From: a bacterium | GTDB taxonomy: Bacteria > Cyanobacteriota > Vampirovibrionia > Gastranaerophilales > Gastranaerophilaceae | Length of the DNA: 48,252 nucleotides | Direction of reading: 5' to 3' | Assembly: GCA_017542305.1 (NCBI GenBank) | Contig: JAFXXK010000009.1 | Span: forward strand, 1-48,252 | Shown: positions 1 through 48,252 of the stretch, one piece after another | How positions within the stretch are numbered: position 1 is the stretch's first letter | Layout: each line of letters starts with the position of its first letter | The notes under the pieces: model-generated | Seen by the model: only the letters and a program-made list of their open reading frames with translations | Database searches by the model: none | Told to the model about the DNA's origin: nothing | Position numbers and translations under genes: made by a program

Positions 1-358
1 CAGTATCCTACCTTTGAGAAAAAATTACCGACCTTTTATAAAAATCCTGAAAGGTAAATTTCATGCAGAATAATTTTTGATTTACTCACACTTTCCTTCA
101 AATGTCCAATAATCACTTTATCCGTGCAATTTCGTAAAATCGGGGGAATGCAGGCTATGACTTGTCATGCAAAATTCATTTCCCCGGACTTTTGCCGGAC
201 AATAAGAGCAAATAAAGTGACATTTCGTCCCATTTGGTAACGCATAAAAAGATTTTTTCCGACCGCCCAAACCTAAACACACACTAAACTTTGCCAAATA
301 ATCAATTTAAGAGTTCAAATGAAATGTCCTGTTAAACCATAGTAACTCACCTCTATAC
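1..358. other. Intergenic stretch without a recognisable gene
   Basis: No open frame with coding character is visible on either strand. The notable content is an inverted repeat at 141-186: an outer arm CGGGGGAATG (141-150) pairs with CATTTCCCCG (177-186) with one G-T wobble, and it encloses a perfect ATGAC/GTCAT inner hairpin (157-168). A direct repeat CCGGAC follows at 184-200. It could be a structured RNA, the end of an upstream gene's 3' region, or a small degenerate element; the sequence does not decide. Confidence 0.5.
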
Positions 359-384
359 TAAAAAACCACCTTTACAGGTGGTTT
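359..384 (-). terminator. Rho-independent terminator of tRNA-Ser
   Basis: Arms AACCACC (364-370) and GGTGGTT (377-383) form a 7-bp stem with a 6-nt loop. On the minus strand it is followed by a T-run (365-361). It lies just downstream of the minus-strand tRNA-Ser, as expected for its terminator. Confidence 0.85.
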
Positions 385-390
385 AAAATC

Positions 391-477
391 AGGAGGAGGT
401 GGGATTCGAACCCACGGAACGCGTGAACGTTCGACAGTTTTCAAGACTGCTCCAATCAACCGCTCTGGCACTCCTCC
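391..477 (-). tRNA. tRNA-Ser(UGA)
   Basis: An 87-nt cloverleaf on the minus strand. Acceptor arms GGAGGAG/CTCCTCC pair fully, the anticodon stem GCAGT/ACTGT closes loop CTTGAAA with anticodon TGA, there is a long variable arm with stem GAACG/CGTTC, and the T-loop is TTCGAAT. The long variable arm and anticodon identify a serine isoacceptor reading UCN codons. CCA is not encoded. The discriminator base reads U where serine tRNAs usually have G. Confidence 0.95.
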
Positions 478-500
478 ATACGATTGCTGGATGTATTCTT

Positions 501-528
501 ATATTACTATATCAATTTCCTTTGTCAA
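501..528 (-). promoter_or_regulatory. Promoter of tRNA-Ser
   Basis: On the minus strand, TTGACA (528-523) and TAATAT (506-501) are separated by 16 bp. The predicted start is near 494, giving a leader of about 17 nt before the mature tRNA 5' end at 477. The -35 is a perfect consensus, fitting a strongly expressed stable RNA. Confidence 0.7.
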
Positions 529-901
529 GCATTATCATAGATTACTAACAAAATTCCTCTGCTCCCAAATTACCCCCTCGCAAAAAACGGAACCGCTCAC
601 AAGTAAACCAAAAACTGAACGTTTCCGTTTATACTTGTTCGCTTTCTGCTTCGTTCCACTCAGCATCATTCCTCTGCTCGGGGGTAAAGAAAAAGCTATG
701 TACTTTTGAGGTGCATAGCTGTTGATTAGGGATATGTGTATCTTAGTCTCTAAGGAGTATGGTGTTATACTATCAGATGTTTCTGAAAATTAAATCATAC
801 ATTTTTATGATGTTTTGTGAAATTTCAAATATTTTTAGATGACTTTTTCCCGTATATTCTTTTGAAATTTTTAAGATATCTTCAAGAATGTTTATAACTG
901 A
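529..901. other. Intergenic stretch, no supported gene
   Basis: Between the tRNA-Ser promoter and the promoter of the next gene there is only AT-rich sequence. A 72-codon open frame covers 491-709 but overlaps the tRNA promoter, has no ribosome binding site and an unlikely composition, so it is not called. Confidence 0.5.
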
Positions 902-930
902 TTTACTTTTAAAAAATACTGTAGTACAAT
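902..930 (+). promoter_or_regulatory. Promoter of the membrane protein at 966
   Basis: TTTACT (902-907) and TACAAT (925-930) with a 17-bp spacer. The start is predicted near 937. A Shine-Dalgarno-like AAAAGGA at 951-957 then precedes the ATG at 966 by 8 nt. Confidence 0.6.
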
Positions 931-965
931 GTGCTCAGATGGATAACTATAAAAGGAAATTTTAA

Positions 966-2000
966 ATGAGAATATTATTATTACTACTGCCTAATCTATA
1001 TGATATATTTACGTTATTAATGATTGGTTATGCCTTCTTCTTGCATAGTCAGTCAAAATTGCAAATCCCGTTTCTGTTTGCTTGTTTGCTTATCTATGCA
1101 ACAACAAGAGTCGGTATTTTTGCAGGTAAAATTGTTCATATGATTATTGGCAAATCAACACCAGAAGAGGAAGGAGAACCTATGGAACCTGATGTAGTAG
1201 CTAAAAAAATGATACTTGGAGTTGGTCCACAATGCTTATTTATCATTATTTGTCAAGTAATTGTGGCACTATTCTTCTTACAGAATCCGGCACTTGCTAA
1301 AATGGTAACTCCGGATAACTCAGCAGCTCCGCAGCAACAAGAACAAGTTCAGGCTCAACCTGAAGAACAGGCTCAGGCTCCTGCTGAAGCTGATAAGGCT
1401 TCAGAAAATGCTCCGGCGACCGAAACTGCTGCTGCTAAACCGAGTGCAGCTCAAGACGATGAGTATGATGAAGATGAGGAAATTGTTCCTGCAGTTCCTG
1501 TTAAAAAACAAGCTGTAAGAACTTCTGTACCTGTAGCCAAACGTAGTGCAACACCTAAAAAATCTGAAGTAAAAACAACTGCTAAGACTGTAGCTCAGAC
1601 AAACAACAATGTTTACTATGATATTCCTGACAGAACATTACAAACTGCCGGAATTTCTCCTGCTGAACGTCGCGCTGCTTATGCTAATACTGTTAATGCA
1701 AGCTCTAATGTTCAGACAGCTGCTTCAAACTGGAATTATACGGCTCAAAATGTCAGCAATACAGTTCGTGTTGCTCAGACTGCTCCAACTCAGTCAACAC
1801 AATCTTCTAATTTGCAGCCAAAGAGATATCCGGGTGATGATAACCCTGTAAATGTTCATTGGGGTTATTACAGATATGCTGAATCAGTTCCGGGCGGAAC
1901 TCAGGTTAATACTACCGCAGCTCCGAGCGGCAACAACGCACAGAACAACGGTTATAGAAGCCCTGTTCCTGCAAATACTATGCGTTCAATCGGTTACTAA
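966..2000 (+). CDS. Membrane protein with long disordered C-terminal region
   Basis: I do not recognise a family. The 344-residue product begins with about three hydrophobic segments (roughly residues 2-25, 34-58 and 84-107), with an acidic loop (PEEEGEPMEPD) between the second and third. From about residue 115 it is low-complexity and rich in Gln, Ala, Pro, Glu and Thr, with an acidic cluster DDEYDEDEE near 165 followed by Lys/Arg-rich segments. This looks like a membrane anchor with a flexible tail, probably an envelope protein. The start is supported by AAAAGGA 8 nt upstream and a promoter at 902-930. It ends tail-to-tail with the next gene, overlapping it by 4 nt (1997-2000). Its function is unknown. 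Confidence 0.8.
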   Translation: MRILLLLLPNLYDIFTLLMIGYAFFLHSQSKLQIPFLFACLLIYATTRVGIFAGKIVHMIIGKSTPEEEGEPMEPDVVAKKMILGVGPQCLFIIICQVIVALFFLQNPALAKMVTPDNSAAPQQQEQVQAQPEEQAQAPAEADKASENAPATETAAAKPSAAQDDEYDEDEEIVPAVPVKKQAVRTSVPVAKRSATPKKSEVKTTAKTVAQTNNNVYYDIPDRTLQTAGISPAERRAAYANTVNASSNVQTAASNWNYTAQNVSNTVRVAQTAPTQSTQSSNLQPKRYPGDDNPVNVHWGYYRYAESVPGGTQVNTTAAPSGNNAQNNGYRSPVPANTMRSIGY

Positions 2001-2503
2001 TCCGAGCAGATATAATTAATTTTAATATCATAATCATATTTAGGGAGTTCGTCACGGATGAACTCCTTAAATATTGGTGTTAGTGTCGGAATATTCGGAT
2101 ATTTACCCAAAAATCTGTCATAATATCCGCCACCGTACCCGAGTCGGTAATGCGCTTTGTCAACTGCAAGGGCAGGAACTATAATTAAATCTAATATATC
2201 CGGCGATACTGGTTCTGAACAAGGTTCATATATGTTAAAATCCGATTTTATAAACTCAGAACAGTTTGGACATACTAAAAGGTTATCCCCGTCAACTCTT
2301 GGAAAATAAAATGTTTTGTTTTCGTCTAATAAATCCAACAGATTAACCTCATATTTTGTCGGGTAAAACAACATAATGTGTTCTGAATTCTGAAATATCT
2401 CAGAAGCCTTTATTTTCTCTGATATAATTTTGCTTTTATCAGATATGTCAAGCTCTTTTCTTAGCTGTTTTAATTTATTTCTCAGTTCGGTTTTATTTTC
2501 CAT
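1997..2503 (-). CDS. fau: 5-formyltetrahydrofolate cyclo-ligase
   Basis: The enzyme converts 5-formyl-THF to 5,10-methenyl-THF using ATP, recycling a storage or inhibitory folate in the cytosol. The C-terminal signature LGYGGGYYDRFL (about residues 122-133 of 168) is the family hallmark, with the usual preceding PALAVD segment. The longer frame would begin with TTG at 2545, but the ATG at 2503 gives the family's normal N-terminus (MENKTELRNKLKQLR) and 168 residues. A TATAAT on the minus strand (2515-2510) ends 6 nt before this ATG and there is no Shine-Dalgarno, so the mRNA may be leaderless. It is divergent from cobO, with 23 bp between the two start codons. Confidence 0.93.
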   Translation of the reverse strand: MENKTELRNKLKQLRKELDISDKSKIISEKIKASEIFQNSEHIMLFYPTKYEVNLLDLLDENKTFYFPRVDGDNLLVCPNCSEFIKSDFNIYEPCSEPVSPDILDLIIVPALAVDKAHYRLGYGGGYYDRFLGKYPNIPTLTPIFKEFIRDELPKYDYDIKINYICSD

Positions 2504-2509
2504 AAATTT

Positions 2510-2519
2510 ATTATATAAT
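2510..2519. promoter_or_regulatory. Overlapping divergent -10 boxes of fau and cobO
   Basis: A TATAAT on the plus strand (2514-2519) and a TATAAT on the minus strand (2515-2510) share two base pairs. Each ends 6-7 nt from the start codon of its gene (2527 and 2503). The -35 regions at 17-bp spacing are poor (TTTTAT and TTCTTT). Polymerase could not occupy both at once, so the two genes probably compete for initiation. Confidence 0.55.
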
Positions 2520-2526
2520 ACTTTTA

Positions 2527-3105
2527 ATGAAAAAAGAACTAACAAATAATTTAATAAACCCGAATTGGGCGAAACACGGTTATATTCAGGTATATACCGG
2601 TAACGGAAAAGGTAAGACTACCGCATCTTTAGGGCTTGCAATGAGAGCTTTGGGCAGAAATTGGAAAGTGCTGATTATTATGTTTACAAAGGGTGGTAAT
2701 GATTATGGTGAACTAAATTCTTTCCGAAACCTCGCTCAGCAGATTTCCGATAATTTAACTATTGTTCAGGCGGGGTTGGACAGAATTGTTTATTCCGACA
2801 ACAAAACGGAAGCCGATACAACCGAAATTAAAAAAGGTTGGGAGCTCGCTAAAAAAGCTATAAAAAATGATGAATATAATCTTATAATTTTAGATGAAGC
2901 TAATATTGCAATAGATTTAGGGTTTATTGACCTGGCAGAGGTTGTGGAAGTACTTAAAAATAAGCCGCAGGAAATGGAAATCGTTTTGACAGGACGTAAT
3001 GCAAAACCTGAAATTGTTGATATTGCACATCTTGTATCCGAAATTAATCCCGTCAAGCATTATTGGGATACAGGTGTTGTTGCCCGAAAAGGAATTGAGT
3101 ATTAA
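2527..3105 (+). CDS. cobO: Cob(I)alamin adenosyltransferase, CobO/BtuR family
   Basis: It transfers the 5'-deoxyadenosyl group of ATP to cob(I)alamin or corrinoid precursors to form the coenzyme. The 192-residue protein has the family P-loop GNGKGKTTAS (about residues 25-34), the LIILDEAN strand and Walker-B-like segment (about 118-125), the LTGRNAKPEI segment and the typical C-terminal GVVARKGIEY. Length matches the family. No cobalamin biosynthesis genes are nearby, so in context it may serve salvage. A TATAAT ends 7 nt before the ATG and no Shine-Dalgarno is seen, which suggests a leaderless message. Confidence 0.95.
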   Translation: MKKELTNNLINPNWAKHGYIQVYTGNGKGKTTASLGLAMRALGRNWKVLIIMFTKGGNDYGELNSFRNLAQQISDNLTIVQAGLDRIVYSDNKTEADTTEIKKGWELAKKAIKNDEYNLIILDEANIAIDLGFIDLAEVVEVLKNKPQEMEIVLTGRNAKPEIVDIAHLVSEINPVKHYWDTGVVARKGIEY

Positions 3106-3130
3106 AATTAATTTTCTTATCAGAAAATGG

Positions 3131-3160
3131 TTTACAATTTTATATGGTATGTGATATAAT
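3131..3160 (+). promoter_or_regulatory. Promoter of the first RTX gene, with a ~107-nt leader
   Basis: TTTACA (3131-3136) and a perfect TATAAT (3155-3160) are spaced 18 bp. The start near 3167 leaves about 107 nt of untranslated leader. Within it AGAGGT (from about 3175) can pair with ACCTCT (about 3210), so the leader may be structured. An AGGAG Shine-Dalgarno lies 6-7 nt before the ATG at 3274. Confidence 0.65.
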
Positions 3161-3273
3161 ATACTTGTGTTGCAGAGGTTAATTGGATGGCAAATTTATA
3201 AATATTTTACCTCTTGGAACTGCAAGCTTGTTTGCTGCATATAAATACGTGATAGATGGAATAGGAGAAATTT

Positions 3274-5748
3274 ATGGCAAAAATTACTGCAAATAGTAAA
3301 AAAGTAAAGGGTACAAAGAAAAAAGATACTATAACTTGGAAAAGTTCAAGTGCACAATATAAGTCAATAACTGTGTATGGAAATAATGGCAGTGATACAA
3401 TTGATTTCAAAAAAAGTAAATATAAAAATAAACTTAATGGCGGAAATGGTGACGATTCTATTTATGGCGGTAAAAAAGATGATGTAATACATGGAAATGT
3501 TGGCAAGGATATTTTGTATGGTTATAACGGCAACGACAAAATATATGGTGATGCAGGAAATGATAAAATTTGGGGCGGTAAAGGTAAAGATATAATAAAT
3601 TCCGGCAAAGGTACAAATACTATTTACCACTCTAAAGGTGACGGAAATGATACTATCCTGAAAGGCGGCGGGACAGATACTCTTGTCATAAAAGGTGAAA
3701 AATCAATTAACAGTCTTATAGGTTATGCATCTGGTAACAATGTTATTATAAAAAGACCAAACGGTGAAAAAATAACACTGAAAGACTATATGAAGGGTAG
3801 ACATTCCGTAAAATATGTTCAGGTTGGAAACAAAAAAGTTAAAACGGAAGAAATAAGAAACCTTATTAGCAGTAATAAACAAACAGTAAACGGTACAGCT
3901 TGGGGTGATAATATTTATACAACGGGCGTCAATGCACGAGTATATGCATGTGCAGGAAACGACATTATCCATATAACCCTTGATTCAAATAATCCTGAAT
4001 TATATTTGGGAAAAGGTAATGATATTATTAGTCTTGAGGCTGATGACAGAATAGTTAATATTCATTTTGAAGGTGCTGACGGCAAGAATATCTTAACAGG
4101 ACTTTCAAATCCCAATATTAAAAGTGCTGCGGTGTCATTTTATAGTTCGGATATGTTTAATAAGGTGTATTCTCCAAATGGACAAATTCTGTTTGAATAT
4201 ATTAAAGCCGACAGAAGCGAGAATGATATGGTTATACAGGTAGCAAACAATTCATTTACTATAAAAGATTTTTACCGTAAATATACTTATTACAATGAAG
4301 ATATGGAGCAAAATGTTGAGACAATATGTGGTAATAAATTAATGGGCTATTATTGTGATCCGATAACTGCTTATGACGGTTCCCTGCGGAATTTATTCTA
4401 CGAGAGTGATAAAATACAAACCCTTGTTTCGGATGCGGACGAGTATCCGGACGAAGTTTTTGATACGCAGGTTGGTCTTAGAAATAATCTGATATTTTCG
4501 ACGTTTTCATCAGGTGATAATGCTAATGTAAATACTCGTACGATAAATGTGAATGGTCAGAGAAATTCTATAGTAGCAATATCAAATGCGGTAAATCAGG
4601 ACATTGTATTGGGTGCTGCGAATAATGTTTATTCGGCAACTTCGAATGGCGGAATTAATACAATAAGAGTTGGTAACGGAGGCGGTACACAAATAAGTGT
4701 TGCAGAAGGGAACCATAAGATTTACCTGACGGGAGAAAACTCTGCTGCAAATATAGCAGTCGGTGATGCAACATTAGGTAGTGGCACAACTGTAAATATC
4801 TATGGTGCAGGTGATGCTACAAACGGAACGCAATTCATATATGCAGAAATTGATGATTATGATAATTATTATGCACCAATGTTCTCGCATTATTATAATG
4901 CTAATGCAAATAGCTCGTTTGACGTTGATGACTACATAAGTGTAGTTGTAGCTAAAAAAGTGAATGAAGATGCTGCTAACTATACAGAATTTATTCCTCA
5001 GGATATCAAAATTTGGGGTACTTGGTCTGACGATTCATTTGATTTGGATACCGAACATTTTGGTAATAATGAATTGCGAGTAAACGGCGAAGGCGGATGT
5101 TTTAAGGAATTAACACAGTTTGTCGATATGGGTGAAGTTTATTCTGCTACAGGCTATCATAAAATTGATTATGATAATGCTGGCACATTCTTAGACATCG
5201 CCAAAGATTACTATATTTACAGCGGCGGCGAACAAGATGAAACATATGATTACATGAAACTTTCACGCTCTAATGCCATTGCTGAAACTTATGTTGAAAC
5301 TGATATTGTAATTGATGACAGAGGTGGTAATGATACATTGAACTTTGATGCGGATTGCTCAGAGTTAAGTTTCTTCTTTGATGTAAAACGGGACGGAGAC
5401 AGCTTCGTTTTAGGTGATGACTTAATCTTCACAAGCGACCTGCATAACTATATATATGATGATGGTGATTATTCAACACTTACAATCAAGAATGCGTTTG
5501 GCGGTGGTAAAATGGAAACGTTGACAGCAGAAAGCGGTGATTATAAATTGAATTATGACTTCCTGACCTCAAATGAAAAAGTAGGAGGTGTTGATACGGT
5601 TTATATGGAATTAGTAAGCTGGTTGTCTAGTGACGGTTCGGCATACGGAAGTATATCGGAAGCTCTTGGTTCGGATGATGCTGCAGCCTTGTATACAATA
5701 TATAGCGGATGTATTGGAGACTATACAAATACTTGGAAATTAGCATAA
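3274..5748 (+). CDS. Secreted RTX (haemolysin-type Ca-binding repeat) protein, 824 aa
   Basis: After an N-terminal segment without a cleavable signal peptide (VKGTKKKDTITWK), residues about 50-115 hold glycine/aspartate nonapeptide repeats of the GGxGxDxUx type (GGNGDDSIYGG, GDAGNDKIWGG) that form a Ca-binding beta-roll. A related beta-rich region and an HSVKYVQV segment follow. Most of the remainder is repeat-poor but acidic. The last ~45 residues (WLSSDGSAYGSISEAL...) match the end of the second RTX protein at 8584-13422 and may be a type I secretion signal. No enzyme domain is recognised. The gene has its own promoter, SD and terminator, so it is monocistronic. It is probably an extracellular surface or adhesin-like protein; no secretion genes lie in the window. 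Confidence 0.85.
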   Translation: MAKITANSKKVKGTKKKDTITWKSSSAQYKSITVYGNNGSDTIDFKKSKYKNKLNGGNGDDSIYGGKKDDVIHGNVGKDILYGYNGNDKIYGDAGNDKIWGGKGKDIINSGKGTNTIYHSKGDGNDTILKGGGTDTLVIKGEKSINSLIGYASGNNVIIKRPNGEKITLKDYMKGRHSVKYVQVGNKKVKTEEIRNLISSNKQTVNGTAWGDNIYTTGVNARVYACAGNDIIHITLDSNNPELYLGKGNDIISLEADDRIVNIHFEGADGKNILTGLSNPNIKSAAVSFYSSDMFNKVYSPNGQILFEYIKADRSENDMVIQVANNSFTIKDFYRKYTYYNEDMEQNVETICGNKLMGYYCDPITAYDGSLRNLFYESDKIQTLVSDADEYPDEVFDTQVGLRNNLIFSTFSSGDNANVNTRTINVNGQRNSIVAISNAVNQDIVLGAANNVYSATSNGGINTIRVGNGGGTQISVAEGNHKIYLTGENSAANIAVGDATLGSGTTVNIYGAGDATNGTQFIYAEIDDYDNYYAPMFSHYYNANANSSFDVDDYISVVVAKKVNEDAANYTEFIPQDIKIWGTWSDDSFDLDTEHFGNNELRVNGEGGCFKELTQFVDMGEVYSATGYHKIDYDNAGTFLDIAKDYYIYSGGEQDETYDYMKLSRSNAIAETYVETDIVIDDRGGNDTLNFDADCSELSFFFDVKRDGDSFVLGDDLIFTSDLHNYIYDDGDYSTLTIKNAFGGGKMETLTAESGDYKLNYDFLTSNEKVGGVDTVYMELVSWLSSDGSAYGSISEALGSDDAAALYTIYSGCIGDYTNTWKLA

Positions 5749-5763
5749 TATAATAATTGCAAG

Positions 5764-5790
5764 GGTGCGTCATTTTGACGCACCTTTTTT
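5764..5790 (+). terminator. Rho-independent terminator after the first RTX gene
   Basis: A perfect 9-bp stem GGTGCGTCA (5764-5772) / TGACGCACC (5776-5784), a 3-nt loop and a T6 run. Confidence 0.93.
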
Positions 5791-5806
5791 GCTAAATATA
5801 AATAGC

Positions 5807-5835
5807 TTGCTATTAAAATAGATTTTATATATAAT
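5807..5835 (+). promoter_or_regulatory. Promoter of the lspA operon, leaderless type
   Basis: TTGCTA (5807-5812) and a perfect TATAAT (5830-5835) with 17-bp spacing. The -10 ends 7 nt before the ATG at 5843, so transcription should begin at or next to the start codon. Confidence 0.65.
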
Positions 5836-5842
5836 TAAAGAC

Positions 5843-6778
5843 ATGAAGAGAGTATTATTTACAGCACTATGCTTAATGTTATGTTTCACGCTTGCAACAC
5901 CTGCAGAAGCAGGCTTTATTGCGGATAAAAAAGCAAAAATTCAGCAGGCGAAACTTGAGAACAGTTATAAAAAAGAAATTCAGTCATTGTTTGCAAAACA
6001 GGAGCAGTATTCCCGCAAATATGACTTAGCATCATTACAGAATTTATACAGTCAGAATTTTATTGATAACGACGGTTATCCGAAAGACGTATATTTCAGT
6101 CTTGTCGGTGAAACATGGGAAGCTTATCCTGATATAACTTATACATCTAAAATTAAGAACATTGAAATCAACGGGGATTATGCAACGGTAGATACTGATG
6201 AAACTGCGGTTGCAACTTCCGATGATATAGAAAAAGCTTTATTGGGTGAGTTGTATTCCAAATCAAAATGCAGATATCATCTTCAGAGATTTTCCAATAA
6301 GTGGGAAATAATAAGCGAAGAAGTTCTTGAAGAAGTATCTACCCTCAAATACGGGGATGCAAGATATGTTGATATGCATATAGAAGCTCCTAAGATTATT
6401 GGTGCGGGGCAAACATATACTTCTACTTTGAAAGTAGATTTGCCGCCGGAATATGTTGTTATCGCTTCGCTTAATCAGGAAAAAATCGTTAACCCTGCGG
6501 TAAAACCCGAAGAAACATTTAAACGTATGGGTGATGATCAGACCTTAGCAAGAGTGTTTACGGCAAATACTGACAACGTAAATGAATATACGGTTGCTTC
6601 TGTTGGTATTACTTCAGCAGAACCGTCCGGAGTTGATAAAATTCGTGTATATATGCACGGTATGGCTTTTGTTATGTTCAGAATTAACGTAGTGCCGAAA
6701 AATAATTATGCTAAAGTTGATAAAAAAGAAAAATCCGAAAATAAAGATAAGGTTGAAATAAAGGAAGAAGAAGAGTAA
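5843..6778 (+). CDS. Secreted protein of unknown function with NTF2-like N-terminal domain
   Basis: A clear signal peptide (MKRVLFTALCLMLCFTLA, cleavage after PAEA, about residue 23) directs export. Residues about 45-165 (LYSQNFIDNDGYPKDVY ... GDYATVDTDE ... HLQRFSNKWEIISEE) look like an NTF2/SnoaL-like cone fold; this is a visual judgement. Residues about 180-290 are beta-rich, and the C-terminus is a charged Lys/Glu tail. It is the first gene of an operon with lspA, the pseudouridine synthase and a LapA-like gene. Its stop overlaps the lspA start (TAATG). There is no lipobox Cys, so it is probably periplasmic or surface-exposed rather than a substrate of the downstream LspA. No family is firmly recognised. 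Confidence 0.8.
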   Translation: MKRVLFTALCLMLCFTLATPAEAGFIADKKAKIQQAKLENSYKKEIQSLFAKQEQYSRKYDLASLQNLYSQNFIDNDGYPKDVYFSLVGETWEAYPDITYTSKIKNIEINGDYATVDTDETAVATSDDIEKALLGELYSKSKCRYHLQRFSNKWEIISEEVLEEVSTLKYGDARYVDMHIEAPKIIGAGQTYTSTLKVDLPPEYVVIASLNQEKIVNPAVKPEETFKRMGDDQTLARVFTANTDNVNEYTVASVGITSAEPSGVDKIRVYMHGMAFVMFRINVVPKNNYAKVDKKEKSENKDKVEIKEEEE

Positions 6779-7242
6779 TGAACGGCAAATTCGCTAAACT
6801 GTTATATTTTATTGTTTGTTATGTGTTTTTCCTGTTTGCTGATTTGTTCTTTTCAAGAATGTTGTACCATAGTGTCAGCGACGGATTCAGCTTTTCAAAC
6901 AGGGTTTTTGAGATTACGTTTGTAAAAAATACGGGCGCAGCATTTAACCTGTTTCCTGATGCCAGAGAGTTCTTAATAATTTTAGCGGTAGTGGTGCTGA
7001 CATTATTGTTTTTGTATGTAATAAAGAATTTAAAATCGATTTGGTTCAAAGAATTATTTTTCATTTCTATGTTATGTGCAGGTGTTGCGGGAAATTTACA
7101 TGAAAGAATTTCGCTCGGATATGTCAGAGATTTCTTCAACTTGAATTTCATCTCATTCCCTGTGTTTAATATTTCTGATATTTTAATCAATATTGCGGTA
7201 GTGGCTCTTGTTATAATAATTTTATTGAAGAAAACGAAGTAA
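6778..7242 (+). CDS. lspA: Lipoprotein signal peptidase (signal peptidase II)
   Basis: An inner-membrane aspartyl protease that removes signal peptides from diacylated prolipoproteins. The 154-residue protein has four hydrophobic segments, the NTGAAFNLF motif (about residues 48-56), VRDFF and FNISD, the last two carrying the catalytic aspartates. The normally conserved GNxxDR motif reads GNLHERI, with Glu in place of Asp; this is not the catalytic residue. The start overlaps the stop of the previous gene by one base, and the stop overlaps the next ATG by one base, so translation is probably coupled. Confidence 0.95.
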   Translation: MNGKFAKLLYFIVCYVFFLFADLFFSRMLYHSVSDGFSFSNRVFEITFVKNTGAAFNLFPDAREFLIILAVVVLTLLFLYVIKNLKSIWFKELFFISMLCAGVAGNLHERISLGYVRDFFNLNFISFPVFNISDILINIAVVALVIIILLKKTK

Positions 7243-8153
7243 TGATATATATTGCGGACGAAAACGATGAAGGTAAACGTTTGGATTTGAGGGTAGCGGA
7301 GGTGCTGTCCGATGTTTCTCGTTCAAAAGTTCAGAGTGCAATAAAAGACGGCAAAATCCTTGTAAACAATGCAGTTAAAAAATCTTCTTATACCTTAAAA
7401 GAAGATGATGTGGTAAATATCGGGGATATAATATCAGAACCCGTCAGGATAGAACCGGAAAATATTCCGCTTGATATTGTTTACGAAGATGAGAATATGC
7501 TTGTTGTCAACAAGCCGTCCGGTATGCTTACTCATCCTACAAATCAGGAAGTTACGGGAACATTGGTTAATGCACTTTTGTATAAATTCGGCGGTAATCT
7601 TTCCAATCTGAACGGTGAGTTCAGACAGGGGATTGTGCATCGCTTAGACAGAAATACTTCGGGACTTCTGATGATAGCTAAGAATAACATGACCCATGAA
7701 TTTATTGCAGAGCAAATCAAAAACCACAAAATTGAGAAAAAATATCGTGCGATTCTCAAAGGGGTTTGGGAAAAAGATGAGGAAATTATAGATTTGCCAA
7801 TAGGCAGAAATCCAAAACAGCCGCATAAAATGGCGGTTATTCCTGACGGAAAAGAGAGTCAAACCATAGTAAAAGTCATAAAAAGATATAAAGAGGCTAC
7901 GGCTGTTGAGTTGACTTTGATAACGGGAAGAACTCATCAGATAAGAGTTCACACAAGCTATAAGGGGCATCCCGTTTACAACGATACTTTGTATGGCGCA
8001 GGTAAAGGCAAAGTTTTAACCGATGAGCAGGTTTTGCAGTCATTCAGTCTGAGGTTTACAAAACCGTTTTCTGATGAGATAATATTATTGGAAATTCCGG
8101 CAGATGAAAAATATAATAAGGTACAAAAATATTTAGAGGGCAGAGAAAAATGA
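7242..8153 (+). CDS. rluD: RluA/RluD-family pseudouridine synthase
   Basis: It isomerises uridine to pseudouridine in rRNA. Residues about 10-65 form an S4 RNA-binding domain (KRLDLRVAEVLSDVSRSKVQ). The catalytic domain follows, with GIVHRLDRNTSGLLMIAK (about residues 129-146) holding the catalytic Asp, and GRTHQIRVH near residue 229. The 303-residue length is typical of RluD. It sits directly after lspA with a one-base overlap, an order (lspA-rluD) seen in many bacteria, and overlaps the next start by 4 nt. The target uridine cannot be read from sequence, so the RluD assignment is by similarity and context. Confidence 0.92.
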   Translation: MIYIADENDEGKRLDLRVAEVLSDVSRSKVQSAIKDGKILVNNAVKKSSYTLKEDDVVNIGDIISEPVRIEPENIPLDIVYEDENMLVVNKPSGMLTHPTNQEVTGTLVNALLYKFGGNLSNLNGEFRQGIVHRLDRNTSGLLMIAKNNMTHEFIAEQIKNHKIEKKYRAILKGVWEKDEEIIDLPIGRNPKQPHKMAVIPDGKESQTIVKVIKRYKEATAVELTLITGRTHQIRVHTSYKGHPVYNDTLYGAGKGKVLTDEQVLQSFSLRFTKPFSDEIILLEIPADEKYNKVQKYLEGREK

Positions 8154-8521
8154 AATTAATGTTACAACTTTTAGCGTTTATGTTATTGTTAGGAGTTATT
8201 TATATCACCATAATAAATGGCGGAAATACCATAACACTTTACATAATGCCGCCGTCTGGTGGTGTTGATGCCGAAGTTGCTTATGAGGGTGCAAGGACGG
8301 TCAGCATAGCATTTTTCGCATTATCTGTTTTGGGTGCGGGATTGATTTCGGGATTATGTTTATTTGTTCCGTTTTATCTTACGCAGACAGAGCAGCTTTT
8401 TGCTTATAAAAGAGAATTGGAAAAGAGCTCAATATTGACTGACAACAGTTCTGCACAGGTAAAAGTTTTGCAGGCAAAAATTCAGGTTTTGGAAAAAGCA
8501 TTAAAAGAAGCCTTAAGATAA
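8150..8521 (+). CDS. Small two-TM protein resembling LapA (DUF1049)
   Basis: The 123-residue protein has two hydrophobic segments (about residues 3-25 and 49-77) and a C-terminal helical, coiled-coil-like segment (about 85-122, LQAKIQVLEKALKEAL). This topology and the NGGNTITLYIMP strand between the helices match the LapA/DUF1049 family of inner-membrane proteins linked to LPS assembly. Similarity is by topology, so the assignment is moderate. Its ATG overlaps the upstream stop (ATGA), making it the last gene of the lspA operon. Confidence 0.7.
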   Translation: MKLMLQLLAFMLLLGVIYITIINGGNTITLYIMPPSGGVDAEVAYEGARTVSIAFFALSVLGAGLISGLCLFVPFYLTQTEQLFAYKRELEKSSILTDNSSAQVKVLQAKIQVLEKALKEALR

Positions 8522-8528
8522 TTTAACC

Positions 8529-8557
8529 TTGTTTCTTCTGTTTGTTAGTGCTACAAT
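8529..8557 (+). promoter_or_regulatory. Promoter of the second RTX gene
   Basis: TTGTTT (8529-8534) and TACAAT (8552-8557), 17-bp spacing. The start is near 8564, followed by AGGAG at 8571-8575 and ATG at 8584. Confidence 0.6.
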
Positions 8558-8583
8558 TTTACTAAAGAATAGGAGTATTTATT

Positions 8584-11500
8584 ATGGGTAAAGGTGTTTT
8601 AAAAGGTAACAAAGTTACAGGGTCAAAAGGTAAAGATACTATCAAATGGCAGAACAAGAGTAACTGGAATAAGAACCTGACGGTTGATGCCGGTGCAGGT
8701 AATGATCTTATTGATTTTACCAAAAGTGCAAAGGTTAATACGTTCATTGGCGGTAAGGGTAACGATACCATAAAAACAGGTACGGGTAAAAGCAGCACTA
8801 TTATAATTAATAAAGGCGATGGCAACGATACTATTTATACTAAGGGTAAACCTACTTTGGTAAAAATCGGTTCAGCCAGTACAAAAGATAAAATGGCATT
8901 TTCAAAAACGGGAAAAGATTTAAAACTTACATATACCTATGTTAAAACATCAAAAGATAAAAAACAAGTAAAACAGACAATTACCTTTAAAAATTATTTT
9001 AATAAAGACGGTTCGGTTTATAAAGATAATATAACTCTGCAGACGAAATCAAAGAGTAAAATTGTTGCATTGTTAAAATCAAAAGGTTTGACAATGACCG
9101 CAAAATATGAAACCACTTTTGTCGGTACTCCGTTTAAAGACACAATAACAGGTACATACGGCAATGATACCATAAAAGGCAACGCTAATAATGACAGAAT
9201 AGACGTCAAAGGCGGAATGAAAAACTCTGTATATGGAGGGGACGGTCATGACACTATTTTTGGTGCCGGCGGAAACGATAGTATATATGGCGGGAATGGT
9301 AATGACAGTATTGCGCCCGGCGGAGGTACAAATACCATAGACGCAGGTGCTGGAAAAGATACAATCAATATCAGTGACGGTACGAATAACATAAAAGTAG
9401 GTGCCGACAATGATAAGATATTCATAAAAGGCGGCGTTAATACCATAGATGCAGGTGCGGGAAATGATGAAATCCATTTTGACAGCAGCAGCTGTTTTAC
9501 AAGTTTCCAAAACACTATTAAGCAAGGCAGCGGAAATGATACCATTTTCTTTGATGACCAAAAGGATTTTACAAATGTTGCGTCAGAATATGACGGTAAT
9601 AATTTAATTGTATATGGCGGTAATTCAAATAGAATTGTTTTGGAAAATTTCGTTAACGGTCATTCCGTAAAATATGTTTCCGTAAATGGAGTACAGAAGT
9701 CAATTAATGAAATTCTGGTTCAGTTTGTCGGTACAGATGATGCAGATGTAATAAAGGCCACAGATGGGGATGTTCTCATTGGCGGAAAAGGTTCTGATAC
9801 TTATGAATTTGAATGGCAGGAAAATGACTGGGAAAACAGAAAACATACAACTATAATTATGGGTGATGACGGTGAGGCAGATACCATTAAATTTAACGGA
9901 TTTATCAATACCAATTATGGTATAAATAACGGTGATTTCCTTTTAATTAGGGATAATGATGATTTAACCATTTGGTATAATAAAACGCCTTCTGATGATT
10001 CTTTGGATTTTGTTAATTATAATACTTCTACTGATGGTATTATAGGCGAATATAACGGAGAAAAGGTCGGAAGACAGGCAAGAAATATGTATTACTCCAG
10101 CATAAGAATTAAAGAATATTTTACAGCAGAAAATCCGACAATAGATAAAATTTTATTACAAAAATTCGGTGAAACTTTTGAAGATTCAATTCGCTCAAGA
10201 TTCACTAATAATATGGGATCTTTTACCAATGAAGAAGTTACTGGTACAAAGTATGGTGATTATATAGGGGCATACAGTGCTACAGTATATGCAGGCGAAG
10301 GGAATGACAGTATTCATGCTCAGAACCACTACAGTCAATACGGTGAAAATAAAACAAATATATATGGCGGAGCTGGTAACGATGAAATAAGATTAGTAAA
10401 TAATTCCGGGTGGTCAAACAGACTTGATTCTTCATTTATTTCGGGCGGTGCTGATAATGATACAATGCATATTTGCGGTTCAGAGAAAACCGATAATATC
10501 ACTTTTGAATTTTCTGAAGGCGACGGTCAGGATATTATAGAAAATGATAATGATGCTATTAATGGTCATTTAATCTTTAATTTTACAAACGTTGCTATGG
10601 AAAATATTCATGTTTCTCAAGATAATGATGATTATGTTGTTTCTTACGGCAGCGGTACTGATAAAATTACAATTAAGAACGGTTTTAAGTTCAAAGAAAA
10701 TATAACAATAAACAGTTCTGATTTACAAACAACAACCGTATTAAAAGAATTAGGTATAGTTGTAGGTTCGGGCGAAATTGAAGGAACTGACGGAGCTGAA
10801 ACTATTTACGGTGATACAATCGCAGACGTTATTACACCTAAAAAAGGTAAGGATACTATATATGGTTCAGCGGGTAATGATACAATTGTATTCAATAACG
10901 GTGACGGAAATGATGAAGTTCATCAAGGTTCAAATGGTGATACCGATTCACTCAAATTTGCGGATTCAGAATTATCAGACCTTGATTTTTCAAGAGGAAT
11001 AACAAACGAAGTTGAAAATGATGACCTTATAATTTCATATAATGGCGGTGCGGATTCTGTTACTGTTAAAGATTATTTTGCCACAGGTAATACCATTACA
11101 AAATGGATTGATAAAAACGGTGTTGAACATGACCTTGCAACAGAAAACAGACATGCAATTAATACTTTGGATGAAACTGTAAACGGAACGGTATTTAATG
11201 ATATTATTACACTTAATGGAACTAATTGTTCAATAATAGGAGGGGATGGTGCTAATACCTATCTTGTACCAAGCAGTGGTATATATTATATAACTTCGAC
11301 ATCAGGCAAAGATACTATTGAATTTCTGGGTTTGGGATTTGATAAATTAACATTTCTAATAGAGGAAAATCATGCAAAAATACGAGATAACTATTGGAAT
11401 GTAACGGTTTATATTCAGGATTATCTTTCAAATATGCCGACAATATATGTCAAGGATAATAATGGTGAAACAACTACATTAATTTCAAAATTGGCAGATT

Positions 11501-13422
11501 CCGGATTCATTTATAGTGATGCTGAATTAATTGAAGGTAATGCAGGTGTTGCGGATAGAATTTTTGGCGGAGATAGTGCAAACACTATAGATGGTAAAGG
11601 CGGTGCTGATACTATAAACGGTGGTAAAGGAAACGATATAATTCAATTTGCTAAAGGCTATGGTACCGCTACCGTAGTAAATGGTACTGAAACCGATGAA
11701 GTTGATACTTTACAATTTACCGATTCAACACTTGATGATTTGGATTATGAAGTAAGCGAGAAAGACCTTATTGTTAAATACAATAATGCTAATGATTCTG
11801 TCACGGTTAAAGATTACTTTACAAGTAGTAATACATTTAAAAATCTTATTACTACTGATGGAACATATTCAATGTCCGACATTAAACACGTTATTCATGG
11901 CGAAACAACCATAACTGGTACTGACCTTAATGACCGTATTTACGGCACAAATGGTGATGATACCATTACGGCAAGCTTGGGTAACGATGAATTTATAGAC
12001 AGTGAAGGTGCTGATACTTATGAAATTGATTGGCAGGAAAATGACTGGGAAAACAGAAAACATACAACTATTATAATGAGTGAAGACAGCTCAAACGATA
12101 CAATTAAAATCAACGGATTTGACAGCAGTTCAGGTCTTGGAAACGGGAATACTCTTTTAATCAGAGATAATGATGATTTAACTATTTGGTACAACTCATT
12201 TTATGATAATTCTCTTCCGTATGAAGGTGGAGAGCACGGAATTATAGGAGAATACAACGGGGAAGTAGTCGGAAGATGGGCAAGATATGTTTATGCTTCT
12301 TCTATAAGAATAAAAGACTATTTTAATGAAGAAACTTACCCAAATCCAATAGATAAATTTATATTCCAAAAATATGTTACTGTTGAAGATTCTATCCTTG
12401 CACATTATGTCAATGACATGGGCAGTTTTAATAATGAAGAAAATCCTGTTGTTGGTACAAAGTATTGCGATGAAATAGCTGCAACTGATTGTACTGTACT
12501 TGCAGGTGAAGGAAAGGATACGATTTTTGCTTATAATTATATAAAACCCGGACAAGAAAATGCATATAAAAATAAAACTAAAATCTATGGTGAAGCCGGT
12601 GATGATGAAATAAGATTAACAAATACTTCAGGCTATCAGGCAAGACTTGATACAGTATTTATATCCGGCGGTACAGGTAATGATGAAATACATTTACATG
12701 GCGGTTATAAAACCGATAAAATCACTCTGGAATTTTCTGTAGAAGACGGACAAGATACAATAACAAATGGTAATGATCTTATTACGGGAGATATTCTTCT
12801 TAAATTTACTGATGTTGCAGCAAAAGATGTTGCCTTCTCTACAAAGAAGGATGGCGGTAATACCCAAGGCATATTCTCATACGGTGACGGCGATGATAAA
12901 ATTACTGTTAACAGATATGAAACAAGAAAACAGAATAACTTTACCGCAGTTGATGCATCAGACAACAGAAACTACTTCCGCAGGGTAAATCCTGTTGACG
13001 GTTATCAGGAAATTAATATGGTAGATATTGTTGAAACAAACGGTAATGATGATGTGGTAACAGTAGTCGATGCTGCAAGTACAGGAATCCACGTTGTATT
13101 TGATATTGCTCAAAACGGTACTAACATTATTGCAGACAGTATGAGAATATTAGATGATGCAAACCTTGCTAAGTGGCAAGAAAATATGGCAGATGAATCC
13201 ATTAAAGGTATAAATATTAAAGGTTCTGATATTTCCGCTATTGAAACAATAAGAGCAAATGACGGTAAATATTTGGGTGTCACTCAACTAGAAGCACTTA
13301 AAAGTGATGTTGCAGGCTGGTTATCAACAGGCGGCAGAGATTATGCAAGTGTAGGAGCCCTTACAAGTGAGGATAGAGAAGCCTTAATTACATTTATTGC
13401 AGAGAATACAAATTGGCAGTAA
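8584..13422 (+). CDS. Giant secreted RTX repeat protein, 1612 aa
   Basis: It opens like the first RTX protein (VTGSKGKDTIKWQNKS) with no cleavable signal peptide, then has several nonapeptide blocks (GGDGHDTIFGAGGNDSIYGG near residue 220, and others near 75, 760, 1000 and 1125). Between them are HCBP-related-type segments (DDLIISYNGGADSVTVKDYF and KDLIVKYNNANDSVTVKDYF). A ~300-residue module rich in Trp, Asn and Asp (about residues 404-699) is repeated at about 1143-1444. The C-terminus (VAGWLSTGGRDYASVGAL) resembles that of the first RTX protein and is the likely secretion signal. No catalytic domain is visible. It probably binds calcium outside the cell and acts as an adhesin or surface coat. 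Confidence 0.88.
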   Translation: MGKGVLKGNKVTGSKGKDTIKWQNKSNWNKNLTVDAGAGNDLIDFTKSAKVNTFIGGKGNDTIKTGTGKSSTIIINKGDGNDTIYTKGKPTLVKIGSASTKDKMAFSKTGKDLKLTYTYVKTSKDKKQVKQTITFKNYFNKDGSVYKDNITLQTKSKSKIVALLKSKGLTMTAKYETTFVGTPFKDTITGTYGNDTIKGNANNDRIDVKGGMKNSVYGGDGHDTIFGAGGNDSIYGGNGNDSIAPGGGTNTIDAGAGKDTINISDGTNNIKVGADNDKIFIKGGVNTIDAGAGNDEIHFDSSSCFTSFQNTIKQGSGNDTIFFDDQKDFTNVASEYDGNNLIVYGGNSNRIVLENFVNGHSVKYVSVNGVQKSINEILVQFVGTDDADVIKATDGDVLIGGKGSDTYEFEWQENDWENRKHTTIIMGDDGEADTIKFNGFINTNYGINNGDFLLIRDNDDLTIWYNKTPSDDSLDFVNYNTSTDGIIGEYNGEKVGRQARNMYYSSIRIKEYFTAENPTIDKILLQKFGETFEDSIRSRFTNNMGSFTNEEVTGTKYGDYIGAYSATVYAGEGNDSIHAQNHYSQYGENKTNIYGGAGNDEIRLVNNSGWSNRLDSSFISGGADNDTMHICGSEKTDNITFEFSEGDGQDIIENDNDAINGHLIFNFTNVAMENIHVSQDNDDYVVSYGSGTDKITIKNGFKFKENITINSSDLQTTTVLKELGIVVGSGEIEGTDGAETIYGDTIADVITPKKGKDTIYGSAGNDTIVFNNGDGNDEVHQGSNGDTDSLKFADSELSDLDFSRGITNEVENDDLIISYNGGADSVTVKDYFATGNTITKWIDKNGVEHDLATENRHAINTLDETVNGTVFNDIITLNGTNCSIIGGDGANTYLVPSSGIYYITSTSGKDTIEFLGLGFDKLTFLIEENHAKIRDNYWNVTVYIQDYLSNMPTIYVKDNNGETTTLISKLADSGFIYSDAELIEGNAGVADRIFGGDSANTIDGKGGADTINGGKGNDIIQFAKGYGTATVVNGTETDEVDTLQFTDSTLDDLDYEVSEKDLIVKYNNANDSVTVKDYFTSSNTFKNLITTDGTYSMSDIKHVIHGETTITGTDLNDRIYGTNGDDTITASLGNDEFIDSEGADTYEIDWQENDWENRKHTTIIMSEDSSNDTIKINGFDSSSGLGNGNTLLIRDNDDLTIWYNSFYDNSLPYEGGEHGIIGEYNGEVVGRWARYVYASSIRIKDYFNEETYPNPIDKFIFQKYVTVEDSILAHYVNDMGSFNNEENPVVGTKYCDEIAATDCTVLAGEGKDTIFAYNYIKPGQENAYKNKTKIYGEAGDDEIRLTNTSGYQARLDTVFISGGTGNDEIHLHGGYKTDKITLEFSVEDGQDTITNGNDLITGDILLKFTDVAAKDVAFSTKKDGGNTQGIFSYGDGDDKITVNRYETRKQNNFTAVDASDNRNYFRRVNPVDGYQEINMVDIVETNGNDDVVTVVDAASTGIHVVFDIAQNGTNIIADSMRILDDANLAKWQENMADESIKGINIKGSDISAIETIRANDGKYLGVTQLEALKSDVAGWLSTGGRDYASVGALTSEDREALITFIAENTNWQ
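9793..10680 (+). repeat. First copy of a ~300-codon duplicated module in the large RTX gene
   Basis: It encodes DTYEFEWQENDWENRKH through DKITIKNGF. The start is almost identical at DNA level to copy two (WQENDWENRKHTTIIM in both), then similarity declines to shared blocks: IRDNDDLTIWYN, GIIGEYNGE, SSIRIK, NNMGSF, GTKYGD and FISGG. Confidence 0.85.
12010..12915 (+). repeat. Second copy of the duplicated RTX module
   Basis: It encodes DTYEIDWQENDWENRKH through DDKITVNRY. It lines up with the copy at 9793-10680 along its whole length with small indels. The better preserved 5' end suggests recent gene conversion or constraint there. Confidence 0.85.
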
Positions 13423-13453
13423 TTAAAAGTATATAAAATGTATTATATTATTT

Positions 13454-13482
13454 GCAAGGTGTACTCTCAGAGTACACCTTGC
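13454..13482. repeat. Perfect 14-bp inverted repeat between the second RTX gene and the glycosyltransferase operon
   Basis: GCAAGGTGTACTCT (13454-13467), one central C, then AGAGTACACCTTGC (13469-13482). There is no T-run after it (AAGCTTTACA follows), so it is a poor intrinsic terminator on the plus strand. It abuts the -35 of the next promoter at 13487. It may be a transcript end hairpin for the RTX gene, an operator, or both. Confidence 0.8.
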
Positions 13483-13486
13483 AAGC

Positions 13487-13515
13487 TTTACAAATGTCAG
13501 TAATTGAGATATAAT
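13487..13515 (+). promoter_or_regulatory. Promoter of the glycosyltransferase-transketolase operon, leaderless type
   Basis: TTTACA (13487-13492), 17-bp spacer, perfect TATAAT (13510-13515). The -10 ends 7 nt before the ATG at 13523 and there is no Shine-Dalgarno. Confidence 0.7.
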
Positions 13516-13522
13516 CGTTGGT

Positions 13523-14242
13523 ATGGAGAGAAGCACGGTAAAGTTACAGGGATTTGACGTTGACACGTTCTCGTTCGATGAGGCGGTTGATTATATCTGC
13601 CAAAATCGTGGTACTGTTGTGACGATTAATCCCGAAATGATTCAATGTGCCAAGCATACCCCCGAATTTGCGGAATTTATCAAAAATGCGAATATGGTTA
13701 TTCCTGACGGGATAGGGGTTGAAATCGGGCTGAAAATTTTGGGTCATAAAGTTCGCCGTATTGCAGGTATTGAGTTTGCAAAACGTCTTGTCGAAAGATT
13801 TGCAGGTACATCCGAACCCGTTGCGTTTGTTGGTGCAAAACCCGAGATTATTGAAAAAGCTGTAGAAAATATTAAGTCTGAGTTTCCAAATCTCAATGTT
13901 TGCTATGTTCAGGACGGGTATTTTAAGGATGATGACAGAGTGCTTGAAGAACTTAAAAATTCGGGTGCGAAACTCGTACTCGCAGCTCTGGGTTCTCCCA
14001 AACAGGAAATGTTTATTAGTGAAGCACAAAAGCTTTTACCCGATGCTGTTTTAATCGGTATTGGCGGAAGCTTTGACGTGTGGTCGGGTGTTGTTAAACG
14101 TGCCCCCGTTATTTATCAGAAACTCGGTTTGGAGTGGTTATACAGAACGGTTAAAGAACCGAAAAGATTTAAACGTATTTTCCCGACCCTGCCGTTGTTT
14201 GTGTTGAAAGTTGTTGAAGAAAAATTTTTTGGAGAAAAATAA
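13523..14242 (+). CDS. tagA: WecG/TagA/CpsF family glycosyltransferase (GT26)
   Basis: This family transfers a sugar, typically ManNAc or a uronic derivative, from a UDP-sugar to undecaprenyl-PP-linked GlcNAc at the cytosolic membrane face in cell-wall polymer or capsule synthesis. The 239-residue protein has the family's VVTINPEMI segment (about residues 31-39), IPDGIGVEIGLKILG (about 66-80), LAALGSPKQEMFI (about 152-164) and IGGSFDVWSG (about 176-185). It is first in an operon in which each gene overlaps the next by 1-4 nt. The acceptor and exact sugar are not determinable. The start directly follows the -10 box, so the mRNA is probably leaderless. Confidence 0.93.
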   Translation: MERSTVKLQGFDVDTFSFDEAVDYICQNRGTVVTINPEMIQCAKHTPEFAEFIKNANMVIPDGIGVEIGLKILGHKVRRIAGIEFAKRLVERFAGTSEPVAFVGAKPEIIEKAVENIKSEFPNLNVCYVQDGYFKDDDRVLEELKNSGAKLVLAALGSPKQEMFISEAQKLLPDAVLIGIGGSFDVWSGVVKRAPVIYQKLGLEWLYRTVKEPKRFKRIFPTLPLFVLKVVEEKFFGEK

Positions 14243-15069
14243 TGCTAAAAGAATCTGAAATTGAAGAATTGAAAAAATACTGTAAACAGAGCCGCAGAAA
14301 CATTATAAAAATGGTTTATAATGCTCAGTCAGGTCATATCGGCGGATCATTGTCTTCTGTCGAGATTATGACGGTTCTTTTCCACAAATGTATGAAGCTT
14401 GTTCCGAAATGGGATAAAGATAAAGAATTTCCTAATCGTGACAGATTTGTACTTTCAAAAGGACATGTTTCTCCGATTTATTATTCAGTATTATCCCAGA
14501 TGGGATTTTTCCCGGAAAAGGAACTTATGACGTTCAGAAAATTGGGCTCAAAATTACAGGGACATCCCGCAACATTTTGTCCCGGCGTTGATGCCGCAAC
14601 CGGGTCTTTGGGGCAGGGTATTGCAATAGCATGCGGTATGGCTATGGGCTTGAAACTTGATAAAAAGTCAGCAAGAGTTTATGTCCTTATGGGTGACGGC
14701 GAGCTTCAGGAAGGCAGTGCATGGGAAGCATTTATGGATGCTCCGTCAAGACATTTGAACAATTTGACTGTTATAATTGATCGTAACGGTTTGCAGATTG
14801 ACGGAAAAACCGAGGATATTAAGCCGCTGAATGATTTGGCAGCAAAATTGAGAGCGTTCAACTGGAATGTCATTGAAATTGACGGTCATGATATTAATCA
14901 GATTTATGAAGCAATTGAGCTTTCGAAAACGGCAAGTCATCCTACCGCTATTATCGCTAAAACCATAAAAGGTAAAGGCGTAAGTTTTATGGAAAATAAT
15001 CCGGGTTGGCACGGTACAGCCCCGAAACAGGAAGAATATGAAAAAGCAATGGAAGAGTTAGCAGAATGA
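14242..15069 (+). CDS. Transketolase, N-terminal (TPP-binding) subunit
   Basis: This is the N-terminal half of transketolase, which binds thiamine diphosphate and, with a separate C-terminal subunit, transfers two-carbon units between sugar phosphates. The 275-residue protein shows GHIGGSLSSVEIM (about residues 31-43), DRFVLSKGHVSP (about 68-79), GSLGQGIAIACG (about 117-128) and the TPP motif MGDGELQEGS...IIDRNGLQIDG (about 151-186). The pyrimidine-binding and C-terminal domains are absent, and no partner gene lies in this window. The start overlaps the previous stop by one base and the end overlaps the next ATG by 4 nt. Confidence 0.93.
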   Translation: MLKESEIEELKKYCKQSRRNIIKMVYNAQSGHIGGSLSSVEIMTVLFHKCMKLVPKWDKDKEFPNRDRFVLSKGHVSPIYYSVLSQMGFFPEKELMTFRKLGSKLQGHPATFCPGVDAATGSLGQGIAIACGMAMGLKLDKKSARVYVLMGDGELQEGSAWEAFMDAPSRHLNNLTVIIDRNGLQIDGKTEDIKPLNDLAAKLRAFNWNVIEIDGHDINQIYEAIELSKTASHPTAIIAKTIKGKGVSFMENNPGWHGTAPKQEEYEKAMEELAE

Positions 15070-15524
15070 TAGTAGATAATTTAGATATTTTATATGAGTA
15101 TAATGTTGTTCCGCCGGAAGTTTTGGAATTTATCGACAAATTAACGGTAAATGCAATGGACGGTGAATATTATATTACGGATACTATTACTGCAAAAATA
15201 GAATCCTATACCAGAAAAGACCAATTTGAAGCAACTTTGGAATCACATCGCAAGTTTGTTGATTTGCAGTTTTTAATTGACGGTGTCGAAAGAATTGACT
15301 ATGCGAATATTGACGGGTTAGTTCCATATACAAAGTACGACCCCGATAAGGACATAATTTTTTATAAAAAGCCAAAAACTGAGATTGGCTCCGTATATTT
15401 AAACGGAAGAAATTTCGCAATATTTTTCCCGCAGGATGCGCATGCACCTCAAATTACTACTCTTGCATTGCAAAATAATGTAAAAAAATGCGTTATAAAA
15501 ATAGCTGTCGAGTTTAATCAATGA
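15066..15524 (+). CDS. YhcH/YjgK/YiaL family cupin-like protein
   Basis: A 152-residue DUF386 protein with a double-stranded beta-helix fold. The family occurs in sialic acid and other sugar catabolic operons and is thought to act as a sugar isomerase, mutarotase or lyase subunit. Characteristic segments are LESHRKFVDLQFLIDGVERI (about residues 58-77), the FPQDAHAPQI metal-site segment (about 118-127) and the C-terminal VKKCVIKI. It lies between transketolase N and Gph with ATGA overlaps on both sides, so its role is probably in the same sugar metabolism. The substrate is unknown. Confidence 0.88.
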   Translation: MIVDNLDILYEYNVVPPEVLEFIDKLTVNAMDGEYYITDTITAKIESYTRKDQFEATLESHRKFVDLQFLIDGVERIDYANIDGLVPYTKYDPDKDIIFYKKPKTEIGSVYLNGRNFAIFFPQDAHAPQITTLALQNNVKKCVIKIAVEFNQ

Positions 15525-16177
15525 TATACGGTGTAATTTTCGATTTAGACGGAACTTTGTTAAATACTCTTGAGGATTTGTGCGACAGTACTAATTATGC
15601 GCTGGCGCAGTTCGGGTTTCCGAAAAGAAGCATAGATGAGGTTCGTAATTTTGTCGGGAACGGTGTAAAACTCCTTATTGAAAGGGCAATTCCTGACGGC
15701 AGTGATAATCCGGAGTTCGAGGAATGTTTAAATGTTTTCAAAGAGCATTACAAAAATAATATGTATAACAAAACCAAACCTTATAATGGGGTTATGGAAA
15801 TGCTCAGAGAGTTGAAATTTAAAGGTATTCAGGTCGCAGTTGTTTCCAATAAATTTGATACTGCCGTAAAAGAGTTGTGTAAAAAATATTTTGGTGATTT
15901 TATTCATATTGCCATAGGTGAAAATGAAGCTGCGGGGGTAAGAAAAAAGCCGGCTCCGGATAGTGTATTTAAGGCGATTACGGAAATGAAAGTCCGAATT
16001 GAAAATGTTGTTTATGCAGGAGATTCCGAAACCGATGTTCAGACCGCCAAGAATGCCGAAATTGATTGTATCGGTTGTGCTTGGGGCTTCAGAGATAAAA
16101 GTATTCTGTTGAGGGAAGGTGCAACACATATAATTGAATCTCCGGTGCAAATTTTAGATGTAATTACAAAGCTGTAG
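15521..16177 (+). CDS. gph: HAD-family phosphoglycolate phosphatase
   Basis: It hydrolyses 2-phosphoglycolate or a similar small phosphate ester. The 218-residue protein has HAD motif I (FDLDGTLLNT, residues 7-16, nucleophile Asp8), a helical C1 cap, motif II (VVSNK, about 106-110), motif III (KKPAPD, about 144-149) and motif IV (YAGDSETDVQTAKNA, about 166-180). This pattern is typical of Gph, but related HAD phosphatases with other substrates cannot be excluded. It is the last gene of the operon beginning at 13523. Confidence 0.88.
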   Translation: MIYGVIFDLDGTLLNTLEDLCDSTNYALAQFGFPKRSIDEVRNFVGNGVKLLIERAIPDGSDNPEFEECLNVFKEHYKNNMYNKTKPYNGVMEMLRELKFKGIQVAVVSNKFDTAVKELCKKYFGDFIHIAIGENEAAGVRKKPAPDSVFKAITEMKVRIENVVYAGDSETDVQTAKNAEIDCIGCAWGFRDKSILLREGATHIIESPVQILDVITKL

Positions 16178-16227
16178 TTGTATAGAAATTTTACTTAAAA
16201 TTTAAAGTTAATAAGTTTTTACAATTA

Positions 16228-16257
16228 TTGGCAAGTTACAAGAAAATCTGCTAAAAT
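16228..16257 (+). promoter_or_regulatory. Promoter of the TrmB-type regulator, leaderless type
   Basis: TTGGCA (16228-16233), 18-bp spacer, TAAAAT (16252-16257). The -10 ends 6 nt before the ATG at 16264 and there is no Shine-Dalgarno. Confidence 0.6.
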
Positions 16258-16263
16258 TGCATT

Positions 16264-17082
16264 ATGGAAGAATTGGTAGAAAAACTCAAAGAATTAGGTT
16301 TTAATTCGTATGAAGCAAAAGTGTACATTGCGCTTTTGAAAAAGTATCCGGCAACGGGATATGAAGTGTCAAAGCTTGCAGATATCCCGCAGGCAAGGGC
16401 TTATGATACACTAAAGGCGCTGGAGAATGATCATATTGTAACATCTTCTCCTACAAAACCGATTTCATATACCCCGATAAAACCAAAAGAAATGATAAAA
16501 CAATATCGCCGTAAATATGCTTCTACTCTCGATTTTCTCGATAAAAAACTTCCTAATGTAAAAGATAATTACACTGAACCTGTTTTAAATCTGAACGGAC
16601 ATCATACTGTTAATTCAAAAATTCTTGAAATCATCAGAAATGCAAAAAAAGAAATATTTATTGCGGCTTGGAGTCAGGATTTCAAAAACTTTGAGGCTGA
16701 TTTACTTGAAGCATATCACCGCGGGCTTGAAATTAAAATCGTAGGTTATGATGCTTTTGTTTGTAATTTCGGTTCTGTTTCAAGACACGTTACAGGAAAA
16801 GAAATAATACCGACAATGGGCGGAAGGATGATTTTTGTTGCTGCGGATAATGCGGAAGGTGTTTTCGGACAGATTGCTGCTATTGATAAAACAACAGAGG
16901 CTTCTGTTTTGTGGACAAAAAATGAGGAGATAGTATTTCTTATAAAAGCATTTATTGTTCAGGATATGTACATAACCGATATTGCCGAACAATTCCCCGA
17001 ACAGCTCAAGTATTTCTATGGAACGGGCCTGAAAAAACTCAAAGATAAAGTTATGATGGGTTCTGAATTTATCAGAAAATAG
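16264..17082 (+). CDS. TrmB-family transcriptional regulator
   Basis: A 272-residue DNA-binding regulator of the sugar-sensing TrmB class. Residues about 1-75 form a winged helix (LGFNSYEAKVYIALLKKYP, ARAYDTLKALENDHIV). A short coiled segment follows, and residues about 110-245 resemble the PLD-like effector domain (ILEIIRNAKKEIFIAAWSQD). TrmB proteins usually control sugar transport and glycolysis or gluconeogenesis genes. The adjacent transketolase/Gph operon and tpiA are plausible targets, but no operator could be assigned. It is convergent with the HEXXH protein gene. Confidence 0.9.
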   Translation: MEELVEKLKELGFNSYEAKVYIALLKKYPATGYEVSKLADIPQARAYDTLKALENDHIVTSSPTKPISYTPIKPKEMIKQYRRKYASTLDFLDKKLPNVKDNYTEPVLNLNGHHTVNSKILEIIRNAKKEIFIAAWSQDFKNFEADLLEAYHRGLEIKIVGYDAFVCNFGSVSRHVTGKEIIPTMGGRMIFVAADNAEGVFGQIAAIDKTTEASVLWTKNEEIVFLIKAFIVQDMYITDIAEQFPEQLKYFYGTGLKKLKDKVMMGSEFIRK

Positions 17083-17132
17083 ATTTCTTCGCAAAACCAG
17101 ATTAGATTAAGTCTTAAAACAAAATTATAATT

Positions 17133-17972
17133 TTAAAAAGGAAGGAAATCATCAAAATATTCTATGGCTTCTTCTTTTCGACTGATATTTATTTTAGTAA
17201 AAAATAATTCGTTTAAGTATTTTAATAACTTTTCTTCATCTTCTGTTAAATCATTAATGATTAATTTTCTAACAAGTAAATCAATATGTGCCTCGTGGTT
17301 GCAATGCCAATAATTTATTGTTGAATCAGCAAATTTGCTTTTTTTAGCAATCATACGGTATTCTTTGGGTAGTGTTTTTATGTTTGATAAAAAGAAACCG
17401 TTTTGCAGCAGATGTAATGATTCGTGTAAAGGTAATTCAATAGGTGAATTTGTTATGCTGTTTGGGCGCCAGCCTTCTAAATCAGAATGTAAAAGTATGG
17501 TTGAACCATCTTTTGTGTTTTTCATACTCAAACCGCAATATTTTGGATAATAATGACAGCCTATAATTCTTTCAGGCAAACTAATATTATGATTTGATAG
17601 CAGTTCGGCTGTTTCAAGACATCTTCTTGCAAACATCGGATTATTATCTAAAAATACTTTTTTTACACCGTAATCATTTTGTAATTCTCTTTTTGCATAT
17701 AATACAGTTTTATCTGTATCTTTTATACTTAAATTTTGAAAAACTTCAGCATAAATATTGAAAAAGCTATCTAAATAATCCCTAATGTATTGTTGTGCGT
17801 CAAGCGTTCTAAATTTTTTTAATGTGGGAGATATAGACTCTGTAGTACAGAGTTTTAAATTGAAACATTTTCGGGCAAGTTTTTCTTTCTCCCAATCATC
17901 TGTCGTATTAATTGCTCTTTGTCCGTATAGTTTAAGAGGTCTTATATATTTATCTGCTAATGTTACTTTCAT
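17133..17972 (-). CDS. Uncharacterised protein with an HEXXH zinc-peptidase motif
   Basis: I do not recognise a family for this 279-residue protein. It contains HESLH (residues 183-187) preceded by the hydrophobic stretch IELPL, as in metallopeptidase active-site helices. Forty residues later comes NHEAHIDLL, where Glu227 could be a third zinc ligand of a gluzincin-type site. There is no signal peptide or membrane segment, so it appears cytosolic. It follows the membrane protein at 18006-19367 on the same strand with a 33-bp gap, probably as one operon. Peptidase activity is an inference from the motif only. Confidence 0.75.
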   Translation of the reverse strand: MKVTLADKYIRPLKLYGQRAINTTDDWEKEKLARKCFNLKLCTTESISPTLKKFRTLDAQQYIRDYLDSFFNIYAEVFQNLSIKDTDKTVLYAKRELQNDYGVKKVFLDNNPMFARRCLETAELLSNHNISLPERIIGCHYYPKYCGLSMKNTKDGSTILLHSDLEGWRPNSITNSPIELPLHESLHLLQNGFFLSNIKTLPKEYRMIAKKSKFADSTINYWHCNHEAHIDLLVRKLIINDLTEDEEKLLKYLNELFFTKINISRKEEAIEYFDDFLPF

Positions 17973-18005
17973 ATTTAGTATTAAAACTTGTGAAATAAAA
18001 TTTTG

Positions 18006-19367
18006 CTATTTTACTCTATTAATAAAATCTTTCATTCGCAGGGTATTTATTTGAGGGGTATTTGTCAATTCGGTAAAAGAACTTGCTTTTTGAGTGTTAA
18101 TATCTTTTTCAACATCACGTTTAATCATCTTATTTATTGCGGTTGGAACAGCATACCCCATTGATATCATAAGTAAGAGCATATCAGCCCAGAAAATTCC
18201 GGCTCCGACTTTTTTGTTCACTTTTGAAATTTTACCTAATTCTACTTCTTCTATAACTTGTCTTATCGGTTTAACTTTTGGAAATATTTTGCGGAAAATC
18301 GAATTGTTACCGGTTTCTTGACGTAATTTTGTACCGAAAATTCTGTCACTAAAGTTTGTGAACAAACTCGATAACAACAAATCACCGCCAAAGAATACAG
18401 TAGCTCCAACACCATTTCGAATTGCAGCATCTTTTCTTTCGGTATTATTTCTAGCCGCTAATAAACTTGCTCCCATATAAAATGCCATATTCCCAAGAAA
18501 GAATGGTAATCGAGACATATAAATACCTTTGGTGTAATCAAATAATCTGGCGTTGCTTCGTAATTTTTGCACCAATTTATTTGTGCTTTTTGAATACAAC
18601 GTCGCAAAACCTGCTAATGACATTCCAAGTGTTGTTGCCGCAATTATTCCTAAAGAAGTCAGATATCTTTTCTTTTTGCTTTTTTCGTATTTTTCGGCTC
18701 TTTTTTCAACTATTTCTTTATCAGCCATACTCATTTCTGCACTAAAACCGGACTGTCCTGTAGTCTTTTTGGTGATTTCGTTATTCCCAAATAATACGGT
18801 TGTGCCTGCACCGAAAGTAAACATACAATCAGAGAAGAATACCGCATTTTTGGAACGTATTAATTTCTGACGTAATTTTTCTTTGTCTCCGCCAACAGAT
18901 TTTAAAAGTTCGTCAATATTTAATTTATTATCATATTTCTTTTTAGGGTTTAACTTGTAATAAAAATACTCTAAAGGATACTTTTTTAAATCTTCGCCCA
19001 TTCTCTGTAGTTCAGCCATCATTGAGCTTGTATCTTTTAAATATTCGTTTGAAATATGAATGGCTTTGTGATTATTTGACCAAAAACTTTTTGTAAGTTT
19101 GCAGAGATATTTCATTGCAAAACGATTTGACAATGGTAAAGTTACGAAGGGAGTTAACCAAATAATTGCATAATCAAGCAGATATCTTCGAGTTTTTTCC
19201 TTTTTTTCGGCATCATTGTTTGCCATAACTATCCACGGAATTGTGCAGCCAAATGTATCTATAAGCGCACGACTCAGCATGACACTTGAATCAAGTTCTC
19301 GTGTGGCATTATAAAATCCGTTCTTAAAAGAGGGATTTTGTTTTTGGTTTATTTGTGCAACTTGCAT
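18006..19367 (-). CDS. Polytopic membrane protein with an N-terminal NPSF tag
   Basis: A 453-residue protein of no family I recognise. It opens with MQVAQINQKQNPSFKNGF, resembling the short polar N-terminal tag of other proteins in this window, and then has several hydrophobic segments (around residues 68-85, 170-190, 235-257, 285-305, 320-340 and 395-415), separated by Lys-rich loops. It looks like an inner-membrane protein. On the minus strand a TATAGT (19378-19373) ends 5 nt before the ATG, without a Shine-Dalgarno, so this may be another leaderless start. It is followed by the HEXXH protein gene. Confidence 0.78.
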   Translation of the reverse strand: MQVAQINQKQNPSFKNGFYNATRELDSSVMLSRALIDTFGCTIPWIVMANNDAEKKEKTRRYLLDYAIIWLTPFVTLPLSNRFAMKYLCKLTKSFWSNNHKAIHISNEYLKDTSSMMAELQRMGEDLKKYPLEYFYYKLNPKKKYDNKLNIDELLKSVGGDKEKLRQKLIRSKNAVFFSDCMFTFGAGTTVLFGNNEITKKTTGQSGFSAEMSMADKEIVEKRAEKYEKSKKKRYLTSLGIIAATTLGMSLAGFATLYSKSTNKLVQKLRSNARLFDYTKGIYMSRLPFFLGNMAFYMGASLLAARNNTERKDAAIRNGVGATVFFGGDLLLSSLFTNFSDRIFGTKLRQETGNNSIFRKIFPKVKPIRQVIEEVELGKISKVNKKVGAGIFWADMLLLMISMGYAVPTAINKMIKRDVEKDINTQKASSFTELTNTPQINTLRMKDFINRVK

Positions 19368-19410
19368 ATCTTACTATAAACTCGTAAATATTCTTTTTTG
19401 CGGTTTATCG

Positions 19411-19439
19411 TTGCATGTAAATCGTTTTCTATATATAAT
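19411..19439 (+). promoter_or_regulatory. Promoter of tpiA
   Basis: TTGCAT (19411-19416), 17-bp spacer, perfect TATAAT (19434-19439). The start is near 19446, and an AAAGGAG Shine-Dalgarno stands 7-8 nt before the ATG at 19475. Confidence 0.75.
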
Positions 19440-19474
19440 AAACGTGTATTTGTGACTAAAAAAAGGAGAATGAT

Positions 19475-20275
19475 ATGTCAAGAAAACCTATTATTGCAGG
19501 AAACTGGAAAATGAATCTTTTGAGAGCTGATGCAAAAGATTTATACGAAGGTATTAAAAATTTTGTAAAAGATTATACAGCTGTTGAATTACCGACTGTT
19601 GTTATTGCACCGGTATTCACTTCATTAAGCGCAGTAGAAACCGTTCCGTGTGACTGCGGCTGCGGCGGAAATAAAATCGCTGTTGCTGCTCAAAACTGCC
19701 ATTGGGAAGCTTCCGGAGCTTATACGGGTGAAATTTCCGTAGAAATGGCAAAAGATGCAGGCTGCTCATACATTATTATCGGACACTCCGAAAGAAGACA
19801 GTACTTCTCAGAAACAGATGAAATGATTAACAAAAAAGCCAAAGCTATATTGGCAGGCGGTTTAATTCCTATCATCTGCTGCGGAGAATCTTTGGAACAA
19901 AGAGAAGCAGGTGAAACAGATGCTTGGATTTCAGGACAAATTAGAGCAGCTTTAGCAGGTATTTCATCTGAAGATGTTGCTAAATCAGTTATAGCTTACG
20001 AACCTATCTGGGCTATCGGAACAGGCAAATCCTGCGATGCTGATGAAGCTAACAGAGTTATTAAAATGATCAGAAGTGTTGTTGCTGAAGTTGCAGGCGC
20101 TTCTGCTGCTGACGCTATCAGAATTCTTTACGGCGGTTCTGTTAAACCATCGACAATTGAAGAACAAATGTCTAAATCTGATATAGACGGTGCTTTAATT
20201 GGGGGTGCTTCATTAAAAGCAGATAGCTTTAATGATATTATTGCAAAAACAATGAAAGTTGCAGTTGCAAGCTAA
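19475..20275 (+). CDS. tpiA: Triosephosphate isomerase
   Basis: It interconverts dihydroxyacetone phosphate and glyceraldehyde 3-phosphate in glycolysis. The 266-residue protein has GNWKMNL (catalytic Lys, about residues 9-15), IIGHSERRQYFSETD (catalytic His, about 100-114), AYEPIWAIGTGKS (catalytic Glu and flexible loop, about 172-184) and ILYGGSVKPS (phosphate-binding). An insertion CDCGCGGNK near residues 57-65, rich in Cys and Gly, is unusual for the enzyme and might bind metal. The gene is monocistronic with its own promoter and terminator. Confidence 0.97.
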   Translation: MSRKPIIAGNWKMNLLRADAKDLYEGIKNFVKDYTAVELPTVVIAPVFTSLSAVETVPCDCGCGGNKIAVAAQNCHWEASGAYTGEISVEMAKDAGCSYIIIGHSERRQYFSETDEMINKKAKAILAGGLIPIICCGESLEQREAGETDAWISGQIRAALAGISSEDVAKSVIAYEPIWAIGTGKSCDADEANRVIKMIRSVVAEVAGASAADAIRILYGGSVKPSTIEEQMSKSDIDGALIGGASLKADSFNDIIAKTMKVAVAS

Positions 20276-20295
20276 GCGGATTAAACATAATATAT

Positions 20296-20331
20296 AAAAA
20301 GAGATTGGCAAATTTGTCAATCTCTTTTTTT
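20296..20331 (+). terminator. Rho-independent terminator of tpiA
   Basis: GAGATTG (20301-20307) pairs with CAATCTC (20318-20324), extended by flanking A/T pairs and followed by a T8 run. Confidence 0.9.
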
Positions 20332-20406
20332 TGTAAATTTATATTACTTTTGTATCAAAAAATTTTTTTATGAGTTTTTATCCGTAATAACAAAGGTATA
20401 TTTATA

Positions 20407-20757
20407 ATGTATTCAAAATCTATTCAGTCTTATGAAACTCCCTTTTGTGCAAGTTACAGCATAAGAGGAAGTGTAAAAAAAATATCTTCAAAACAGTATC
20501 ATCAGATAAAAGACCTGTGCGTTGCATTGGGAACCCGAAAGGATAAGATAGATATTTTTATTCCTGATCCGGAAAAACATCCTGGCGGTGTTATTCCTAT
20601 GGCGGTTTGTTTGGACGGTAATTTAATGGCTTTTGTCGGAGTTTACAAAAATTCTGATATTTTAGGCGGTGTAATAAACGGTCTGAATTTTGCCCGTAAC
20701 AGGTTGTTCCCAAAAGAATTTGAAAAAGTAGTTACAGCTCAAAAAGTAGAAGTATAA
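20407..20757 (+). CDS. Small protein of unknown function
   Basis: A 116-residue protein, family not recognised. It begins MYSKSIQSYETPFCASYS, similar in style to the N-terminal tags of neighbouring unknowns. The rest is mixed alpha/beta (PDPEKHPGGVIPMAVCLDGN, then an amphipathic C-terminal helix), with no signal peptide or membrane segment. An AAAGG about 10 nt upstream supports the start. It stands between tpiA and the repeat protein gene. Confidence 0.65.
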   Translation: MYSKSIQSYETPFCASYSIRGSVKKISSKQYHQIKDLCVALGTRKDKIDIFIPDPEKHPGGVIPMAVCLDGNLMAFVGVYKNSDILGGVINGLNFARNRLFPKEFEKVVTAQKVEV

Positions 20758-20808
20758 TTTCTGCAGTATATCTAGCAAAAATTTTTATTTACGAATTTTA
20801 AGTGTAAT

Positions 20809-22875
20809 ATGTTATCCCCAAATTGTCTCAATAATTTAACCTTGACTTCTTATCGAGGTTCAATAAAAAAATATAATAATTCCGTGTCTTTTGGTGCAAT
20901 GAAAAAATCCCAATTTGACGGGATAGATTATGCTGTTGTTGAAAAATTTAAGGCACCTATAGAAAAATATAATTCAAATGCTGACTTCCAGATATGGGCA
21001 ATTCCGATGATTTTGGATATTAAGAATGGGGATTATACAGGCAGAACTCCCGAGACAACTTTAAATCGACATAAAATAATATCTGAGTGGGGAGATAATA
21101 TCATAAATTATAATCCGGCAACCCAATTGCTTATTTTAAATTCGATTACAAAAAATTTAAAAAAGAAGGAGGACAAACTTCCTCCGGAATATAATGAGAA
21201 AGCTCTTGAAAAAACTGTAAATTGTCTTAAATCCGTATTAAAATCTAATCCTAATTATCAGTTTGATTTTTTAAAGCTTTACAATAAAGAACTGAAGTCA
21301 TCGTATATTTCAGCCGACTACTGTCCGGATAATTATACGGGCTGGATTGTTATACAGTCAAAATCACACGATAAGGCTCATTATGGGGAAAATGTTTCAA
21401 AGTTAAAAGCTCTGTCTGCAGAAAGATGGTGTACAAGAAATAATCATGCGGATTATTACCTTAATGACGGGGATTTCCATATATATGTTGAGGATGGTTG
21501 CCCTCGTGTTGCTTTAAGGTTTGTTGGTAAAAAACTCGTGGAAATTCAGGGGGAATTAAATGATAACTATATTCCGCAGTATTATTACGATGAAATTCAA
21601 AAATATATAGCAGATAATGGTTTTAAGGTTTTTGCTACCGTACAGAAAGAACTAAACTTTGTTGAAGAAAGAAAAATAATTCTGGATAAAGCTAAAAAAG
21701 ATTTAAAAAAGGCTATAAAAGAAGATGATGTTGAGACAATTTTGAGCTATTTTAATATGAAGTTTAAAAAAGATGCTGATGGCTTTTTGATAATGGAGGA
21801 CGGATATTTTCAGCCGAGTGGCGGTCTTACCTGGAAAGATCTCGGGGTTAATGAGGATACTTTGCTGAACCGAATACGACAAATAAACGGTTATTGCGAT
21901 ATGGCTCATTCTACAGCAACAAATTTGGGTGAGGTGAAAGTCATAAACGGTTATTTGCGGCTTGCAAATTCATATATAAAAGAGCTCGGCAAGCTGGAAG
22001 TAGTCGGAGATGTTGACTTTAGCGACTCAAAAATAAAACATCTAGGCAGCCTGAGGGAAATTAAAGGCAATGCGGTATTTTCCCGTTCCTCTGTAGAAAC
22101 ATTAGATAACCTTGAAAGTATTGGAGGGAATGCTCTGTTTTCAAATTCTAAGGTAAAATCTTTGGCTAATTTGAGAAAAATAGGCGGCGATGCAATATTA
22201 GATATTTCCGAAATTGAAGATACCGGCATGCTTGAATATATTGGCAAAAATGCGGACTTTGTCGCTACTAAGATGAAAACTTTAGGCAAACTCAGAACAA
22301 TTGGGGGGAATGCTCGTTTTAATAATTCAAAGCTTGAATCTACCGGTGACTTGGATTATATTGGCGGGTATGCAGATTTTTGTAAATCAAAAATTCGAGA
22401 TTTCGCTAATTTGCGAGAGATTAAGCAGGATTTAATTTTGAAGAATACTCCGTTAGAGTCTTTGGGTAATCTTGAAATTGTCGGTGGTAAATTACGTTTA
22501 ACCGAAACAAATATAACAGATCTTGGAAATTTGAGAATTATTGGCGGGGATGCAGTTTTCTCTAATTCCGAAGTAACAACTTTAAAAAATCTGGAATCAA
22601 TCGGAGGCAATGCAAAATTTTCGGATTCTGCCGTTAATGATTTAGGTGCATTGAGAGAGATTATCGGAGATGCAGATTTTACGGATTCAAATATTCGAAA
22701 TTACAAAGATTTAATGTATATCCGAGGTAATGCCAGATTCAATGTGGATAATGTCCCGAATGCTTATTCTGTTCAGGTTTCCGGCGATATTATTGTAGTA
22801 TCACCAAAAGATGACGGATTACTTTCTTCAGGGAAAAATATGCTAAAGCATTTTCCTAAAATATTTGGATTTTAG
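20809..22875 (+). CDS. Repeat protein with PcfJ-like segment and fifteen 20-residue LRR-like repeats
   Basis: A 688-residue protein. It begins with a polar tag ending NNSVSFGAMKK. Residues about 200-280 (ERWCTRNNHADYYLNDGDFH, VEIQGELNDNY, Q-rich helix) resemble the PcfJ-like domain found in some mobile-element and repeat proteins; this is a visual match. Residues 361-660 are fifteen consecutive repeats, each exactly 20 residues, with consensus GNAxFSxSxVxxLxNLxxIG, predicted to form a solenoid or beta-helix like leucine-rich repeats. There is no signal peptide, so cytosolic location is the default. The likely role is protein binding. Its partner is unknown. Confidence 0.8.
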   Translation: MLSPNCLNNLTLTSYRGSIKKYNNSVSFGAMKKSQFDGIDYAVVEKFKAPIEKYNSNADFQIWAIPMILDIKNGDYTGRTPETTLNRHKIISEWGDNIINYNPATQLLILNSITKNLKKKEDKLPPEYNEKALEKTVNCLKSVLKSNPNYQFDFLKLYNKELKSSYISADYCPDNYTGWIVIQSKSHDKAHYGENVSKLKALSAERWCTRNNHADYYLNDGDFHIYVEDGCPRVALRFVGKKLVEIQGELNDNYIPQYYYDEIQKYIADNGFKVFATVQKELNFVEERKIILDKAKKDLKKAIKEDDVETILSYFNMKFKKDADGFLIMEDGYFQPSGGLTWKDLGVNEDTLLNRIRQINGYCDMAHSTATNLGEVKVINGYLRLANSYIKELGKLEVVGDVDFSDSKIKHLGSLREIKGNAVFSRSSVETLDNLESIGGNALFSNSKVKSLANLRKIGGDAILDISEIEDTGMLEYIGKNADFVATKMKTLGKLRTIGGNARFNNSKLESTGDLDYIGGYADFCKSKIRDFANLREIKQDLILKNTPLESLGNLEIVGGKLRLTETNITDLGNLRIIGGDAVFSNSEVTTLKNLESIGGNAKFSDSAVNDLGALREIIGDADFTDSNIRNYKDLMYIRGNARFNVDNVPNAYSVQVSGDIIVVSPKDDGLLSSGKNMLKHFPKIFGF
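21889..22788 (+). repeat. Fifteen in-frame 60-bp repeats without indels
   Basis: The segment is exactly 900 bp and encodes fifteen 20-residue units with conserved positions N/D-A-x-F-S-x-S near the start and L-x-N-L-x-x-I-G-G near the end. Nucleotide identity between units is moderate, so this is an old array held at constant length by selection rather than a recent tandem expansion. Confidence 0.9.
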
Positions 22876-22882
22876 CTGAAAT

Positions 22883-23425
22883 CTAATCTTCTTCGGTTTC
22901 TTCCGCCGAGTCAAGGTTTACATAAGCATTATAGTCTATTGAACCATATATAAGTTTATAATTTACACCGTCGGTTATAAAGTTTGCAAAGTTTATTTCT
23001 GGTTCGTCAAAATCGTCTAATGTTTCTACAGCCTCAAATTCCGTTATCAAATAATGACCCTGATATAATTTAAGATATATTTTGTTTGCTCTTTTTTCGC
23101 TCATTACCTGATAATGCCCGATGGGCAGTATTGCTTCCTCATTTATTTTTATGGGAACATTAATACAAACAACGGGTAATTCTTTTGGAATTTGATTTAT
23201 GACACTTGTTTCATTCCCCTGATGGAAAGTATCTCCCTTTTTCTTCTTTGGCTTTTTTTCCCCTTTTTTGACGTCTATTGCGTTTTGGAAATCTTTATCC
23301 GAAACATATTTTTTCGTGTTATAAAAATTCTGATCTCCAAAATTATCCCATAATTCACCCTCAGCCAATGCAAAATTGCAGCCTGAGATTAACAATGCTA
23401 AAAATACTATAAAAAGCTTTTTCAT
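22883..23425 (-). CDS. Probable lipoprotein of unknown function
   Basis: A 180-residue protein with an N-terminal signal (MKKLFIVFLALLISGC) whose LISGC fits a lipobox, with Cys16 as the acylated residue; the alternative is ordinary cleavage after ALA. A Lys-rich stretch (KKGEKKPKKKK, about residues 53-63) is followed by a beta-rich domain with PIGHYQV and an acidic tail. If it is a lipoprotein, it is a substrate of the LspA at 6778-7242. It is convergent with the repeat protein gene, 7 bp apart. No family is recognised. Confidence 0.72.
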   Translation of the reverse strand: MKKLFIVFLALLISGCNFALAEGELWDNFGDQNFYNTKKYVSDKDFQNAIDVKKGEKKPKKKKGDTFHQGNETSVINQIPKELPVVCINVPIKINEEAILPIGHYQVMSEKRANKIYLKLYQGHYLITEFEAVETLDDFDEPEINFANFITDGVNYKLIYGSIDYNAYVNLDSAEETEED

Positions 23426-23473
23426 ATTTTTATATTTAATGATAATTTGAAATTTGTAAACATCTGTATGTAT

Positions 23474-23503
23474 GAAAAAATAAGAGCGGACATAAAGCCG
23501 CTC
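23474..23503 (-). terminator. Rho-independent terminator of the sigma factor gene
   Basis: Stem GAGCGG (23484-23489) / CCGCTC (23498-23503). On the minus strand it is followed by TTATTTTTT (23482-23474). It lies 56 bp past the sigma factor stop. Confidence 0.85.
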
Positions 23504-23558
23504 TCAAATCCTGTTTAAACATAAGATATAATTCACGAGGAATACTACTCTACACGTT

Positions 23559-24473
23559 TTAGCCGATGTATCCGAGCAGAATTTCCTGTCCTGCTGCGGA
23601 ATTTCTCATCTTCTTTAATGCTCTTAATTCTGTTTGGCGTATGCATTCTTTTGTTACACCGTACAGATTTCCGATTTCTTCCAATGTCATTTTATTGGAA
23701 TCTCCAAGCCCGTATCGCATTCTTACAACGTCTTGTTCTCTCTGTTTTAATGTTGAAATTACCATTTCAATATCGTTTTGCAGACTGCGTTCTTCAATTG
23801 TTTTGAATACGGATGCCTTTTCATCTTCAAGAATGTCTGCAATGTTGAAATCTTTTCCGTCTTCTCTTTCAAGTCCGCTTTCTATTGATATTGTTTTTGT
23901 ATATGCGGATAAGAATGTTTCAATTTTGTCGGGTGCAATGTTCATTTTTCTTGCAACATCCTGAGTTTTAACTTGTCCGTTAGATTCTTTTTCCATCTGA
24001 GATTTGATTTTTGAGAATTTAGATAAAGTTTCCTGAATATATACAGGAATCTTCATGCAGTGTGACTGTTCGGAAATAGCCTTAAACATAGACTGTTTAA
24101 TCCACCAGCTTGCATAAGTTGCAAACTTGTAACCTAATTTGTAGTTAAATTTTTCTGCTGCTATCATTAATCCCAAATTTCCTTCCTGAATTAAATCTAA
24201 CATCGGGATTCCTGATACGTGGATGGCTTTTTTGGCAATACATACAACCAATTTCAAATTAGCCTGAATTAATTTTAATTTTGCGGCATTGTCACCTTCG
24301 TGTGCTCTTTTTGCAAGTTCTCTCTCTTCTTCTGCCGTTAATGACGGGAATTGACCCAATTCTCTGACATACTCATTTAATACGCTGTCACAGCTTGCTT
24401 CTAACACTTCATACTTTGCGGGGTCTGATTTTGATGTAGTTTTCTTGAATTTGATTGGGGCATTTTTACTCAT
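23559..24473 (-). CDS. RNA polymerase sigma-70 family factor, RpoD/SigA-like but divergent
   Basis: A 304-residue sigma factor without the large region 1.1. Residues 28-62 are region 1.2, 63-145 region 2 (NLKLVV, DLIQEGNLGLM, KFATYASWWIKQ), about 150-225 region 3, and about 230-290 region 4 with the HTH TLEEIGNLYGVTKECIRQTE. It is close to the primary/group 2 class. Two recognition positions differ from housekeeping RpoD: region 2.4 reads IKQSMFKAI instead of IRQAITRAI, and region 4.2 reads VTKECIRQTE instead of VTRERIRQIE. A good SD (AAGGAG) precedes the ATG, and the upstream region carries a palindromic array over its promoter. It may be a group 2 sigma rather than the housekeeping one. Confidence 0.92.
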   Translation of the reverse strand: MSKNAPIKFKKTTSKSDPAKYEVLEASCDSVLNEYVRELGQFPSLTAEEERELAKRAHEGDNAAKLKLIQANLKLVVCIAKKAIHVSGIPMLDLIQEGNLGLMIAAEKFNYKLGYKFATYASWWIKQSMFKAISEQSHCMKIPVYIQETLSKFSKIKSQMEKESNGQVKTQDVARKMNIAPDKIETFLSAYTKTISIESGLEREDGKDFNIADILEDEKASVFKTIEERSLQNDIEMVISTLKQREQDVVRMRYGLGDSNKMTLEEIGNLYGVTKECIRQTELRALKKMRNSAAGQEILLGYIG

Positions 24474-24539
24474 AACATTAAACTCCTTCTTACTCTTCGG
24501 ATAGGGTAAGGCTTAAAATAGTAACACGATGGAAAATAA

Positions 24540-24589
24540 AACACTTTATATACTTAGTATATACTATAGTATATACTTTTTCAAGTGTT
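24540..24589 (-). promoter_or_regulatory. Sigma factor promoter embedded in a palindromic repeat array
   Basis: On the minus strand TTGAAA (24584-24579), 17-bp spacer and TATACT (24561-24556) form a promoter. Two copies of the self-complementary decamer AGTATATACT lie at 24556-24565 and 24568-24577, with a further TATATACT at 24547-24554, so the units recur at 11-12 bp. ACACTT (24541-24546) and AAGTGT (24583-24588) frame the whole as an inverted repeat. The layout suggests repressor or activator sites on one helix face overlapping the -10 and spacer. Confidence 0.65.
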
Positions 24590-24618
24590 AGTTAAGAAAT
24601 GTTAACAAACTCCTATAA

Positions 24619-27588
24619 TTACGCAGATAACGTAAATATTTCGTAAATTTCTTCGTCGGAAAGTTCCGTAATAATCTTTTCACCTTCATAGATAGCCAAA
24701 TCAGCAAGTTCTTTCTTAGATTTAAGCATTTCGTCAATTTTTTCTTCGAATGTACCGAGGGTAATCATACGGTGTACCATTACATTCTTGTCCTGACCGA
24801 TACGATATGTACGGTCGGTTGCCTGATCTTCTACCGCAGGATTCCACCACAAGTCGTAGTGGATAACATTGGTTGCACTTGTGAGGTTAAGTCCTGTACC
24901 GCCGGCTTTGAGTGAAAGTATCATAATCTTCGTATTTTCATCATTTTGGAACTTATCGATTAATTCTTCTCTCTGCGGAACTGTTAATGAGCCGTGGAAG
25001 AACAGCGGTTCAATATTGAATTCTTCCGCAATAACTTTGCACAAAATATCGCCCATTTCCTTATATTGCGTAAAGATAAGAGTCTTTTCTCCTGCCTCTA
25101 AAATACTCTCAACGGTTGATAAACATTTATCAAGTTTACCGGACTGTTCTCTTGTCATATCACCTGATTTAAGGAACTGATACGGATGGTTGCATATTTG
25201 TTTCAGGGCAGTTATAAGTTTGAATATATTTCCTCGTCTGTTGATACCTGAGAATTCGCTTATCTTTTCCATCATTTCGTTCAGAGTCTTTTCGTAAAGA
25301 ACTGCCTGCGGTTTAGATAAGTAACAGTATTCGTTGAGTACCATTTTTTCAGGTAAGTCTGAAATGACGTTTTTATCAGTTTTCAGACGTCTGAGTACAA
25401 ACGGGGATACTGACATTTTGAGTTTTGCAGCACGGGAAGTTTCTTTAAATCTTTCAATAGGTATAGCATAACTCTTTTGAAATTCTCTGAGGCTGCCCAG
25501 ATATCCCTGGTTGATAAAATCGAATATACTCCACAATTCGGTTAATCTGTTTTCAACAGGAGTACCTGTCATTGCGACTTTAGTATCGGCTTTTAGGGTC
25601 TTGATAGCAAGAGTTTGTGCCGTATCAGGGTTTTTGATATTTTGAGCTTCGTCAACAATTACCATACCCCATTGATGTTTCTTTAATTCTTCAACATCAA
25701 TTCTCATAATTGCATAAGTAGTAAGTATAATATCGTGATTTACTTCAAGTTTACGTTCTGTCCCGTGATAAACTACCGCATCAAGACTTGGTGCAAACAT
25801 CTGTAATTCTTTCATCCAGTTACCCATTAATGTTGTCGGGCAAATTACGAGTACGGGTTTGGTTAATTTTCCTTCTTCCTTTAGTTTAAGAATAACACTT
25901 ATGACCTGAATTGTTTTACCCAATCCCATATCGTCTGCCATACAAACACCAAAACCTTTTGTGATATTTGTCCATAACCATTTCAGACCTGTTTGCTGAT
26001 ATGGTCTGAGTTCACCTGTTAATGCAGCTGGCGGTGTAACTTCAACCGGTTTTGTAAAGTCTTGTATTACACGGGCATAAGCATCGTCATAGTCAAATTC
26101 ATACTGAGCAAGCTGTCCTGACATTGATGCGTGTATAAGTTCCATTCTTGATAAGGATTTGAAATTTGCTTTTGCGATTTGTTCAAATATCTTTTTGCTT
26201 TCTTCTTTATCAATAAGAACGTATTTGTTTTTATATTTGATTAAACCGTTATTTTCTTCAACGAGTTTATTAAATTCTTCAACTGAAATCTTTTCGTTTC
26301 CGATGGCAATCTCATAAGAAAAATCAAGAATATCGTCTAACGCAATTTTGCCTGATGCCGTATTGTTGAATAAATCCGACAAATCTTTGGAGCGCTCGGA
26401 TTTAACTTTGGCATTAATAGAAGCTCTCGGTACAACGATGTTAACAAGTTCTTTCGGCAATATAACTTCTATTTGGGCTTTTTGTAAATAGTATGCCGTT
26501 TGGGTAATTATTTTATATACTTCGTTCAGATTTAAGTCCAGGTAGAGTTTTTCTTCATCTTCAAATAAATCTTCAAGCTCAGGCATATATTTAATGGCAT
26601 AATTGAGCTGTTTTTCAACGATTTTTGCAATATCTGAAGAATTTGCGTCAAAAATGGTGTCCTCGTGGTACAATTCATCAATTAATACACTTTCACCAGT
26701 CTTTCTGTTTTTGATATGAACTTTTAATCTGAAAATTTCATCTTCCTGTTTATCTATTTTAAAGAACGGGACGACGTCATATTTACCGAGATAAAGTTCG
26801 TCAAACCAATCGGAGAAGTTATCGGCGATGTTGACGCCGCGCATAACTGCACGCTGTTCAAGGTCTTTTATCATATATGTGCCGGACTTAACATCTTTGA
26901 ATTTGTATGCTTTGATACTTAAAAATTTATAGATTACATAGTTCATGTAGTCGTGTATAAATTCGTTCACGAAATTTGCAGGTTTTTCTCCTTTAATAAA
27001 GAGGTTATCCGGAATGTTTTCCTCAAACTTGTTAATTATTCTTGCTACCTGAGAGTTTGGAATAATAGGTTCATAAACGATTTTGAACATCTGACCTTTT
27101 GTTTTTATAACAGGTATGAAGTAAAGTTTTTCGATTAACTTCATAACAAAGTGCGCTAATGCGTTCATATATACAAAAGTCGGAGTCAGGGCTTCCATAT
27201 CGATAATTTCAGCAAATCCGCCGAAATAATCCATGACCAAATCAAGGTTCATAAAGTATCCGACGTGTTCTCCAAGAACCTGTGAACGAAATCTGAATAA
27301 GGAGCCTTTTGATTTCAGGTAATATTCAAAATTGTTTGTCGGAGTGATGAAAAATGACAACTTTCCGCCCTCGTTTACCAGAAAGAAATCGGTGTTTCTT
27401 GCAGGAGAATGAGGTGATACAAATACGTCTTTAAATTCATCTTCAACCGTCTGATAAATCAAACTCAAAGTATAACGGAAGTCTTTATTCTTAAACCCTT
27501 CGGGATTTTCGGAAAGATTGAAAAACAATTCATCTACATTATTCTTTTTTATTGAAAAATCTATATTAAAATCGTTTGCTGTTGTCAT
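24619..27588 (-). CDS. SNF2-family DNA helicase/ATPase
   Basis: A 989-residue Swi2/Snf2-type double-stranded DNA translocase. The C-terminal half has the seven helicase motifs: DDMGLGKTIQV (motif I, about residues 550-560), VDEAQNIKN (motif II, about 646), MTGTPVENRLTELW (motif III), LIFTQYKEM (motif IV), LKAGGTGLNLTSATNV (motif V) and QATDRTYRIGQ (motif VI, about 924). The N-terminal ~520 residues resemble the SNF2-associated region of bacterial HepA-like proteins without a recognised catalytic domain. These proteins remodel nucleoprotein or recycle RNA polymerase. It begins 21 bp after the gpmI stop on the same strand, so the two are probably co-transcribed. Confidence 0.93.
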   Translation of the reverse strand: MTTANDFNIDFSIKKNNVDELFFNLSENPEGFKNKDFRYTLSLIYQTVEDEFKDVFVSPHSPARNTDFFLVNEGGKLSFFITPTNNFEYYLKSKGSLFRFRSQVLGEHVGYFMNLDLVMDYFGGFAEIIDMEALTPTFVYMNALAHFVMKLIEKLYFIPVIKTKGQMFKIVYEPIIPNSQVARIINKFEENIPDNLFIKGEKPANFVNEFIHDYMNYVIYKFLSIKAYKFKDVKSGTYMIKDLEQRAVMRGVNIADNFSDWFDELYLGKYDVVPFFKIDKQEDEIFRLKVHIKNRKTGESVLIDELYHEDTIFDANSSDIAKIVEKQLNYAIKYMPELEDLFEDEEKLYLDLNLNEVYKIITQTAYYLQKAQIEVILPKELVNIVVPRASINAKVKSERSKDLSDLFNNTASGKIALDDILDFSYEIAIGNEKISVEEFNKLVEENNGLIKYKNKYVLIDKEESKKIFEQIAKANFKSLSRMELIHASMSGQLAQYEFDYDDAYARVIQDFTKPVEVTPPAALTGELRPYQQTGLKWLWTNITKGFGVCMADDMGLGKTIQVISVILKLKEEGKLTKPVLVICPTTLMGNWMKELQMFAPSLDAVVYHGTERKLEVNHDIILTTYAIMRIDVEELKKHQWGMVIVDEAQNIKNPDTAQTLAIKTLKADTKVAMTGTPVENRLTELWSIFDFINQGYLGSLREFQKSYAIPIERFKETSRAAKLKMSVSPFVLRRLKTDKNVISDLPEKMVLNEYCYLSKPQAVLYEKTLNEMMEKISEFSGINRRGNIFKLITALKQICNHPYQFLKSGDMTREQSGKLDKCLSTVESILEAGEKTLIFTQYKEMGDILCKVIAEEFNIEPLFFHGSLTVPQREELIDKFQNDENTKIMILSLKAGGTGLNLTSATNVIHYDLWWNPAVEDQATDRTYRIGQDKNVMVHRMITLGTFEEKIDEMLKSKKELADLAIYEGEKIITELSDEEIYEIFTLSA

Positions 27589-27609
27589 TTGTTTTACTCT
27601 CTACCATAT

Positions 27610-29151
27610 TTATACTGTTGCGTAACTGTATACCAATGATTCGCAGTTCATTTCTTTCGGTTGTTCTATGCCCATAAGTTGAAGAACTGTTGGTGCAATG
27701 TTGCATAATGCGCCGTCATCTTTCAGTTTTAAACCTTCCGGACCGTTAATGACAACAAATGGAACTTTGTTTGTTGTGTGAGCGGTTTGCGGTTTTCCTG
27801 TTTCTGAATTTACCATAACTTCAGCGTTACCGTGATCTGCTGTCAGAAGCATTATTACATCATTTTCTTTGCATGCTTCGGCAATTTTTCCTACACATTC
27901 ATCAACAGTTTTGCAGGCTTTTGTTGCAGCTTCTATGACTCCGGTATGACCTACCATATCAGGGTTTGCAAAGTTTACAAGAACAAATCCGTATTCGGGA
28001 TTGTTTACTGCTTTTAAAACGTTTTCGCAAACTTCCGGCGCACTCATTTCCGGCTGCAAATCATAAGTTGCAACTTTTGGTGACGGAACAAGAACCCTTG
28101 TTTCGTGAGGTTGAGGTTCATCAATACCGCCGTTAAAGAAAAATGTAACGTGTGCATATTTTTCTGTTTCGGCAGTTCTGAACTGATTTATTCCGTTAGC
28201 TTCCAATACATCGCCTAATATGTTTACCAGATGTTCTTTCGGGAAAGCAACCGGGAAAGTAAAATCTTCGTTATATTTTGTCATTGTAATATAGCAAAGA
28301 TTTTTCAGAACTTTTTTCCTGTTAAATCCGTCAAAATCAGCGAAATTCAATGCTTTTGAAACTTCTCTTGCTCTGTCTGGTCTGAAGTTGATGAATATTA
28401 CGGAATCATTATCTTTAATTCTGCTTTCTTCGCCACCAATAACTGTCGGAAGAACAAATTCATCGTTGTCACCTCTTGCGTATGATGCTTTAACTCCTTC
28501 TATTGCAGAAGCAGCATGTTCGCCTTCTCCGAGAAGTAATGCGTTATAACCTTTTTCAACTCTGTCCCAACGGTTATCTCTGTCCATAATATAGTATCTG
28601 CCGATAACGGTTGCTACAGGAGGAAGATTATATTTCTTTAATTCTGCTTCAACAGGTTCTAAGAAGGTGCAGGCACTTTGCGGAGGAGTATCTCTGCCGT
28701 CTAAAAATGCATGAACATATACCTTAGTTAAACCCTCGTTTGCTGCTAATTTAATTAATGCAAGCAAGTGGTCCAAAGATGAATGAACTCCGCCTGTTGA
28801 AACCAAACCAAAAATGTGAAGTGAAGAATTATTTTCTTTTGCGTGGTTAACAGCCTGTAAAAATCTTTCGTTTTTAAAGAATGAACCGTCTTTTATTGCG
28901 TTATTAATTCTTGATAAATCCTGATAAACAATTCTTCCTGCACCTAAATTAAGGTGTCCTACTTCGCTGTTACCCATCTGTCCTTCAGGAAGTCCAACAT
29001 ATTCGCCGTCAGCGTGAATAGTTATTGAAGGATATTCCTGCTCAAGTCTTGTAACATTTTCGGCATGTGCTAATTTTGTCGCATCGTATTCGGGATGGTT
29101 TGAGCTTATTCCCCAACCGTCCATAATACATAGTAATACTCTTTTAGTCAT
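27610..29151 (-). CDS. gpmI: 2,3-bisphosphoglycerate-independent phosphoglycerate mutase
   Basis: It interconverts 3- and 2-phosphoglycerate in glycolysis using two Mn ions and a phosphoserine intermediate. The 513-residue length is normal. Visible motifs: IMDGWG (metal Asp, residues 9-14), QMGNSEVGHLNLGAGRIV (phosphorylated Ser, about 58-75), FLDGRDTPP (about 121-129), LLTADHGNAEVM (about 440) and TAHTTNKVPFV. The start follows an AGAGGG SD and a promoter at 29188-29216. It lies upstream of the SNF2 gene. Confidence 0.97.
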   Translation of the reverse strand: MTKRVLLCIMDGWGISSNHPEYDATKLAHAENVTRLEQEYPSITIHADGEYVGLPEGQMGNSEVGHLNLGAGRIVYQDLSRINNAIKDGSFFKNERFLQAVNHAKENNSSLHIFGLVSTGGVHSSLDHLLALIKLAANEGLTKVYVHAFLDGRDTPPQSACTFLEPVEAELKKYNLPPVATVIGRYYIMDRDNRWDRVEKGYNALLLGEGEHAASAIEGVKASYARGDNDEFVLPTVIGGEESRIKDNDSVIFINFRPDRAREVSKALNFADFDGFNRKKVLKNLCYITMTKYNEDFTFPVAFPKEHLVNILGDVLEANGINQFRTAETEKYAHVTFFFNGGIDEPQPHETRVLVPSPKVATYDLQPEMSAPEVCENVLKAVNNPEYGFVLVNFANPDMVGHTGVIEAATKACKTVDECVGKIAEACKENDVIMLLTADHGNAEVMVNSETGKPQTAHTTNKVPFVVINGPEGLKLKDDGALCNIAPTVLQLMGIEQPKEMNCESLVYSYATV

Positions 29152-29187
29152 AGTGTAATCCCTCTATTTATATTTACGTTAGTTTCG

Positions 29188-29216
29188 ATTATACAAAGGA
29201 CATAAGAGAATTACAA
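29188..29216 (-). promoter_or_regulatory. Promoter of gpmI-SNF2
   Basis: On the minus strand TTGTAA (29216-29211), 17-bp spacer, perfect TATAAT (29193-29188). The start is near 29181, giving a leader of about 30 nt with SD AGAGGG. Confidence 0.72.
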
Positions 29217-29224
29217 TAGCCTTT

Positions 29225-31216
29225 TTATTTGTTGTTATCATTTAGACGCAGCACTTCATAGATATCCATTTTTTTAGCTTTCCCTCGGATTTGGACATCG
29301 CTTATTTTTATTACATCTGCAATATCGCTTATGTAATTATAGGTAGAACTGCTGACCAACAAGTTTGTATGATAAATTTTATTGTAGCCTTCTATTCTGC
29401 TTGCAAGGTTTACTGTATCACCGATTACGGTATATTCTAATCTCTTTTCGGAACCGATATTTCCGACAAAAGCTTCTCCGGTATTTATTCCGACACCAAT
29501 TTCAATTTTCGGTTTACCTTCGAGCAGCCATTTCTCCTGCAGTTCTTTAACCTTTTTCAACATTGCATAGGCACATTTTACGGCATTAACAGGGTGGTTC
29601 AGGTCTTGTATTGGTTCTCCGAATATCGCCATAACGGCATCCCCGATAAACTTGTTAATAACTCCGTTGTATTTTGTAATTATAGGCTCCATTTCGGAAA
29701 AATATTCGTTCAGAATATTAGAAACTTCTTCTGCGGACATCTTTTCGCTCATACTTGTAAATCCTCTGATATCGGAAAACAGAACTGTTACAACCGCACG
29801 TTTTCCGCCGAGTTTTACGTCATCGATATTCTGGACAACGTTTTGCATAACGTCTTGGGATAAATATTTACCCATTGCGTTTTTAATTTTTTCTTTGTTT
29901 CTGCCCTCCAAGATAAATCGGTATGAGTATCCGAATACGGATGTCACAATTAATACGGCAAGCGGCGGAGTTACCGGCAAGGCAAATTCTGCGTAATAAC
30001 AGGTCATCGCAAACAGGTAGTATAATATATATAATCCTGTTAGCAAGATTATTGCAGGTACAAACGGTAATTTATTAATGATAATAAATGCCAAAATAGT
30101 TATAGCAAATATAATAAGGATTACCTGTAACGGAGTCGGGAAAGTTATAAAATCCTCGTTCGCGATATTGTCATAGTTTGTTGCGACAATGTCCGTTCCG
30201 GGTTGTTTTGTATGTATAGGAGTTGGCAGAGCATCCTCAAGACTTAGCGATTTTGCTTTGGCACATGCACCTATAAAAACAACTTTACCGTCAAATTCTT
30301 TCGGATCGATGATAGGTTTTTGACCTTTTTTTATCGCATCGTAAGAACGAATAATATCGGAAGCCGAATATTTTGTATGAGTGTAACCGTCTTCATCTTT
30401 CAGTTTATAAAATCTCAGCTGGGTTTGCAGTCCGTTTCTGGAAACTCCGACAGGTATTTCCGTTTTAGTCTTAGGTATATATAATTTGTTAGGATATATT
30501 TGTATTTCATCGGCATTGTTGGCAACCAGATACATCTGCAAAGCCAAATAAGGATAATAAGCTCCGTCAACAGAGATTATTTCATCGACATTATATAAAT
30601 AGTCGGTTCTGTAGTTTTTTGTTGTTTTAACCGAAGCCGAATATTTTATTGCATCAAAATAAGGAGGCGGAGATTCCAATATCCCAACATATTTGTTTGG
30701 CAGATATACAGAATATATTGGCGTTATTTTGGTTGTTTGTAATTTCTCTTTGAATTTTTTATTGTATGCTTTTGTTCTGTCTAAATCTTCGATATAATCT
30801 GTTACAGCATCAAACCCTACAACAAGTTTCTTTGAGTTTTTAACCGATTGAAAGAATTTTTTGTCTGATTCCGGATTATCTTTATCCAAACTCGGTATAA
30901 TAGCATCGAAGCCTATTACTTTAGGGTTTGAGTATTCGGTAAGGTAGTTTATGATTTTGCCGTAATATTCTCTTGGCCATGGCCATCTGTGGTAAGAAAT
31001 TGATCTGTCATCAATAGCAATAATTACTGTGTTCTCAGAGGCAACCTTGTTCCTTGAGGTGTAATCTTTTATCATAAAATTATAAGCAAACGGTTCAAAA
31101 AACGAATAGGCTATCCAGGTTGTTGCCAAAAGCAAAAATACCAACAGAAAGAATGATTTTATAAAAAAGCCTTTTGATTTTAATATCTTCATATTTGTAA
31201 AGTTCTCCAATGTCAT
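29225..31216 (-). CDS. CHASE2-domain class III adenylate/guanylate cyclase
   Basis: A membrane receptor cyclase. A TM segment (about residues 20-37 of the 663-residue form) leads into an extracytoplasmic CHASE2 sensor (about 45-365), then three TM segments (about 375-450) and a C-terminal class III cyclase domain (about 480-655). Metal ligands appear in LFSDIRGFT and KFIGDAVMAIFG. The purine-selecting positions are Lys (NKFIGD) and Thr (EYTVIGDTVN), which fits cyanobacterial-type adenylate cyclases better than guanylate cyclases. A TTG start at 31255 would overlap eda; ATG at 31216, or an ATG at 31192, is more likely. It is divergent from eda and shares a 31-bp intergenic region with it. Confidence 0.92.
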   Translation of the reverse strand: MTLENFTNMKILKSKGFFIKSFFLLVFLLLATTWIAYSFFEPFAYNFMIKDYTSRNKVASENTVIIAIDDRSISYHRWPWPREYYGKIINYLTEYSNPKVIGFDAIIPSLDKDNPESDKKFFQSVKNSKKLVVGFDAVTDYIEDLDRTKAYNKKFKEKLQTTKITPIYSVYLPNKYVGILESPPPYFDAIKYSASVKTTKNYRTDYLYNVDEIISVDGAYYPYLALQMYLVANNADEIQIYPNKLYIPKTKTEIPVGVSRNGLQTQLRFYKLKDEDGYTHTKYSASDIIRSYDAIKKGQKPIIDPKEFDGKVVFIGACAKAKSLSLEDALPTPIHTKQPGTDIVATNYDNIANEDFITFPTPLQVILIIFAITILAFIIINKLPFVPAIILLTGLYILYYLFAMTCYYAEFALPVTPPLAVLIVTSVFGYSYRFILEGRNKEKIKNAMGKYLSQDVMQNVVQNIDDVKLGGKRAVVTVLFSDIRGFTSMSEKMSAEEVSNILNEYFSEMEPIITKYNGVINKFIGDAVMAIFGEPIQDLNHPVNAVKCAYAMLKKVKELQEKWLLEGKPKIEIGVGINTGEAFVGNIGSEKRLEYTVIGDTVNLASRIEGYNKIYHTNLLVSSSTYNYISDIADVIKISDVQIRGKAKKMDIYEVLRLNDNNK

Positions 31217-31224
31217 GATATAAT
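31195..31224 (+). promoter_or_regulatory. Promoter of eda-kdgK-csaB
   Basis: TTGTAA (31195-31200), 18-bp spacer, perfect TATAAT (31219-31224), lying across the start of the divergent cyclase gene. SD AAAGGA at 31235-31240 precedes the eda ATG by 7 nt. Confidence 0.65.
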
Positions 31225-31247
31225 AAATTGACGTAAAGGACAATTTT

Positions 31248-31856
31248 ATGAACAAAAGTTTAATAGAAGTACTTGGAGAGGAAAAGATTTTTCCGATAAT
31301 AAGGAATAAAAAAGCTGATGTTGTATTGAATACGGCAAAGGCTCTTGCTGATGGTGGTATAAAAATAGTTGAAATTAATGTTGAAACCCCAGAGGTTTAT
31401 CCTGTTATAGAAAAAGTTTCGGAATTCATGGATGTGTGTGCCGGCGGGGTAATAACTTCTTTTCAGGCTCATGCTGCCATTGAATCAGGTGCCAGACTTA
31501 TGTCATCACCTATTTTTCAGATGAGTTTGGTGAAAATATCAAAAGACAGACATATTCCTCTTATCGCAGGTGCTTCAACCGCAAATGAAGCATACGAAGC
31601 CTGGAAAGCAAGAATACCGCTAATAAAACTTTATCCTATTACTGCAATGGGCGGTGTTTTGTATGTTGAAGATTTATTAAGGCCTATGCCGTTTTTAAAA
31701 GTTTTGGTGCAGGGAAATGTTAAGATTAATGAAGCACAGGCTTACCTGAATGCAGGTGCTTATGCAGTAGGTATAGGCAGAGATTTATATGACGGTAATT
31801 CCTATTCTGAAATAACAAAGAGAGCTGCTTATTTACTCAAAAAGACCAGAGGTTAA
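31248..31856 (+). CDS. eda: KDPG/KHG aldolase family protein
   Basis: This class I aldolase family cleaves 2-keto-3-deoxy-6-phosphogluconate to pyruvate and glyceraldehyde 3-phosphate. The 202-residue TIM barrel retains the base Glu (VEINVETP, about residue 41) and the Schiff-base Lys in IKLYPITAMGG (about residue 126). It departs from canonical Eda elsewhere: GAGTV reads CAGGV, SPG reads SSPIF, and the PGxxTP phosphate segment reads AGASTANE. It is paired with a PfkB kinase one base downstream, which supports a KDG/KDPG pathway, but the substrate may be a variant keto-deoxy acid. Confidence 0.85.
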   Translation: MNKSLIEVLGEEKIFPIIRNKKADVVLNTAKALADGGIKIVEINVETPEVYPVIEKVSEFMDVCAGGVITSFQAHAAIESGARLMSSPIFQMSLVKISKDRHIPLIAGASTANEAYEAWKARIPLIKLYPITAMGGVLYVEDLLRPMPFLKVLVQGNVKINEAQAYLNAGAYAVGIGRDLYDGNSYSEITKRAAYLLKKTRG

Positions 31857-31857
31857 A

Positions 31858-32796
31858 ATGGAAGAAGCATTAGATATAATTACGATAGGTGAGAGTTTAA
31901 TAGAGTTATCGAGTGATGAACGATTAGCGGATACTGAATGTCTGCATAAATATTATGGCGGTGATACTCTTGTAACCGCTGTGGCTGCGTCAAGACTCGG
32001 GGCTAAAGTTGGTTTTATTACCAGGGTAGGCAATGATCCTTTTAAAGATTACCTGATGGACAGCTGGACATCGGAAGGGCTTGATATTTCTCAGGTAAAG
32101 ATTTCTAATGAGCCTAACGGGTTTTATTTTATAACAAGACCAAGTGTTGAGGAAAAAGAAATTCAGTATTACAGAAAGAAAGTTGCTCAGGCAAAATTGT
32201 CTGTTGATGATATATCCGCTGATTATATATCACGAGCAAAAATTATTTATACAAGCGGAATAACGCAGTCAATTTCTTTGTATTCAAAAGAAGCTGTTTT
32301 GAGGACTTTTGAATTTGCAAAAGAAAATAATATTTTAACGGCTTATGATCCGAATTATTCATCGATTATTCATACTCCGGAAACCGCAAAAGAAAATTTC
32401 CATGATGTCATAAACCATGTTGATATATTGTTCATGAGTACAAAACATGATACAGGCAGTATTCTGGAAACGGATTCCATAGAAAATACAATAAAGAAGA
32501 TGTGGGATATGGGTGTTAATATTGTCGTGCTGAAATCCAGCGCAAAAGGCGGATACTATGTCGGTTATAACGGCGCTGTTTCGTTTACCGAGTTTTATAC
32601 TCATGAAGTAGTTGATACAACCTGTTCCGGAGATGCTTTTAACGGTGCGTTCTTATATGGGATTACTAACGGATATTCTCCTGTTGAAGCATCAAAATTA
32701 GCTTCTGTAGTTGCAGGTTTGCAGGCAAAAGGTATCGGTGCGGTAAAATCAGTACCTTATGCAAAAGAGGTATTCAGTATCATAGAGAAAGGTTAA
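31858..32796 (+). CDS. kdgK: PfkB-family sugar kinase, probable 2-dehydro-3-deoxygluconokinase
   Basis: A 312-residue ribokinase-fold kinase. It has the N-terminal TIGESLIEL strand, YYGGDTLVTAVAASRLGA (PfkB signature 1 region, about residues 38-55), AYDPNYSS (about 162-169) and the catalytic DTTCSGDAFNGAF (signature 2, about 257-269, base Asp in GDAFN). It follows the aldolase gene after one base. A kinase making KDPG directly upstream of its cleavage is the classical pairing, so KdgK is likely, though a related sugar kinase is possible given the divergent aldolase. Confidence 0.88.
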   Translation: MEEALDIITIGESLIELSSDERLADTECLHKYYGGDTLVTAVAASRLGAKVGFITRVGNDPFKDYLMDSWTSEGLDISQVKISNEPNGFYFITRPSVEEKEIQYYRKKVAQAKLSVDDISADYISRAKIIYTSGITQSISLYSKEAVLRTFEFAKENNILTAYDPNYSSIIHTPETAKENFHDVINHVDILFMSTKHDTGSILETDSIENTIKKMWDMGVNIVVLKSSAKGGYYVGYNGAVSFTEFYTHEVVDTTCSGDAFNGAFLYGITNGYSPVEASKLASVVAGLQAKGIGAVKSVPYAKEVFSIIEKG

Positions 32797-32802
32797 TTTG
32801 CT

Positions 32803-33825
32803 ATGAAAAAAGTTCTGATATCAGGATATTACGGATATGATAATTTTGGCGACGAGGCAATATTATCTGTTTTGGTTGATTTCATGAAACGCAGAAACCT
32901 TGATACTACGGTACTTTCCCATAACCCATTAAAAACCTCCAGATCATACGGCGTTAAAGCAGTAAAGAATTTTAATCTGTTACAGGTTTTTGTTGCCGTA
33001 TTAAATTGCAATGTTCTTTTATCCGGCGGCGGCAGTTTACTTCAGGATGTTACGAGCGTAAAAAGTTTATGGTATTACTGTTTTATTATCTGGCTTGCCC
33101 TAAAACTGAAAAAAGACGTTATAATTTTTGCTCAGGGTATAGGTCCTTTGCTTGAAGAACGTTCAAGGAAAATGGTTTTTGGCTTGCTTTCCAAGTGTAA
33201 AATGGTTACTGTCAGAGATTTAAAGAGTCAGGAATATCTGGCAAAAAACGGCGTAAAATCCTATGTGGTATCCGATCCGGTATTTTCTGTCGATTTGCCG
33301 TTGAATGAACCCGAAGGTACTGTCGGGGTTCAGCTGCGTTCTTTCAAAACTGTTGATGAGTTGTTTTTGTTCTGCCTTGCTCAACAGGTGGTTGAAAATT
33401 TCTCGGACAGAAAAATTGAACTTTATGTATTTCAGGAATCTTTGGATTATCCCGTTTGCAAGAGATTTGAGACCATGCTGAAATCTTTGGCGCCTGATAT
33501 TAAAACCGAAATAATTCACAATGTTTCTCAAAATGATATTATTATTAAAATTTCAAAATTGGAATATATGATAGCAATGAGATTTCATGCTGTTTTAGTT
33601 GCCATAAAAACAGGTGTCAAAACTCTTGCCATTAACTATGACGCAAAAGTGGAAAAGCTTGCGTACGATGCTATGCTGCCACTATTGACAATTGCTGTTG
33701 ATGAGGATTGGGAAGCCCCGTTTGTCAAGCTAAAAGAACTAAAACGCGAGGAATTGCTCGAGTTCGCTAATTCTCAAAAATTTGAATGGAAATATTACAG
33801 CAAGCTGCTAAAGAATGAAACTTAA
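32803..33825 (+). CDS. csaB: CsaB-family polysaccharide pyruvyl transferase
   Basis: CsaB adds a ketal pyruvate to cell-wall polysaccharide, creating the ligand that anchors SLH-domain surface proteins. The 340-residue protein has the family's N-terminal SGYYGYDNFGDEAIL, LLSGGGSLLQDVTS (about residues 72-85), FAQGIGPL and a C-terminal MIAMRFHAVLVAIKTGVK segment (about 256-273). It is third in an operon with eda and kdgK; pyruvate from the aldolase would, via PEP, supply the donor, though that link is speculative. No SLH protein is in this window. Its stop overlaps the convergent EF-hand-like gene by 4 nt. Confidence 0.93.
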   Translation: MKKVLISGYYGYDNFGDEAILSVLVDFMKRRNLDTTVLSHNPLKTSRSYGVKAVKNFNLLQVFVAVLNCNVLLSGGGSLLQDVTSVKSLWYYCFIIWLALKLKKDVIIFAQGIGPLLEERSRKMVFGLLSKCKMVTVRDLKSQEYLAKNGVKSYVVSDPVFSVDLPLNEPEGTVGVQLRSFKTVDELFLFCLAQQVVENFSDRKIELYVFQESLDYPVCKRFETMLKSLAPDIKTEIIHNVSQNDIIIKISKLEYMIAMRFHAVLVAIKTGVKTLAINYDAKVEKLAYDAMLPLLTIAVDEDWEAPFVKLKELKREELLEFANSQKFEWKYYSKLLKNET

Positions 33826-34856
33826 ACCGTTGGCGGCTGAGTGGGTCGCGTTGGTTGTGTCGGTGTGCTCGGTTGCGTTGGAGAGCTTGGTTGTGTTGGT
33901 GAGCTCGGTTGAGTTGGTGAGCTTGGTTGTGTTGGTGAACTCGGTTGAGTTGGTGAGCTTGGTTGTGTTGGTGAACTCGGTTGAGTTGGTGAGCTTGGTT
34001 GCGTTGGTGAACTCGGTTGCATCGGTGCAGTCAGCCTGCTTGCTACTGCACTTACGCTAACTTGACCATTTGCTATTTTATCAAGTCCGTCAACCAATTC
34101 TTGACCGGTTATTTGTCCATCGCGGGTGTCTGCGTCATCCAATGTAGCTAAAAATGCCATCATTTCCTCTTCATTAATTTGGTCTGTTCCGTCAAGAGAA
34201 TAGTTTATATTATTCCATGCATCAACAGCTTTTGCTTCAATATCAGCTGCAGACATGCCACTATATTTATTTTTCATTGTTTCTTTGAAGAATTTTATAA
34301 ATTCGTCTTTGCTAATCTTGCCGTCGTTGTTTCCTCTGTTCTGGTCAAGGAATAATCCGAAAGAGTTTGCTAGACCCTTTAAACCTTGTTTATACAAGTT
34401 TTTCCAAGTGTTTTCCTGATCGGATGTTCTGTTGGTTGAATTATTTAAGGTTTCCCAGTCAGATGAGTTTATGAACTTAGTATCTTTGCCATTACCCAAA
34501 TCTTGTCCGAGCTTAGGATCTGCTGCGGTTTGTTCAATAGAACCGGGACTGCCGGCTCCACCGGCACCGCCTGCGCCGCCTGCTCCTCCAAGTCCGCCGC
34601 CGCCGGAACCCATGTTGCAAATTACGCTCTGTGTATATTGATTCATATTCATAATCCCGGCTTGGATTATTGAGTTAGAGTCATAATAATTGCCGTAATT
34701 GCCATACCCGCCGTATCCGCCGCATCCGTTATTCCATATACAGTTATTCCTGTTGCTTTTATCTGCCATGTATGCGGCAGCAACACCCAATGAACCTAAT
34801 TTTGTCAGGGTATCCGGTAATTTATTTAATACGCCGTTCCAGTATGCTTTAGACAT
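33822..34856 (-). CDS. EF-hand-like protein with glycine-rich segment and PSSPTQ repeat tail
   Basis: A 344-residue protein of unknown function. The N-terminal ~70 residues hold a short hydrophobic segment (SLGVAAAYM) and a Gly/Tyr/Asn-rich run. Residues about 85-105 are almost all Gly and Ala. Residues about 165-265 contain three EF-hand-like loops (LDQNRGNNDGKISKDEF, LDGTDQINEEEM, DDADTRDGQITGQEL); at least two have one or more inserted residues relative to the canonical 12-residue loop. The tail is ten Pro/Ser/Thr/Gln hexapeptides. There is no classical signal peptide. A GAGGTG SD precedes the ATG. It is probably a surface or linker protein binding calcium, by inference only. Confidence 0.8.
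   Translation of the reverse strand: MSKAYWNGVLNKLPDTLTKLGSLGVAAAYMADKSNRNNCIWNNGCGGYGGYGNYGNYYDSNSIIQAGIMNMNQYTQSVICNMGSGGGGLGGAGGAGGAGGAGSPGSIEQTAADPKLGQDLGNGKDTKFINSSDWETLNNSTNRTSDQENTWKNLYKQGLKGLANSFGLFLDQNRGNNDGKISKDEFIKFFKETMKNKYSGMSAADIEAKAVDAWNNINYSLDGTDQINEEEMMAFLATLDDADTRDGQITGQELVDGLDKIANGQVSVSAVASRLTAPMQPSSPTQPSSPTQPSSPTQPSSPTQPSSPTQPSSPTQPSSPTQPSSPTQPSTPTQPTRPTQPPTV
33837..34016 (-). repeat. Ten 18-bp tandem repeats encoding PSSPTQ
   Basis: Eight PSSPTQ units followed by PSTPTQ and PTRPTQ. Near-identical DNA (alternating gtt gtgttggtgag and gagttggtgag blocks on the plus strand) suggests recent expansion and variable copy number. Confidence 0.92.
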
Positions 34857-35021
34857 TATTACACCTCTCGTTATATATAAAAAGTATAATAAAGATATAA
34901 TATTGCTATATTTTCCGTATCTTGTTACAAAAGTTAATATTTGTGAGCGAATTTTATATTTGACAATTAATTATATTTTTAATAAACTGGCAGATGTAAT
35001 AAGTTTACGCTATGCCCGCAT

Positions 35022-35108
35022 GCTCCAGTGGCGGAATCGGTAGACGCGTCGGACTTAAAATCCGATCGGGGCTCAACCTCGGTGCCAGTTCAAGTCTGGC
35101 CTGGAGCA
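35022..35108 (+). tRNA. tRNA-Leu(UAA)
   Basis: An 87-nt cloverleaf: acceptor GCTCCAG/CTGGAGC, anticodon stem TCGGA/TCCGA around loop CTTAAAA with anticodon TAA, long variable arm, T-arm GCCAG-TTCAAGT-CTGGC and discriminator A. CCA is not encoded. The anticodon loop is not interrupted, so the group I intron common in this tRNA of photosynthetic cyanobacteria is absent. Confidence 0.97.
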
Positions 35109-35111
35109 AAT

Positions 35112-35138
35112 AAAAACTCAACGAAAGTTGAGTTTTTT
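35112..35138 (+). terminator. Rho-independent terminator of tRNA-Leu(UAA)
   Basis: ACTCAAC (35116-35122), GAAA tetraloop, GTTGAGT (35127-35133), then a T run. Confidence 0.92.
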
Positions 35139-35212
35139 TAATGCCAAACTTTCACTACGCAGGACTAAATTCGTTACAAGTCCTCTTTGATAAAACAGGA
35201 TTTGTTTCGGGT

Positions 35213-35241
35213 TTGCATAATCCCTTAAAATCTGTTATAAT
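35213..35241 (+). promoter_or_regulatory. Promoter of the rsfS operon
   Basis: TTGCAT (35213-35218), 17-bp spacer, perfect TATAAT (35236-35241). The start is near 35248, which rules out the longer open frame beginning at 35141 and supports ATG at 35261. Confidence 0.75.
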
Positions 35242-35260
35242 AAGCGTGAAAGAGGTAGAA

Positions 35261-35656
35261 ATGACAGACATCACAGATTCAAAGTTATTAGCATGCGTTA
35301 TTGCACGAATACTTGATGATAAATTAGGTAAAGATATTTCAATACTAAATATCAGTCATGTATCATCGTTAGCTGATTATTTCGTTATTGTTACAGGAGA
35401 TTCTACCCCTCAGGTTAAAGCTTTAATGGAAGCTGTAAAGGACACCATAAAAAAACGGTTTGAAAGACTCCCGTCCCGAATGGAAAATGATGTGCGTAAT
35501 CGTTGGAATTTGCTGGATTACGGGGATGTCGTAGTTCATATATTACATAAAGATGAACGTGAAACTTATGCGATTGAAAAATTTTGGAATCATGCTTTCA
35601 GTGTTACAGAAGCTGAATGGAAAGAAATTTCAAAAGATTATACGGTTTACAAATAA
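35261..35656 (+). CDS. rsfS: Ribosomal silencing factor RsfS
   Basis: It binds ribosomal protein L14 and blocks subunit joining in starvation. At 131 residues it fits the family. Segments SLADYFVIVTGDSTPQVKAL (about residues 33-52) and LLDYGDVVVHILHKDERETY (about 86-105) are the family core. An upstream in-frame ATG at 35141 would add 40 residues overlapping the tRNA terminator and promoter; ATG 35261 with AGAGG nearby is chosen. It is probably co-transcribed with the TPR and Tic20-like genes. Confidence 0.94.
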   Translation: MTDITDSKLLACVIARILDDKLGKDISILNISHVSSLADYFVIVTGDSTPQVKALMEAVKDTIKKRFERLPSRMENDVRNRWNLLDYGDVVVHILHKDERETYAIEKFWNHAFSVTEAEWKEISKDYTVYK

Positions 35657-35683
35657 TTAATTATAACAGAGAGAGATGCAGAT

Positions 35684-36745
35684 ATGGAAAATCAGGATTT
35701 AGAAAAACAAATTAGTGAAACCTTAATGCTCATGACAAAAGAGCCAAACAATGTGGAACATTACCATAAATTGTCAAGATTATATTTAGAACAAAGAGAT
35801 TATGACAAAGTTATTTCTGTGCTTGAGAGTATTTTGGCTTTAGACCCGAATGATGTTCAGGCTTTAGTCGGTATGGGTACAATGTGGTATTATGAAAAAG
35901 ATTTCAGAAAATCGCTTTCATTCTACAATAGAGCTTTGGATATAAATCCTAAAAACTACTTAATATATTATAATATCGGTAATGTTTTTGCTGAATGGAA
36001 AAATTTCCCAAAAGCTCTGTTCTATTATAACAGAGCTGTTGATTTGAACGGTAAAAATCCTGAATTATATAATGCAATAGCGCTTTTGTATCAGGACAAT
36101 GAAGATTATGTCGAATCAAAAGCATATTATGAAAAAGCATTGTCGCTTGATCCGCAGAACATTACGGCTTTGGTTGATATGGGTAATGTTTGTTTCAAAT
36201 TGTTTGATTATGAAACTGCATTGGAATTATATAAACGTGTGTATGATTTGAATATTGATAATAAGGTAGTAGCAATATGCATCGGTAATACATACGCACT
36301 TATGAAAGATAAAGAGAATGCATACAAATACTTTGAGAAAGCATTGTCTCTTGATGGTGATAATTACAGAGCTTATACATGTTATGCAATTGCATTATCA
36401 GAGTTTGAAGAATATGACAGAGCAATTGAAATGTATAAAAAAGCCATTGAAATTGAGCCTAAAACCGTTAATGCACATCAGCTTTTGGCAAATCTTTATG
36501 CTAACTTGGGGCGTACGGATGATGCTATTGAAACATATCTTGGGATATTGCATTTTGCGCCGAATGACGCAGGAACATACTTATTGCTGGGTAACGGACA
36601 TTATATGAAAGGTGAAATAGAAAAAGCCATAGCAGCATATCGTGCGGCAATTAATATTGAACCTGCTAATGATGAACATAAACTCGTTTATAATCTCGTT
36701 ATGGATGAATACATTGATAAAAAACGTAAAGGTGAGGCTGTATAA
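35684..36745 (+). CDS. Tetratricopeptide repeat protein
   Basis: 353 residues composed almost wholly of about nine TPR units of 34 residues, with the usual W/L-G-Y-A-F-A-P pattern (ALDPNDVQALVGMGTMWYYE, AIEIEPKTVNAHQLLANLYA). There is no signal peptide or catalytic domain. It starts 27 bp after rsfS and ends 2 bp before the Tic20-like gene. It probably scaffolds a protein complex; the partners are unknown. Confidence 0.9.
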   Translation: MENQDLEKQISETLMLMTKEPNNVEHYHKLSRLYLEQRDYDKVISVLESILALDPNDVQALVGMGTMWYYEKDFRKSLSFYNRALDINPKNYLIYYNIGNVFAEWKNFPKALFYYNRAVDLNGKNPELYNAIALLYQDNEDYVESKAYYEKALSLDPQNITALVDMGNVCFKLFDYETALELYKRVYDLNIDNKVVAICIGNTYALMKDKENAYKYFEKALSLDGDNYRAYTCYAIALSEFEEYDRAIEMYKKAIEIEPKTVNAHQLLANLYANLGRTDDAIETYLGILHFAPNDAGTYLLLGNGHYMKGEIEKAIAAYRAAINIEPANDEHKLVYNLVMDEYIDKKRKGEAV

Positions 36746-36747
36746 CA

Positions 36748-37158
36748 ATGGAACGCTCAACTTTACCCAAGATGTCCGAAAGAATATTGGCAGCCTTGAC
36801 ATATATGACGGCAGGAACTGTCGGTATTGTATGGCTTATTGTAACAACAGTAAGAGGAAATTTGCCGAGTCGTTTCGGGTTATATCATATTATGCAGTCA
36901 ATATTTATTTATCTCTGTTACATTATTGTAAACTGGATATTTTGGACTGTTACCGAGTTGCTGTCCAATATCCCGTTTCTTAACAGATTAATAAGACAGC
37001 TGATATATTTGTTCAACGGACCGTTTGTGTTCGGGTATTCGGTTATGCAATGCCTGATATACGGAGTACTCCTGTATTTGATAGTTTTTTCATTTATGGG
37101 TTTGTATGCGTATTTACCATTTTTCTCAGATGTTATAAAAGCTAATTTCAGGGATTAA
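36748..37158 (+). CDS. Four-TM protein resembling Tic20/Ycf60
   Basis: A 136-residue polytopic protein with hydrophobic segments at about residues 15-35, 48-70, 90-105 and 108-125. The opening SERILAALTYMTAGTVG and the RFGLYHIMQSIFIYL segment recall the Tic20/Ycf60 family (R..aLaYl and RF.. mQ motifs), which in chloroplasts is part of the inner envelope translocon and in cyanobacteria has unclear function. The match is visual and moderate; DUF4870-type proteins are an alternative. It follows the TPR gene after 2 bp. Confidence 0.65.
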   Translation: MERSTLPKMSERILAALTYMTAGTVGIVWLIVTTVRGNLPSRFGLYHIMQSIFIYLCYIIVNWIFWTVTELLSNIPFLNRLIRQLIYLFNGPFVFGYSVMQCLIYGVLLYLIVFSFMGLYAYLPFFSDVIKANFRD

Positions 37159-37179
37159 TTATATATCTTAATATTTCCC

Positions 37180-37208
37180 TTGCGTATTATTTTTTAGCGT
37201 GTTAATAT
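37180..37208 (+). promoter_or_regulatory. Promoter of rpmE
   Basis: TTGCGT (37180-37185), 17-bp spacer, TAATAT (37203-37208). The leader of about 55 nt carries AAAGAGG 9 nt before the ATG. Confidence 0.62.
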
Positions 37209-37270
37209 TTGTTTAGTCGAAATTTACTAATTATCAAGTTTGGAATCTTGAGCAAAGAAAGAGGTACACA

Positions 37271-37474
37271 ATGAAAGACGGAATACATCCTGATTATAAG
37301 AAAACTACAATCAAATGTGTTTGCGGTAACGAAATCGAAACAGGTTCTGTTGTTGATGGTATTACGGTTGAAATTTGCAACAAATGTCACCCGTTCTATA
37401 CAGGTCAACAAAAAATCCTTGACTCTGAAGGTAGAGTTGAAAGATTTAATAAACGTTACGGAAACAAAAAGTAG
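37271..37474 (+). CDS. rpmE: Ribosomal protein bL31, zinc-binding type
   Basis: A 67-residue large-subunit protein: [19 protein letters not shown] at the N-terminus, then [16 protein letters not shown]. The cysteines in CVC and CNKC are the zinc ligands of the C+ form. It is monocistronic with its own promoter and terminator. Confidence 0.97.
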
Positions 37475-37499
37475 TAACAGGTTAAATTTTTATAAGATA

Positions 37500-37527
37500 A
37501 AAGACACCGTTTTAAACGGTGTCTTTT
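37500..37527 (+). terminator. Rho-independent terminator of rpmE
   Basis: AAGACACCGT (37501-37510), 5-nt loop, ACGGTGTCTT (37516-37525), then T residues. The stem is perfect. Confidence 0.92.
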
Positions 37528-37583
37528 ATTGTATAGGTATTACGGGCTATGGTTTTTAGTGAAGTATATGGTATAATAATCCT

Positions 37584-38537
37584 ATGGCAATTATTGATGT
37601 AAAAAATTTGAATTTGGGTTTTAATACCGAGTCAGGATTTCGGCAGGCATTGTGGGATGTTTCTTTTTCGCTGGAAGCAGGTAAGATGCTTGCCCTTGTC
37701 GGTGAGTCGGGTTGTGGTAAAACAATTAGTGCAATGAGCATATTACAGCTTTTACCCAAAACGGCAAAAATTTTATCCGGTGAAATTATTTATAGCGGCG
37801 AGAATATTTTGACCCGTTCCAACGAGGATATGCAACAGATAAGAGGGAAAAAGATAGCATTAATTCCGCAGGATCCTATGACTTCACTAAATCCATTGTT
37901 TACCGTCGGGGAACAGTTATTAGAGGTTATAAGAATACATCAGGGTTTAAAGGGAAAGGCTGCTGAAGAAAAAGCTGTTGAAGCTCTGGAAAAAGTTCAG
38001 ATACCAATGGCAAAAGAGCGGTTAAAATCTTATCCTCATGAGTTTTCCGGCGGAATGAAACAGAGAGCGATTATCGCAATGGCGCTTGCCTGCAATGCAC
38101 AAATTCTTATAGCGGATGAGCCGACTACCGCACTGGATGTAACCATTCAGTCGCAGATAATGGATTTAATTAAGCAGATAATTGTTAATGATAATACGTC
38201 AGTTTTGTTTATTACGCATGATTTGGCACTGGTAAGGGAGAATGCTGACGATGTTGCGGTTATGTATGCGGGCAGAATTGTCGAAAAATCCGATGCGTAT
38301 GAATTTTTTAAAAATACCTGTCATCCATATTCTCAGGCATTATTAAATTCTTTACCTAATGTCAGAGGAAGAAATTTAGAAACAATAAAAGGGCAGCCAC
38401 CGTCAATAAATCAGGATATTTCAGGCTGTCGTTTCCATCCGAGATGCAAAAAATGTTATGAGCCGTGTAAAGAGCTTATTCCTGAATTAACTGCTTGTTC
38501 AGATAACCATTTTTGTGCATGCCATTTGGTGCCTTAA
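37584..38537 (+). CDS. ABC transporter ATP-binding protein, OppD/DppD type
   Basis: A 317-residue ATPase of the peptide/nickel importer class. Walker A GESGCGKTIS (about residues 42-51), Q-loop IPQDPMTSLNP (about 98-108), signature FSGGMKQR (about 157-164), Walker B ILIADEPTTALD (about 178-189) and H-loop FITHDLA (about 216). The C-terminal extension GCRFHPRCKKCYEPCKE holds the Cys cluster typical of OppD/DppD. No permease, second ATPase or binding protein is adjacent, so it is an orphan subunit here. A TATAAT (37572-37577) ends 6 nt before the ATG without SD, another candidate leaderless start. Confidence 0.92.
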   Translation: MAIIDVKNLNLGFNTESGFRQALWDVSFSLEAGKMLALVGESGCGKTISAMSILQLLPKTAKILSGEIIYSGENILTRSNEDMQQIRGKKIALIPQDPMTSLNPLFTVGEQLLEVIRIHQGLKGKAAEEKAVEALEKVQIPMAKERLKSYPHEFSGGMKQRAIIAMALACNAQILIADEPTTALDVTIQSQIMDLIKQIIVNDNTSVLFITHDLALVRENADDVAVMYAGRIVEKSDAYEFFKNTCHPYSQALLNSLPNVRGRNLETIKGQPPSINQDISGCRFHPRCKKCYEPCKELIPELTACSDNHFCACHLVP

Positions 38538-38596
38538 CATAAATATACAAAAGGCAAAATTTGATATTTACGGTTTTATAGTATGCAGGAGGTATT

Positions 38597-38905
38597 ATGC
38601 AAATATACACTAATGGCAATAATAATTCTACATACTTTACGGCAAGATACAGAGCCTTAATGGAGCCGCTGATAATACCGAAAAATATCTTGCAAATACA
38701 GTTAGGCAAAGGATTAAGTTTTGAAGATATCTGTAAATTATACAACAACAGAATTTCTGTAGCGGAAGTAATAGCTCAGGCAAAAAGTTACGGTATTCCT
38801 GTTAATACATGTGAACAGACTGCAAATAACGAGGCAGAGTTATTATCTCAAATAATGGGCAAGTTAAATTTAAAATCAGATGATATTGCCGGTTATTTCA
38901 AATAA
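38597..38905 (+). CDS. Small protein of unknown function
   Basis: A 102-residue protein not recognised. It begins MQIYTNGNNNSTYFTARYRA, a polar tag with a conserved-looking Phe-x-Ala as in other unknowns in this window, then is helical and ends LNLKSDDIAGYFK. A strong AGGAGG lies 6 nt before the ATG. There is no signal peptide or membrane segment. Confidence 0.7.
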   Translation: MQIYTNGNNNSTYFTARYRALMEPLIIPKNILQIQLGKGLSFEDICKLYNNRISVAEVIAQAKSYGIPVNTCEQTANNEAELLSQIMGKLNLKSDDIAGYFK

Positions 38906-38936
38906 GATTTGACATTGCTCAACTTTTAATATAATC

Positions 38937-38965
38937 TTGACAAGGAGAGGCGCAGTACCTATAAA
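38937..38965 (+). promoter_or_regulatory. Likely promoter of the tRNA-Leu(UAG) locus
   Basis: Perfect TTGACA (38937-38942), 17-bp spacer, TATAAA (38960-38965). A second TTGACA at 38909-38914 with TATAAT at 38930-38935 has only a 15-bp spacer. Transcription would pass through both repeat units before the tRNA. GAGGCGCAG occurs twice here (38947-38955, 38968-38976). Confidence 0.5.
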
Positions 38966-38990
38966 GCGAGGCGCAGATTCCTTAGTCAAA

Positions 38991-39092
38991 TTGACAACTA
39001 AATATGGGCATGTTGGTACTCTGCCGAACAAAAAGATTAAGTATCTTTTTGTGAGAGGGGTAGACACGCCGAAAGTTTCGAAAGAAACTTTT
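38991..39092 (+). repeat. tRNA-Leu leader unit 1 (102 bp)
   Basis: It begins TTGACAACTAAATAT, then copies the tRNA acceptor 5' strand GGGCATG (39006-39012). A hairpin ACAAAAAGAT / ATCTTTTTGT (39028-39037 / 39043-39052, loop TAAGT) follows, then GGTAGACACGC as in the tRNA D-arm. It ends with AAAGTTTC-GAAA-GAAACTTT plus T run (39072-39094), a terminator-like hairpin with a GNRA loop. Confidence 0.85.
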
Positions 39093-39194
39093 TTGACAAC
39101 TAAATATGGGCATGTGGTACTCTGCCGAACAAAAACAATTAAGTATTGTTTTTGTGAGAGGGGTAGACACGCCGAAAGTTTCGGAAGAAACTTT
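39093..39194 (+). repeat. tRNA-Leu leader unit 2 (102 bp)
   Basis: Same length and order as the unit at 38991. The internal hairpin is ACAAAAACAAT / ATTGTTTTTGT (39129-39139 / 39145-39155) with the same TAAGT loop. The differences from unit 1 fall on both arms and keep pairing. The closing hairpin is AAAGTTTC-GGAA-GAAACTTT (39175-39194), again with a GNRA loop. Confidence 0.85.
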
Positions 39195-39209
39195 TTGAAA
39201 ACTAAATAT

Positions 39210-39288
39210 GGGCATGTGGTGGAATGGTAGACACGCTAGTCTTAGGAACTAGTGCTAACGCGTGGGAGTTCGAGTCTCTTCATGCCCA
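39210..39288 (+). tRNA. tRNA-Leu(UAG)
   Basis: 79 nt: acceptor GGGCATG/CATGCCC, anticodon stem CTAGT/ACTAG around CTTAGGA with anticodon TAG, short variable arm, T-arm GGGAG-TTCGAGT-CTCTT with two G-U pairs, discriminator A. CCA is not encoded. It is preceded by two repeat units that copy its 5' end. Confidence 0.93.
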
Positions 39289-39289
39289 A
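39272..39289 (+). repeat. 18-bp tRNA 3'-end repeat, left copy
   Basis: GAGTCTCTTCATGCCCAA, the last 17 nt of tRNA-Leu(UAG) plus one base. An identical copy lies at 39445-39462, 173 bp downstream, the arrangement left by tRNA-targeted site-specific integration. Confidence 0.8.
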
Positions 39290-39292
39290 TCT

Positions 39293-39327
39293 AAAAAAGG
39301 GTTAGGACAATAGTCCAACCCTTTTTT
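39293..39327 (+). terminator. Rho-independent terminator of tRNA-Leu(UAG)
   Basis: GGGTT (39299-39303) with GGAC (39305-39308) pairs with GTCC (39313-39316) and AACCC (39317-39321), one bulged A, loop AATA, then T6. The A6 before and T6 after extend the stem. Confidence 0.9.
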
Positions 39328-39352
39328 AGTTGAGCATAGCGACATCAAACTT

Positions 39353-39381
39353 GTTATTTTTGTTTGTTGAACAAAAATAAC
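39353..39381. repeat. Perfect 12-bp inverted repeat
   Basis: GTTATTTTTGTT (39353-39364), loop TGTTG, AACAAAAATAAC (39370-39381). It lies inside the 173-bp segment between the two tRNA 3'-end copies. Its GAACAAAAA run resembles the hairpin arms of the leader units, but no T-run follows. Confidence 0.8.
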
Positions 39382-39444
39382 CGAGTTCTACCCTAACGAG
39401 TATCCTGCCTCGTACGGCTCGTGAATCTCGCCTACGATGCAAGA

Positions 39445-39462
39445 GAGTCTCTTCATGCCCAA
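39445..39462 (+). repeat. 18-bp tRNA 3'-end repeat, right copy
   Basis: Identical to 39272-39289. The sequence immediately upstream (CTACGATGCAAGAGA) does not form the rest of a tRNA, so this is a 3' fragment only. Confidence 0.8.
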
Positions 39463-39502
39463 ATAGCAGGGTATAACATCAGTTTTACTCTGCTATTTTT
39501 TT
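39462..39502 (+). terminator. Possible Rho-independent terminator after the tRNA 3'-end copy
   Basis: AATAGCAG (39462-39469) and CTGCTATT (39490-39497) with a 20-nt loop, followed by a T run. The large loop lowers confidence. Confidence 0.55.
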
Positions 39503-39669
39503 AGTTAAAGATGGTTCATATTAATTGTTGAATTTATGTAGTCAGAGTTTTTTGTAATGTTAAAAAATGTTTCATTTTATTAATTATATATAAAAATACG
39601 TTGATTTCTCAAAAACAAATTATATAAGGCTTATATACTGTTTTATGATAATCCTAAATAATAATAATG

Positions 39670-39698
39670 TTGCCATAAAATGTTAACGGCTATATAAT
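39670..39698 (+). promoter_or_regulatory. Promoter of the giant Pmp-like gene
   Basis: TTGCCA (39670-39675), 17-bp spacer, perfect TATAAT (39693-39698). The start is near 39705, giving an 85-nt leader. The stretch 39503-39669 before it shows only AT-rich sequence and no gene. Confidence 0.72.
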
Positions 39699-39714
39699 AT
39701 AGAAAGGGATAAGT

Positions 39715-39765
39715 GTGAAATTGACGATTATGTCATGCCATTTATCCTGCATACAAGGTAGTTAA
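39715..39765 (+). CDS. Possible 16-codon leader peptide
   Basis: A GTG-initiated frame (MKLTIMSCHLSCIQGS) ends at TAA 39763-39765. AAAGGGA lies 5 nt upstream, and the peptide is wholly within the 5' leader of the giant gene, in the same frame. No attenuator hairpin is obvious. Translation is unproven; it could be chance. Confidence 0.25.
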   Translation: MKLTIMSCHLSCIQGS

Positions 39766-39789
39766 GGTGGAGAATATATACATATAAGT

Positions 39790-42700
39790 ATGTGTGATGA
39801 TGCTTTAAAAACATGTATAAATAAAACAGATTCAAAAGCACAGCCCCATTTATCTCAGGGCACTAAGCCGACATTTATGCAAAGAGCATTAAAACTTGCA
39901 ACAATTCTGGCATTAGCTATAGGGACAACTTCAATATGTTCTGATGCCCCTGTCTATGCAGCTGCGAGTTCCATTAATATTCATGAAACCTGTGATGTTG
40001 AACTGCAAATATCAGCAGAACAAAGAAAATACCCCAATATCTTAAATAGTACAGAAAAAACACTTTCCCAAAATAGTAAAATTCAGAGTACTCGTGTAAA
40101 CAGTTTATCTGAATCCCCAAAAGCTGCAAATAATTTGAGAATAAGTTCGTCAACTTTTGCGGGTTCTGAAAATACCGTCGGACATAATGAAGGGTTGATG
40201 ACGCTTGAATTTTCTCCATTTGAGCGGGTTAGTTTGGTCGGCGCATCAAGAGAATATGTTGATTTGGAAGTTGGTAACGGTATTCCCAAGAACAATATCA
40301 GAGTCGTTAAAGCTCCAATATCCCAATTTAATTCCAAGTCAGGGTTATTGAACAAAGGTCAAATAACCGGTTTCGCAACTCCTGTTGACAGACAGGTAGT
40401 TGAGAATGGGCAGACAGTTGACCTTATAGAAGGTTCATTTGATAATCATACTGATTCCGATATTATCGGCGGGTTTATAAATAATGCCGGAACAATTAAT
40501 AAGGTTATAGCGGAAGCTGCTGGCAATACCATAAATCTTGCATCAGGTTATTCGGGTCTGATATATAATGCTGCAACCGGTGTAATAAATGGTATTACAG
40601 GTACTTATATAAATAACACAATTTATTCTGCTGCAGCCGGTACGGTACATGGTGCAGCAATATATAATGACGGTGGAACTGTTGCCATTACGGCTGCCGA
40701 TAATGATGTTACATTTACCAACAACAGTACGGTAAACGGTTCTGATGTTACATACAATGATATTTATAACATTGGTACAATTAACCTTAATGCCGCAACC
40801 GATAAGAAAATCACCTTTAACGGTGCTGTTAGCGGTACAAATGGTGTATTGGTTATCAATAATGATTCGACTGTTAAAGGCGGTGTTTATCAATTTAACG
40901 GTGATATTGACGGTCAGATAATGCGTATTTATAATGGTGCAACAATCAGACTCGGCAGTTATGAACAAGAAGACGGAAGTACAACGTATGGAGTTCTTAA
41001 GCTTGCAGGATTTGAACCGTCGGGTGAAACTGTTACACTTGATTTGAGAAACGATCACATTGATACCCATCACTTTGGTAATGTTTTGCAGGGTGCTTCG
41101 GTTAACCATCTGATTGATGTTGATTTGACTGCCAAGACAACAGACAGATTTACGGCAGATTCAACAACAGCAACAACTGGCAATATATTAGTCGGTGCAA
41201 TCAATTTGCTGACAGGCTCAGGCGATGACGAAATGATTATCAATTTTTCAAGAAATTCTTTCAGATTTGCGGTCAGTCTGACAGGCGATATAATGGATCA
41301 TATTACTAAAGCTGCCGGTGTTACATACGATGTTCATTCTGTTGATTATGATTTTCTCAGTGGTGATTTGATATTCAATGCTGCAGAGTTTATTCCAAAT
41401 GGCGGTACCATAGACCACGTTTATAAAACAAGCAAAACGTACCTGGATTTGCCCAAAGGCAGCCATGCTACATACAGCAGTTCGGATATAGTAACAGTAA
41501 GAGATGATGATCATCCGTATATTGTTGTTATCGGTAATGATGTTTATTTCTTTGCTCCGCATGAATCAACAGATGATTTAAATAATGCAATTATTGACCT
41601 TGCTTCGACAGGTGCATTGGCACTTAAAGAAGTTGTTTCGGAAGAAGACAACTATATATTTGAGAAGAACGGCAAATATTATACCTACAGTACGGCATTA
41701 TTGCCAAAATCTGTATGGGAAGAAGATACCTCGAATTCAAGTAATTATAACTACTATACTGTAGGCAATACGGGAAATACATATCACAATATTTCATTGC
41801 GTACGGACTTTCTGAACGCAATCGATACCACAATCTGGACAGAGTCTGATGCTGCTACTGCAGCTGAATACACCTGGGCTAACAATAATATCCCCCTTGC
41901 AAGTAATATAAAACCGGTAACCGACAGTTCAGGAAACCTTATCAGTGCAAGCGGCATGGTTCGTTTTAACCTTCCGAAAAACGGTACAACAACAGAAACA
42001 AAATATTACAAGTATGACTACACAGTTCCTAATGATTATACAAAAGCGTCCTCAAGAATTGAAACGTTAAGTGATAGTGTAACAAATAAATATTTTTACA
42101 ATATAAATAATACCGGCAATGGTGGTGCTGTCAAGAATACTTCAACTACCGGAGATTATAACATTAATGCTGATTTTATCAATAATATAGCGAGTAAAAA
42201 TAATGGTGGTGCTATATACAACGAATCATCAGGTAAATTAGGTTATATTTCAGGTACATTTATAAATAACAAAGCTACACAAAATGGTAGTGATGCGAAT
42301 ACCGGTAACGGAGGTGTTCTTTTTAATAATACCCATGGTGTAGTCAAAGCTATGGTAGGTGATTTTATCGGCAATTCCGCAGGGAGATCCGGTGGTGTTG
42401 TCAGAAACATCAGCGGCACTATTGAATTGTTTAATGGTAAATTTATAGGCAATAAGGCAGGTACCAATGGTGACGGTTGGGGTGGTGTAATTTCCAACAA
42501 AAACTCAGATTCAAGCATTGAAATTATATTAGGTGATTTTATTGCGAATAGTGCAACCAAGGGTGGCGGAGCTATCGATATGAACGGTAGTTTGGGTACT
42601 GTTATCGGTGACTTTATCGGAAATAGTGCAGGTAATGATGGTGGTGGTGCCATTCGTATAGATGGTGGTTTTATCGGTGCGGTCACCGGTGACTTTGTCG

Positions 42701-45700
42701 GGAACAGTTCAAACAAAGGCGGTGCAATCCATTTTCAGGGTACAAACTCAAAAATGGGTACGGTATATGGTGATTTTATAGGTAATAGAGCAACTGCAGG
42801 TGATGGTGGTGCTGTTAAACTCGAAACCGGAAGTTCTGTTATTGAAGGGCTTTACGGAAATTTCATAAACAATACGGCAAGTAGTCATGGCGGTGCAATT
42901 TATAATACAGGTAAAATAAACAGATTATCTGCAAACTTTATTGCTAACAGTGCTAATGCCGGCAGTAACCCAAGAGGTGGTGCAATTGATAATGAATCAG
43001 GTGCATTTATCGCTATGTATGCTGATACTTTCGGTGATATCAAGTTTAGTAATAATACTGCAGGTACAAGTTATAATGATGTTTACAATGCAGGTACAAT
43101 CGAACTTAATGCCGGCGATTATGTTGAAGACGAAGTTACAAAGCAACATACAATTACCTTTGGCGGTACAATTACCGGCAATAATAACGGTACCATAAAT
43201 ATTAATAAAGATTCTGAAGTTAATGGCGGCAGATATATCTTTAATAATTCGGTCAGCAGTAATACAATAAACCTTTATAACGGTGCAGATATAAAATTGG
43301 GTAGTGAACTTCAGACTGACGGAGTAACAACTACTTATGGTCGTTTTTCTTTACGCGGCTTTACTAACGATGTAAATGGCGGTGTAATTGACGCTCAAAA
43401 TGGTAATATTGACTCAAATTCTTTTAATACTGTTACTTTGGGCAGCAACTTAAATTTAAAAATTGATGCAGACTTAGCTATTGCCGACAAAACAAAGCGT
43501 GCTGATACCTTTTCGGCTAGTTCTATTACCAGCGGTGACACAAAATTTGTTGTAAATTCAATTTTGGTTAATGCTGATTCATCAACTCAATATACAAAAG
43601 CTCTTGTTACGAATAATACTTTGAAGTCACGTTTTGCTTTGAGTTCGGAAATTCTGGATGCAACAAAGGGTACAGGAGTTACAAATGAATACAAGGCCAA
43701 ATACAATGCCTCTGACGGATATTTGATATTTAAAAATGCATCTACAAATATTGTTGATCAGGTTCGTAACGAATACGGTTTCTATGATGATATAAGAACT
43801 TATAATTTAACGGCGAATGATGATGTTGCAGCCGATATCGCAAACTATGGCGACAGTTCATATTCCACTTCCTCTATCGGAGCCTTAAGCGGTACTTCAT
43901 TAACTATTGACGGAGGTGCTACTACAAAATACGGTATCAATGGCGGTGCGTTGGATGGGATTGTTGTTAATGATGGTAAGACTTTGACGGTTAAAAATGT
44001 TGGTTCTGCCGTTTATGAAAAAGATTCAAGTGATAATAATGTTTATACATTTGATGCTGAGGGAAAAGTTAATAATGTAACCATCAACAATTCAATTCAC
44101 GGATTCAATACTCTTACAACGGTATATAAAGAATCTGCAATACTCATTAATGAAGGGGCGAATGCTGTTATCGACAAAGCAGTATTCTATGACAATTATC
44201 TATATGACAGATCCGGAGCCGGTGTAAAGAACAAGGGCAGTATCACATCTATAAATGCTGATTTTATAGGCAATAATGGTGTAGCATCAACCGGAGCCGG
44301 TACTTTACGAGGCGGTGCATTGAGTAATTCAGGCACAATCGGTACCGTTACCGGGAACTTTATCAATAATGCTTATTCTAATGTTAGTTACGGAACAAGC
44401 GTAGGTGCCGCAATATTTAATAATACAGGTTCTATAACTTCAATTTCCGGTGATTTTGTTGCAAATAGAGTTCAAAACCACGGTGGTGCGATTTATAACT
44501 CCGCAGGCGGCAGTATAGGTTCAATATCAGGCAGATTTATTAAAAACTATGCGGGAAACGGATACGCCAAAGGCGGTGCAATTTTTAGTGCAGGTTCGTT
44601 AAACTCAATAGATGCTTATTTTGACTCAAATTATGCCAAGTCTTTAGGCGGGGCTTTATATATCGGAGCTGAGAGTGATGGCTCAAATATTACGGTAAAT
44701 TCAATTAACGGTGATTTTGTTGCTAACAGTTCTGAACGGGGTGGTGCTATATATAACTCTGCTGCTTCAGGTGCTACTGTTACAATAAATTCCGTAACCG
44801 GTAACTATATAAATAACAGTGTAACAAATAGCGGCGGTGCTATATATAATAATTCAAATTCAGCAGATGCTATTACAATGAATTTGGTTGCGAATACAAA
44901 TGATATGACTTTCTATAACAACCGTATTTTAGATTCAACTACGAGTGAACTTAAGTCATATAATGATATTTATAACAGCAAATCTTTGATTAATCTGAAT
45001 GCGAATACCGGTAAAACAATTCGTTTTGGCGGTAATGTAAGCGGAGCGAGCGGTAAGTTAGTTCTCAATAACGACTCAACAATAAAGGGCGGAACTTACT
45101 TGTTCGGCGGCAAGATTAGCGGTAATGAGCTTTATATGCATAATGATGCAACCGTCAAATTAGGCGCTGTCGAACAGGGACTTGACTGGTTATCTCTTAC
45201 TGATGAGCAGCGTAACGGTGCATTTGATTCGGATGTCATTAAAGCGGGAATTGATGCCGGAACAATTAATCCGTCAGACGTTAGTTATGGTTCGTTAAAT
45301 CTTACATCTTTAACAAATGATAATAATGGCGGAACAATTGATGCTCAGAACGGACATATTGATTCAAACTCGATTGGTACTGTTACTTTAGGAAGTGATT
45401 TGAGTTACAAAATAGATGTTTCTTTGGCTGATTTAGCCGCAGACTATATCTCGGCATCAACTCTTACTGAAACAGATAATAATATTGTTATAGACAATAT
45501 CAGAATTATTACTGACGGCATTGGCAGAGCAAGACTTACAAATAATCGTCTGATGGATAATGTTGTACTTTCGGATGCTCTGATAAATGCTGATTATATA
45601 ACATCCGATTCAGGAGCTCGTTACAAAATCGGAACTCAAAAAGTCACTACAGGAAGTATCGGTTTATATTTAACCGCAGGCTATTATCGTTTGGCTGATG

Positions 45701-48252
45701 CCGTGCGTTCAAATGCCTTAAGCAGAACTTATACAATCCCTGCTGATTATCTGGATACGAATAATCAGGAGCTTGTTGACCGTGACCTTGGAGTTATGGG
45801 CGGCACTTACGGTGAAACCTCCGATAATGCAAGTCTGATAATTGACGGCGGTTCAAATAAATACGGTATAAACGGTTATGATGCCGGAACTGCTACTCAC
45901 TATAGCGGTATAATTGTTCAGGATGGTCAAAATCTGACTGCTAAGAATTTAGGTTCAATGAGCGGTTCTTCTGTTGTAAATTCCGTAACGGGCTTTGAAA
46001 GTGAAAACGGCGGATTTATTAATAACAGCGGAACAACTACTATTACGAATTCCGTATTCAGCGGCAACAATGCAACGGCAAACGGTGGTGTAATTTATAA
46101 TAATGCCGGAGCAAATGTTATCTTAAACGGAACAAATACTTTTACCGGTAACACTGCAAACTCTGCGGCAAACGATATTTATAACCTTGGTACAATTGAA
46201 CTTTCAGCATCTTCAACCACAAATATCGGAAGCGGTATTTCCGGTTCAAATGGTTCTGTTGTTATGGGTTCCGGTTCTGTATTGAATGCAAACGGAATTA
46301 TCAGCGGCAATACAATTTCTATGGATAATTCAACCGTTAATGTCGGTTCGGGTAAATTGACGTTGACAGGCTTGACCAACACTGCAAACGGAGGGACTTT
46401 AAATACCCAAAATAACAGAGTTGATGTAAATGATTATTCAAATGCTCTTGGTGATATTAATTTACTTTCTGATTTAGGTTATACAATAGATGCAGATTTT
46501 GCGAATACCCGTGCTGATTATGTATCAGGAACTTTGAATGAATATAATGCAGGTAATATCCTTATTAATTCTATTAATATGATGTCTGAAGGCAGCGGCA
46601 GCGCAGATATCAAGATTGGTTCAAAAGATTTAATCGGTGCATTAATCCTGAATGTTGGGGACTATCTGACTTTCAATAACGGCACATATGATGTTCGTTA
46701 TGCTGTTGATACTAAAAATGTTACAACCGGTTCAGATGATGAAAAAGGTGTATACATAGCTACTTCATACTATCGCCTGTCGGATGCGGTTCATTCATCA
46801 TCCGAAAACAGAACTTATACTCTTAAACCTGATGCTGGAAAGACTTATGAAACAGTTTATATTAATTTGGGTAATATGGGTGGTTCGACTTCGTCAACCG
46901 CAGGTGCCGGTGCAAAACTTACTGTTGATGGCGGTGAAAACAAATATGGCATAAATGTTGACAGTAAATCAGGTATTATTATTCAGCAGGGTCAGACACT
47001 TGAACTGAATAATATCGGAACTTATACGGAAGTTAAAGATTCGAATAACAAACTTATTGATATTATCTTCTCGGATACCGATAATTCAATATTCGGAGCC
47101 AGCGGTAGTACTTATTTGTTAAATAATTACGGAACATTAAACCTGTCTGATGTCGTATTCGCAAATAATACATATTCGCCTCTCATTTACAATTATGCCG
47201 GTGGTACAATGTCATTAGACAATGTCGTTTTTGTTAATAACAACACATTCTCACCATTGATTCATAGTAGTGATAATGCAACATACTTGTACTCCGGTAC
47301 TATTAAGAACAACAGAGCATATAATATGCTCAATTCTTCCGGCGGATTAAGTGTCGGGGATAATTCGGTAATTATAGATAACTATGGTACAAATGGAATA
47401 TTAAACGCAAGAAGTATAAATTTGGGTTCGGGTGTTGTATATAAAAATAATACTTCGCTTAATGCTCCTCAAATATTAACTACCTCAAACAGTGGTATTA
47501 CTATCGGAGCAGGTTCAGTATTTGATTCTAACTACACTATAAACAGTGTATCCGGAGGTTTGATTAATTCGTCAGGACCTGTCAGTATAACCGATTCTAA
47601 CTTTACCAATAATGCTTCAGCCGGAACTGAAGGTCCGATTTATAATTATTCTGCTATGAATATCTTTGCGAAAGATGCCGATGTAGAATTCAGCGGTAAC
47701 AAAGCAAGTGCAGTATTTAGTTATGATTCTGGTACAGGTCATTACAGTTTGGTTAGCGGCACTGCCAACGATATCCATAATAGAGGTACTCTTTCTCTCA
47801 ATGCAGGTACTTATTTGGATTCGGGAAGTGAAATTCAGCAGCGAACAATTACTATCAGCGATGGTATCACCGGTAATAATGGTACTTTAAATATTAATAG
47901 TGACAGTACGGTTAATGGCGGTAAGGTCGTATTTGACGGCAATATCAGCGGTAATACTATTGAAGTTTATTCCGGAACTTTGGATAACAATGCAACTATT
48001 AACGGTAATGTTATAAACAGAACCGATGCAACGATTTATTCAAATGCAACCAATATATCAGGTACTATAGCGAATGCAGGTATCGTGAACCTTGAAGGCG
48101 GCATAATCCAAGGCAATATAACGAAAAACGGAACCAGCGGCGGTACAGTAAAGATAAACAATACAGTAACGTTGGGAACGGGAAAAGCAATAAGCGAAAA
48201 TGCAATAGAATTAGAGAGCGGTTCTACCTTAAAACTGCATGGAGGAACAATA
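39790..48252 (+). CDS. Giant Pmp-like beta-helix surface protein, 3' end beyond the window (≥2821 aa)
   Basis: The frame is open from ATG 39790 to the last base. An extended N-region of ~29 residues precedes a hydrophobic core (RALKLATILALAIG), with probable cleavage after VYA (about residue 57). The body carries about fifteen GGA[IVL] and many FxxN motifs (GDFIGNSA, GGAIYN, NFINN), the repeat signature of chlamydial polymorphic membrane proteins and related right-handed beta-helix autotransporters. A larger module (NDIYNxGTIxLNA ... NNDSTVKGGxYxFxG ... LGS) recurs five times. The protein is rich in Asn, Thr, Ser and Gly and poor in Cys. Whether a C-terminal beta-barrel exists cannot be seen. 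The only SD-like sequence (AAGGTGGAG) is ~17 nt upstream of the ATG, so the start is slightly uncertain. Confidence 0.85.
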   Translation, partial: MCDDALKTCINKTDSKAQPHLSQGTKPTFMQRALKLATILALAIGTTSICSDAPVYAAASSINIHETCDVELQISAEQRKYPNILNSTEKTLSQNSKIQSTRVNSLSESPKAANNLRISSSTFAGSENTVGHNEGLMTLEFSPFERVSLVGASREYVDLEVGNGIPKNNIRVVKAPISQFNSKSGLLNKGQITGFATPVDRQVVENGQTVDLIEGSFDNHTDSDIIGGFINNAGTINKVIAEAAGNTINLASGYSGLIYNAATGVINGITGTYINNTIYSAAAGTVHGAAIYNDGGTVAITAADNDVTFTNNSTVNGSDVTYNDIYNIGTINLNAATDKKITFNGAVSGTNGVLVINNDSTVKGGVYQFNGDIDGQIMRIYNGATIRLGSYEQEDGSTTYGVLKLAGFEPSGETVTLDLRNDHIDTHHFGNVLQGASVNHLIDVDLTAKTTDRFTADSTTATTGNILVGAINLLTGSGDDEMIINFSRNSFRFAVSLTGDIMDHITKAAGVTYDVHSVDYDFLSGDLIFNAAEFIPNGGTIDHVYKTSKTYLDLPKGSHATYSSSDIVTVRDDDHPYIVVIGNDVYFFAPHESTDDLNNAIIDLASTGALALKEVVSEEDNYIFEKNGKYYTYSTALLPKSVWEEDTSNSSNYNYYTVGNTGNTYHNISLRTDFLNAIDTTIWTESDAATAAEYTWANNNIPLASNIKPVTDSSGNLISASGMVRFNLPKNGTTTETKYYKYDYTVPNDYTKASSRIETLSDSVTNKYFYNINNTGNGGAVKNTSTTGDYNINADFINNIASKNNGGAIYNESSGKLGYISGTFINNKATQNGSDANTGNGGVLFNNTHGVVKAMVGDFIGNSAGRSGGVVRNISGTIELFNGKFIGNKAGTNGDGWGGVISNKNSDSSIEIILGDFIANSATKGGGAIDMNGSLGTVIGDFIGNSAGNDGGGAIRIDGGFIGAVTGDFVGNSSNKGGAIHFQGTNSKMGTVYGDFIGNRATAGDGGAVKLETGSSVIEGLYGNFINNTASSHGGAIYNTGKINRLSANFIANSANAGSNPRGGAIDNESGAFIAMYADTFGDIKFSNNTAGTSYNDVYNAGTIELNAGDYVEDEVTKQHTITFGGTITGNNNGTININKDSEVNGGRYIFNNSVSSNTINLYNGADIKLGSELQTDGVTTTYGRFSLRGFTNDVNGGVIDAQNGNIDSNSFNTVTLGSNLNLKIDADLAIADKTKRADTFSASSITSGDTKFVVNSILVNADSSTQYTKALVTNNTLKSRFALSSEILDATKGTGVTNEYKAKYNASDGYLIFKNASTNIVDQVRNEYGFYDDIRTYNLTANDDVAADIANYGDSSYSTSSIGALSGTSLTIDGGATTKYGINGGALDGIVVNDGKTLTVKNVGSAVYEKDSSDNNVYTFDAEGKVNNVTINNSIHGFNTLTTVYKESAILINEGANAVIDKAVFYDNYLYDRSGAGVKNKGSITSINADFIGNNGVASTGAGTLRGGALSNSGTIGTVTGNFINNAYSNVSYGTSVGAAIFNNTGSITSISGDFVANRVQNHGGAIYNSAGGSIGSISGRFIKNYAGNGYAKGGAIFSAGSLNSIDAYFDSNYAKSLGGALYIGAESDGSNITVNSINGDFVANSSERGGAIYNSAASGATVTINSVTGNYINNSVTNSGGAIYNNSNSADAITMNLVANTNDMTFYNNRILDSTTSELKSYNDIYNSKSLINLNANTGKTIRFGGNVSGASGKLVLNNDSTIKGGTYLFGGKISGNELYMHNDATVKLGAVEQGLDWLSLTDEQRNGAFDSDVIKAGIDAGTINPSDVSYGSLNLTSLTNDNNGGTIDAQNGHIDSNSIGTVTLGSDLSYKIDVSLADLAADYISASTLTETDNNIVIDNIRIITDGIGRARLTNNRLMDNVVLSDALINADYITSDSGARYKIGTQKVTTGSIGLYLTAGYYRLADAVRSNALSRTYTIPADYLDTNNQELVDRDLGVMGGTYGETSDNASLIIDGGSNKYGINGYDAGTATHYSGIIVQDGQNLTAKNLGSMSGSSVVNSVTGFESENGGFINNSGTTTITNSVFSGNNATANGGVIYNNAGANVILNGTNTFTGNTANSAANDIYNLGTIELSASSTTNIGSGISGSNGSVVMGSGSVLNANGIISGNTISMDNSTVNVGSGKLTLTGLTNTANGGTLNTQNNRVDVNDYSNALGDINLLSDLGYTIDADFANTRADYVSGTLNEYNAGNILINSINMMSEGSGSADIKIGSKDLIGALILNVGDYLTFNNGTYDVRYAVDTKNVTTGSDDEKGVYIATSYYRLSDAVHSSSENRTYTLKPDAGKTYETVYINLGNMGGSTSSTAGAGAKLTVDGGENKYGINVDSKSGIIIQQGQTLELNNIGTYTEVKDSNNKLIDIIFSDTDNSIFGASGSTYLLNNYGTLNLSDVVFANNTYSPLIYNYAGGTMSLDNVVFVNNNTFSPLIHSSDNATYLYSGTIKNNRAYNMLNSSGGLSVGDNSVIIDNYGTNGILNARSINLGSGVVYKNNTSLNAPQILTTSNSGITIGAGSVFDSNYTINSVSGGLINSSGPVSITDSNFTNNASAGTEGPIYNYSAMNIFAKDADVEFSGNKASAVFSYDSGTGHYSLVSGTANDIHNRGTLSLNAGTYLDSGSEIQQRTITISDGITGNNGTLNINSDSTVNGGKVVFDGNISGNTIEVYSGTLDNNATINGNVINRTDATIYSNATNISGTIANAGIVNLEGGIIQGNITKNGTSGGTVKINNTVTLGTGKAISENAIELESGSTLKLHGGTI

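Follow-up and report, generated by a model that had tools for sequence, protein, structure and literature searches.

A miniature hairpin lodged in partial tRNA gene copies is probably a protein-free mobile element of Gastranaerophilales

Introduction

The cyanobacterial small dispersed repeats (SDRs) described by Elhai et al. in 2008 are reportedly structured, protein-free sequences of 21-27 nt that show compensatory changes and nesting, and RNA intermediates are said to have been proposed for them. SDR5 is one of the cyanobacterial SDRs and is dealt with in sections of PMC4390886. REP palindromes tagged with GTAG or CGTC are 20-40 bp long, occur in high copy number and form sub-families with alternative complementary stems, with G-T pairing noted (passages of PMC3733652), and the Rickettsia palindromic elements (RPE) appear in the same passages as a CGTC class inserted in protein genes. 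Fragments of tRNA genes can derive from integrated elements, ~21 kb in one example given in part of PMC9897764.

We analyzed a stretch of 48,252 nucleotides (the window), which is contig C19 of a 1.70-Mb Gastranaerophilales genome (G000; completeness 77.9%) and carries two tandem units upstream of tRNA-Leu(UAG). Each unit contains a hairpin, here called the core, composed of A-CTCTGCCGA, a variable stem with a small loop, and GAGAGG, and mostly 38-47 bp long including the leading A. Like the SDRs, by repute, the core is a very small, dispersed, structured and protein-free repeat with compensatory stem changes, nesting and signs of mobility; it is set apart from them, as they are said to be, by its length, by the replacement of a GNA-headed segment, and by duplicated tRNA ends with fixed polarity. 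It shares high copy number and sub-families with alternative complementary stems with the REP palindromes, as far as the passages of PMC3733652 portray them, and those passages make no mention of REP residence in tRNA copies. Like RPE, it is a short palindrome spread within one lineage, whereas tRNA-end duplication and the GNA rule belong to the core and not to RPE as that source, in part, describes them. The core element is described in none of the open-access literature that we searched.

Results

Two units that imitate tRNA-Leu(UAG) precede the intact gene

The first-pass annotation had described two 102-bp units directly before the tRNA gene, each with GGGCATG at offset 15 and each imitating the 5' end of tRNA-Leu(UAG) around a hairpin, and the sequence confirmed this: unit 1 lies at 38991-39092 and unit 2 at 39093-39194 (both on the + strand, as are all features given here), and the real gene is likewise preceded by TTGAAAACTAAATAT from 39195. 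Both units have the order leader TTGACAACTAAATAT, tRNA 5' copy GGGCATGTGGT, A, CTCTGCCGA-stem-TAAGT-stem-GAGAGG, tRNA copy GGTAGACACGC and a small closing hairpin. Unit 1 thus comprises, after its leader copy, the tRNA 5' copy t1 (39006-39017, GGGCATGTTGGT; one T more than GGGCATGTGGT), core hairpin 1 (39018-39058), the copied 3' side of the tRNA D-arm, t2 (39059-39069, GGTAGACACGC), and a closing hairpin with a GAAA loop (39070-39092). In unit 2 the corresponding parts are t1 (39108-39118, GGGCATGTGGT), core hairpin 2 (39119-39161), which occupies the place of the tRNA's GGAAT, t2 (39162-39172), and a closing hairpin with a GGAA loop (39173-39194). The cores were located by pattern search, the tRNA-derived segments and the site of core 2 by flank alignment, and the closing hairpins by folding. 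The leader with which each unit opens is nearly identical to that of the real tRNA (39195-39208), and both cores have the intact gene (39209-39289 by ARAGORN, 39210-39288 by Rfam) on their GAGAGG side. Compared with shuffled sequences, unit 1 folded with z -6.0 and unit 2 with z -5.5, and 0 of 200 shuffles equaled them.

The inserted stems were correctly reported to differ on both arms around a constant TAAGT loop; they are longer than had been claimed (ACAAAAAGAT/ATCTTTTTGT and ACAAAAACAAT/ATTGTTTTTGT), and the constant stem base CTCTGCCGA...GAGAGG of both units had been overlooked, as had a downstream copy of the tRNA's 3' end (39445-39462, GAGTCTCTTCATGCCCAA), found by our duplicate search. 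The idea that the closing hairpins are terminators was not upheld, as the terminator scan found 0. Neither unit reached an Rfam gathering threshold, which in the window only tRNAs did, and the lone Rfam match inside a unit was to a microRNA model, below threshold. A TTGAAAACTAAATA-like leader, which we take to resemble the boxA of stable RNA operons, stands directly 5' of tRNA-Leu(UAG) whether units are present or absent (window 39195-39208; loci L018-L023).

The core is a dispersed repeat of one bacterial order

The exact pattern CTCTGCCGA...GAGAGG was found in 168 of 192 Gastranaerophilales genomes, at 0 to 86 matches per genome and in 31 of the 45 genera sampled, while a reversed-pattern control gave 0 matches in all 192. 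None of five genomes from the class outside the order matched, and in the rest of the phylum the core pattern matched 14 of 156 genomes versus 16 of 156 for the reversed control, so that matches outside the order are at chance level. Three contigs with a core carry titles from outside the order (L128 and L138, Heliobacteriaceae; L133, Muribaculaceae) and may be misbinned. The search accepts only exact end motifs and so overlooks degenerate copies; a small number of matches, such as the single ones in G143 and G144, are due to chance. That the core is more than chance follows from the window's own genome, in which all seven exact-pattern copies lie within 152 bp of a tRNA gene. The base before CTCTGCCGA was A in 172 of 173 unique copies, and TA followed GAGAGG in 67 of the 173. 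At two loci (L101, L136) two different cores adjoin with few bases between them.

Carriage by phages or plasmids was rejected, as searches of such collections gave no core match at E 1e-5. A pattern scan of IMG/VR gave at least 120 matches; among the matches listed, a loose pairing filter retained 10, and a single one (L211) was core-like by eye. This piece of a viral contig holds what is apparently a real core, and no tRNA was detected on it.

Cores reside in partial copies of tRNA and 5S genes

In four genomes (G000, G004, G024 and G127), 47 of 55 cores lay within 500 bp of a tRNA gene, compared with ~2% expected (150 of 151 tRNA genes taken into the count). The nearest tRNA gene was on the GAGAGG side of 44 of these 47 cores (in 38 cases on the core's own strand, in 6 on the other), and the remaining three stand between clustered tRNAs, with a same-strand tRNA gene on the GAGAGG side within 265 bp. 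A wider set of 145 copies comprised 90 near a tRNA gene (500 bp), 25 with none within 500 bp, and 30 too close to the edge of their locus to tell. The tRNA gene was downstream in 85 of the 90, and in four of the other five the flanks match the downstream tRNA.

Most cores sit in a partial duplicate of the neighboring tRNA: flank alignment (113 unique tRNA-near copies kept, of which 82 passed both flank thresholds) showed that the left flank duplicates the gene's outer end, whose sequence the right flank resumes a few nucleotides later. A filled site at a tRNA gene or at the 5S gene thus duplicates in part the outer end and flank of that gene, and the intact gene is on the GAGAGG side. Within the copies the core is mostly in the D-arm; in antisense copies it is in the T-loop or anticodon loop, and in copies of tRNA-Ile on the 5' side of the anticodon stem. 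At one locus a 5S rRNA gene has two antisense partial copies in which the core replaces GGAAC. Tandem arrays of units precede many tRNA genes. ARAGORN also reported, at L355 (G000:C26:72811-72883), a tRNA with the anticodon TTA; it would decode a stop codon and may be a misassignment.

The tRNAs adjoining a core are those for Leu, Pro, Lys, Val, Met, Thr, Ile, Ala, Phe, Arg, Glu and Gln, in sense or antisense orientation. The first-pass annotation had offered the units as a decoy or attenuator for tRNA-Leu(UAG); we rejected a device specific to this tRNA, since the same core stands beside many other tRNAs and a 5S gene and also at tRNA-free sites.

Cores are present or absent at related tRNA-Leu(UAG) loci

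An ORF of the window that we take to be ABC-transporter-like (37584-38537) was present in 10 of 17 loci, and in seven of them (L009, L011, L014, L015, L016, L020 and L021) it immediately precedes tRNA-Leu(UAG) and shares its strand. Cores stand before the tRNA in G000 (two), G012 (three) and G003 (two), and none do in G004, G002, G001 and G007; by eye, G001 has no copy at all, G007 has a coreless remnant, and G004 and G002 have a different insert. Of the seven same-ORF loci, the window included, three carry units before this tRNA and four are without an upstream core, a pattern that does not support a device for tRNA-Leu(UAG). Comparison thus shows that the core comes and goes at one locus arrangement. 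Upstream of tRNA-Leu(UAG) in L016 and L020, the other insert (...GAGCGGTGGCGTTTAATGCGAGG...) lies in a tRNA 5' copy at the position of the core in relatives.

The core replaces a short segment that begins with GNA

The replaced segment starts with GNA in 57 of 58 unique contexts, versus 6.3% of tRNA positions as background; GNA was judged from the left flank alone, and the 58 contexts are related, falling into 16 position/strand classes of which some are one site shifted by tRNA numbering. Counting gaps of 0-12 nt only, the length replaced in the 82 aligned copies was 5 nt in 37, 6 in 27, 4 in 10, 7 in 7 and 8 in 1. This distinguishes the core from a MITE: in place of a flanking target-site duplication, 4-7 nt are replaced in 81 of the 82 tRNA-copy sites. 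The extra bases 3' of GAGAGG equaled the replaced length minus 3 in 44 of 78 copies. The proposition that the core always replaces a hairpin loop was ruled out by sites in the D-stem and anticodon stem.

We joined the flanks of filled sites and searched the loci for the joined sequence, which yielded uninterrupted counterparts for five non-tRNA site families and one tRNA-like family. The sequence standing where the core is in the filled site was GTAA in L082, GAATC in L091 (resembling an antisense tRNA T-arm), GAAG in L141, GAAG inside family B (see below) in the comparison of L051 and L146 with L381, GAAGT in that of L178 with L079, and GGACG in that of L177 and L434 with L051. L124 against L178 showed no clear replacement, and several other pairs were tRNA sites or uninterpretable. 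The uninterrupted sites are often paralogs of the filled ones, and the evidence for movement consists of filled and uninterrupted sites.

A second structured family and tRNA-end duplicates that lack the core

Between the terminator-like hairpin of tRNA-Leu(UAG) and the copy of its 3' end lies a second structured sequence, family B (39340-39444, fold z -4.0). Many members (window 39340-39462; L336-L431) share, by eye, pieces resembling GAGTGCGGAGG...GACACGTTTAATGCGA. Eight family-B loci searched against Rfam gave tRNAs above threshold and otherwise weak sub-threshold matches, and an Rfam search of 20 loci found only a 5S gene. Since the core of L051 and L146 lies, by comparison with L381, inside a family-B-like repeat, the two families nest.

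Around 108 tRNA genes of three genomes, a duplicate of the tRNA end (score cut-off 11; 4 of 211 in the mismatched control) accompanied the core motif in 17 upstream and 4 downstream flanks, and occurred without it in 4 upstream and 37 downstream flanks, 33 of the latter 37 scoring at least 12; in seven flanks the core motif was present but that tRNA was not duplicated. Duplication therefore occurs both with and without the core. The downstream copies start at about position 58, extend through the end of the tRNA and lie ~100-320 bp past the gene; by eye, they are often followed by the flank that follows the gene itself. Upstream of tRNA-Arg(tct) in L389 there is a coreless partial copy of tRNA-Arg (positions 8-42), and the segment 717-771 scores as a tRNA (Rfam 38.7 bits).

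Near-identical unit arrays and such coreless copies would be expected if all units had been made locally, by tandem duplication and palindrome correction during replication, and template switching can produce perfect palindromes. However, the fixed GNA junction and the recurrence of one core motif at numerous unrelated sites across 31 of the 45 sampled genera require transfer between loci, and we regard an origin without any mobility as quite improbable.

Partial tRNA duplicates beside inserts also bring to mind integrases with att sites in tRNA genes, of which the units would be remnants; the copied tRNA 3' ends of family B resemble att repeats, and tRNA fragments beside intact tRNAs are known to arise by integration (part of PMC9897764). 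Compared with the fragments described there, the insert is a bare hairpin, often interrupting the D-arm at the 5' end. No integrase gene lies between the repeats, which on the 5' side are spaced about 100 bp (102 bp) apart and on the 3' side lie 155 bp past the tRNA. D-, anticodon and T-arms are interrupted on either strand, bases are replaced, and 5S and non-tRNA repeats are invaded as well. This origin is very improbable.

Stem variation favors folding of the + strand

Among 53 unique cores with 25-nt interiors, at least two Watson-Crick pair types occur at 9 of 10 stem positions, and the stem changes are, from this alignment, evidently compensatory. The corrected mismatch count over 114 cores (from 193 unique interiors, of which 146 had a stem and 114 were in simple register) was 16 G-T to 3 A-C, with 11:1 at pair 1 and 5:0 at pairs 2-7. 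This differs from 1:1 (p = 0.004, the cells not being independent), and a count of distinct stem backgrounds, listed by hand, gave 12:3 (p = 0.035). The corresponding count for the acceptor and T stems in a set of 99 unique tRNAs was 86:6, from which the core ratio cannot be distinguished (Fisher p = 0.18); a bracket-based tRNA control (178:0) was dropped because ARAGORN brackets omit mismatches. A G-T/A-C parity (16:16) that would have argued for a DNA-level palindrome did not hold, since 13 of those A-C cells represent a single loop-proximal position in one sub-family, miscounted as stem. The excess of G-T over A-C therefore favors folding of the + strand, and the + strand fold, as RNA or single-stranded DNA, is the likelier selected form. 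The earlier argument that covariation implies selected RNA structure thus holds for the compensatory stems, seen in many copies, and for the G-T excess; as to RNA, single-stranded DNA fits too. A core sub-family with GTGACTAAATGTCAC has a recurrent G-G mismatch in the stem (19 interior cells). A kink-turn was also considered as a reading of CTCTGCCGA/GAGAGG.

The 16:3 excess, indistinguishable from that of tRNA, is also compatible with a functional RNA located in the leader of the pre-tRNA (a decoy, an attenuator or a modulator of RNase P) selected for its structure, and the strong folds, tRNA mimicry, compensatory stem changes and tandem arrays before many tRNAs are in keeping with such a role. 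However, G-T makes up 1.4% of paired cells in the core versus 7.3% in tRNA stems, antisense copies lie past the tRNA 3' end, other copies are at tRNA-free sites, four of the seven matching loci have no upstream core, and there is neither an Rfam family above threshold nor a terminator match. We judge a functional leader RNA unlikely.

Discussion

We consider it probable, from comparison of these sequences, that the units are local copies of a new mobile hairpin of Gastranaerophilales, miniature and protein-free, and that its arrival duplicates the end of the tRNA and so spares the essential gene. The spreading entity would be the fold of the + strand, either RNA or single-stranded DNA. A strand of DNA whose end lies immediately before GNA might be extended across the core in the direction CTCTGCCGA to GAGAGG, rejoin the target a few nucleotides past GNA, and then restart ahead of its own target. 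Where the target is an essential tRNA gene, the only survivors would be events that re-copied the gene, which would explain why the broken copy is always outside the intact gene; at non-essential sites simple replacement would suffice. That the polarity is fixed on both strands points to directional synthesis. Tandem units could arise by recombination between the repeated leaders, and a cellular function would be unnecessary for explaining the units. The spacer is complementary to the unit's own tRNA copy (t1) in 20% of 55 units, compared with a mean of 5.9% and a maximum of 14% in a permuted control, and this complementarity gives modest support to fold-back copying.

A Y1 transposase (RAYT- or TnpA-like) acting in trans could instead mobilize the core as a palindrome of the REP or IS200/IS605 type. 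The core is REP-like in size, palindromic form and dispersion, 60 of the 192 genomes have a Y1 match (PF01797), and 48 of the 173 unique copies have GTAG at their 3' foot. However, the presence of the core does not require Y1, the transposase associated with REP palindromes: 132 of 192 genomes are without a match, among them G000, G004, G024 and G061 with 7, 20, 8 and 41 copies. The GTAG is not the constant tag of those palindromes, is on the 3' side and is D-arm sequence in many tRNA copies, and target bases are replaced. Mobilization by Y1 is improbable. The reverse transcriptase profile RVT_1 (PF00078) matched 84 of 192 genomes, and neither profile matched G004 (20 copies) or G061 (41 copies); as both are absent from genomes with many copies, a Y1 transposase or a reverse transcriptase as the sole driver was rejected. 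G000 has two RVT_1 matches, and a reverse transcriptase may be involved there.

As to how the protein-free hairpin might move, GNA triloops are exceptionally stable DNA mini-hairpin loops. Tentatively, a folded strand of ~45 nt, RNA or DNA, might propagate without a transposase by templated synthesis at GNA, with the same event re-copying the invaded tRNA gene; we hold this to be possible and rather doubtful. If it were true, the unit of spread would be the fold, and a built-in repair of the target would explain the concentration on essential RNA genes. A template-switch reading, if true, would make these loci a natural record of bacterial polymerases jumping at hairpins.

Our verdict is that the core works as the cyanobacterial SDRs reportedly do and resembles the REPs, yet its unusual target rule and the proposed re-copying of tRNA set it apart. 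For annotators it is a warning that covarying hairpins with tRNA mimicry need not regulate that tRNA. The rule is sharp enough to test: a GNA-headed segment replaced, a fixed polarity and a duplicated tRNA end. With a duplicate and core in 21 flanks and a duplicate only in 41 more, among 108 tRNA genes, tRNA loci can evidently be heavily remodeled while the gene survives, and very small mobile hairpins would probably extend to these gut-dwelling relatives of cyanobacteria.
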